Below, in pieces: positions 1-36,055 of a DNA stretch of 36,055 nt. Numbering within the stretch: the first letter of the stretch is position 1; each line of letters begins with the position of its first letter. Origin of the DNA: Acetobacteraceae bacterium. GTDB lineage: Bacteria > Pseudomonadota > Alphaproteobacteria > Acetobacterales > Acetobacteraceae. The notes beneath the pieces were generated by a model. It had not been told where the DNA came from. It saw only the letters and a list, made by a program, of their open reading frames with translations, and did not search any database. The position numbers were made by a program, and so were the translations under genes. Location: assembly GCA_025354865.1 (NCBI GenBank), contig JANXMB010000154.1, positions 1-36,055 of the forward strand, given 5' to 3'.

Positions 1-1
1 T

Positions 2-256
2 GTCGGACTGCGAGCGTATGGGCGGTTGGCGCGGCTGGCGGCCTCGGTCGTGGCACCCGGTGGCTTCCTGCTGTTGACCTGCGCAAGTCCCTTCGTTTCG
101 GCGGAGTCGTGGTGGGGGCACGTCGCTTACGGCCTGCACCGCGTCAGGCGAGAGGGGCGGGTGCTGTGGCGTGGCGGTGCGGGACCCGATCATCCGGTGC
201 ATCCCAGCCTGCCGGAGACAGCGACGCTGAAGGCGATGCTGGTATGGGTGGCATAG
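2..256 (+). CDS. Class I SAM-dependent rRNA methyltransferase (RlmI-like), C-terminal part
   Basis: Only the last 84 or so residues are present; the frame is open to the left window edge, so the gene starts outside. The visible part contains a buried strand rich in hydrophobics (VVAPGGFLLLTCASP) followed later by DHPVHPSLPETATLKAML. The combination of GG-x-LLLTxxS and a DHPV..LPET..LK tail is typical of the C-terminus of RlmI/RlmK-type 23S rRNA cytosine-C5 methyltransferases (PUA plus Rossmann fold). The family methylates large-subunit rRNA in the cytoplasm. The stop codon is TAG at 254-256. The exact target base cannot be judged from this fragment. The TTG at 26 is inside the protein and is not its start. 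Confidence 0.75.
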   Translation, partial: VGLRAYGRLARLAASVVAPGGFLLLTCASPFVSAESWWGHVAYGLHRVRREGRVLWRGGAGPDHPVHPSLPETATLKAMLVWVA

Positions 257-289
257 GTTTGGCGGCGTAGCGTGCATCGGATGCTCGGT

Positions 290-304
290 GTTCTCTTTTT
301 ATTC
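290..304. promoter_or_regulatory. Degenerate LexA-like half-site pair (GTTC-N7-ATTC)
   Basis: GTTC at 290-293 is followed, after seven T-rich bases, by ATTC at 301-304. The alphaproteobacterial LexA consensus is GTTC-N7-GTTC, so this differs at one base. It lies about 60 bp upstream of a perfect site in the same intergenic region and could be a second, weaker LexA site. On its own it would not be convincing. Confidence 0.3.
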
Positions 305-324
305 TCGAATAGGCGGTTTTTCGC

Positions 325-353
325 TTGCGTCGATGGCTGGTTGTTTGTATGAA
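325..353 (+). promoter_or_regulatory. Candidate sigma-70 promoter of the 62-aa SOS-type gene
   Basis: TTGCGT (325-330) and TATGAA (348-353) are separated by 17 bp and resemble -35 and -10 elements. The -10 overlaps the start of the LexA-type box at 351-365, which is the usual geometry for repression by occlusion. Transcription would start near 360, giving a leader of about 27 nt before the ATG at 387. Confidence 0.45.
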
Positions 354-365
354 CAAAAACAGAAC
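351..365. promoter_or_regulatory. LexA (SOS) box, GAAC-N7-GAAC
   Basis: GAAC at 351-354, seven bases (AAAAACA), then GAAC at 362-365. This matches the alphaproteobacterial LexA operator GTTC-N7-GTTC exactly (read on the other strand). It sits in the only AT-rich stretch of this intergenic region, overlaps a candidate -10 element and lies 21 bp upstream of the start codon of the small gene at 387. Confidence 0.65.
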
Positions 366-386
366 ACACACCCAAGGATGCATGCC

Positions 387-575
387 ATGAACCCCACCAT
401 CGAAATGGCTTCCTGGACCATCGATGCCTTGCTGGCCCAGGCGATGGCGCAACCCGACCCAGTGCAATCCGGCCGACCGACTACGGCGCCGGTCAGTCGA
501 TTGGAAGCGCTGCTGGCCGATGTGTTCGAAAAAGGTCTGGCGTCGATGGAACGGCAGGCGCCGACACTGCAATAG
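387..575 (+). CDS. Small protein of unknown function (62 aa), probably SOS-regulated
   Basis: I do not recognise this protein. The chosen start is the ATG at 387, because AAGGA at 374-378 lies 8 nt before it; in-frame ATGs at 378 and further upstream are poorer, and the 378 one overlaps the ribosome site. The product has 62 residues, no transmembrane segment and no cysteine. It looks like two amphipathic helices (ASWTIDALLAQAMAQ and VSRLEALLADVFEKGLASM) joined by a polar Pro/Thr/Ser linker. A LexA-type box 21 bp upstream suggests DNA-damage induction. Known alphaproteobacterial SOS-induced small proteins such as SidA are membrane inhibitors of division; this one lacks a membrane segment, so that role is not implied. 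It ends 27 bp before the convergent MmgE/PrpD gene. Confidence 0.55.
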   Translation: MNPTIEMASWTIDALLAQAMAQPDPVQSGRPTTAPVSRLEALLADVFEKGLASMERQAPTLQ

Positions 576-602
576 AACGCGCTTCGAACGACGCGGTAAC
601 AG

Positions 603-1973
603 CTAGCCGACGGTTGCCCCAACCAAAGCCGCGCCGGCGCCGGCGGCGACATTGTCCAACCCACGGCACAGCGCGACCACCTTGTCGTAAGCCGGGGCTG
701 CCGCTGCGATCGGGGCCATCCGTTTGGCATGCGCCTCGAAGTCCCAGATGAACTCCCGCCCGGTGCCCTCTTTCGTCACCACCCGACCGTCCTTCGCAAA
801 CACCGTCACCCTGGGTCCGAACAGCGTCCGCCGCACCATCGGCACGATCCGCACCCGTTTCATCAGGTCCAGAACCTCCGGCGGATCGACCTCCCCGGGA
901 TTCGGGCCGGCACCGCGCACCAGCGGGTAGCCGCCGGTCACCGCGCCGTAGGCCGAAAAATACTGCGTGCTCCCCACAACCGCATCGCCGCCGCGCGACG
1001 GGAATGCCGGGCTCGGGTATTCCGTTTCGAACCAGTTCACAACAGCCTCGATCCGATCGATGTCGGCATAGGCCAGCCCGTGTTCCTTGCACAAAGCAGC
1101 GGTCACATCGACATGGGCGATGTTGTACCCGGCGGTGGAATACACCCGATAGAGCGTCTCCAGGAACATCCAATCCGTGCCCAGGCCGGCGGTAATCGCC
1201 GCCATGTCCACCCGATTGTCGCCGGTGAAACTGTAGCGCAACAAACCGAGATTGTTGCCGAGATAGGCGTGATAGAACCCGGCCTCGCCTTCCAGCACAG
1301 TGTCGCCGCTGGGCTTGCCGAACCGTCCCAGGGCGCAGGCCAACAGCGCGTTCCGCACCGCACCGCCTTCCCGCAGCGATGCCCCGCCCGCCCGCGCACC
1401 TTCCAGATTGCCGGCCGCTAGGTTGACGCATTGCGCGATCGTGCCGTTGATCTGTTCTTCCGACAGACCGTGTATTTTCGCCGCTGCGACCGCGCCGCCG
1501 AAAATGCCGAACACCGGGCCGGAGTGGAACCCGCGCGACATCAGGGTGGGGATGAACTCCGACGCCATCCGTTCCAACACTTCGTAAGCGGCGGCGATCG
1601 CGACGATGAAGGTTTTGCCATCGCAGCCGGTCGCCTCGGCGGCGGCCAAAGCGGGCGGCATGATTGCCACACCGGGATGGGTGAGCATGCGGAACGTGTC
1701 CCACTTGCCGCCGGCAAACATCATCTCGGCATTGACGAAGGCGGCGCCGCCTTTGTTGAACCGTTCGCCGGAACACAGGGCCGTCGCGGCGGTGCCCGGG
1801 TCTTCTTCCCGAGCAAGGGCGAGCGCCTCGGTGGTGGCGGGCATGTTTTTGGCGAGAAGGGCGGAGCTTAGTGCTTGTAGGATCACCCCTTTCGCCCGAT
1901 CGACGACGGCTGGGGGCAGGTCTTCATAGCGCAGGCCGTGAACGAACGAGGCGAATTTGCGGGACATCGACAT
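603..1973 (-). CDS. MmgE/PrpD family protein
   Basis: A 456-residue protein of the MmgE/PrpD fold, the family of 2-methylcitrate dehydratase (PrpD), cis-aconitate decarboxylase and iminodisuccinate epimerase. The family usually has 440-500 residues and consists of a large all-helical domain and a smaller C-terminal alpha/beta domain, as seen here. Typical elements visible include the N-terminal LPPAVVDRAKGVILQ helix, HPGVAIMPPALAAAEA and the SRGFHSGPVFGIFG segment. The start is the ATG at 1973, since GAGGAA at 1981-1986 lies 7 nt before it; a longer frame to 2024 lacks such a site. It is the last gene of a three-gene minus-strand set after a VOC and an LLM protein, with a 72-bp gap. No methylcitrate-cycle genes are nearby, so propionate use is not indicated. 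The substrate is unknown. Confidence 0.85.
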   Translation of the reverse strand: MSMSRKFASFVHGLRYEDLPPAVVDRAKGVILQALSSALLAKNMPATTEALALAREEDPGTAATALCSGERFNKGGAAFVNAEMMFAGGKWDTFRMLTHPGVAIMPPALAAAEATGCDGKTFIVAIAAAYEVLERMASEFIPTLMSRGFHSGPVFGIFGGAVAAAKIHGLSEEQINGTIAQCVNLAAGNLEGARAGGASLREGGAVRNALLACALGRFGKPSGDTVLEGEAGFYHAYLGNNLGLLRYSFTGDNRVDMAAITAGLGTDWMFLETLYRVYSTAGYNIAHVDVTAALCKEHGLAYADIDRIEAVVNWFETEYPSPAFPSRGGDAVVGSTQYFSAYGAVTGGYPLVRGAGPNPGEVDPPEVLDLMKRVRIVPMVRRTLFGPRVTVFAKDGRVVTKEGTGREFIWDFEAHAKRMAPIAAAAPAYDKVVALCRGLDNVAAGAGAALVGATVG

Positions 1974-2045
1974 TTTGGGATTCCTCGATAAACCGGTCTG
2001 GGGGAGGCCAGCCTTGCCAGCCACGATCCGAATTGCGGCGCGCGG

Positions 2046-2966
2046 TCAGGTCAGGCCGGCGATCTCTGCCACGGCTTCCAGTTGCTCGGCATAGCGAGAA
2101 ACCGGATTGAGCATCAGGTGATTGGCACCCATCCCCACCAAAGCCTCCAGTTTCTCCCGCACCTGCTCGGGGGTGCCCCAAATGCCGGACGCGTCGGTGC
2201 CGGCGGGGTTGCGATAGACCTCGGTGAACCAGCGGTTCAGTTCGGCGCGGGCGCGTTCGGGCTTTTCGTCCACCGCCATGAACACGCGCTTGGAGATCGG
2301 GAACGTGTCCGGGTCCCGGCCGGCGGCGACCAGGGCTTCTTTCAGGATCGGCACCGACCGCCCGAACTCGGCGATCGACGATCCGCCCGACCCCATCCAA
2401 CCATCGGCGATCCCAGCCGTCCGGCGCACTGCGTTCGGGTGCCCGACCCCCATCCACAAGGGAGGATGCGGCTGCTGCACCGGCTTCGGCCGCATCGTGG
2501 CGCCGTCCAGGTGGTAGAATTTGCCATCGTAGGTGGTGTGTTCCTGCGTCCACAGGGATCGAACGACCTCGACCGCTTCCCGGAAACGGCGGACTTTGCC
2601 TTCTTCCGGAACTTCGAACTCGCGGTAGTGATGTTCCCGACCCAAGCCGACGGCCAGAATGGCGCGACCGCCGCTGACATAATCCAGCGTCGCCCATTGG
2701 TGCGCCACCATGGCCGGCGAATGCACCGCCAGCACGACGACCGAACACCCCAGCCGGATGCGGGTCGTGACCGCTGCGGCGTATGTCAGCACCACCACGG
2801 GATCGAAGCATTCCACATGGTCGAGCGTGTTTTCGGTGACCCAAAGGTCCCGGAAGCCCAGCGCTTCGGCCCGTTGGGCGACATGGCGCACGTCATCCAT
2901 CCCGATCGCATCGGGGGAGCGGTGCGGCAACGAGACCCCGAGGGCGATCCGGTCCTTCAGTGCCAT
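2046..2966 (-). CDS. LLM-class flavin-dependent oxidoreductase
   Basis: A 306-residue bacterial luciferase-like TIM-barrel oxidoreductase. Family signatures are the N-terminal beta strand with LGVSLPHRSP, the helix and strand AEALGFRDLWVTE, TTRIRLGCSVVVL, the HSPAMVAHQWATLDYVSGGRAILAVGLG run split over adjacent strands, and the late segment PHPPLWMGVGHP. These proteins bind FMN or F420; in an alphaproteobacterium FMN with a flavin reductase partner is more likely, but no cofactor is proven. It starts 3 nt after the stop of the upstream VOC gene, so the two are almost certainly co-transcribed and probably translationally coupled. The downstream MmgE/PrpD gene completes the unit. The set looks like a catabolic operon of unknown substrate. 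Confidence 0.85.
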   Translation of the reverse strand: MALKDRIALGVSLPHRSPDAIGMDDVRHVAQRAEALGFRDLWVTENTLDHVECFDPVVVLTYAAAVTTRIRLGCSVVVLAVHSPAMVAHQWATLDYVSGGRAILAVGLGREHHYREFEVPEEGKVRRFREAVEVVRSLWTQEHTTYDGKFYHLDGATMRPKPVQQPHPPLWMGVGHPNAVRRTAGIADGWMGSGGSSIAEFGRSVPILKEALVAAGRDPDTFPISKRVFMAVDEKPERARAELNRWFTEVYRNPAGTDASGIWGTPEQVREKLEALVGMGANHLMLNPVSRYAEQLEAVAEIAGLT

Positions 2967-2969
2967 GGC

Positions 2970-3326
2970 TCAAACTTTCTTGATCACTTCCATTTGCGCC
3001 CCGTCCGGGCACTGGATAAAGGCGATCTGGCGACCGGGGCCAGGCGACAGCTCTTCCAGAACCGTCGCGCCGTTGGCACGCAATGTCGCCATAGTGCCGT
3101 CGAAATCGTCGGTCTGCACCGCGATATGCTCGATGCCGTAGTGCTGCTCGTGATTCTGGTCGGCGTTGATGTTGGTGATGTTCAATTGCAACCCATGCAG
3201 GTCCAGATTGATCCCGCGTCCGGGCGGCCGTGCTTTGATCGTGGCGCCGAAATTGGCGATGTAGAACTGGGCGGTGGCTTCGGGATCGGGCGTTTTCAGG
3301 TGAACGTGGTGAAGCGCGAAAGTCAT
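2970..3326 (-). CDS. VOC (glyoxalase/bleomycin-resistance fold) protein
   Basis: A 118-residue single-domain vicinal-oxygen-chelate protein with the usual beta-alpha-beta-beta-beta repeats. Likely metal ligands are a His in the N-terminal LHHVHLKTPD strand, the His of GIEHIAVQTDD and the Glu of GAQMEVIKKV near the C-terminus. Many family members are lactoylglutathione lyase-like isomerases, methylmalonyl-CoA epimerases or dioxygenases, and sequence alone does not choose between them. GGGGAG upstream with 7-nt spacing supports the ATG at 3326. It is the first gene of the VOC - LLM - MmgE/PrpD operon and diverges from the GNAT-Nudix gene over 137 bp, so the operon promoter should lie at 3327-3463. 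Confidence 0.8.
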   Translation of the reverse strand: MTFALHHVHLKTPDPEATAQFYIANFGATIKARPPGRGINLDLHGLQLNITNINADQNHEQHYGIEHIAVQTDDFDGTMATLRANGATVLEELSPGPGRQIAFIQCPDGAQMEVIKKV

Positions 3327-3463
3327 GGTCGGTCTCCCCTCGGGTTATCGCCGGACTGTGGCACCGGCTGAACCGAACTTCAACCGACGCACGGCGCGTC
3401 GGTGGCCTTGCGCGACCCCGGCCGGCTGCGCCACTTTGCGCATCCACAGGAACCCCGGACTCC

Positions 3464-4489
3464 ATGCTCCCCGCTCGGCCCCCCGCTACCACCCGCATGA
3501 AACCGGCAGTTCCTGCCTTCGAACTGCTGAAAACCGAGCGGCTGACGCTGCGCCCGTTGCGGTCGGAGGATGCCGAGTCGATGCATCGGCTGGTCAACGA
3601 CTGGGAGGTAACGCGCACCCTCGCGAAGGTGCCGTTCCCCTATCCGCGCGAACTCGCCGACGATTGGATCGTCGCCTGCGTGCAGGAACTGGCGGACGGG
3701 ACCGCCTATACGCTTGCGATTACCGGGCACGAAAAGGGGGACGAAGTCCTGTTGGGCATCGTCAGCCTTCGCCTCGACCCGACAATCCGACTGGGCACCT
3801 TGGGCTATTGGGTCGGCCGCCGGTTCTGGGGCCACGGCGTCGCGAGCGAGGCCGCCGGCCGGATGCTGCGCTGGGGGCTCGCCAATCTTGCGATGGATCG
3901 GGTGCAAGCCGAGGTGTCGGTCGACAATCCCGCCTCGGTCGCCGTCCTGAATCGCATCGGCCTCCATCCTGCGGGGGAGGGTATGGCCTATTCCGTCGCA
4001 CTCGGTCGGGAACATCCGGTGCTGCGCTTCGAAGCCAGCCGAGACGACGTGTTCGGCACCACGCAGGCGCCCGTCGATGCGACCGGGGAGAAGCCGGTGC
4101 TGCTGGTGGTTGCCTGTGCCCTGATCGACAGCGATGGCCGCATCCTGCTGGCGCGTCGGCCGGAAGGGAAGAAAATGGCTGGCCTGTGGGAGTTTCCGGG
4201 CGGCAAGCTCAACCCGGGCGAAACGCCGGAAGCCGCGCTGATCCGCGAATTGAAGGAAGAGCTGGACATCGACGTCGGCGCCGCCTGTCTGGCCCCGTTC
4301 ACCTTCGCGTCCTACGCTTACGACACGTTCCATCTACTGATGCCGCTGTTTCTGTGCCGTCGGTGGAAGGGTACGCCGACCGGGCGGGAGAATCAGACCC
4401 TCGCCTGGGTGTGGCCGAACAAGCTATCCGACTACGAAATGCCGCCCGCCGATAAGCCACTGATCCCCCTTTTGCGGGATTTCCTATGA
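3464..4489 (+). CDS. GNAT acetyltransferase - Nudix (MutT-like) hydrolase fusion
   Basis: A 341-residue two-domain protein. Residues about 18-180 form a RimJ/RimL-type GNAT domain (TERLTLRPLRSEDAESMHRL at its start, a GYWVGRRFWGHGVASEA acetyl-CoA loop, and DNPASVAVLNRIG). Residues about 205-340 form a MutT-like Nudix domain whose Nudix box spans roughly residues 246-270, with catalytic RELKEEL; the usual Gly after EEx is Asp here. The Nudix half probably hydrolyses oxidised or non-canonical nucleoside triphosphates; the acceptor of the acetyltransferase half is unknown. This fusion is known from other alphaproteobacteria. The ATG at 3464 has AGGA about 12 nt upstream; ATG 3497 is a possible alternative. 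Its stop overlaps the next frame as ATGA, which suggests translational coupling to the CinA-type gene. Confidence 0.9.
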   Translation: MLPARPPATTRMKPAVPAFELLKTERLTLRPLRSEDAESMHRLVNDWEVTRTLAKVPFPYPRELADDWIVACVQELADGTAYTLAITGHEKGDEVLLGIVSLRLDPTIRLGTLGYWVGRRFWGHGVASEAAGRMLRWGLANLAMDRVQAEVSVDNPASVAVLNRIGLHPAGEGMAYSVALGREHPVLRFEASRDDVFGTTQAPVDATGEKPVLLVVACALIDSDGRILLARRPEGKKMAGLWEFPGGKLNPGETPEAALIRELKEELDIDVGAACLAPFTFASYAYDTFHLLMPLFLCRRWKGTPTGRENQTLAWVWPNKLSDYEMPPADKPLIPLLRDFL

Positions 4490-4500
4490 AGGACGCCGCC

Positions 4501-5262
4501 ATGCCAGCGAAAAACCCCACGGCCTGCCTTCTGGTCATTGGAAACGAGGTCCTGTCGGGCCGCACCCAAGATGCCAATATCCGCTTCCTCGCGGTCAAGC
4601 TGGGCGAATTGGGCATCCCGCTGCGGGAGGTACGGGTCATCCCCGACATTGCCCAGACCATCGTCGATACGGTGAACGAGGTGCGCGCAAAGTACACTTA
4701 CGTTTTCACGACCGGCGGCATTGGGCCAACGCACGACGACATCACCAGCGAATGCATCGCGGCCGCGTTCGGGGTTCCCTGGGAACCGCACCCGGTCGCA
4801 TTTGCCCGTATGGAAGCCGCCTACAAGCCAGGCGACTTCAATGCCGCCCGCCAGCGCATGGGCACCATGCCGCGCGGCGCCGCGCTGATCGACAATGCCA
4901 TGTCGGTGGCGCCGGGCTTTCAGATGGAAAATGTCTACGTGATGGCGGGCGTGCCGCGGGTGATGCAGTCCATGTTCGAATGGCTGGCGCCTCGGTTGGA
5001 GGGCGGGCAGAAAATCGAATCCCGTTCGGTGCACGCTTTCGGCCTGCCCGAGGGCATTATCGCTGCCGGCCTGACCGAAATTCAGGGGCGCTATCCCGAG
5101 ATCGATCTGGGGAGCTACCCGTTCTACCGCCCGACCGGCAATGGCGTGACCCTGGTCGCCAAAGGCACCAGCGGTGCGGATGCCGAAGCGTGCATTGCCG
5201 AGGTAACGGCCCTGATCGCCAGCCTCGGTCGGACGCCGATTCCGGGCGAACCGGCGGAGTAA
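4501..5262 (+). CDS. CinA N-terminal-type / MoaB-like molybdopterin-binding domain protein
   Basis: A protein of 253 residues from the ATG at 4501 (AAGGA at 4489-4493, 7 nt upstream); an in-frame ATG at 4486 that overlaps the previous stop would add 5 residues. It has the MoaB/MogA-like fold of the competence/damage-inducible CinA N-terminus: LLVIGNEVLSGRTQDAN near the start and TTGGIGPTHDDIT as the nucleotide/molybdopterin-type loop. In CinA the N-terminal part is an ADP-ribose pyrophosphatase domain and the C-terminal part is an NMN deamidase (PncC). Here the deamidase domain is absent, as in the common short alphaproteobacterial form. Coupling to a Nudix hydrolase supports a role in nucleotide-pool or damaged-cofactor housekeeping, which is inference. 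Confidence 0.85.
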   Translation: MPAKNPTACLLVIGNEVLSGRTQDANIRFLAVKLGELGIPLREVRVIPDIAQTIVDTVNEVRAKYTYVFTTGGIGPTHDDITSECIAAAFGVPWEPHPVAFARMEAAYKPGDFNAARQRMGTMPRGAALIDNAMSVAPGFQMENVYVMAGVPRVMQSMFEWLAPRLEGGQKIESRSVHAFGLPEGIIAAGLTEIQGRYPEIDLGSYPFYRPTGNGVTLVAKGTSGADAEACIAEVTALIASLGRTPIPGEPAE

Positions 5263-5309
5263 TACCGGTCGGCCGAACCTTTGCCTCTCATGCGAGTGGT
5301 ATCGGAACT

Positions 5310-5337
5310 TATCGGGCGCCCTCGCCTGTGCCCGATA
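5310..5337. terminator. Candidate bidirectional hairpin between convergent genes
   Basis: TATCGGGC (5310-5317) and GCCCGATA (5330-5337) form a perfect 8-bp stem with a 12-nt loop. It lies between the convergent ends of the CinA-type gene and ompW. No U-tract follows on either strand, so intrinsic termination is uncertain. Confidence 0.4.
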
Positions 5338-5388
5338 GATTCCTACAGTCGATCGGGACGTGCGATTCACGCCGCCGACGATCTCCGA

Positions 5389-6060
5389 TTAGAACCGATA
5401 TCCAATACCGGCGCCCACAACGGTCGGGTTCAGCGCGGTCTTCGCTCGGATAGCGCCGCCGTTGATGCTGGCCTCGGTGCTGACGAAGATCTGCTTGACG
5501 TCCATGTTGGCGAACCACCGCCCGGAGAAATTGTAGTCGAAGCCCACCTGGATCGCCGCGCCGACATTGCTTTTCAACGCCAGGGAGGTCACCGCATTGT
5601 TCGCGGCCGAGGTGGCATAGAAGAAGCTGACGTTCACGCCGGCCCCGACATAGGGGCTGAATTTCTCATGCGGCATGAAGTGGTATTGCAGCAGCAAGGT
5701 CGGCGGCAGAACCCAGGTGCTTCCCACGCGATAGCTGCTGCCAAGTGGCGAGTTGACGGCATACAGATCGTGCTTGCTGGTCGCCGCAATCAGTTCGAGC
5801 GCTATGTTATCGGTCAGGAAGTAAGAGAAATCCGCCTCGGGGGTCACGAAATTCGACGTTCCGACGCCGCCGGTATTGATCGCGCCGGACAAGGAACTGC
5901 TTGAGTTTTCCGGGATCACGCCGATCAACCGGCCGCGGATCATGAATGCGCCCGCACCTTTTCCAACGGGCGCGGCATCGGTCGCCTGCGCCTTCGCGGT
6001 CGCCACGTCGGCAAATGCCAAGCCGGTCAAAAGGCTGGTGGCGAGCAGTAGATTCTTCAT
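5389..6060 (-). CDS. ompW: OmpW family outer-membrane protein
   Basis: A 223-residue outer-membrane protein. The ATG at 6060 opens a clear signal peptide (MKNLLLATSLLTGLAFADVATAKA) and has AAGGA 8 nt upstream; a longer frame to 6195 carries no signal and is rejected. The mature protein has alternating strands, a YVGAGVNVSFFY segment and ends in GAGIGYRF, with the terminal Phe recognised by the BAM machinery. OmpW proteins are small 8-stranded barrels with a hydrophobic channel for small molecules. A perfect FNR-type box at 6131-6144 is centred 77 nt upstream of the start codon, which places a -41.5 type start near 6096 with a leader of about 36 nt. Enterobacterial ompW is also known to be FNR-responsive. 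It is monocistronic as far as seen. Confidence 0.9.
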   Translation of the reverse strand: MKNLLLATSLLTGLAFADVATAKAQATDAAPVGKGAGAFMIRGRLIGVIPENSSSSLSGAINTGGVGTSNFVTPEADFSYFLTDNIALELIAATSKHDLYAVNSPLGSSYRVGSTWVLPPTLLLQYHFMPHEKFSPYVGAGVNVSFFYATSAANNAVTSLALKSNVGAAIQVGFDYNFSGRWFANMDVKQIFVSTEASINGGAIRAKTALNPTVVGAGIGYRF

Positions 6061-6130
6061 TGTCTTCGTCCTTCCGTTACGCGGGATCGTGCGTCGGAAG
6101 GGACAACACCACCGGAACCGAGGGCCGGCT

Positions 6131-6144
6131 TTGATGTGAATCAA
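6131..6144. promoter_or_regulatory. FNR/FixK-type (CRP-FNR family) box upstream of ompW
   Basis: TTGAT-GTGA-ATCAA is a perfect match to the palindromic FNR/Anr/FixK consensus TTGAT-N4-ATCAA. It lies in the 201-bp gap between ompW (minus) and the end of the helicase gene (also minus), so ompW is the only gene it can activate in this direction. The position fits a class II (-41.5) activator with transcription starting near 6096. Confidence 0.75.
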
Positions 6145-6261
6145 CGTTGAAAAGCCATCGAACCGAATTGCATCGGTGTTGCAAATTTGCCGCACAAACG
6201 CGGTTCGCGATCCAGGACCGGCCTGGAATTCGTTCCGATGGCGGAGGACCCGACCCGCAGT

Positions 6262-9200
6262 CTACCCCGATGCGCCGGCGGCGCGTGCGGGTTTCTCCGG
6301 TCCGCCGAACAGCGCTTCGACATCGGCCTCGGTCATTTTCAGCGCGCCGCCTTTTTCCGCTTCGAGCACGCTGGCAACCAATCCGCGCTTTTTCTCTTTC
6401 AGCGCTTCCATTTTCTCCTCGATGGTACCGAGTGTAACCAGACGATGCACGAACACTTTCTTGTCCTGCCCGATCCGGTGCGCGCGGTCGGTGGCCTGAT
6501 CCTCGACCGCCGGGTTCCACCAAGGATCGTAATGGATCACCGTATCGGCGGCGGTCAGGTTCAGACCCACGCCGCCCGCTTTCAACGAAATCAGGAACAG
6601 CGGCACATCGCCGCGTTGGAATCTCTTGACCGGTGTCGCGCGATCTTTCGTATCGCCGGTCAAAATGGTGTACAGAATTTTGTCTTGTTTCAAACGTTCC
6701 TCGATAAGGCTCAGCATCTCGGTGAACTGGGAGAACAGCAGGACTTTTCGCCCTTCCTCTAGCATGACCGTCAGCATTTCCATCAGCCGATCCAGTTTCG
6801 CCGACCCGGCTTTCGATCGTTCCACGGCCTTCAACTTGATCAAGCGCGGATCGCAGCACGCCTGCCGCATCTTCAGCAGGGCATCCAGCACGATGATGCC
6901 GGATCGCGCCAAGCCCTTCTCGGCGATGGCAGCTTTGACCTTGGCGTGCATCGACAGTCGAATGCCTTCGTAGATGCCGCGCTGGGCTTCTTCCATCTCC
7001 ACCGGTTCGTTGATTTCGGTTTTCGGCGGCAGGTCGGTCGCGACTTCGTCCTTGGTCCGGCGGAGGAGGAATGGTTTTATCCGAGCAACGAGTTGGCCCT
7101 GACGCTCGACATCGCCGGCTTTTTCGATCGGGCCGCGGTAGCGGGTTTTGAACGCGCGTTGCGACCCCAAGAACCCCGGCGCCAGGAAGTCGAACAGCGA
7201 CCACAACTCACCCAAATGGTTTTGCAGCGGCGTGCCGGACAGGCAAAGCCGCTGCCCCGCCTGCAAGCGCAGCGCCTGCCGGGTGGTTTCGGCGTTGGGG
7301 TTTTTGATCGTCTGCGCCTCGTCCAGAATGACCACATGCCATGCCTGCTCGGTCAGCACGGCGTGATCGCGCGCCAGCAGGGGGTAGGTGGTCAGCACCA
7401 GATCGTGTTTGGGGATCTGCTTGAACAGCCGCTTGCGATCCAATCCGTGCAGCACGAGGACTTTCAACGAGGGGGCGAATTTCTCCGCCTCCATGGTCCA
7501 GTTGGGCACCAGGCTTGTGGGGCAGACGATCAACGCCGGTTTCTTCAGTCGTCCGGCCTGTTGTTCGATCGACAGATGGGCCAGGGTCTGCACCGTTTTG
7601 CCCAGCCCCATGTCGTCGGCCAGGACGCCGCCCAGGCCCGCACTGCCCAGGAACTGCAACCAGTTGACGCCCTGTTGCTGATACGGTCGCAGCGTGCCTT
7701 TGAACGACTTCGGCACGATCGCAATGGGGACGGACCCGCCGTTCTCGCGCAGCGAGTGTCCCAACGATCGCAATTGTTCGCCGCCCCGCAGCACAAGCCC
7801 GGATCGTTCCTCCAAAGCAGCGAGATCGATCGCATCGAGGCGGGAGAACCCGATTTTCTCATCGTCCGGATCGATGCTGCCGCCGGCTGCCAATTCCATC
7901 AAAGCCAGCAGGATGGGCCGGATGCGCCCGACCGGCATCGACAGCAGGCGCCCGCCGGTCATCGGGATGGTGAAGGGCGCGTCGTCGGCGCGGTCCAGCA
8001 TCGCAGCGAGATCGGGGCGATCGATCAGGCGGATCAACGCGGGGACCAGATCCACCCGTTCCCCGTTCACCATCACGCCCAGGTTCAATTCCAGCCAGTC
8101 GATGCCTGAACCCTCGATCAATTCGGCGTCGATGTCGCTGTCGGCGGTGTAGGCTTGCACCGCAAACGCCTCGTCGACCGAAATAGTCCAGCCAGCGGCT
8201 TTCAGTTTCGGCACTTCCCCGGTGACGAAGTCCAGCCAGTCGGCTTCGCCCCGAGCCTTCACCAGCACCAGATCGTCGGTATGGGCGTGGCGGAAGTTGC
8301 TTGGCGCCAGTTCCGACACGGTGGCGAAGCCCAGTTCCCGCAATTTTGCGAAGGTCGCGGTTTCCTGTTTGGCGTCGCGCAGCGGTTCGTAAAACATGCC
8401 GTTATGGGCCGCGAGTTGCGGCCCTTTCAACGTGGTGTAGGGCAGGCTGACTGGCGCGTAGCCGAAGGAGAGGCGACCGAGCGGAACCTCGAACAAGCCG
8501 CCTTGTATGCGCTTGACCATGCCGCGGCCGCGATAGGGATCGGCGGGCAGCGTGCCCGACAGCAGGCGCAGATGTGGCACCAGCGGGCCGGTGCCGTGCT
8601 TCGACCCCTCCACTTTGTTCGGTGCTGGCGGCTTGATGCCCGGCACACGTTGTTCCAATTCGGCCCGCACACGCATGGTCAACTCGGCCGGAATGGGCGG
8701 GGCAGCGAGCATTTTCGTCGCCACCTGCTTCGGCATTTTCAGCGCGATCGGTCCCATGGTGCCGCGCACGGGATCGACATACCAGGGATCGGGCACGCGC
8801 ACGGCCTGTCGGCCGCCGGGCAGGTCCAGGCAGGGATACTGGCTACCGTCGGCGGCTGTCTGCCAACCGATCTCGGCCGAGATGGGATCGCCCTCGGTTA
8901 TATGGGGGCCGGTCACACTGCCCCAGGTGGCGCGGCCGGTCGCGACGATGCGGCGCAGCGTATCCAACGGATCGTCGTCCGCCGGTATGCCCGGCGTAGG
9001 CCGCTCGGCGCGCAGAAGCCGGGTGAGGATCGTGCGGTCGGACGGGCGTACGAAACGCGCCATATTGGTGACATTCACCGGGGGATACGGCTTGCTTTGC
9101 CCCGGCATGTTGTTGGTGCGCAGCATCACGTTCATCGACTGCACCCGTAGCATCGGCACCCCGTTGGGGCCTGGCGCGGCATCCAGCACATAGTAAACCC

Positions 9201-9720
9201 GATTGCGGACGGTCGGCGGGTAGTCTTCCGACTCGGAATCGTCGTCGGTGCTGAGCGAGTCCAGCCACGCGCCGATCGAGGCCGGCAGGGGTTCGGCACG
9301 CGAGGCCGGCGGTGGCGGCGGCGCACGATTGGCCGGCGGGCGCCCCGGCCCGCGGCGAACGACCGGTGTCGGCGCCGCGATCGTCATCGGTGCATACCCG
9401 GTCCGTTGCCGGCGGTGCGCCGCGATCAGGACCGCCGCCAGATGCTTGCAGCCGCGTCCCACCGGGCAAGAACAGCGGCCGGCGATCAGCAACGGCCCGA
9501 ACGGGTTGCGTTTGACGGTCACCCGCTGCGTGTACGGATCGGGCATGGTGCCCACGGTTGTCGCAGCGATCGTGTCGCCCTCGGGCGAAATTTGCAGGTT
9601 CTGCACGCGCCCGCGCAATTCGTAGACACGCCCGTCTTCCAGCGCTTTTGCGCCGAACAGGCTTTTGATCACTTCGTCGCTCAGCGACAAATCGGGGGGG
9701 GAGAGGGAATCCATGGGCAT
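6262..9720 (-). CDS. SNF2-family DEAD/DEAH helicase with N-terminal SWIM zinc finger
   Basis: A 1152-residue ATP-dependent helicase/translocase. Residues about 83-93 hold a SWIM zinc finger (CSCPVGRGCKH). A Pro/Ala-rich linker (PPPPPA) follows, then about 550 residues typical of bacterial SNF2 proteins without assigned motifs. The motor spans roughly residues 670-1110: Walker A in DDMGLGKT near 700-710, the DEAQ box near 800, SGTPLQN, and motif VI with TDRAHRIGQ near 1082. The family remodels protein-DNA or RNA polymerase-DNA complexes (RapA/HepA-like); the bacterial SWIM subgroup has no firm function. The start at 9720 or 9714 is uncertain because no good ribosome site is present. The gene diverges from the aminotransferase gene over about 100 bp. 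Confidence 0.9.
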   Translation of the reverse strand: MPMDSLSPPDLSLSDEVIKSLFGAKALEDGRVYELRGRVQNLQISPEGDTIAATTVGTMPDPYTQRVTVKRNPFGPLLIAGRCSCPVGRGCKHLAAVLIAAHRRQRTGYAPMTIAAPTPVVRRGPGRPPANRAPPPPPASRAEPLPASIGAWLDSLSTDDDSESEDYPPTVRNRVYYVLDAAPGPNGVPMLRVQSMNVMLRTNNMPGQSKPYPPVNVTNMARFVRPSDRTILTRLLRAERPTPGIPADDDPLDTLRRIVATGRATWGSVTGPHITEGDPISAEIGWQTAADGSQYPCLDLPGGRQAVRVPDPWYVDPVRGTMGPIALKMPKQVATKMLAAPPIPAELTMRVRAELEQRVPGIKPPAPNKVEGSKHGTGPLVPHLRLLSGTLPADPYRGRGMVKRIQGGLFEVPLGRLSFGYAPVSLPYTTLKGPQLAAHNGMFYEPLRDAKQETATFAKLRELGFATVSELAPSNFRHAHTDDLVLVKARGEADWLDFVTGEVPKLKAAGWTISVDEAFAVQAYTADSDIDAELIEGSGIDWLELNLGVMVNGERVDLVPALIRLIDRPDLAAMLDRADDAPFTIPMTGGRLLSMPVGRIRPILLALMELAAGGSIDPDDEKIGFSRLDAIDLAALEERSGLVLRGGEQLRSLGHSLRENGGSVPIAIVPKSFKGTLRPYQQQGVNWLQFLGSAGLGGVLADDMGLGKTVQTLAHLSIEQQAGRLKKPALIVCPTSLVPNWTMEAEKFAPSLKVLVLHGLDRKRLFKQIPKHDLVLTTYPLLARDHAVLTEQAWHVVILDEAQTIKNPNAETTRQALRLQAGQRLCLSGTPLQNHLGELWSLFDFLAPGFLGSQRAFKTRYRGPIEKAGDVERQGQLVARIKPFLLRRTKDEVATDLPPKTEINEPVEMEEAQRGIYEGIRLSMHAKVKAAIAEKGLARSGIIVLDALLKMRQACCDPRLIKLKAVERSKAGSAKLDRLMEMLTVMLEEGRKVLLFSQFTEMLSLIEERLKQDKILYTILTGDTKDRATPVKRFQRGDVPLFLISLKAGGVGLNLTAADTVIHYDPWWNPAVEDQATDRAHRIGQDKKVFVHRLVTLGTIEEKMEALKEKKRGLVASVLEAEKGGALKMTEADVEALFGGPEKPARAAGASG

Positions 9721-9822
9721 AACCCGGATGTCTAGCACAAATTCTTGCCCGAGTCGTAAGTCTCTTGCGCGCGATTTCCTCGGGTGGTCATCTGCCCTGC
9801 GTACACGGCAGAGAGAACAATC

Positions 9823-11115
9823 ATGGTCGAAGCAGTCGGAAGCGAGCAAGAACGCGCGCTGGTGGAATTGGCCCATCGCGTGCTGCCCGGTGGCGGTTTC
9901 GGCAATTTAGCGTCGGATATCGTCATCGCCGAGGGCTATGGCGCGCGCGTCCGCGATGTATCCGGAAACGAATATGTCGATTTTCTGCTTGGCTCCGGCC
10001 CTATGTTCGCAGGCCATGCTCACCCGGATGTGATCGCCGCAGTGCAGGCGCAGATCGTCAAAGGCACGACCTTCTTCGCCAACAGCGAGCCGGGAATCCG
10101 ACTGGCTGCCGCCATTGTCGATGCCGTGCCGTGTGCCGAACAGGTGCGCTTCACCTCGACGGGGACCGAGGCCGACACTTATGCCATGCGCCTGGCCCGC
10201 GCTGTCCGCAAACGGGACAAAATCCTGAAATTCGAGGGCGGTTTCCATGGCATGAGCGAATACAGCCTGCAAAGCATGACGCCGAAACGGCCGGGCAATT
10301 TCCCGCAGGCAGCGCCGGATTCGCCGGGCATCCCGCGTTCGGTGGCCGGCGATATGCTGGTGGCGCCGTTCAACGACCCCGATATGGCCGTGAGCCTGAT
10401 CCGCGAACATCGCGACGAGCTGGCCGGGGTTATCGTCGAACCGTTCCAGCGCCTGATTCCGCCCCGGCCCGGGTTCCTGCAAGCCCTGCGGGACGTGACC
10501 ACAGCCTGCGAAATTCCCCTGATCTTCGACGAAATCGTGACCGGGTTTCGCTTCGCCTACGGCGGCGCGCAGGAATACTACGGCGTGACCCCGGATATCT
10601 GCACCCTCGGCAAGATCGTTGCCGGCGGCTTTCCCTTGGCCGTCGTGTGCGGCCGCGCCGAATACATGCGGCATTTCGATCGGGGACAAATGGGCGACGA
10701 CGTGTTGCCGCAGATCGGAACGCTTTCGGGCAATCCTGTCGCCTCCGCCGCCGGGCTGGCGACGCTGAACGTGCTGCATCGCCCCGGCACGTATGAGGCC
10801 GTGTTCGCCACCGGACAGCGTTTGATGGACGAGCTGGCAGCAGCCATCGCCGCAGCCGGACTGCCAGCGCAGGTAATCGGCATGCCGGTGCTGTTCGACG
10901 TCATATTCGCGACCGGCGATATCGCGGATTATCGTGCCACCTTGCGCCAGGATACCGATGCCATGCGCCGCTTCAACCGATCGCTGCGCGGCGCCGGGGT
11001 GCTGAAAGGCGACAGTAAATTTTACGTTTCGACGGTGCACACCGAAGCCGATGTGCAACTGGCACTCGCCGCATTCCGCGTGGCGGCGGAGGCCGAGGCA
11101 GCGTTCCGCCGATAG
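9823..11115 (+). CDS. Class III PLP-dependent aminotransferase (GSAM-like)
   Basis: A 430-residue fold-type I aminotransferase resembling glutamate-1-semialdehyde aminomutases and related amine/amino-acid aminotransferases. Visible features are the N-terminal PGGGFGN, the glycine-rich TSTGTEADTYAMRLAR cofactor phosphate segment, EGGFHGMSE, the IFDEIVTGFR motif holding the cofactor-nitrogen Asp, and the Schiff-base Lys in TLGKIVAGG (K264). It starts at ATG 9823, after GAGAGAA at 9811-9817. It should not be called hemL: alphaproteobacteria normally make 5-aminolevulinate by ALA synthase, and no C5-pathway gene is nearby. The sequence AGGFPLAVVCGRAEYM differs from the GGGLPVGAYGG form of true HemL. 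A catabolic transaminase is more likely; the substrate is unknown. Confidence 0.8.
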   Translation: MVEAVGSEQERALVELAHRVLPGGGFGNLASDIVIAEGYGARVRDVSGNEYVDFLLGSGPMFAGHAHPDVIAAVQAQIVKGTTFFANSEPGIRLAAAIVDAVPCAEQVRFTSTGTEADTYAMRLARAVRKRDKILKFEGGFHGMSEYSLQSMTPKRPGNFPQAAPDSPGIPRSVAGDMLVAPFNDPDMAVSLIREHRDELAGVIVEPFQRLIPPRPGFLQALRDVTTACEIPLIFDEIVTGFRFAYGGAQEYYGVTPDICTLGKIVAGGFPLAVVCGRAEYMRHFDRGQMGDDVLPQIGTLSGNPVASAAGLATLNVLHRPGTYEAVFATGQRLMDELAAAIAAAGLPAQVIGMPVLFDVIFATGDIADYRATLRQDTDAMRRFNRSLRGAGVLKGDSKFYVSTVHTEADVQLALAAFRVAAEAEAAFRR

Positions 11116-11218
11116 GCCAGGACATTATTTCCACGTAACGCGTGGTCGGCTCCCGAGGCCGCCGCGGCACCCTGCCGACGCTGACGGTCGTGCCGGGGTT
11201 GGGCGAGCGGCCCGACAT

Positions 11219-11252
11219 AAAAAAGCGCCGCCCCGGTTGTTCGGGGCGGCGC
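11219..11252 (-). terminator. Rho-independent terminator of the giant multidomain gene
   Basis: GCGCCGCCCCG (11225-11235) pairs perfectly with CGGGGCGGCGC (11242-11252), an 11-bp GC stem with a 6-nt loop. On the minus strand it is followed by six T residues (11219-11224 read in reverse). It begins 21 bp after the stop codon of the giant gene and could also stop plus-strand read-through from the aminotransferase. Confidence 0.85.
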
Positions 11253-11273
11253 CTTTGTCGCTGTGTCGTTTGG

Positions 11274-14200
11274 TTAGTGCAGCGTAGTAATCGCGAAGTT
11301 CGTGGTGCCGCCCGAATACATGTTGGCGGTGGCCCCGGACAGCGTCGATCCGTTCAAAGCGATCGCGTTGACATACAGATTGCGGTCCGTGGTGTTGGTG
11401 CCGCCGTAAGCGTCGTTGGTGAACTGGACGCCGACCGTATGCGACCCAGCGCCGAAGTTGCCGCTGAAGGTGAAGGACTGGGTCTGGCCGCTGCCATGCA
11501 GGGCAGAGACCGACTGCGCCGTCGTGACCTGCTTGCCGTCGAGGAACAGGATGAACTGCGCGTCGCCCTGATAGGCATCTTCCGACAGAGCCAGCGTCAG
11601 CACATCGGCCGGTGTGGCCGCCGTCGTGGTCGAACCGCCGACCGTAACCGTCGATGTGCCGTTCGAATACAGGCTACAGGCCGTGCCGGCGTAGGTTGTG
11701 CCATCGTAGCCGACGGAATTGACATACAGGTTCCGGTCGGTGGCACTCGTGCCGCCGCTCGCGTCGTTGATGAACGAGATCCCGATCCGATGGGATCCGC
11801 TGCCCCAGGCGCCCGTCAGCACGAAGCAGTTCGCGTCGCCGGACGAGTGCAGGGCCGAGGTGCACATCGCATCGCCATACTGCACACCGTCGACGGTGAC
11901 CTTGAACTGGGCGTCGCCTTGATAGGCATCTTCCGACACGCAAACCGTCAGCGTGTCGGTTGGGCAGGTGCTTCCGCTGCTGTTGAGATGGCCGCCGTTC
12001 GTCCCGACATACCCGGTCAGGGTCAGGCTGCCGACCTGATCGCCCAGATGCATCGCTTGGTTGCCGCTGGTGTTGTAGGACAGGCTTTGCAACGGGGCCT
12101 GACCGGCCAGATAGGCGGCTTGGCTGGCAAAGACATAGGCGTAAACACTGGCGCCGGCCGTCGTGTCGAAATGCGCATTCGCCGCAGCGACAGGCGTGTT
12201 GGTCAAGGAGTTCAGGGTCGAGTCGGCATAGATCGACTCACCGTTTTTGACCGTGCCTTGGAAGTAGGTGGTCGCGCCCGTGGCATAGGCGGCGCTTTTG
12301 TTGCTGATCAACACGAACGCCTGGGATGCCGTGTTGGAGCCGACCACGTTCGCCATGCCGGACTGCACCTGCTTCAGCGCCAGGACGTTGCTGGCGTTGT
12401 AGGTGAATTCTAGGGTGCGCGCGCCGCCGTAGACGGTGGTCAGGCTGGCCGTCGTCGCAGCACCATCGACGCTGACGTTGCTGTTGTTGTTCAGGACCAT
12501 CACCTCGGCGGTGTCGGTCGCTGTCACCGTCGCACCGGCTGCCGTCTTGCCGGTGACCGTGACGGTGTCGGCCGCTCCGGCGATGCCGGTCGTGATTTGG
12601 CCGAGCGTGCCCCAGCCGCTGCCTTCCCCGGTTTGACCTTCGCAGAGGGAACCGGAACCGGACGAGGTGCCGCCGGAGTTGTAGCCGTAATAGCCGTCGC
12701 CACTGCCATAGTTGGCGCCGTAGTTCCCGTAATATCCGTTATAGTTGTAACCGCTATAGGAGCTATAGCCACCGGAATTGTAATCTCCTGAGCTGGTGCA
12801 ACTGTTGCCGTTGTTCATATTTTCGGCGACGCCGGCCGAGTCGCCCGCCGACCCGTTCCAGTTGTTGCAAGTATAGCTGCTGCTGCTGGACCAGCCGCCA
12901 CAGCCCCAACCGGACGAGTAGGTCTGATAACCGCCGGAGTTGCAGCTTCCATTCCAGCCGTAGCCATTGTTGTCGATATTGCCGCCGCTGCCGTAGTCGC
13001 CGCTATTGTCGCAAACCTTCACGCCGATCTGGTTGTAATCGGTGCTGCCGTTATGGCCGTTCTGGTTGAAGCTGGCATAACCTTGGCAAGACGCCCCCCA
13101 GGTGAGGGACGACGTGCCACAGTTGTTGGCCGACTGACCGACGGTCCAGGAAATGCTCGCGCCGTTCAGGTTGTAGCCGCTCGGCACCGTCACCGGCATG
13201 CCGGTCATGAACACCGTGCCCGGGTTGGTGCCGGCCGGCAGCACGGTCACCCAAATCTTGTTCACCGAGTCGTAATGGGTCGTCGCCTGCGTGCAATTGG
13301 CGGAAAACTGTACCGTCGCGTCGGGCATCTTCTCGATCAGGGTCGGCTTGCCAGACTGGCTGATCGTGCAGGTGATTCCCTTGAAGGTGTAGACATTGCC
13401 GTCGGAGCAGGATTGCGGCGTGAAGCTGGAGCTGAGCCATGCCGCCTTGCCGGCGCTCAGGTTGCTGTCGTGCGCCACAAAATTGCAGGTGCCGCCCTGA
13501 TATCCGCCGCTGTCGCCGCGGTTGGTCGAGGTATGCAGGTTTTCTGCGGTGCCGGCGCCATCGCTGCCCGAGCCCATCCAATTGGACTGGTTTTGGGCAT
13601 ATTCGACGGACTGGCAGTAGCCACCGTTGTTCCAGCCGTAGCCCTGATCGGCGCTGCCGCCATTGCCGTAGGAGGTCTGATTGTCGCACACCTTGACGCC
13701 AATGGCGTTGTAGTCGTCGTAGCCATCCGAACCGGCTGCGATGGACGATTTATAGCCCTGGCAGGAGGCGTTCCAGTTGACGCTGGTCGAACCGCAGTTG
13801 TTCGACGTGTCGTCGACCGTCCAGGTGCAGGTGGCGCCGGACAAGTTGCACCCGGTCGGCACATGCACGGGCACGCCGGTGCAGAAGACGCTGCCGGGGT
13901 TGCTGTCGGCGGGAACCGTGGTCACCCAGCAGTCGCGCGAGGAATCGTATTGCGTCGTGGCCTGGGTGCAGTTCTTCGAGAAGGTGACGATCGAGTCGCC
14001 GCATTGTTGCACCAACGGGGACGAACCGACGCCGTCACCGCTAATGGTGCACTTCACGCCCTGGAAGATGTAGGTCGAGCCATCGTGGCAGTTGGTCGGC
14101 TTGAACGTTGTGCTCAGCCATGCCGTGCAGCCGGAGCCGAGATTCGTACCGCTCACGGTGTGGCAGATCGATCCGCTGGTTCCGGTGTTGCAGCTGATCT

Positions 14201-15392
14201 GATTGACGACCTCGGTGTATTGCCAGGTTTCGCCGACATCCAGCGCGCCGTTGTGGTTGGCGTCGCCGACATTGTAGCCGTTGGACAGCACGGCCTTCGG
14301 GGTGGTCAGGCGGGCTGCGGTGGCTGTCCCGATATTGTCGGAAATCGTGACGTTGGACAGCGCGACGGAACCGGTGTTGGTCACGGCGAAGGTGTAGGAG
14401 ATCTGGCCGCAGGCGTTGACCACGACCTTGCAGGGGATCTTCTCCACCGAAATGCCGCCACCGCCACCACCACCACCACCACCGGTGCCCGTCGCGACCA
14501 GACCGGCTTCCACATTGTGGTTCGCCTGACCGGCCGTCAGGGTGATCGGGCCGGTGATACCGGTCAGTTGGTTGGCGCTGCTGTTGATGCCCGCGTTGGT
14601 GCCGACACCCTGCGTGGTCAAGGCATAGCCGGTCGGTGCCACGAATTCGACTTTGTAAGTTCCGGCAACCAGGTTGTTGAACGAATATCGGCCATTGGCA
14701 TCGGTGGTCGTGGTCGCGAGGATCGTCGTGCCGGTGCTGTCCAGCAGTTCGACTGTGACCCCTTTGACGCCCGGCCCGCCGTCGAAGCCGGCGTCTTCGA
14801 GGCCGTCGTGGTTGGTGTCGAGGTACACGATGTCGCCGATCGAGCAAAGCTGCGACGTTGCGATCGTGCCGAAATTCTGATTGGCGCTGCTGGTGCCGAT
14901 CGCAGACAACGTCGAACCGGCGGTCGAAATCGCCATCGTCCAAGTGATGCGGACGTTGATGCTGCTATAGCCCTGCGCGAACACCAGGGGCGTCGAAGCG
15001 GGTGTTGCAGCGTTGACCGTCTGCGTCGCGATCAGGTTGCCCGCGGTATCGAACACCTGTTCGGTCGCGACGAATGTGTCGGCCGAAGCGAGACCGGCCA
15101 GCACATCGATCTGATACGACGAGTCAATCGAATCGATAAGCTGCAAGCTGCTCGTGGACGCAACATTGTATGTGAATACGTTTATCTGCGAGGAACTCGC
15201 GCCGGACACACCCGCGCTGAACGCCTGGAAGCTGACCCCCGAGAGGCCGAACGCATCGGTGTCGGTAAGGACGAAGGGACCGCTCGCTAAGAACGAGGTT
15301 GTGGTTCCGATATCCGTCTCGGTATCGACGATATTGGTAATCGACAGAAAGCCGACGCTGAGGTTGCCAAGGTTTTGGGTGGTCGTGGTCAT
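11274..15392 (-). CDS. Giant multidomain extracellular-type protein with SdrD_B-like, Cys-rich and twin CBM60-like domains
   Basis: A 1372-residue protein. The ATG at 15392 is chosen because AGGTGG at 15400-15405 lies 7 nt upstream; an ATG six bases earlier is too close. Domains in order: a Ser/Thr-rich N-terminal beta domain (1-180); an SdrD_B-like domain with an EF-hand-like DTNHDGLED loop (about 183-300); ten consecutive Gly residues (304-313); a DUF11-like domain (about 314-420); two Cys-rich repeats (about 424-588 and 651-814); a Gly/Tyr/Ser/Asn-rich stretch (818-915); a beta domain of unknown family (about 930-1135); and two CBM60-like xylan-binding modules (about 1145-1253 and 1263-1371), each with SEDAYQGDAQF and TDRNLYVN. 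It has no N-terminal signal peptide, no PEP-CTERM and no recognisable RTX repeats, so the export route is unknown. Carbohydrate binding is inferred from the two modules. It follows the PEP-CTERM gene on the same strand. Confidence 0.8.
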   Translation of the reverse strand: MTTTTQNLGNLSVGFLSITNIVDTETDIGTTTSFLASGPFVLTDTDAFGLSGVSFQAFSAGVSGASSSQINVFTYNVASTSSLQLIDSIDSSYQIDVLAGLASADTFVATEQVFDTAGNLIATQTVNAATPASTPLVFAQGYSSINVRITWTMAISTAGSTLSAIGTSSANQNFGTIATSQLCSIGDIVYLDTNHDGLEDAGFDGGPGVKGVTVELLDSTGTTILATTTTDANGRYSFNNLVAGTYKVEFVAPTGYALTTQGVGTNAGINSSANQLTGITGPITLTAGQANHNVEAGLVATGTGGGGGGGGGGISVEKIPCKVVVNACGQISYTFAVTNTGSVALSNVTISDNIGTATAARLTTPKAVLSNGYNVGDANHNGALDVGETWQYTEVVNQISCNTGTSGSICHTVSGTNLGSGCTAWLSTTFKPTNCHDGSTYIFQGVKCTISGDGVGSSPLVQQCGDSIVTFSKNCTQATTQYDSSRDCWVTTVPADSNPGSVFCTGVPVHVPTGCNLSGATCTWTVDDTSNNCGSTSVNWNASCQGYKSSIAAGSDGYDDYNAIGVKVCDNQTSYGNGGSADQGYGWNNGGYCQSVEYAQNQSNWMGSGSDGAGTAENLHTSTNRGDSGGYQGGTCNFVAHDSNLSAGKAAWLSSSFTPQSCSDGNVYTFKGITCTISQSGKPTLIEKMPDATVQFSANCTQATTHYDSVNKIWVTVLPAGTNPGTVFMTGMPVTVPSGYNLNGASISWTVGQSANNCGTSSLTWGASCQGYASFNQNGHNGSTDYNQIGVKVCDNSGDYGSGGNIDNNGYGWNGSCNSGGYQTYSSGWGCGGWSSSSSYTCNNWNGSAGDSAGVAENMNNGNSCTSSGDYNSGGYSSYSGYNYNGYYGNYGANYGSGDGYYGYNSGGTSSGSGSLCEGQTGEGSGWGTLGQITTGIAGAADTVTVTGKTAAGATVTATDTAEVMVLNNNSNVSVDGAATTASLTTVYGGARTLEFTYNASNVLALKQVQSGMANVVGSNTASQAFVLISNKSAAYATGATTYFQGTVKNGESIYADSTLNSLTNTPVAAANAHFDTTAGASVYAYVFASQAAYLAGQAPLQSLSYNTSGNQAMHLGDQVGSLTLTGYVGTNGGHLNSSGSTCPTDTLTVCVSEDAYQGDAQFKVTVDGVQYGDAMCTSALHSSGDANCFVLTGAWGSGSHRIGISFINDASGGTSATDRNLYVNSVGYDGTTYAGTACSLYSNGTSTVTVGGSTTTAATPADVLTLALSEDAYQGDAQFILFLDGKQVTTAQSVSALHGSGQTQSFTFSGNFGAGSHTVGVQFTNDAYGGTNTTDRNLYVNAIALNGSTLSGATANMYSGGTTNFAITTLH
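11280..11606 (-). repeat. CBM60-like module, copy 2 (C-terminal)
   Basis: The last 109 or so residues of the giant protein. It shares SEDAYQGDAQF, a central HGSGQ, GNFGAGSH, NDAYGGT and TDRNLYVN with the upstream copy. The pattern is that of the Ca-dependent xylan-binding module (CBM60-type). It lacks the Cys residues found in copy 1. Confidence 0.65.
11634..11960 (-). repeat. CBM60-like module, copy 1
   Basis: About 109 residues, parallel to copy 2 with the same SEDAYQGDAQF and TDRNLYVN blocks. This copy has extra cysteines (VCVSED, AMCTS, ANCFV and TACSL) that could form disulfides and imply an oxidising extracellular location. Confidence 0.65.
12648..12941 (-). repeat. Low-complexity Gly/Tyr/Ser/Asn-rich coding segment
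   Basis: About 98 residues made almost only of Gly, Tyr, Ser and Asn, densest in the Y/G/N run around residues 875-910. It separates the second Cys-rich repeat from the C-terminal half and has the look of a flexible or self-associating linker. The reading frame stays open throughout. Confidence 0.8.
12951..13442 (-). repeat. Cys-rich 165-residue repeat, copy 2
   Basis: Residues about 651-814 of the giant protein. They align over the full length with copy 1 through NCTQATT, WVT, NPG-VF, VP-G-NL, NCG, ASCQGY and IGVKVCDN. Five Cys positions of copy 1 are replaced here (by Met, Ile, Met, Tyr and Ile). Confidence 0.8.
13629..14123 (-). repeat. Cys-rich 165-residue repeat, copy 1
   Basis: Residues about 424-588 of the giant protein. 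The domain is unrecognised; it contains FKPTNCHDG, a CTIS strand, NCTQATT and ends in GVKVCDN. It holds more than ten Cys residues, so several disulfides are likely if the protein is exported. Confidence 0.8.
14454..14483 (-). repeat. Poly-Gly trinucleotide tract
   Basis: Ten glycine codons in a row (GGT/GGC), seen on the plus strand as repeated CCA/CCG triplets. It links the SdrD_B-like and DUF11-like domains. A triplet tract can change length by slippage without breaking the frame. Confidence 0.8.
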
Positions 15393-15975
15393 AATCATTC
15401 CACCTGTTAACTTTGAGAATGGGCGAAAAGGCAGTTTGAGTCAGGAAGTCCGCCGGCCGAGCCATCGCCGCTCGGCGTTCTGCCGAGTGCCGCGTATGTC
15501 GCAGGTGAGGCGGATTGGCTCATTGTTCCCTTCTCGTCGGACATCGAGCCACGTACCTACAGACCCCGGGGGGCAGGATCCAATCCGATAGCGAGATAGT
15601 GCCAGCGCGATTCGGGTTTGCAAACTATAAATGTAAATTTACGATTATTTAGACAATAATATCGAAACCCCGGAAATACCTCACCGTAGTAGACGATTCC
15701 GGGGCTTCTCCAGGGCGCGTGCCCTGTCGAATCAGAGGCACCCGGTTGCAATCGACGGCGATTGCGAAGGAAAAATGTCAAAATTCTTAAAATTTATGCG
15801 GATTTTATGACGAACGACAAGGTTTGATCGCCGAGGCTAGCTGGCTCGACACGACACCACTCGCTGCAAGGGCGCTTGTCGATCACATTGCCGCACTGTG
15901 AGGCCAGTCGCTGTTCGGTGGAAACGCTCTATGTCAGCGCTGCGACGTACGAGCGCGTGCTCGGTCGTTGACGCT
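15393..15975. other. Intergenic region upstream of the giant gene, no gene supported
   Basis: About 580 bp between the giant gene and the PEP-CTERM gene. The part at 15600-15810 is strikingly AT-rich against a GC-rich background. It contains GTAAATTTAC (15633-15642, a perfect palindrome), ATTATT/AATAAT (15644-15660) and an 8-bp inverted repeat (15668-15704). A 74-codon frame across it (15557-15781) starts at TTG without a ribosome site and is not accepted. ACGCTCTAT is repeated directly at 15924-15932 and 15971-15979, the second copy covering the PEP-CTERM stop codon. Confidence 0.6.
15668..15704. promoter_or_regulatory. Inverted repeat CCCCGGAA-N21-TTCCGGGG upstream of the giant gene
   Basis: Arms at 15668-15675 and 15697-15704 match perfectly over 8 bp. 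The left arm lies in CGAAACCCCGG (15663-15673), which is nearly identical to CGAAACCTCGG (16819-16829) in front of the PEP-CTERM gene. It could be an operator or RNA structure; its distance of about 275 bp from the start codon makes the role unclear. Confidence 0.4.
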
Positions 15976-16773
15976 CTATCGTCGGCGGTAGCGCCGGACT
16001 GCGATCAGACCGCCGAAGCCAACCAGGAACAACGCGATCGATGCTGGTTCGGGCGTCTTGTAGGTTTGGATCACATTGCTGAGCACCAACGTGTCCACCC
16101 CACCGACGGGCGCAGCGAGGCGAATGTCCTTGGTGACGGTAAAACTAGCCGTCGGTAGAGCAAGTGCGGTGCTGGCCGATACCGACCCGCTATAGGTGCC
16201 GGACGGAAGCGAACTCAAGCTCAGTCCGCTGATAGATCCGGTTTCCGACGGGCTGGCCGAGGCAATCGTCTCACCCATCGAAATATCGGTCAATTCGGTA
16301 TTCTTGGTAGCCGTCGTGCCCGTGCCCGATACCGATCCGGTCAGTGTGGCGCCGACGTTGTTGACTGTTTTCGTGCTCGACGTGATGGTCAGCACGATGG
16401 CCAGATCGTCCAGCCCGGCGCCTTCCGAGATCTTGGACCCGGTGGCGGTCGTGATCGTGTTGGCGGTGCTGAAGATCGGCCCACTGCTGGCGCCCAGAAT
16501 CTCGATTTGCGGGTTTGTGCCCGCGACGGTGATCAATTGCAGGTTCAGGATGCCGCAACCGCCGAGCGTCGTGGTCAGGTTGCTGCCGCCGATCTTGGCT
16601 GTGCAACTCGTGACTTTGATCGTCAGACCGCCGATCGTGACGCTGCCACCGACTGTGTTGTTCTGGCCGACGACGTTGCTATTCCACAGGCTCACGGCTT
16701 CGGCCGGGCAAGCAGCGCCGATCAGTGCCAGCACTGCGGCAATCAAACCAATCCAAATCCTGGCCCGCACCAT
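15976..16773 (-). CDS. PEP-CTERM sorting-domain protein
   Basis: A 265-residue exported protein. It has an N-terminal signal peptide (MVRARIWIGLIAAVLALIG, likely cleaved near CPAEA), a Ser/Thr/Gly-rich beta-type body of about 210 residues with no recognised domain, and a C-terminal PEP-CTERM: TPEPAS, a hydrophobic helix (IALFLVGFGGLIAV) and a basic tail RRYRRR. PEP-CTERM proteins are cleaved by an exosortase (EpsH/XrtA family) at the outer face of the inner membrane and usually become part of extracellular matrix or biofilm. No exosortase lies in this window. AGGAG 6 nt before the ATG supports the start. The upstream region carries two 9-bp inverted repeats. Its neighbour downstream is the giant CBM protein. 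Confidence 0.85.
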   Translation of the reverse strand: MVRARIWIGLIAAVLALIGAACPAEAVSLWNSNVVGQNNTVGGSVTIGGLTIKVTSCTAKIGGSNLTTTLGGCGILNLQLITVAGTNPQIEILGASSGPIFSTANTITTATGSKISEGAGLDDLAIVLTITSSTKTVNNVGATLTGSVSGTGTTATKNTELTDISMGETIASASPSETGSISGLSLSSLPSGTYSGSVSASTALALPTASFTVTKDIRLAAPVGGVDTLVLSNVIQTYKTPEPASIALFLVGFGGLIAVRRYRRR

Positions 16774-16822
16774 CGACTTCTCCTGATGCCTCGCCGAATC
16801 GTTCCTAGAGGCGGTTGTCGAA

Positions 16823-16857
16823 ACCTCGGCAATATATAATCGATACCATGCCGAGGT
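16823..16857. promoter_or_regulatory. Inverted repeat ACCTCGGCA-N17-TGCCGAGGT
   Basis: Perfect 9-bp arms at 16823-16831 and 16849-16857 with a 17-bp AT-rich spacer, about 50 bp upstream of the PEP-CTERM start codon. It may be a regulator site or a leader hairpin. The flanking CGAAACC-CGG is shared with the repeat upstream of the giant gene. Confidence 0.45.
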
Positions 16858-16889
16858 CGTCTTGTAAACAGTAACTGGCCATTTTTACA

Positions 16890-16924
16890 TTTTTTAGACG
16901 ATTTTCGTTCGATAATCTAAAAAA
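16890..16924. promoter_or_regulatory. Inverted repeat TTTTTTAGA-N17-TCTAAAAAA
   Basis: Perfect 9-bp arms at 16890-16898 and 16916-16924 with a 17-bp spacer, the same arm length and spacing as the repeat at 16823-16857. It also contains TTTAGAC, a motif found in the AT-rich region upstream of the giant gene (15648-15654). It may be a terminator for the parvulin gene or a regulatory site. Confidence 0.4.
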
Positions 16925-17045
16925 TAGGTCTAAGTCTCCAGTTGAGATAGTTTCTAGCATGGTTTGGCCCGCTATGCACATGACAATCGGCCGAACCGCT
17001 GCCTTGTCGACCCGCAATCGCCAAAACCCTCCAAAAGCCGCAGGG

Positions 17046-17987
17046 TCAGGGCTTCGCAGCCTCGGTTTCCTTGCCGGAAATCGCGAATTCGTGAACCGTC
17101 ACCGCCTGCACCGCCTCGTCGATCGCCGCCACGACGCCATCGCGCTGCAACGCGTGTGTTAGAATTTGTCGCACAACTGGGAAAGGCGGGGTTTCGCCGC
17201 GCCGACGCTCCTCGGTTTTCACAATGTACCAGGCACCCGCCGCTCGGATTGGATACGCCGCCATCTGGCCGGGTGGCAGCGAGAATGCCACCGCTCCGAT
17301 TTCCGGCAGCAAATTCTCCCGGCTGGCAAACGCCAACTCCCCACCCTGCACCGAGGTCGGGTCCTTGCTCACCCGGCGCGCCACATCGGCAAAATCCGCG
17401 CCGCGGCCGATCTCGGCGATGGCGTCCGTTGCCTCCTTCTCGGTGCCGATTAGGATCAGCCGGATCCGGACCTCCTCCGGCCCCGGCTTGCCGGCGACGA
17501 TGTCCTTATACATTGCCAGCAGCTTGGTTTCCGTGATCAGCGCATTCACCGCCTTCAGCAGATAGGCATCCGAAATCACCTTGTTGATCGCCGTCTGCAC
17601 CTGCCGCTGCACGGCCGGATCCTCATCTATTCCCGTCTGATGCGCGCGGATGACCAGCGCCTGACGCTGGATCAACTCCTGCCGCGCCTGAAGGAAAAGG
17701 ACTTCGAAGGGACGTTGGGAGATGGCGAGGGGAAGGCCGCGAATGGAATCGCCGACCTGCCCGAGGGTGATGGCCTTGCCATCGACCTCCGCCACCACGG
17801 TGTTGGGCGCCTGTTTCATGGCACGAGCAACGTCGTATTGCGGGGTTTCGGTGTCGTATTGGGGTTTGGTCAGGTCCATCGGCGCGACCGGCGACGGGCC
17901 TTGCGCGTGTCCCGACGCAGCAAGCACAAGGCTGAGCGGCACGGCGAGGCGGGCCAGGGACAGCAGCTTGGCGGACGAGGATTTCAC
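17046..17987 (-). CDS. Periplasmic parvulin-type peptidyl-prolyl isomerase (SurA/PpiC-like)
   Basis: A 313-residue protein with an N-terminal signal peptide (LARLAVPLSLVLAASGHAQ). A SurA_N-like helical chaperone segment (about 60-165) starts at VVAEVDGKAITLGQVGDSI and includes FEVLFLQARQELIQRQAL. A parvulin rotamase domain (about 170-270) has RLILIGTEKEA, GADFADVARRVSKDP, GGELAFASRENLLPE and YIVKTEERR. These proteins help fold outer-membrane and exported proteins in the periplasm. The start is ATG 17987; it diverges from the LLM gene at 18056 over 68 bp. It lies upstream of the PEP-CTERM and giant genes on the same strand but is separated by 272 bp, so co-transcription is not shown. Confidence 0.85.
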   Translation of the reverse strand: MKSSSAKLLSLARLAVPLSLVLAASGHAQGPSPVAPMDLTKPQYDTETPQYDVARAMKQAPNTVVAEVDGKAITLGQVGDSIRGLPLAISQRPFEVLFLQARQELIQRQALVIRAHQTGIDEDPAVQRQVQTAINKVISDAYLLKAVNALITETKLLAMYKDIVAGKPGPEEVRIRLILIGTEKEATDAIAEIGRGADFADVARRVSKDPTSVQGGELAFASRENLLPEIGAVAFSLPPGQMAAYPIRAAGAWYIVKTEERRRGETPPFPVVRQILTHALQRDGVVAAIDEAVQAVTVHEFAISGKETEAAKP

Positions 17988-18055
17988 GCTGGGTCGCTCC
18001 TGGTTCAGAATGTCTTCGGTCGCACGCTATAGCGGCCAACGGGAGAAACGGAACC

Positions 18056-18925
18056 ATGAAATTCGGCATTCGCTATTGCAACACCGGCCGCTATGTCGAT
18101 CCAATCCGCGCCGTCGAACTTGTGCAGGCTGCGGAATCGGTCGGCTTCGAGTCGGCCTGGACGGTCGAGCACACCGTCATCCCGCGCGGCTACCAATCCG
18201 CCTATCCCTACACCAGCGACGGCCGACTGCCGGGCGGGGAGGGCGATTTCGTGCTGCCGGACCCGCAGATCTGGATGGCCTGGGTGGCAGCGCATACCAC
18301 CACGATCAAATTCGCCACCGGCATCCTGATTCTGCCGCAGCATAATCCGGTCATCTGCGCCAAGCAGGTGGCGACCCTCGATTATATGTCCAAGGGCCGC
18401 GTTATCCTCGGCGTCGGAGTCGGCTGGCTCCGCGAAGAATTCGAGGCATTGGGCGTCCCCTTCGCCGAACGCGGCGCTCGGACCGAGGAATACATCGGCG
18501 CGCTGCGGGCACTCTGGACCATGGACTGCCCGACGTTCGAGGGCCGGTTCGTGCATTTCAAGGACGCCTATATGCGGCCGAAACCGGCGAACGGGACGGT
18601 GCCGATCGTGATTGGCGGTCACTCCAAAGCCGCCGCCGCCCGAGCCGGTCGTGTCGCCGACGGGTTCTTCCCCGCCCGTGGTGCATCGCCGGAGTTGCTG
18701 GCGATCGTGCGCGACGCTGCCGAAAAAGCCGGACGCGATCCAGCCAGCATCGAAATCACCGCCAGTATGCCGGACGACCCCGCCATGCTGCCGGCCATGG
18801 CGGCGGCCGGCATCGGCCGCGTGCTGGTGCCCGTCACCGGGGTCGCGGGATTGAAAAGCGCCGTCGGCGGGGTGGACGGCGTGTTGTCCTGGAAAGACAC
18901 GATCGAACGCTACACCGAACTCTGA
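18056..18925 (+). CDS. LLM-class oxidoreductase (F420-type subgroup)
   Basis: A 289-residue luciferase-like monooxygenase-fold protein. MKFGIRYCNTGRY, AESVGFESAWTVEHTVIP, FATGILILPQHNPV, ATLDYMSKGRVILGVGVGW and VPIVIGGHSKAAAARAGRVADG are the hallmarks of the TIGR03619-type subgroup, many of which are annotated as F420-dependent. Whether this organism makes F420 is not visible; FMN is possible. Only distant similarity exists to the other LLM gene at 2046-2966. GGGAG precedes the ATG at 18056. It faces a Gfo/Idh/MocA gene convergently, with 27 bp between the stops. The substrate is unknown. Confidence 0.85.
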   Translation: MKFGIRYCNTGRYVDPIRAVELVQAAESVGFESAWTVEHTVIPRGYQSAYPYTSDGRLPGGEGDFVLPDPQIWMAWVAAHTTTIKFATGILILPQHNPVICAKQVATLDYMSKGRVILGVGVGWLREEFEALGVPFAERGARTEEYIGALRALWTMDCPTFEGRFVHFKDAYMRPKPANGTVPIVIGGHSKAAAARAGRVADGFFPARGASPELLAIVRDAAEKAGRDPASIEITASMPDDPAMLPAMAAAGIGRVLVPVTGVAGLKSAVGGVDGVLSWKDTIERYTEL

Positions 18926-18952
18926 AGCGCCGTTCAGCCGATCGCGACCGGT

Positions 18953-19945
18953 CTAACCGATGGCGACCGGTCGCCGCTGCTCGGCCGAACGCAGGATAGC
19001 CTCGAAAACCTCGACCCCGTGCAGGATGTCCGACAAAGGGGTGGGGAAGGGGCGGTTGGCGGCGATGCCGGCGGCGAAGGCCTCCAGTTCGGCGGTTAGC
19101 ATGTTGAAACCGGGCGTTTCCGTCACCACCGGATCGGCCGGGCGACGGTGGTCGGTGGTCGCCGGAATCAGCCGATAGGTCGCCATCGGGTGCCCGAGGA
19201 TTTCCGCGAACCCGGCCGTGCCATACGCCGCGAACCGGTAATGCGGGGTCGCCGCGGTCGAGCAGAACACCTGTCCCAACGCCCCGGACGCGAACCGAAG
19301 CTGCACGATGGTGGTGTCGTCGGCCATCGTCGCGGCGCGGCGGGCGACGATGGCATCGACCTCCCGCACGCGGCCCAACAGATCGATCGTGCCGTCGATC
19401 AGATGCACGCCGATGGCGGTCATCGCGCCGCCCGGCGCTTCCTGCGGTTGCGCGCGCCACGCCTCCGCCGTCAGCGCCAGCCCGTGCAGCGCCGTCTGCT
19501 CGGCATTGACCGTCACGATGGTCCCCAGGGCACCGGACTTCACCGCGTCCCGCATCCGCGCCATCGACGGGTGGAAGCGCCGGTTGAACCCGACTGCCAG
19601 CGTGATCCCCGCCTTCTCGGCCGCCGCAATCATCGCGTGGGCGTCGGCGGTGTTCAGGGCGAAGGGCTTTTCGACGAACACGTGCTTGCCGGCGGCGGCG
19701 GCGCGTTTCACCTGATCGGCGTGCAGGCTGTGCGGGGTTGCCAGCACCACGGCATCGATCGCGGGATCGCGCAGGATATCGTCCAGATCGGCGGTCCAGC
19801 GCAGCCCCTTGGCCTGACAGAAGGCGGCGGCGGTGTTGGCGTTGCGGGTGTTGGCGGCGGTGAACCGGATCGCCGCGCTCCCCTCCGTTGCGTTGACCAG
19901 ATTCTGTCCCCACCAGCCCAGGCCGGCGATGGCTGCCCTCAACAT
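18953..19945 (-). CDS. Gfo/Idh/MocA family NAD(P)-dependent oxidoreductase
   Basis: A 330-residue sugar/inositol dehydrogenase-like protein. The ATG at 19945 is chosen because GAGGGG lies 6 nt upstream and the Rossmann motif GLGWWGQNL follows at once (residues 8-16). A longer frame to 20170 has no family similarity. The catalytic-region motif HVFVEKPFALN and a later GVHLIDGTIDLLG are typical; the His of the latter is the probable acid/base partner. The family oxidises or reduces sugars, inositols, aldehydes or imines. It diverges from the SMP-30-like lactonase over 71 bp, a common pairing for sugar or sugar-acid catabolism (dehydrogenase plus lactonase), but the substrate is not identifiable. 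Confidence 0.85.
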   Translation of the reverse strand: MLRAAIAGLGWWGQNLVNATEGSAAIRFTAANTRNANTAAAFCQAKGLRWTADLDDILRDPAIDAVVLATPHSLHADQVKRAAAAGKHVFVEKPFALNTADAHAMIAAAEKAGITLAVGFNRRFHPSMARMRDAVKSGALGTIVTVNAEQTALHGLALTAEAWRAQPQEAPGGAMTAIGVHLIDGTIDLLGRVREVDAIVARRAATMADDTTIVQLRFASGALGQVFCSTAATPHYRFAAYGTAGFAEILGHPMATYRLIPATTDHRRPADPVVTETPGFNMLTAELEAFAAGIAANRPFPTPLSDILHGVEVFEAILRSAEQRRPVAIG

Positions 19946-20016
19946 TTGCGTCCCCTCGATCTCGGTGTAGTACATTTGCATAATCCGCGCAGCGCACAAG
20001 ACGGGAGCACGAGGCC

Positions 20017-20886
20017 ATGAGCGCATTCGAATTGGTTTGGGACACACGCAGTGGCGTGTCGGAATGCCCGACCTGGGATCCCGCGACCCGCCAAGTGCTG
20101 TTCTGCGACATTCCGGCCAAACGCATCCACGCGCTGCACGTCGATTCCGGCGCGCAGGAAACGTGGACATTCCCCGAGGTGGTCGGCAGCTTCGGCCTAT
20201 GCGAATCCGGCCGCTTGGTCGTGGCGCTGCGACACCATGTCGTGCTGTTCGACCGCAGCACCGGGGCGACGACGCGGTTGACCGGCAACATCGACGAACC
20301 CGCGACCAATCGGCTGAACGACGGCAAGGTCGGGCCGGACGGCGCTTTCTGGGTCGGCAGCATGGACGAAAATTCGCCTCGGCAGCCTATCGGAGCCTTG
20401 TATCGGGTGACCGCCGACGGCCGCATCGAAAAGCGGTCGGAGGGATATGCCGTGTCGAATGGTCTGGCGTGGTCGCCCGATGGACGCACGATGTACCATT
20501 CCGATTCGACTTCGGCCATTGTCGAGGCGTGGGATTTCGACCCCGCGACTGGCGCGACCGCGAACCATCGCCAGATCGTCAAGCTCAGCAACGAAGAAGG
20601 CCGGCCCGACGGTGCGGCGATGGACACCGACGGCACCTATTGGTCGGCCGGCCCCTCCGCCGGCTGCATCAACGCTTTCTCCCCGACCGGCCAATTGTTG
20701 CAAAAACTGCCGTTCCCGGTGCCCGGCCCGACCATGCCCTGCTTCGCCGAGGGCTTTATGTATGCGACCTCCCTCCGTGAGGGAAAATCCGCTGCCGTGC
20801 TGGCCGAGCACCCGACGTTGGGCGGGTTGTTCCGTTGTCCGGCGCCGGCTACGGGGGCGCCGATTGCGCTGTTCAAAGGCGCCTGA
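20017..20886 (+). CDS. SMP-30/gluconolactonase/LRE family lactonase
   Basis: A 289-residue six-bladed beta-propeller lactonase. The divalent-metal ligands of the family can be matched: Glu16 in GVSECPTWD, Asn101 in NRLNDGKVGPDG, Asn148 in YAVSNGLAWSPDG and Asp198 in EGRPDGAAMD. The blades carry the usual PDG-xFWVGSM and SPDGRTMYHSDS patterns. Such enzymes open aldonolactones (gluconolactone, arabinolactone and others) in the cytoplasm. It pairs divergently with the Gfo/Idh/MocA dehydrogenase, which fits an oxidation-then-lactone-hydrolysis route. Its last 14 bp overlap the end of the convergent comB-like gene. Confidence 0.85.
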   Translation: MSAFELVWDTRSGVSECPTWDPATRQVLFCDIPAKRIHALHVDSGAQETWTFPEVVGSFGLCESGRLVVALRHHVVLFDRSTGATTRLTGNIDEPATNRLNDGKVGPDGAFWVGSMDENSPRQPIGALYRVTADGRIEKRSEGYAVSNGLAWSPDGRTMYHSDSTSAIVEAWDFDPATGATANHRQIVKLSNEEGRPDGAAMDTDGTYWSAGPSAGCINAFSPTGQLLQKLPFPVPGPTMPCFAEGFMYATSLREGKSAAVLAEHPTLGGLFRCPAPATGAPIALFKGA

Positions 20887-21559
20887 CCACGGGGCGCCCG
20901 TCCTCGATCGTTGCGCGCAGGGCGAAATCGTAGCGATCGATGTCGAGCGCGATGTCCAGGTCGCGCGGGTCCAAATGTGGCTTCGTCGGGTCGGTGAATC
21001 GCTCCGCATCGCCGCTTGCCCTTATCAGCGCGGCCGTGGCGCTCGGCGCGCCCGGGCGACCGAGCAGACGGGCACGCAGGTGTAGGGCGCAGAGTTCGTC
21101 CTCATCGGTGCGGATTTTGCCGCTGTCGCCCATCGCAACCAGCACGATCGGGGCGGTGCCGGTCGCTTGCAAAGCGCGCGCGGTGGCCGAGGCCGTTACC
21201 AACGCGGCGGCATACAGATGCCGCGCCCGGGACGCCGCCGCCACCATGCCCTGGGTGCCGGCGCTGGTACGCTGGAGCAGGATTTTGCCGCGGACATCGG
21301 CGTGCGACATCTCGTACGGGGAGTTGCCGAAGTCGAATGCCGGCGGCTTGTGGCCCCCGGTCTCGCCGATGCAGTAGTCGCCGACCCCGCCATCCCGCAG
21401 CGCCAGGGCTTCCTCCACCGATCCGACCATGACGATATGGGATGCACCGTTGGCGAAAGCGACGGCGGCGGTTGTGAAGGCGCGCAGGACGTCGATCACC
21501 GCAACCGCGCCGGTCGCTCGATTCGCGCCTTCCAGCAGGCTTTCGATTCGGATGTCCAT
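20873..21559 (-). CDS. 2-phosphosulfolactate phosphatase family protein (ComB-like)
   Basis: A 228-residue ComB-fold protein. It has the family's VIDVLRAFTTAAVAFANGA (usual form VIDVLRATST), GENGG-like IGETGGHKPPAFDFGNSP, TSAGTQGM and the late DEDELCALHL. ComB dephosphorylates 2-phospho-3-sulfolactate in coenzyme M synthesis, but many bacteria without coenzyme M have homologues of unknown role, and no other sulfonate gene is nearby. GGGAGG 8 nt before ATG 21559 supports the start. It lies 94 bp downstream of the hemN-2OG-2OG genes on the same strand and could be read through from them. It overlaps the convergent lactonase gene by 14 bp. Confidence 0.75.
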   Translation of the reverse strand: MDIRIESLLEGANRATGAVAVIDVLRAFTTAAVAFANGASHIVMVGSVEEALALRDGGVGDYCIGETGGHKPPAFDFGNSPYEMSHADVRGKILLQRTSAGTQGMVAAASRARHLYAAALVTASATARALQATGTAPIVLVAMGDSGKIRTDEDELCALHLRARLLGRPGAPSATAALIRASGDAERFTDPTKPHLDPRDLDIALDIDRYDFALRATIEDGRPVVRRL

Positions 21560-21653
21560 GCGTGTTGCCTCCCGTTCGGAAGGCCATCGCCTAAAGTGGA
21601 AGGATCGCAGAGGGAAGTACCGGCGGTCGCGATCGGGCCAAATCGGCGATAGG

Positions 21654-22325
21654 TTAGAGCGTGGCGACGACCGGTTCGTCGGGAAAGGCCAATTCGTGCC
21701 GAGACCGCCATTCCGGCTTCACGTAGTTGACGATCACGGTCCGTCGCAGGCCCCGGATCGGCCGCCGGGCGAAGCCATGCCAAGTGTCGGATGCCGGGAC
21801 GAACAGCAGGCCCTCGTCGAAGCTGCCGGGCGCGCGGGCCAGCACTGTTCCGCTGGCGTCCATCACATCGGTACCCCAATCCTGAGCGTCCTCGTGATCG
21901 GATAAATAGATCAGCAGAGTCAATATCTTGGCGCCAATGTCGGTGTGCGGTTCCAGCCAGAACCCGTCGGTGTCGAGGCAACACTCGATGCGCAAATAGC
22001 CACCTTCGAGGCTGGCGCCGGTCATGTCCTGCAACAACGCCACGGTTGCCTCGTCCTGAAACGCCTCCGCCAGTTCTGCACAAGCCGGGAACCGGTGCCG
22101 CTGTTCGGTGTCGATGAAAATACGCCGGGCGTTGTGGGTTTCGCGCTTGCCCCGCGTGTCGGCGATCGTCGGGGCCGGGAACGGCAACGCGGTCAACGCC
22201 TGTGCCAGATCGATCGGTAGTACGCGATGCAGCAACCAATAACGGTATGGGGAGTCCACCTGCGTGGCCTTGCGCAGGGCACACCGCATACGTCCGCCGG
22301 CCGGGGATTGCAGGAGCGTGTCCAT
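21654..22325 (-). CDS. 2-oxoglutarate/Fe(II)-dependent oxygenase (second of pair)
   Basis: A 223-residue protein with a double-stranded beta-helix core. The iron triad is visible: His127 and Asp129 in EPHTDIG and His183 in DTWHGF; Arg194 or Arg195 (GLRRTVIVNYV) is the probable 2-oxoglutarate ligand. ATG 22325 is used because GAGG lies 6 nt upstream; the frame extends to a TTG at 22337 that is less likely. It begins 8 nt after the stop of the other 2OG oxygenase gene and is the third gene of the hemN unit. Relatives are small hydroxylases found near polysaccharide or peptide genes; the substrate here is unknown. The two oxygenases share only the core and are not a recent duplication. Confidence 0.8.
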   Translation of the reverse strand: MDTLLQSPAGGRMRCALRKATQVDSPYRYWLLHRVLPIDLAQALTALPFPAPTIADTRGKRETHNARRIFIDTEQRHRFPACAELAEAFQDEATVALLQDMTGASLEGGYLRIECCLDTDGFWLEPHTDIGAKILTLLIYLSDHEDAQDWGTDVMDASGTVLARAPGSFDEGLLFVPASDTWHGFARRPIRGLRRTVIVNYVKPEWRSRHELAFPDEPVVATL

Positions 22326-22333
22326 GGTGTGCC

Positions 22334-22954
22334 TCAACGGAAGTGAAGAAGGTGTTTGATCCCGGCGGACACCGCATGCCGCCGGAGTTCCCGACGAGCA
22401 GCGGCGGGGTCGGTCATCCAGTTGAACATGATGGCGCGGCGGGGACCGTCGAAGGGCTTGTGGCCGTGCCAGGAATTGTCGGTGCGACGAAAGACGATCA
22501 GGGTGCCAGCGACAGGCGGCACCTCGCCCACCATGTCTTCGAGGCTATTGGGCCCGCGCAGAAGCCGCAAACGTCCCCCTTCGTTAGACCAATCGGTATT
22601 CAGATAGAGCAACGCCGTCACAACCTTGGTGGTGCTGTCGGTGTGGATCTGTCCATCGATCGGCCGGGTGCGTGCCCGCAATGTCACCATCAGCGTTGCG
22701 GGATCGAGCGGTAGGCCAAACTTCCGGCCGAATGCCTCGGTCGTGCGAGGGTCGCGGATGGATCGCAGCAACGCCCCGAATGCGTCGTGCGATGGGTTCG
22801 CGGGGGCAGGCAATACGCCGGGTAAATCGGGACCTGGAAACGCCGCCGCTGCCGCCATCGCCGTATCGTGCGGCACGAAGCCGGGCAGGATCAGGTGGTC
22901 GAACGGCACCCGCACCAAGGGGGTTCGATCGAATGTATCGAGGTCGAGTTCCAT
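22334..22954 (-). CDS. 2-oxoglutarate/Fe(II)-dependent oxygenase (first of pair)
   Basis: A 206-residue prolyl-4-hydroxylase-like 2OG-Fe(II) oxygenase. Iron ligands are His104 and Asp106 in GQIHTDSTTK and His163 in NSWHGHKPF; Arg172/Arg173 (GPRRAIMFNWM) should bind the 2-oxoglutarate carboxylate. The segment ALLYLNTDWSNEGGRLRLL is typical of this subfamily. Its ATG lies one base after the hemN stop, so translation is almost certainly coupled, and it is followed 8 nt later by a second 2OG oxygenase. These enzymes need O2, whereas HemN works without it, so the operon combination is unexpected. The substrate is unknown. Confidence 0.85.
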   Translation of the reverse strand: MELDLDTFDRTPLVRVPFDHLILPGFVPHDTAMAAAAAFPGPDLPGVLPAPANPSHDAFGALLRSIRDPRTTEAFGRKFGLPLDPATLMVTLRARTRPIDGQIHTDSTTKVVTALLYLNTDWSNEGGRLRLLRGPNSLEDMVGEVPPVAGTLIVFRRTDNSWHGHKPFDGPRRAIMFNWMTDPAAARRELRRHAVSAGIKHLLHFR

Positions 22955-22955
22955 A

Positions 22956-24308
22956 TCACACCGCCGCCGAGTGGCGCCCGGCGCCCGGCCGCAACCAAGT
23001 ATCGAATGCGGCGGCGACGTTGCGGACGAATGTTCGACCCTCCGGCCGCACCGCGACGCGGTAGCCGTCCCAGTCGATCAGGCCGTCGTGCTGCATCTCC
23101 TGCAAGGCGGGCGCGGCATCCATCAGCGCGGTGGGGCTGGCACCGTGGCGCGTGGCAGTTTCCGCCAAATCGACGGCGAACCGGCACATGATCTGCTCGA
23201 TGGCGTCGCGGCGCAGACGATCGTCGGCGGTCGTCGCGATGCCGCGACCGACTGGCAGGGTGCCAGTGCGCACCGCATCCCGCCAAGCCGGCACACTCGG
23301 ATGGTTCTGCACGTAACCCTGCGGCAGGGATCCGATGGACGAGGCGCCGAGACCCAGCAGCACCGGGGCATCGTCGGTGGTGTAGCCCTGGAAATTACGT
23401 TTCAGGTTCCCGGTGTTGGCCGCGCGCGCCAGATCGTCGTTGGGCCGAGCAAAGTGGTCTAATCCAATGGCGACATATCCGGCCTCGGCGATTGCCATTT
23501 CGGCGGCTTGGCGCTGGGCGTAGCGTTCCTCCCGACCCGGCAACGCCGCCTCGGGGATCAGGTTTTGGTGCTTTTTCATCCACGGCACATGCGCGTAACC
23601 GAACACCGCGACCCGATCCGGATGGAGTGCCAGTGCCTGCCGCACGGTGTCGCGAATGCCCGCGACCGTCTGGTGAGGCAGGCCGTAAATCAAATCCAAA
23701 TTCAACGACCGCACCCCGGCCGCGCGCAGTCCGTCCGCACACTGCTGGGTTAGCGCGAAATCCTGATGGCGACCGATCGCCGCCTGCACCTTCGGATCGA
23801 AATCCTGCACGCCGAGGCTGGCGCGGGTCGTGCCCATGGCGGCCATCGTTGCCAAGGATGCCGCCGTCAGCGTGCGCGGGTCGATCTCCACCGCGATTTC
23901 GGCGTCGTCGGCCACGTCGAACCGGTCGCGGAGCTTGGCGGCGATCGCGGCCATGGCGTCGGCAGGCAGGCTGGTGGGTGTGCCGCCGCCCCAATGGATA
24001 TGCCGCACCCGCTGCCGCCGCCCGATCGTGCGCGCAATCAGATCGATCTCCGTCTGTAGCGTCTCGGCATAGGCAAACAGCGGCGCGCTTTGAACGACCA
24101 CGGTCGTATGGCACGCGCAGAACAGGCACAGCGAAGCGCAGAACGGCACATGCAAATAAAGCGACAACGGCGCATCCTCGGGCAGGGCGCGCAACCAAGC
24201 CGCGTAGTCCGCAGGTCCGATCGCCGGAGAAAAATGCGGTGCGGTCGGATAGCTGGTGTAGCGCGGCACCAGCCGGTCGTATTTCAGAAGGCGGAGGTTC
24301 GTGTCCAT
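22956..24308 (-). CDS. hemN: Oxygen-independent coproporphyrinogen III oxidase/dehydrogenase
   Basis: A 450-residue radical-SAM enzyme, close to the 457 residues of E. coli HemN. It converts coproporphyrinogen III to protoporphyrinogen IX without O2 in haem (and bacteriochlorophyll) synthesis. The N-terminal DRLVPRYTSYPTAPHF is specific to true HemN and fixes the start at ATG 24308. The CxxxCxxC cluster motif is Cys57, Cys61 and Cys64, followed by Cys66, as in HemN. Other features are IHWGGGTPTSL and ASLGVQDFDPKVQAAIGR. A TTGAC-CTGG-ATCAA FNR-type box is centred 40.5 bp before the start codon, and no clear Shine-Dalgarno exists, so a nearly leaderless mRNA is possible. It heads a tight operon with two 2OG-Fe(II) oxygenases. 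Confidence 0.95.
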   Translation of the reverse strand: MDTNLRLLKYDRLVPRYTSYPTAPHFSPAIGPADYAAWLRALPEDAPLSLYLHVPFCASLCLFCACHTTVVVQSAPLFAYAETLQTEIDLIARTIGRRQRVRHIHWGGGTPTSLPADAMAAIAAKLRDRFDVADDAEIAVEIDPRTLTAASLATMAAMGTTRASLGVQDFDPKVQAAIGRHQDFALTQQCADGLRAAGVRSLNLDLIYGLPHQTVAGIRDTVRQALALHPDRVAVFGYAHVPWMKKHQNLIPEAALPGREERYAQRQAAEMAIAEAGYVAIGLDHFARPNDDLARAANTGNLKRNFQGYTTDDAPVLLGLGASSIGSLPQGYVQNHPSVPAWRDAVRTGTLPVGRGIATTADDRLRRDAIEQIMCRFAVDLAETATRHGASPTALMDAAPALQEMQHDGLIDWDGYRVAVRPEGRTFVRNVAAAFDTWLRPGAGRHSAAV

Positions 24309-24341
24309 GCCCGCATCGTCGCACGGTGGGGCCGCATGGCT

Positions 24342-24355
24342 TTGACCTGGATCAA
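24342..24355. promoter_or_regulatory. FNR/FixK-type box between hemN and the extradiol dioxygenase gene
   Basis: TTGAC-CTGG-ATCAA matches the relaxed FNR/FixK consensus TTGAY-N4-RTCAA. Toward hemN its centre is about 41 bp before the start codon, the spacing of a class II activator if transcription begins at or near the ATG. Toward the dioxygenase it is followed by TATAGT (24360-24365), a candidate -10, so binding could repress that gene. Confidence 0.7.
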
Positions 24356-24359
24356 TGGC

Positions 24360-24365
24360 TATAGT
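24360..24365 (+). promoter_or_regulatory. Candidate -10 element of the dioxygenase gene
   Basis: TATAGT lies 23 bp upstream of the ATG at 24389 and just before GGAGGG (24378-24383). No clear -35 exists at 17 bp. If used, the FNR-type box would be centred near -23 and would block RNA polymerase. Confidence 0.35.
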
Positions 24366-24388
24366 CTGTGAAAATACGGAGGGCGATT

Positions 24389-25390
24389 ATGGAAATCCAA
24401 GGCCTCGGCTACGTCGGCATCGGTGCCTCCGACCTGTCCGACTGGTCGGCGTTTGCCACCGGATGGGTCGGCATGCAGATGGTGGAAAACGGCAACGCCA
24501 GCCGATCGTTCCGCATGGACGATCGCCGGCAACGCCTGATCGTCGATCGCAGCCTTGCCGACGGCGCCCGCTATTTCGGTTGGGAAGTCGCCGATGCCGC
24601 AACCCTGCATGCGTTGGCCGCACGATTGGAAGCGGCCGGCGTGGCGGTCCAGGCGGAACCCGCCGCGCGCGCGGACCAGCGTTTCGTGCGGGAATTGATT
24701 TCGTTCGCCGACCCCGCCGGCAACCGGTTGGAGGCGTTTTACGGCCCGCTGATTGCCGATACCGCCTTCGCCCCCGGTCGCACCCACTCCGGCTTTCGCA
24801 CCGGGGCGCTCGGCATGGGGCATGTTGTGTTCCACGTGAAGAACATCGACGATTTATACGGTTTTTATCACGATCTGCTTGGCTTCGGGGTGAGCGACTA
24901 CATCGTCGAACCTTTCCGAGCCTACTTCATGCACACCAATGCCCGCCATCACAGCTTGGCGTTGATCGAAACTGGGCGTGCCGATCTGCATCATTTGATG
25001 GTGGAGTATTTCTCCCTCGACGATGTCGGCCAGGGTTACGACATCGCGCTTGGCGAACCGGAGAAAATCGCCACGACGCTGGGCCGGCATCCGAACGACG
25101 CCGTGACCTCCTATTATCTGCGGTCCCCATCCGGCTTCATGGTCGAATGCGGCTGGGGCGGGAAGGACGTCGTGCCCGGCAACTGGACCGCGACCGAGGT
25201 CACCGTTGGACCCAGCCTTTGGGGGCACGAGCGTGCATGGTTGCCGGCGGAACAACGCGATGCCGCGCGGACCATGCGCCTGAAAGCCGCCGCCGACGGG
25301 CAGCGCATGCCGGTGCATGTGCTCGACGGCAATTATCGTAAGATCGATGGCGTATGCCCGTGGTGGGACGCAACCAAAGACCAGTCGTAG
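24389..25390 (+). CDS. Type I extradiol ring-cleavage dioxygenase (VOC fold, BphC/HsaC-like)
   Basis: A 333-residue two-repeat VOC protein of the length expected for type I extradiol dioxygenases. The C-terminal half holds the full active site: His145 (GMGHVVFHV), His202 (DLHHLMVEY) and Glu253 (FMVECGWG) as Fe(II) ligands, with the second-shell RHHSLAL pair (187-188) and Tyr242/243. The family opens catechols such as 2,3-dihydroxybiphenyl with O2. ATG 24389 is preceded by GGAGGG with 5-nt spacing, so the earlier in-frame ATG at 24368 is not used. It diverges from hemN across an FNR-type box and is followed 10 nt later by a CMD-family gene. The aromatic substrate is not known. Confidence 0.85.
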   Translation: MEIQGLGYVGIGASDLSDWSAFATGWVGMQMVENGNASRSFRMDDRRQRLIVDRSLADGARYFGWEVADAATLHALAARLEAAGVAVQAEPAARADQRFVRELISFADPAGNRLEAFYGPLIADTAFAPGRTHSGFRTGALGMGHVVFHVKNIDDLYGFYHDLLGFGVSDYIVEPFRAYFMHTNARHHSLALIETGRADLHHLMVEYFSLDDVGQGYDIALGEPEKIATTLGRHPNDAVTSYYLRSPSGFMVECGWGGKDVVPGNWTATEVTVGPSLWGHERAWLPAEQRDAARTMRLKAAADGQRMPVHVLDGNYRKIDGVCPWWDATKDQS

Positions 25391-25400
25391 GGGATTCCGA

Positions 25401-25949
25401 ATGCCGCGCATTCCTTTGAAACGCACCAAAGCCGACGTTCCGGCCGAATATGCCCATGTCATCGATGGCGTGATGGAGGTATTCGGCGCCGTGCGGGGAC
25501 CGTTCGGGGTGCTACTGCACAGCCCGGCGATGGCCGAATTGTTGTTGCCCATGGTGCCGTTCGTTCGCGAGCAGAGCGTGGTCGCCGATCTCCCGCGTAT
25601 GCTGGCCGTGTTGGCGGCAGTGCGGGAGCGTAAGGCGAAATACGTGTGGGGTGCCCAGGTTGGCTACGCCCGCCGCGTCGATGTGCCCGAGGCGCTGATC
25701 GACCTTATTCGTTCGCAAGGCGACACCGCCGCCCTGCCCGAAGACCAGCGCGATGCGATCGATTATGCTCGGCAATTGACCCTGACAAACCGGTGCGATC
25801 AGGGCTTGTTCGACCGCATGCTGGCCAAGCATGGCGCGCAATGGATGGTCGAAATGACCGCGTCGATGAATTTCTATTCTTTCCTGTGCGGCATGACGAA
25901 CGCGTTCGACGTGCCGGTGACGGAAGGTCTGGATATATTGCCGGAGTGA
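25401..25949 (+). CDS. Carboxymuconolactone decarboxylase (CMD/AhpD-fold) family protein
   Basis: A 182-residue all-helical CMD-family protein. The core resembles PcaC/AhpD: RMLAVLAAVRERKAKYVWGAQVGYARRVDVPEALI. There is no AhpD-type CxxC motif, so it is not a peroxidase reductase. In the usual W-x-x-H pattern of decarboxylase-type members the His is Gln here (WGAQ), so canonical decarboxylation may be lost. ATG 25401 follows GGGGA and lies 10 nt after the dioxygenase stop, forming a two-gene unit. The pairing suggests work on ring-cleavage or related lactone intermediates, but that is inference. It ends convergently to gltD with 64 bp between, where a hairpin lies. Confidence 0.75.
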   Translation: MPRIPLKRTKADVPAEYAHVIDGVMEVFGAVRGPFGVLLHSPAMAELLLPMVPFVREQSVVADLPRMLAVLAAVRERKAKYVWGAQVGYARRVDVPEALIDLIRSQGDTAALPEDQRDAIDYARQLTLTNRCDQGLFDRMLAKHGAQWMVEMTASMNFYSFLCGMTNAFDVPVTEGLDILPE

Positions 25950-25958
25950 CGGCGGCGG

Positions 25959-25987
25959 GTCATGGCGGGGCATCGCCCGACCATGAC
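25959..25987. terminator. Hairpin between convergent CMD gene and gltD
   Basis: GTCATGG plus CGGG pairs with CCCG plus CCATGAC, an 11-bp stem with one bulged A and a 6-nt loop. It lies between the convergent stops and could terminate both transcripts, although neither strand has a T-tract. Confidence 0.5.
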
Positions 25988-26013
25988 TGCTTCGGCAATC
26001 GATAGGAAACGCG

Positions 26014-27462
26014 TTAACGCGGCAGCGATGTCGTGCCCATCAGGAATTGGTCGACCGAGCGAGCGCATTGCCGCCCCTCCCGGATTGCCCAGACCACTAG
26101 GGACTGGCCGCGTCGCATATCGCCGGCGGAGAACACTTTCTCCCGCGAGGTGCGGTATTCTACCGTGTTGGCCGCGACGTTGCCGCGTTGGTCCAGTTCG
26201 ACCCCGGCTTGTTCCAGCAATGCATTGCGGTTCGGGCCGAGGAAGCCCATCGCCAGCAGTACGAGATCGGCTTTGAGCTGGAAGCCGCTGCCTTCGACTT
26301 CCTTCATCTGCATGCGGCCGCCTTCGCTGATCCACTCGACCCGAGCGCAATCCAGCGCGGTGATGCGGCCGTTTTCCGAAACGGCTTCGTTGGTCAGCAC
26401 CGACCAATCGCGCGCAACCCCTTCGTCGTGGGCGTGCGAGGACCGCAGCTTGTTCGGCCAATCCGGCCACACCAGCGGCTTGTTCTCCTTCACCGGCGGC
26501 TTCGGCATGATTTCGATCTGGGTGATCGACGCGGCGCCTTGGCGGGCCGAGGTGCCGATGCAGTCGGAACCGGTATCGCCGCCGCCGATCACCACGACAT
26601 GCTTGCCCTTGGCGGAGATCGTGGCGCCGAGCGATGCTTGGGCTTCGTCGTCGCCGGCATTGCGCTTGTTTTGTTGGCGCAGGAAATCCATCGCGAAATG
26701 GATGCCGTCGATTTTGCGGTTCGGCACCGCGAGGTCGCGCGGCCACTCGGCGCCCCCCGACAGCACCACGGCGTCGAATTGCGCAAGCAGTTCGTCCATG
26801 CCGATGGCGACGCCGATTTCGACGCCGGCGCGGAATTCCACGCCTTCCGCCTTCATCTGCTCGATGCGGCGATCGATCAGGTGCTTTTCCATTTTGAAAT
26901 CGGGAATGCCGTAGCGCAGCAGGCCGCCGATGCGATCGTTCTTCTCGAACAGGGTGACGGAATGCCCGGCGCGGGCCAATTGTTGGGCGCAGGCGAGGCC
27001 GGCGGGGCCGGACCCGACGACGGCGACGGTTTTACCGGTCCGATGGCTGGCCGGCAGCGGCACGATCCAGCCTTCTTCCCATCCTTTGTCGACGATCGCG
27101 CATTCGATCGTTTTGATGGTGACGGGGGTGTCGTCGATATTCAGGGTGCACGACGCCTCGCACGGGGCAGGGCAGACGCGACCGGTGAATTCCGGGAAGT
27201 TGTTGGTCGAGTGCAAGACGGTGGACGCGCTCTGGAACTGCTCTTTATAGACGAGATTGTTCCAGTCTGGAATCATGTTGTTGACCGGGCAACCGTTGTG
27301 ACAAAACGGAATGCCGCAATCCATGCAGCGTGCCGCCTGCCCCTTCAGGGCATCCGGTGCCAGGGGAACGGTGAACTCGTCGAACGATTGCAGACGCACT
27401 TCGGGCTTCGTGTAGTGCCGGTCCTGGCGTTCGATTTCAAGAAATCCCGTCGGCTTACCCAT
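26014..27462 (-). CDS. gltD: Glutamate synthase (NADPH) small subunit
   Basis: A 482-residue iron-sulfur flavoprotein that takes electrons from NADPH through FAD and [4Fe-4S] clusters to the large subunit for glutamine + 2-oxoglutarate to 2 glutamate. The N-terminus has Cys46, Cys49, Cys54 and Cys58 and then Cys97, Cys101 and Cys105. The FAD-binding [12 protein letters not shown] (150-155) and the NADPH-binding [12 protein letters not shown] are typical, and the C-terminal [18 protein letters not shown] closes the family pattern. ATG 27462 is preferred over an in-frame TTG 12 bp upstream; GGAG lies 6 nt before it. It follows gltB by about 106 bp, which contains a hairpin. Both are in the cytoplasm. 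Confidence 0.95.
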
Positions 27463-27526
27463 CGACCTCTCCAACCAATTTCTTGTCCATCCGCGCGTGC
27501 GGGGGACAGCTTCCAGAGCGCATCGG

Positions 27527-27546
27527 GCCGAACGGGTCGGTTCGGC
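27527..27546. other. Stem-loop between gltB and gltD
   Basis: GCCGAAC (27527-27533) and GTTCGGC (27540-27546) form a perfect 7-bp stem with a 6-nt loop, between the gltB stop and the gltD start. With no T-tract it is more likely a processing or attenuation element, if functional. Confidence 0.3.
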
Positions 27547-27568
27547 GCGCGCTCCTGTGCGATATGCT

Positions 27569-30500
27569 CTATTCCGCTGCCGCCAGCGTTTCCTTGCGAA
27601 GATCCATCAAGGCGCGCCGATAGTCGCGCGGCATCACTTTGACGAAATTTTTCAACGCCGCATCCCAGTTCTCCAACAGCGTCCGTGCTCGGTTGCTGCC
27701 AGTGAACAACAAATGGCGTTCGACCAGAATACGCAGGCGTTCGGCGTCGAAGCCCAGCGGATCGCCCATGCCGTTGTCTTCGACACTGACGGAGCGTTGA
27801 CGGGGCCGGTTCGGGCCGTCGGCGGACGGGGCGGCGATGGGTTCCAAATCGACCTGCGCCATGTTGCACAGCGATTTGAAGCGGCCGGCGGGATCGTAGA
27901 CATAGGCGATGCCGCCCGACATGCCGGCGGCGAAGTTGCGCCCGGTGTCGCCCAGCACGAGCACCACGCCACCGGTCATGTATTCGGCACCGTGATCGCC
28001 GCAGCCTTCGACGACGGCGATGGCACCGGAGTTGCGGACCGCGAAGCGTTCGCCGGCCACGCCCTGGAAATAGGCTTCTCCGGCGACGGCGCCGTACAGG
28101 ACGGTGTTGCCGACGATGATGTTTTGTTGCGGGTCGCGGGTACTGCCCTGCGGTTGGCGCACGACGACGCGCCCGCCGGACAGGCCTTTGCCGACGTAAT
28201 CGTTGCCATCGCCGGTCAGCGTCAGGGACACACCGCGGGCGAGGAAGGCACCGAAGCTCTGCCCCGCAGTGCCAGTCAGATCGACCGCGATCGTGTCTTC
28301 CGGCAGACCGGCGTGCCCGTATTTGCGCGCGATCTCACCGGACAGCATGGCGCCGACGGTGCGGTTGACGTTGCGCACGGTGCGTTGGATCCGGACCGGG
28401 GTGGCGTTGGCAATCGCGTCGGCGGCTTCCTCGATCAAGGTGCGATCCATTGCCTTGTCCAGGTGATGGTCCTGGGTGTCGTTGTTGAAGATCGACACAT
28501 GCGGCTTGTGGGTCGGTTGATACAGGATCTTGCTCAGGTCGACGCCGTGCGCCTTCCAGTGTTCGACCGCGTCGCGCATGTTGAGCCGGCCGACCTGACC
28601 GACCATTTCGTCGAAGGTGCGGAACCCCAACTGCGCCATCAATGCCCTGACTTCTTCGGCGATGAAGAAGAAGAAGTTGATCACATGCTCCGGTGTGCCG
28701 GTGAAGCGCTTGCGCAGGATCGGATCCTGCGTCGCGACGCCGACCGGGCAGGTGTTCAGATGGCATTTGCGCATCATGATGCAGCCGGCGGCAATCAGCG
28801 GTGCGGTGGCGAAACCGAACTCATCGGCGCCCAGCAGCGCGCCGATCACGACGTCGCGGCCGGTGCGCAGGCCGCCATCGACTTGCACGGCAATGCGGCC
28901 GCGCAGCCCGTTCAATACCAGCGTCTGCTGGGTTTCGGCCAAACCGATTTCCCAGGGCGATCCGGCATGGGTCAACGAGGTCAGCGGGCTGGCGCCGGTG
29001 CCGCCTTCGTAGCCGGAAATGGTGACATGATCGGCGCGCGCCTTGGACACGCCGGCGGCAACCGTGCCGACACCGACTTCCGACACCAGCTTGACCGAGA
29101 TACGGGCCTTGCCGTTGGCGTTTTTCAGGTCGTGGATCAGCTGCGCCAGATCCTCGATGGAATAGATATCGTGGTGCGGCGGCGGGGAAATCAGGCCGAC
29201 GCCGGCGGTCGAATGCCGGACGCGGGCGATGTTCTTGTCCACCTTATGGCCGGGAAGCTGTCCGCCCTCCCCAGGTTTTGCGCCCTGTGCCATTTTGATC
29301 TGGATGTCGTCGGCGTTGACCAGATATTCGGTGGTCACGCCGAACCGGCCGGACGCCACCTGCTTGATCGCAGATCGTTCCGAATCGCCGTTCGGCAGGC
29401 GCACGTAGCGATCGGCTTCTTCGCCGCCTTCGCCGGTGTTGGACTTACCGCCGATGCGGTTCATCGCGATGGCGAGGGTGGTGTGGGCTTCGCGGGAGAT
29501 GGACCCGAAGCTCATGGCGCCGGTTGCGAAGCGCTTGACGATGTCCTTTGCCGATACCACCTCGTCGAGGGGCACGCCCTGTTCGGGGAAATCGAACTTC
29601 ATCAGCCCGCGGATGGTGAGCAGCCGTTCGCTCTGGTCGTCGATCGTGCGGGTAAAGGCCTTGAACTTGTCCAGGCTGTTGCCGCGCACGGCGTGTTGCA
29701 GGTTGGCGATGGTGTCCGGGGTCCAGGCATGCGCTTCGCCGCGCAGACGGAACTGGTAATCGCCGCCGACGTCGAGCATGTCGCGATAGATCGGGTTGTC
29801 GCCATGCGCGTGGCGATGGCGCTGCACCGCCTCGGCCGCGATTTCCGCGAAGCCGACGCCTTCGATTGTCGATGCCGTGCCGGTGAAGCATTTTTCGATG
29901 AAGTCGGACGAGAGCCCGATAGCGTCGAAAATCTGCGCGCCGCAATAGGATTGGTAGGTCGAGATGCCCATCTTGGACATCACCTTCATGATGCCCTTGC
30001 CGACGGCCTTGATGAAGTTCTTGCGGACATCGTAGGCGGACAGGCCCATGCCGGTTTCGACCCGGATCTGTTCCAGCGTTTCGAACGCGAGATAGGGGTT
30101 GATCGCCTCCGCCCCGTAGCCGGCGAGGGCGCAGAAATGGTGCACTTCCCGCGCTTCGCCGGTTTCCACCACAAGCCCGGTGGACGTGCGCAGACCCTGG
30201 CGGATCAAATGGTGGTGCATCGCCGCCGTCGCCAGCAACGAAGGAATCGGGATTCGATCCGCCGACACCGCTCGGTCGGACAGAATCAGGATATTATGAT
30301 CGGCCAGCACCGCATCGGTCGCCTCCCGGCAGATGCGCTCGATCGCCCGTTCCAGCCCGCCGGCACCGTCTTTGGCGGGCCAGGTGGTGTCGATAGTCTT
30401 GGTGCGGAAGGCGCCGCCGGCCTGGCTGTCGTCGATCGTGCGGATTTTTTCCAGGTCGGTATTGGTCAGAATGGGCTGCGCCACTTCCAACCGGTAATGG

Positions 30501-32197
30501 TTGCCGGCGTGGTGGCCCAGCAGATTCGGCCGCGGCCCGATCATGGAGACCAGCGACATAACCAGCTCTTCCCGGATCGGATCGATCGGCGGGTTGGTGA
30601 CCTGGGCGAAATTCTGCTTGAAATAATGGAACAGCAGCTTGGGTTTGTCGGACAGCACCGCGATCGGGGCGTCCGTGCCCATCGATCCGATGGGGTCGTC
30701 GCCCTCGCGTGCCATCGGCTCCAGGAAGAAGTTGATGTCCTCCTGAGTGTAGCCGAACGCCTGCTGGTGGCGCAGCAGTTCTTCCATGTTGTTGGGGCGG
30801 GGCAAAGCGCGGCGGTCGTCGCCCTCCGGCAGGTCTTCCAGCTTGAACTGGGTCTGCTTCAGCCACTCCGCATAGGGGTTGGCGCTGGCGAGCTTCGCCT
30901 TGATCTCGGCATCGTCGATGATGCGCCCTTCTTCGAGGTCGATCAGCAGCATCTTGCCGGGTTGCAGGCGCCATTTGCGGACGATTTTCTCGTCGGGGAC
31001 GGGCAGCACGCCCGATTCCGAGGCCATGATCACATGGTCGTCGTCGGTGATCACATAGCGCGCGGGGCGCAGGCCGTTCCGGTCCAGGGTCGCGCCGATC
31101 TGGCGGCCGTCGGTGAAGGCGATGGCGGCCGGGCCGTCCCAGGGTTCCATCAGCGCGGCATAATATTCGTAGAACGCCTTCCGGTCGGCATCCATCAGCG
31201 GGTTGCCGGCCCAGGCTTCCGGGATCAGCATCATCATCGCGTGCGACAGCGAATATCCGCCGGCAACCAGGATTTCCAACGCGTTGTCGATGCAGGCGGT
31301 ATCGGACTGGCCGTGCGGGATGATCGGCCACATCTTGTCCAGATCGGGCCCGATCAGATCGGACGACATCGACCGGCGGCGGGCATACATCCAGTTCACG
31401 TTGCCGCGGACGGTGTTGATTTCGCCGTTATGCGCCAGGAAGCGATACGGGTGCGCCAGCTTCCAGGACGGGAAGGTGTTGGTGGAAAAGCGCTGATGCA
31501 CCAACGCCAAGGCGGATTGGCAGGCGGGGTCGCGCAGGTCCTGGTAGAAGCTACCCACCTGGGTCGCCAGCAACAGGCCTTTGTAGACCACGGTGCGGGT
31601 CGAGAAGGACGGCATATACAGCTCGTCCAGGCCAGGAATCTGGCGCTTTTCGGCGAGCGAACGCAGGTTGTTCAGGATTTGCTTGCGGATCGCTAGGATC
31701 TTCCGCTCGAACGCGGCTTGATCCTTGATCGCCGGACTGGCGGCCACGATGCCCTGCTTGATGACCGGCATCGAGGCGATCACCGCCTCCCCCAAGCCAG
31801 TCGTGTCGGTCGGCACGTCGCGCCAGCCGACCAAGGTCTGGCCTTCTTTGGCCACCACTTCGGCGAAATGCTTCTCGGCATATTCGCGGGCGGTCCGATT
31901 GCGCGGCAGGAAGCACATCGCGACGGCATAGCGGCCGGCGGCAGGCAGGGTCTTGCCGGCCTTGGTCGCCCAGGCATGCAGCAGCGTGTCCGGCGTCTGG
32001 ATCAGAATCCCGGCCCCATCCCCCATCAGCGGATCGGCGCCAACCGCGCCCCGGTGATCGAGGTTCTCCAGGATTTTCAAACCCTGGCCGATGATATCGT
32101 GCGACTTTCGGCCCTTGATATTGACGACGAAGCCGACGCCGCAGGCGTCATGCTCATTGCGAGGGTCGTACAGGCCTTGTCTCACCGGCTGATCCAT
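27569..32197 (-). CDS. gltB: Glutamate synthase (NADPH) large subunit
   Basis: A 1542-residue catalytic subunit. It begins with a short propeptide; Cys19 in HDACGVGFV is the class II glutamine amidotransferase nucleophile exposed after removal of residues 1-18. Domains in order are the glutaminase (19 to about 420), a central linker, the FMN-binding synthase barrel (about 800-1200) and the GxGxG beta-helix domain (about 1270-1490). The [3Fe-4S] cluster ligands are Cys1139, Cys1145 and Cys1150 (C-x5-C-x4-C in [12 protein letters not shown]). Length and domain content are those of the bacterial NADPH form. It is the first gene of gltBD; a 203-bp gap separates it from the SDR gene, so its promoter probably lies there. 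AGGAG is about 12 nt before the start. Confidence 0.97.
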
Positions 32198-32384
32198 CGT
32201 CGGTCTCTTCTCCTAGCGCAACAATCTGGTGCGGCGCGCAAGCACCCCTTTTGCCGAAGCACCGCCGCCTTTGCAAGGACGCGCCGCAGTGCAGCGTAAA
32301 TGATCGTCCATCGATGGCACAAGGCGGCGCGCGGTATAATTGAGTCGCATCCGAGCGGGGGTCGCTCAGGCGCCAGCGACCGCC

Positions 32385-32412
32385 GGTTATCGAGCGCCGG
32401 TTATCGAGCGCC
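32385..32412. repeat. 14-bp tandem duplication spanning the SDR stop codon
   Basis: GGTTATCGAGCGCC occurs twice in tandem (32385-32398 and 32399-32412). The second copy contains the TAA stop (as TTA) and last codons of the SDR gene. The duplication lengthens the 3' end without altering the protein. Confidence 0.7.
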
Positions 32413-33114
32413 AGCGACGATCAGCGCCCCGTGGCGGGATTCCTCGGGTAGGCACAATGCGGCAAGGGCGTGCGCCACCGTCTCCGGTCCCGGCACCGAG
32501 GCCGGATTTTCGCCCGGAAATGCCGCACCGCGCATTTTGCTGCGCACCGGGCCGGGGTCGAACAGGTTGACAAGTAGGGCGGTCGTCTCGGTCTCGGCCG
32601 CCCAGCAGCGCACCAGATTTTCCATGCCGGCCTTGCTGGCCCCCAGCGCGCCCCAGTAGGCGAGGGGTGAACGCGCGACGCTGTCGGTCACGAAGACGGC
32701 GCGTCCGGCGGGGGATTGGCGTAGCAGCGGATCGCAGCCGCGTATCAAATGCCAGGCGGCGGACAGATTGACCGCGATCGTATCCGCCCAATCCTTGGGC
32801 TGGATATGGCCGGCGGGGGTCAATTGCCCCAGCGTTCCGGCGCAATGCACGAGAATATCGAGCCGCCCAAAGCGCTGGAAAATACTGGGGGCGAGCAGGT
32901 CCAGCTTCTCACCCTCCCGCAGATCGAGCGCCAGCAACGTTGCGGTGCTGCCGGCCGAGCGCACGGCGTCGTCGGTTTCTTCCAGGCCGCCTTGCGTGCG
33001 AGCGACCAGCACGAGATGGGCGCCCTGTGCCGCCAGCGCGATCGCCGTGGCCGCGCCGATACCGCGGCTGGCGCCGGTGATCAGCGCCACGCGGCCGGCC
33101 AAAGGTTTGGACAT
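32401..33114 (-). CDS. SDR family NAD(P)-dependent oxidoreductase
   Basis: A 237-residue classical short-chain dehydrogenase fold. The cofactor motif TGASRGIG is near residue 15, HCAGTLG (for the NNAG loop) is near 92, and NLFDPGPVRSKM is near the C-terminus. The active-site segment reads WGALGASK where a YxxxK is expected: Lys is present but the Tyr four residues before it is Leu (codon CTG), so normal dehydrogenase activity is doubtful. The closest look-alike is the YciK type (WGAYxxSK). Its ATG overlaps the purF stop as TGATG, so it is translationally coupled to purF. The role is unknown. Confidence 0.85.
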   Translation of the reverse strand: MSKPLAGRVALITGASRGIGAATAIALAAQGAHLVLVARTQGGLEETDDAVRSAGSTATLLALDLREGEKLDLLAPSIFQRFGRLDILVHCAGTLGQLTPAGHIQPKDWADTIAVNLSAAWHLIRGCDPLLRQSPAGRAVFVTDSVARSPLAYWGALGASKAGMENLVRCWAAETETTALLVNLFDPGPVRSKMRGAAFPGENPASVPGPETVAHALAALCLPEESRHGALIVAGAR

Positions 33115-34580
33115 CACTTCGCGACGGCGAGCAGGCTGAGTTGGCGTTCGGCGACGACTTCCTGATCCGGTAGCTCGATCGGGTAATCGCCGGTGAAACA
33201 CGCGTCGCAATAATGCGGTGCGGCTGCATCGCGTTCGGATTTGCCCAAAGCCCGGTACAACCCATCGATCGAAATGAACGCCAGACTGTCGACCCCGATC
33301 AAGTCGGCCATTTCCTGCACGCTATGGCTGTGTGCGAGCAGTTTTTCCTGCTCCGGCGTGTCGATTCCGTAGAAGCAGGAATGGGTCGTGGGCGGGGAGG
33401 AGATGCGCATATGCACTTCCTTGGCGCCGGCGGCCCGCACCATCTCCACAATTTTGCGGCTGGTGGTGCCGCGCACGATCGAATCGTCCACCAGGATGAC
33501 GCGCTTGCCTTCCAGCACCGGCCGGTTGGCGGAGTGCTTCAGTTTCACACCGAGGTTGCGGATGTGATCGGTCGGTTCGATGAAGGTGCGGCCGACGTAG
33601 TGATTGCGGATGATGCCGAGTTCGAACGGAATCTTGCTGGCGACCGCATAGCCCATGGCGGCGGGCACGCCGGAGTCCGGCACCGGCACGATCACATCGG
33701 CCTCAATCGGGGATTCGCGCGCCAATTCGGCGCCGATGCGCTTGCGGGCATTGTAGACGGGCAGGCCCTCCATCACGGAGTCCGGACGGGCGAAATAGAT
33801 ATACTCGAACACGCAGAAGCGCTCGCGCGCGGGCTTGAACGGCTTGATGCTGCGAACCCCGGCATCGTCGATGACCACGATTTCACCGGGATCGACGTCG
33901 CGGACGAAATCGGCCTCCACGATGTCGAGCGCACAGGTCTCCGACGCCAACACCCAACCGCCGTTTTCGTGGCCGGGGATGCGGCCCAGGATCAGCGGCC
34001 GCACGCCGAGGGGGTCGCGCACCCCGATCAGCGCGTGGTTCGACAGCGCGACCAGCGAATAGGCGCCGACCACCTGTTTCAATGCATCGATCAGCCGATC
34101 TTCGACCGTCGAGTAAAGGCTGATGGCGATGAGATGGACGAAGACCTCGGAATCGGTGGTGGACTGGAACAGGCAGCCGCGCCGCACGAGTTGCTTGTGC
34201 AGCACATGGGCGTTGGTCAAATTGCCATTGTGTGCGACGGCGAAGCCGCCGAACTCGAAATCGGCATACAGCGGCTGGACATTGCGGAGCACCGTTTCGC
34301 CGGTCGTGGCGTAGCGGTTATGCCCGATGGCATTGGCCCCCGGCAGCCCCGCCATCGTCCGTGGCTCGCTGAACGCATCCCCCACCAGCCCCAGTGCGCG
34401 GTGCGAATGGAAGCGGCCTTTATCGAAGCTGACGATGCCGGTGGCTTCCTGGCCGCGATGCTGCAAGCTGTGCAGCGCCAGCGCGGTCACGACCGCCGCG
34501 TCGGGGACGTTCCAGATGCCGAAGACCCCGCATTCTTCGTGCAGGGTGTCGTCGTCGCTGCTGTGTCCGGCGAATGCCAT
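33114..34580 (-). CDS. purF: Amidophosphoribosyltransferase (glutamine PRPP amidotransferase)
   Basis: A 488-residue enzyme for the first step of purine synthesis, PRPP + glutamine to 5-phosphoribosylamine. Cys17 in HEECGVFGIW is the amidotransferase nucleophile, exposed by cleavage of a 16-residue propeptide. The glutaminase domain includes ALHSLQHRGQEATGI and GHNRYATTG. The PRPP loop is VILVDDSIVRGTTSRK. Cysteines in FCVFEYIYF, SCFYGID and YCDACFTGDYP are those that hold a [4Fe-4S] cluster in Bacillus-type PurF. ATG 34580 (MAFAGHSSDD) is used; AGGAG lies 9 nt upstream. It follows cvpA by 22 bp and precedes the coupled SDR gene. Nucleotide feedback inhibition is usual for the family. Confidence 0.96.
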   Translation of the reverse strand: MAFAGHSSDDDTLHEECGVFGIWNVPDAAVVTALALHSLQHRGQEATGIVSFDKGRFHSHRALGLVGDAFSEPRTMAGLPGANAIGHNRYATTGETVLRNVQPLYADFEFGGFAVAHNGNLTNAHVLHKQLVRRGCLFQSTTDSEVFVHLIAISLYSTVEDRLIDALKQVVGAYSLVALSNHALIGVRDPLGVRPLILGRIPGHENGGWVLASETCALDIVEADFVRDVDPGEIVVIDDAGVRSIKPFKPARERFCVFEYIYFARPDSVMEGLPVYNARKRIGAELARESPIEADVIVPVPDSGVPAAMGYAVASKIPFELGIIRNHYVGRTFIEPTDHIRNLGVKLKHSANRPVLEGKRVILVDDSIVRGTTSRKIVEMVRAAGAKEVHMRISSPPTTHSCFYGIDTPEQEKLLAHSHSVQEMADLIGVDSLAFISIDGLYRALGKSERDAAAPHYCDACFTGDYPIELPDQEVVAERQLSLLAVAK

Positions 34581-34602
34581 GCCGCGGTACTCCTGGTTTC
34601 TG

Positions 34603-35175
34603 CTATTTGCCGAGAACCGCTCGCCCAAGCGGGTTCGCACGCAGCAGAGAGTCGGACGTCGGGGTCTGACCGCCCGGGGGCGGGTAAAGCTTAGGACGGT
34701 ATTCGGTCGGCAAGATGTTATCCCGCACGAAAACCGCGCCCTCGTAGACCAAGGGCAACGAGCGGGCGTTCTTGACGGCGTCGGGCCAATGGTCGCTGGA
34801 GGTCGCCATGCCCGCCACCATATAGGCGCCGATCGCGATGGCCGCACCCCGTCCCAACCCGAAAACCAGTCCGAATGTCCGATCGACGCTGCCCAGCCCA
34901 ACCGATACGATCATCTTGCTGATGGATCGTGCGACCAGCTTCAGCACGATCAACGACACCAGCAGGATCGCCACGAAACTGGCGGCGGATGCGATGGTCG
35001 GATCGGATATCCATTGTCGCGCGATCTCGCGACCGGCCGATTGGCTGGCGGCGGCGACGGCCAAGGCCCCCAACCACGCGCCGATACTCAAGACCTCGCG
35101 CACGAACCCGCGCATGCATGCGAGCAAACCAGAGAGCGCCATGACGCCCAGAACCGCCATATCTACCGATGTCAT
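34603..35175 (-). CDS. cvpA: CvpA family inner-membrane protein
   Basis: A 190-residue inner-membrane protein with about four transmembrane helices: VDMAVLGVMALSGLLACMRG, EVLSIGAWLGALAVAAAS, SAASFVAILLVSLIVLKLVA and FGLVFGLGRGAAIAIGAYMV. The motif GFVREVLSIGAWLGA is diagnostic for CvpA, named for colicin V production and linked to bile and stress tolerance and envelope homeostasis. The molecular activity is unknown. A soluble C-terminal tail of about 50 residues is rich in Pro. The placement just before purF is conserved in many proteobacteria. The ATG at 35175 is used, with an alternative at 35160; no strong ribosome site is visible for either. Confidence 0.9.
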   Translation of the reverse strand: MTSVDMAVLGVMALSGLLACMRGFVREVLSIGAWLGALAVAAASQSAGREIARQWISDPTIASAASFVAILLVSLIVLKLVARSISKMIVSVGLGSVDRTFGLVFGLGRGAAIAIGAYMVAGMATSSDHWPDAVKNARSLPLVYEGAVFVRDNILPTEYRPKLYPPPGGQTPTSDSLLRANPLGRAVLGK

Positions 35176-35241
35176 GTGACCGCCACATATCGCCCGAGCG
35201 GGTTATCGTCCGGCTTGGCCCGGACGCCAACCCCACTCTAG

Positions 35242-36055
35242 CTATATCTTTGTCGATTCTGGGGCGAAGCGTGCAACGAGATCGGTAATGTGGCCGATTT
35301 CCTCCAGTCGCAGCCCCTCGGGCGCCGCCAATTTGCGGTTGCCGTGCGCCAGGCGGCGGGGCAGGGCGGCCGAGTCGAAGCCAAGCTTGGCGGCTTCTTT
35401 GAGCCGCGCTTCCGCCTGGGCGACCTGACGGACCTCCCCGGACAGGCCGATTTCGCCGAAATAGACCATGCCCGGGCTGGTCGGCTTGTCGAAAGCGGCG
35501 GACGCGATGGCGGCGGCGATCGCCATGTCGGCGGCCGGCTCGTTCACCCGCAGGCCGCCGGCGATATTCAAATAGACATCGGTTTGGTTCATGCGCACGC
35601 CGGCGCGTGTCTCCAGCACCGCCAGCAGCATGCCCAACCGCCCGCCGTCCCATCCGATGACGGATCGACGGGGGGACCCGCTGGGATTCGGGGCCAGTAG
35701 CGCCTGCACTTCGACCAGCACCGGCCGCGTGCCCTCCAACCCCGCAAACACCGCGCTCCCGGCGATATTGCCCCGCCGCTCGGCCAAAAACAGCGCCGAG
35801 GGATTGGGCACCTCCGCCAGCCCGCGTTCGGTCATCTCGAACACGCCGATCTCGTCGGTGGCGCCGAAGCGGTTCTTCACCGCGCGCAGGATGCGGAACT
35901 GGTGGCCGCGATCGCCTTCGAAATACAGCACGGCATCGACCATGTGCTCCAGCACGCGCGGCCCGGCCAGGGAGCCGTCCTTGGTCACATGCCCGACCAG
36001 CACCAGACTGAAATTGCCGGTTTTCGCCAGTCGGATCAGCTCGAACGAACAGGCG
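35242..36055 (-). CDS. radA: DNA repair protein RadA (C-terminal part)
   Basis: About 270 C-terminal residues; the frame stays open through the window edge, so the start, the zinc finger and Walker A are missing. The RecA-like part continues with LVLVGHVTKDGSLAGPRVLEHMVDAVLYFEGD and the RadA-specific KNRFGA motif, then a Lon-protease-like domain (GEIGLSGEVRQV and NIAGGLRVNEPAADMA). RadA/Sms helps process recombination intermediates as a branch-migration or DnaB-type helicase. A GTG at 36003 lies inside the protein and is not its start. It is followed by cvpA after 66 bp, probably one transcript with purF. Confidence 0.93.
   Translation of the reverse strand, partial: ACSFELIRLAKTGNFSLVLVGHVTKDGSLAGPRVLEHMVDAVLYFEGDRGHQFRILRAVKNRFGATDEIGVFEMTERGLAEVPNPSALFLAERRGNIAGSAVFAGLEGTRPVLVEVQALLAPNPSGSPRRSVIGWDGGRLGMLLAVLETRAGVRMNQTDVYLNIAGGLRVNEPAADMAIAAAIASAAFDKPTSPGMVYFGEIGLSGEVRQVAQAEARLKEAAKLGFDSAALPRRLAHGNRKLAAPEGLRLEEIGHITDLVARFAPESTKI

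Follow-up and report, generated by a model that had tools for sequence, protein, structure and literature searches.

SOS regulons combine a small shared core with lineage-specific genes whose job is unknown. In Alphaproteobacteria, the LexA motif was described as GTTC-N7-GTTC, and parE and splB were placed among the SOS genes (PMC3323433, partial text); the same motif was given for Caulobacter (PMC12907096 and PMC9578287, partial texts). Two small proteins of Caulobacter, SidA (29 aa) and DidA (71 aa), are presented as damage-induced division inhibitors in the partial text of PMC4211646. The literature was searched, and no paper on the LexA regulon in Acetobacteraceae was found.

A stretch of 36,055 nucleotides from an Acetobacteraceae bacterium, hereafter called the window, was analyzed. 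It is contig C137 of a 190-contig, 4.76-Mb assembly. A small gene preceded by a LexA-type box lies near its start, and the following features were considered:

387..575, + strand: gene for a 62-aa small protein, with the conserved C-terminal helix VSR[LM]EAxLADVFEKGLA at codons 36-52
374..378, + strand: candidate ribosome-binding site AAGGA, read from the sequence; the AAGGAT-N7-ATG layout is also found in the relative G028
351..365, + strand: predicted LexA operator of the alphaproteobacterial type, GAACAAAAACAGAAC, overlapping the -10; the same box type is found at lexA, recA and imuA of the genome
325..353, + strand: weak candidate sigma-70 promoter TTGCGT-N17-TATGAA, read from the sequence, with identical spacing in the relative G015 and the strain copy C24
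290..304, + strand: conserved upstream element GTTCTCTTTTTATTC, like GTTC-N7-GTTC with one mismatch

We consider it likely that this gene encodes a lineage-specific, SOS-regulated small soluble protein, whose helix would dock on a partner in the damage response.

The Small Gene Is Very Probably Translated

Two genomes with a relative of the small protein, G015 and G028, were placed by the genome search in the window's own genus. In addition, the start of contig C24 in the same assembly (G000:C24:1-870) holds an 870-bp stretch with 95.6% identity to window 1-870. The most natural reading of this stretch is the window locus in a second strain, and the assembly appears to combine two strains where these contig ends overlap. 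Such a mixture would account for the break of the contig there, and it provided a natural test of selection.

The 62-codon frame runs from the ATG at 387 to a TAG stop at 573-575. An alternative in-frame ATG at 378 would yield 65 aa, but the start at 387 was favoured because AAGGA is spaced 8 nt before it and because the same layout is present in G028. A ribosome site precedes the start in all three species, in agreement with the good site claimed in the first-pass annotation. Across the whole frame, the window and C24 differ by six synonymous changes and one non-synonymous change (Sd 6.0/47.0, Nd 1.0/139.0), whereas the five other frames would carry 3.5-6 non-synonymous changes. For the 23-codon core, pS was 0.60 and pN 0.12 between G028 and G015 (other frames, pN 0.17-0.32), and pS was 0.64 and pN 0.15 between the window and G028 (other frames, pN 0.22-0.33); the 62-codon frame had the lowest pN of the six in both comparisons. 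The window-G015 core comparison alone did not discriminate (pN 0.22 versus 0.21 in one minus-strand frame). Conservation of the reading frame, which had been proposed as a check, was thus found among the window, C24, G015 and G028. These substitution patterns make it very probable that the frame is translated and that purifying selection acts on it.

It is highly improbable that the frame is a spurious one of GC-rich DNA, without a protein product. The single non-synonymous change against C24 (Nd 1.0/139.0, versus 3.5-6 in the other frames), the lowest core pN in G028-G015 (0.12) and window-G028 (0.15) and the ribosome site before the start in three species all argue against it, although many overlapping open frames lie on both strands here, homologues are few, and the window-G015 core comparison gives the 62-codon frame no advantage.

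The neighbours of the small gene were also compared. An RNA-methyltransferase-like gene lies directly upstream in the window and in G015, and about 4.7 kb away on the opposite strand in G028. The downstream neighbour is an MmgE/PrpD gene in the window and an amidohydrolase-like gene in G015 and G028; the neighbour domain scan covered, of the relatives' copies, only those of G015, and the methyltransferase and amidohydrolase models fell below their cut-offs. The LexA-type box and the upstream element thus both remain with the small gene as its neighbours change between species. Elsewhere in the window, the minus strand at 11274-15398 encodes a 1374-aa protein with SdrD_B, DUF7467 and xylan-binding CBM60 domains, which is probably a large surface or secreted protein.

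A LexA-Type Box Overlaps the Candidate Promoter

At 351-365, the sequence GAACAAAAACAGAAC matches GAAC-N7-GAAC with zero mismatch. It overlaps TATGAA, the candidate -10 of 325-353, and is followed by a 21-bp spacer (bases 366-386) and the ATG at 387. The first-pass annotation had reported a perfect box, its overlap with a candidate -10 and its 21-bp distance from the gene, and all of these were confirmed; the promoter itself is weak by consensus, and a consensus scan requiring at least 9/12 matches found no promoter at 325-353. By reading of the sequence, TTGCGN-N17-TATGAA is kept in G015 and C24, and G028 has TATGGA without a good -35.

The corresponding boxes are GAACAAAAAAAGAAC in C24, GAACGGAACAGGAAC in G015 and GGACAAAATAGGAAC in G028, all located shortly before the start codon. 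The first-pass annotation had asked whether the upstream box is conserved in related genomes, and the answer is divided: neither G015 nor the strain copy shows any mismatch, but G028 carries a single one (GGAC). Among the window, C24 and G015, the N7 differs and both GAAC arms are unchanged.

The chance of such a box was then estimated. The window has two perfect boxes, against a shuffle mean of 1.12, and at least two were present in 32/100 shuffles; the box by itself is not significant in the window. The second box, at 575-589, has both arms broken in C24 and was therefore taken as chance. In 20,000 sequences generated for each 250-bp upstream region by a first-order Markov model, the final 60 bp ahead of the start contained a perfect box with P ∼0.0004 for the window and 0.0016 for G015; for G028, where up to one mismatch was allowed, P was 0.011. 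The whole genome holds 148 perfect GAAC-N7-GAAC sites, versus 53 for the backward-read pattern. The case for LexA would thus draw its weight from the position and conservation of the box, a single box saying little. At the level of sequence, LexA control of the small gene appears well supported.

An Upstream Element Is Conserved at the Locus

The pattern GTTCNCTTTTTAYYC, to which the element at 290-304 belongs, had five matches in the 33 genus genomes, and four of these are at the small-gene locus (three species and the strain copy). The fifth match, in G016, sits within coding sequence and was dropped. The element precedes the start of the box by 61 bp in both the window and C24; the distance is 51 bp for G015 and 105 bp for G028. 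In G028, three units of a 15-bp tandem repeat (GATCTAYGCGTTCCC) were found at L002:1391-1435, where they separate the upstream element from the LexA-like box.

The element may be a second LexA operator, a site of another regulator, or the T-tract of the upstream gene's terminator. In the window, a scan found a terminator-like stem at 274-291, just before the element, and the best fold at this place is a different one. A hairpin of 7 pairs in C24 and one of 6 pairs in G015 directly precede the T-run; in G028, there is no hairpin before it. The folding energies of the hairpins were not beyond those of shuffles (z -0.54 to 0.11), and no Rfam match was found within 200-700.

Two further explanations involve this element. 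It is unlikely that the gene, although real, escapes LexA, with the GAAC repeat due to chance or to another regulator and with the GTTCNCTTTTTAYYC element or something else in control. The 148 sites of the genome, the imperfect box of G028 and an upstream element that is equally conserved and nearly locus-unique in the genus would fit such control. However, a perfect box is similarly placed in G015 and C24 with a small chance P, the N7 varies among the window, C24 and G015 while the GAAC arms stay, and the upstream element is itself similar to GTTC-N7-GTTC, or might be no more than a terminator T-tract. The other explanation is a new soluble SOS effector family of about 60-67 aa, confined to one Acetobacteraceae genus, whose single conserved helix would bind and inactivate a division or replication protein and whose LexA promoter would have two cooperative operators (290-304 and 351-365). 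This appears quite improbable, and its odds were slightly lowered because 290-304 may also be read as a terminator. LexA control through the box at 351-365 is the preferred reading.

LexA-Type Boxes at Other SOS Genes

The lexA gene is located on C149 (TIGR00498, above cut-off), and a perfect box ends 48 bp before its ATG. Perfect boxes in the genome were also found upstream of recA and just before a PA0069-family radical SAM gene; those at parE and imuA span the start codon, and an ImuB-like gene comes after imuA. The NCBIfam cut-offs were passed by the LexA, RecA and radical SAM proteins but not by ImuA or the truncated ParE. The gene after imuA is presumably imuB, its best models being DNA polymerase IV. 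We infer that splB of PMC3323433 is the PA0069-type gene. Moreover, lexA and recA carry a perfect GAAC-N7-GAAC upstream in all three species.

Among 100 of the 148 sites that were listed, 12 box stretches were fetched. Five of them contain genes that belong to the SOS response in other bacteria: recA, lexA, imuA, the PA0069-type radical SAM gene and parE. The other seven (C38, C23, C92, C12, C121, C18 and C89) have no recognised SOS gene, indicating that chance perfect boxes are common. Since the 12 stretches were hand-picked, the criterion being either AT richness of the box or the proximity of an SOS gene, 5/12 is not a rate.

In the recA promoters of the three species, GTTC/GAAC-N7 repeats occur two or three times, at spacings of 35 or 42 bp and in both orientations:

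L076:1303-1352; L101:1336-1392; L102 1299-1390 (L102 on the reverse strand): recA promoter repeats in a multi-operator arrangement

Two perfect boxes were also seen at L080:1757-1822, between a glycosyltransferase-like gene (labelled by eye) and the PA0069-family radical SAM gene, which suggests that the divergent glycosyltransferase-like gene may also be SOS-controlled.

The Small Protein Is Rare

The core search found the small protein in 3/33 genus genomes. It is absent from 30/33, indicating that SOS in general does not depend on the small gene. In the family draw, 2/397 genomes had the protein (the own genome and G028; G015 was outside this draw), and in the class draw, with 16 candidates scored per genome, 1/385 had it, the own genome. 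A scan for [LIV]LADVFEK in a collection of 84,980 species gave 149 stretches, two of which encode a relative, both from the species of G015 and G028. All these searches demand a near-intact core, so that strongly diverged relatives could escape. The initial genome search had given 6/59 genomes at E ≤0.1, from which the own genome, G015 and G028 were kept; G041, G050 and G033 (E 0.0036-0.093) were dropped, having internal stops or other open frames and no core motif in the printed stretches. From 16/397 initial matches of the family draw, for which 15 candidates were scored per genome, 14 partial matches (E 0.003-0.01) were dropped.

The positions invariant in all four sequences (window, C24, G015 and G028) are VSR.EA.LADVFEKGLA; both sequence and length are variable in the N-terminal half and in the tail. 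Homologues of the RNA-methyltransferase-like gene were found in 11/33 genus genomes by the synteny search. When 9/19 synteny loci (L027-L035) were scanned for boxes and core motifs, both were present only in L028, the locus of G015. As to phage origin, no phage match was obtained, and 63 pattern-matching stretches in viral contigs gave 0 confirmed cases. One weak plasmid match (E 0.6) lay under an ERCC4-domain gene and was taken as chance. The small protein would thus represent a rare, lineage-specific family, new in the libraries searched.

A Conserved Amphipathic Helix

The first-pass annotation had seen neither a recognised domain nor a membrane segment in the protein, and this was borne out. 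For the small protein, Pfam, NCBIfam and PHROG gave nothing convincing and the PDB yielded no match by sequence; none of the three family members scanned matched NCBIfam. Stray matches of single members to Pfam DUF3136 (E 0.023) and phrog_26899 of PHROG (E 0.23) were set aside. The largest 19-residue Kyte-Doolittle mean was 0.75, giving no membrane span. The term undescribed would apply to the family libraries and collections searched.

AlphaFold2, run with four sequences, predicted helices at residues 3-21 and 38-57 (mean pLDDT 70.4, pTM 0.33), with a mean pLDDT of 90 at residues 41-50. Only the second helix is strongly conserved. It is amphipathic in all three species, with a moment of 0.40-0.44 (152-241/5000 shuffles as high), and the N-terminal stretches, picked by eye in G028 and G015, are not (1466-3610/5000). 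Mimicry of the RecA N-terminus by the conserved helix was considered and rejected, because shuffled cores were equal or better in 1718/2000 cases; likeness to LexA and ImuB was rejected in the same way (1843/2000 and 1388/2000).

Discussion

The proposed LexA control is supported by the conserved frame, the conserved box, the promoter layout common to G015 and the box at other SOS genes; it is opposed by the box mismatch (GGAC) and poor -35 in G028 and by the promoter scan, which found none. We infer LexA repression and damage induction as follows. LexA bound at 351-365 would cover the -10 and keep the gene off. Upon DNA damage, RecA would trigger self-cleavage of LexA, and transcription would start from the small gene's own promoter, the gene lying between two unrelated neighbours. 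The product would be mostly flexible, and its conserved amphipathic C-terminal helix would dock on a partner protein. The small protein is probably a damage-response factor specific to its lineage. A role in division or repair, with the partner and the effect, is a guess; the division machinery or a repair or replication factor would be the likeliest partner. No particular partner was indicated; resemblance to RecA, LexA and ImuB was not above shuffles.

SOS regulons often include a small division inhibitor, so inhibition of division is a reasonable guess for this gene. In a sharper form of the preferred explanation, which is possible but doubtful, the protein would be an SOS inhibitor of division that works in the cytoplasm, has a role comparable to that of SulA or SidA and holds back division until repair is complete. 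Its size, its own LexA-type promoter and its rarity across species agree with this, as does the smallness of the two Caulobacter inhibitors. However, both of those are membrane proteins in the partial text of PMC4211646, and the small protein has no membrane span and no match to a named division-inhibitor family. A soluble small protein would therefore act differently.

Taken together, this is a real and rare small protein gene, probably under SOS control, ordinary as a kind. An unannotated family whose box is conserved and whose short helix is invariant offers a clean, directly testable SOS case. If division is stopped by the small protein, the membrane inhibitors of Caulobacter would have a soluble counterpart in it.

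The comparison with known systems was made by description, from partial texts. SidA is likewise a small alphaproteobacterial protein with an SOS-controlled gene, but is an inner-membrane protein of 29 aa (PMC4211646), whereas the small protein has 62 aa and is predicted to be soluble. DidA is likewise small and damage-induced, but it has a membrane helix and is SOS-independent (PMC4211646), whereas the small gene has a LexA-type box. The hypA and hypB genes of Betaproteobacteria are likewise unknown genes of a predicted SOS regulon in one lineage, but belong to another bacterial class with another LexA motif (PMC3323433).
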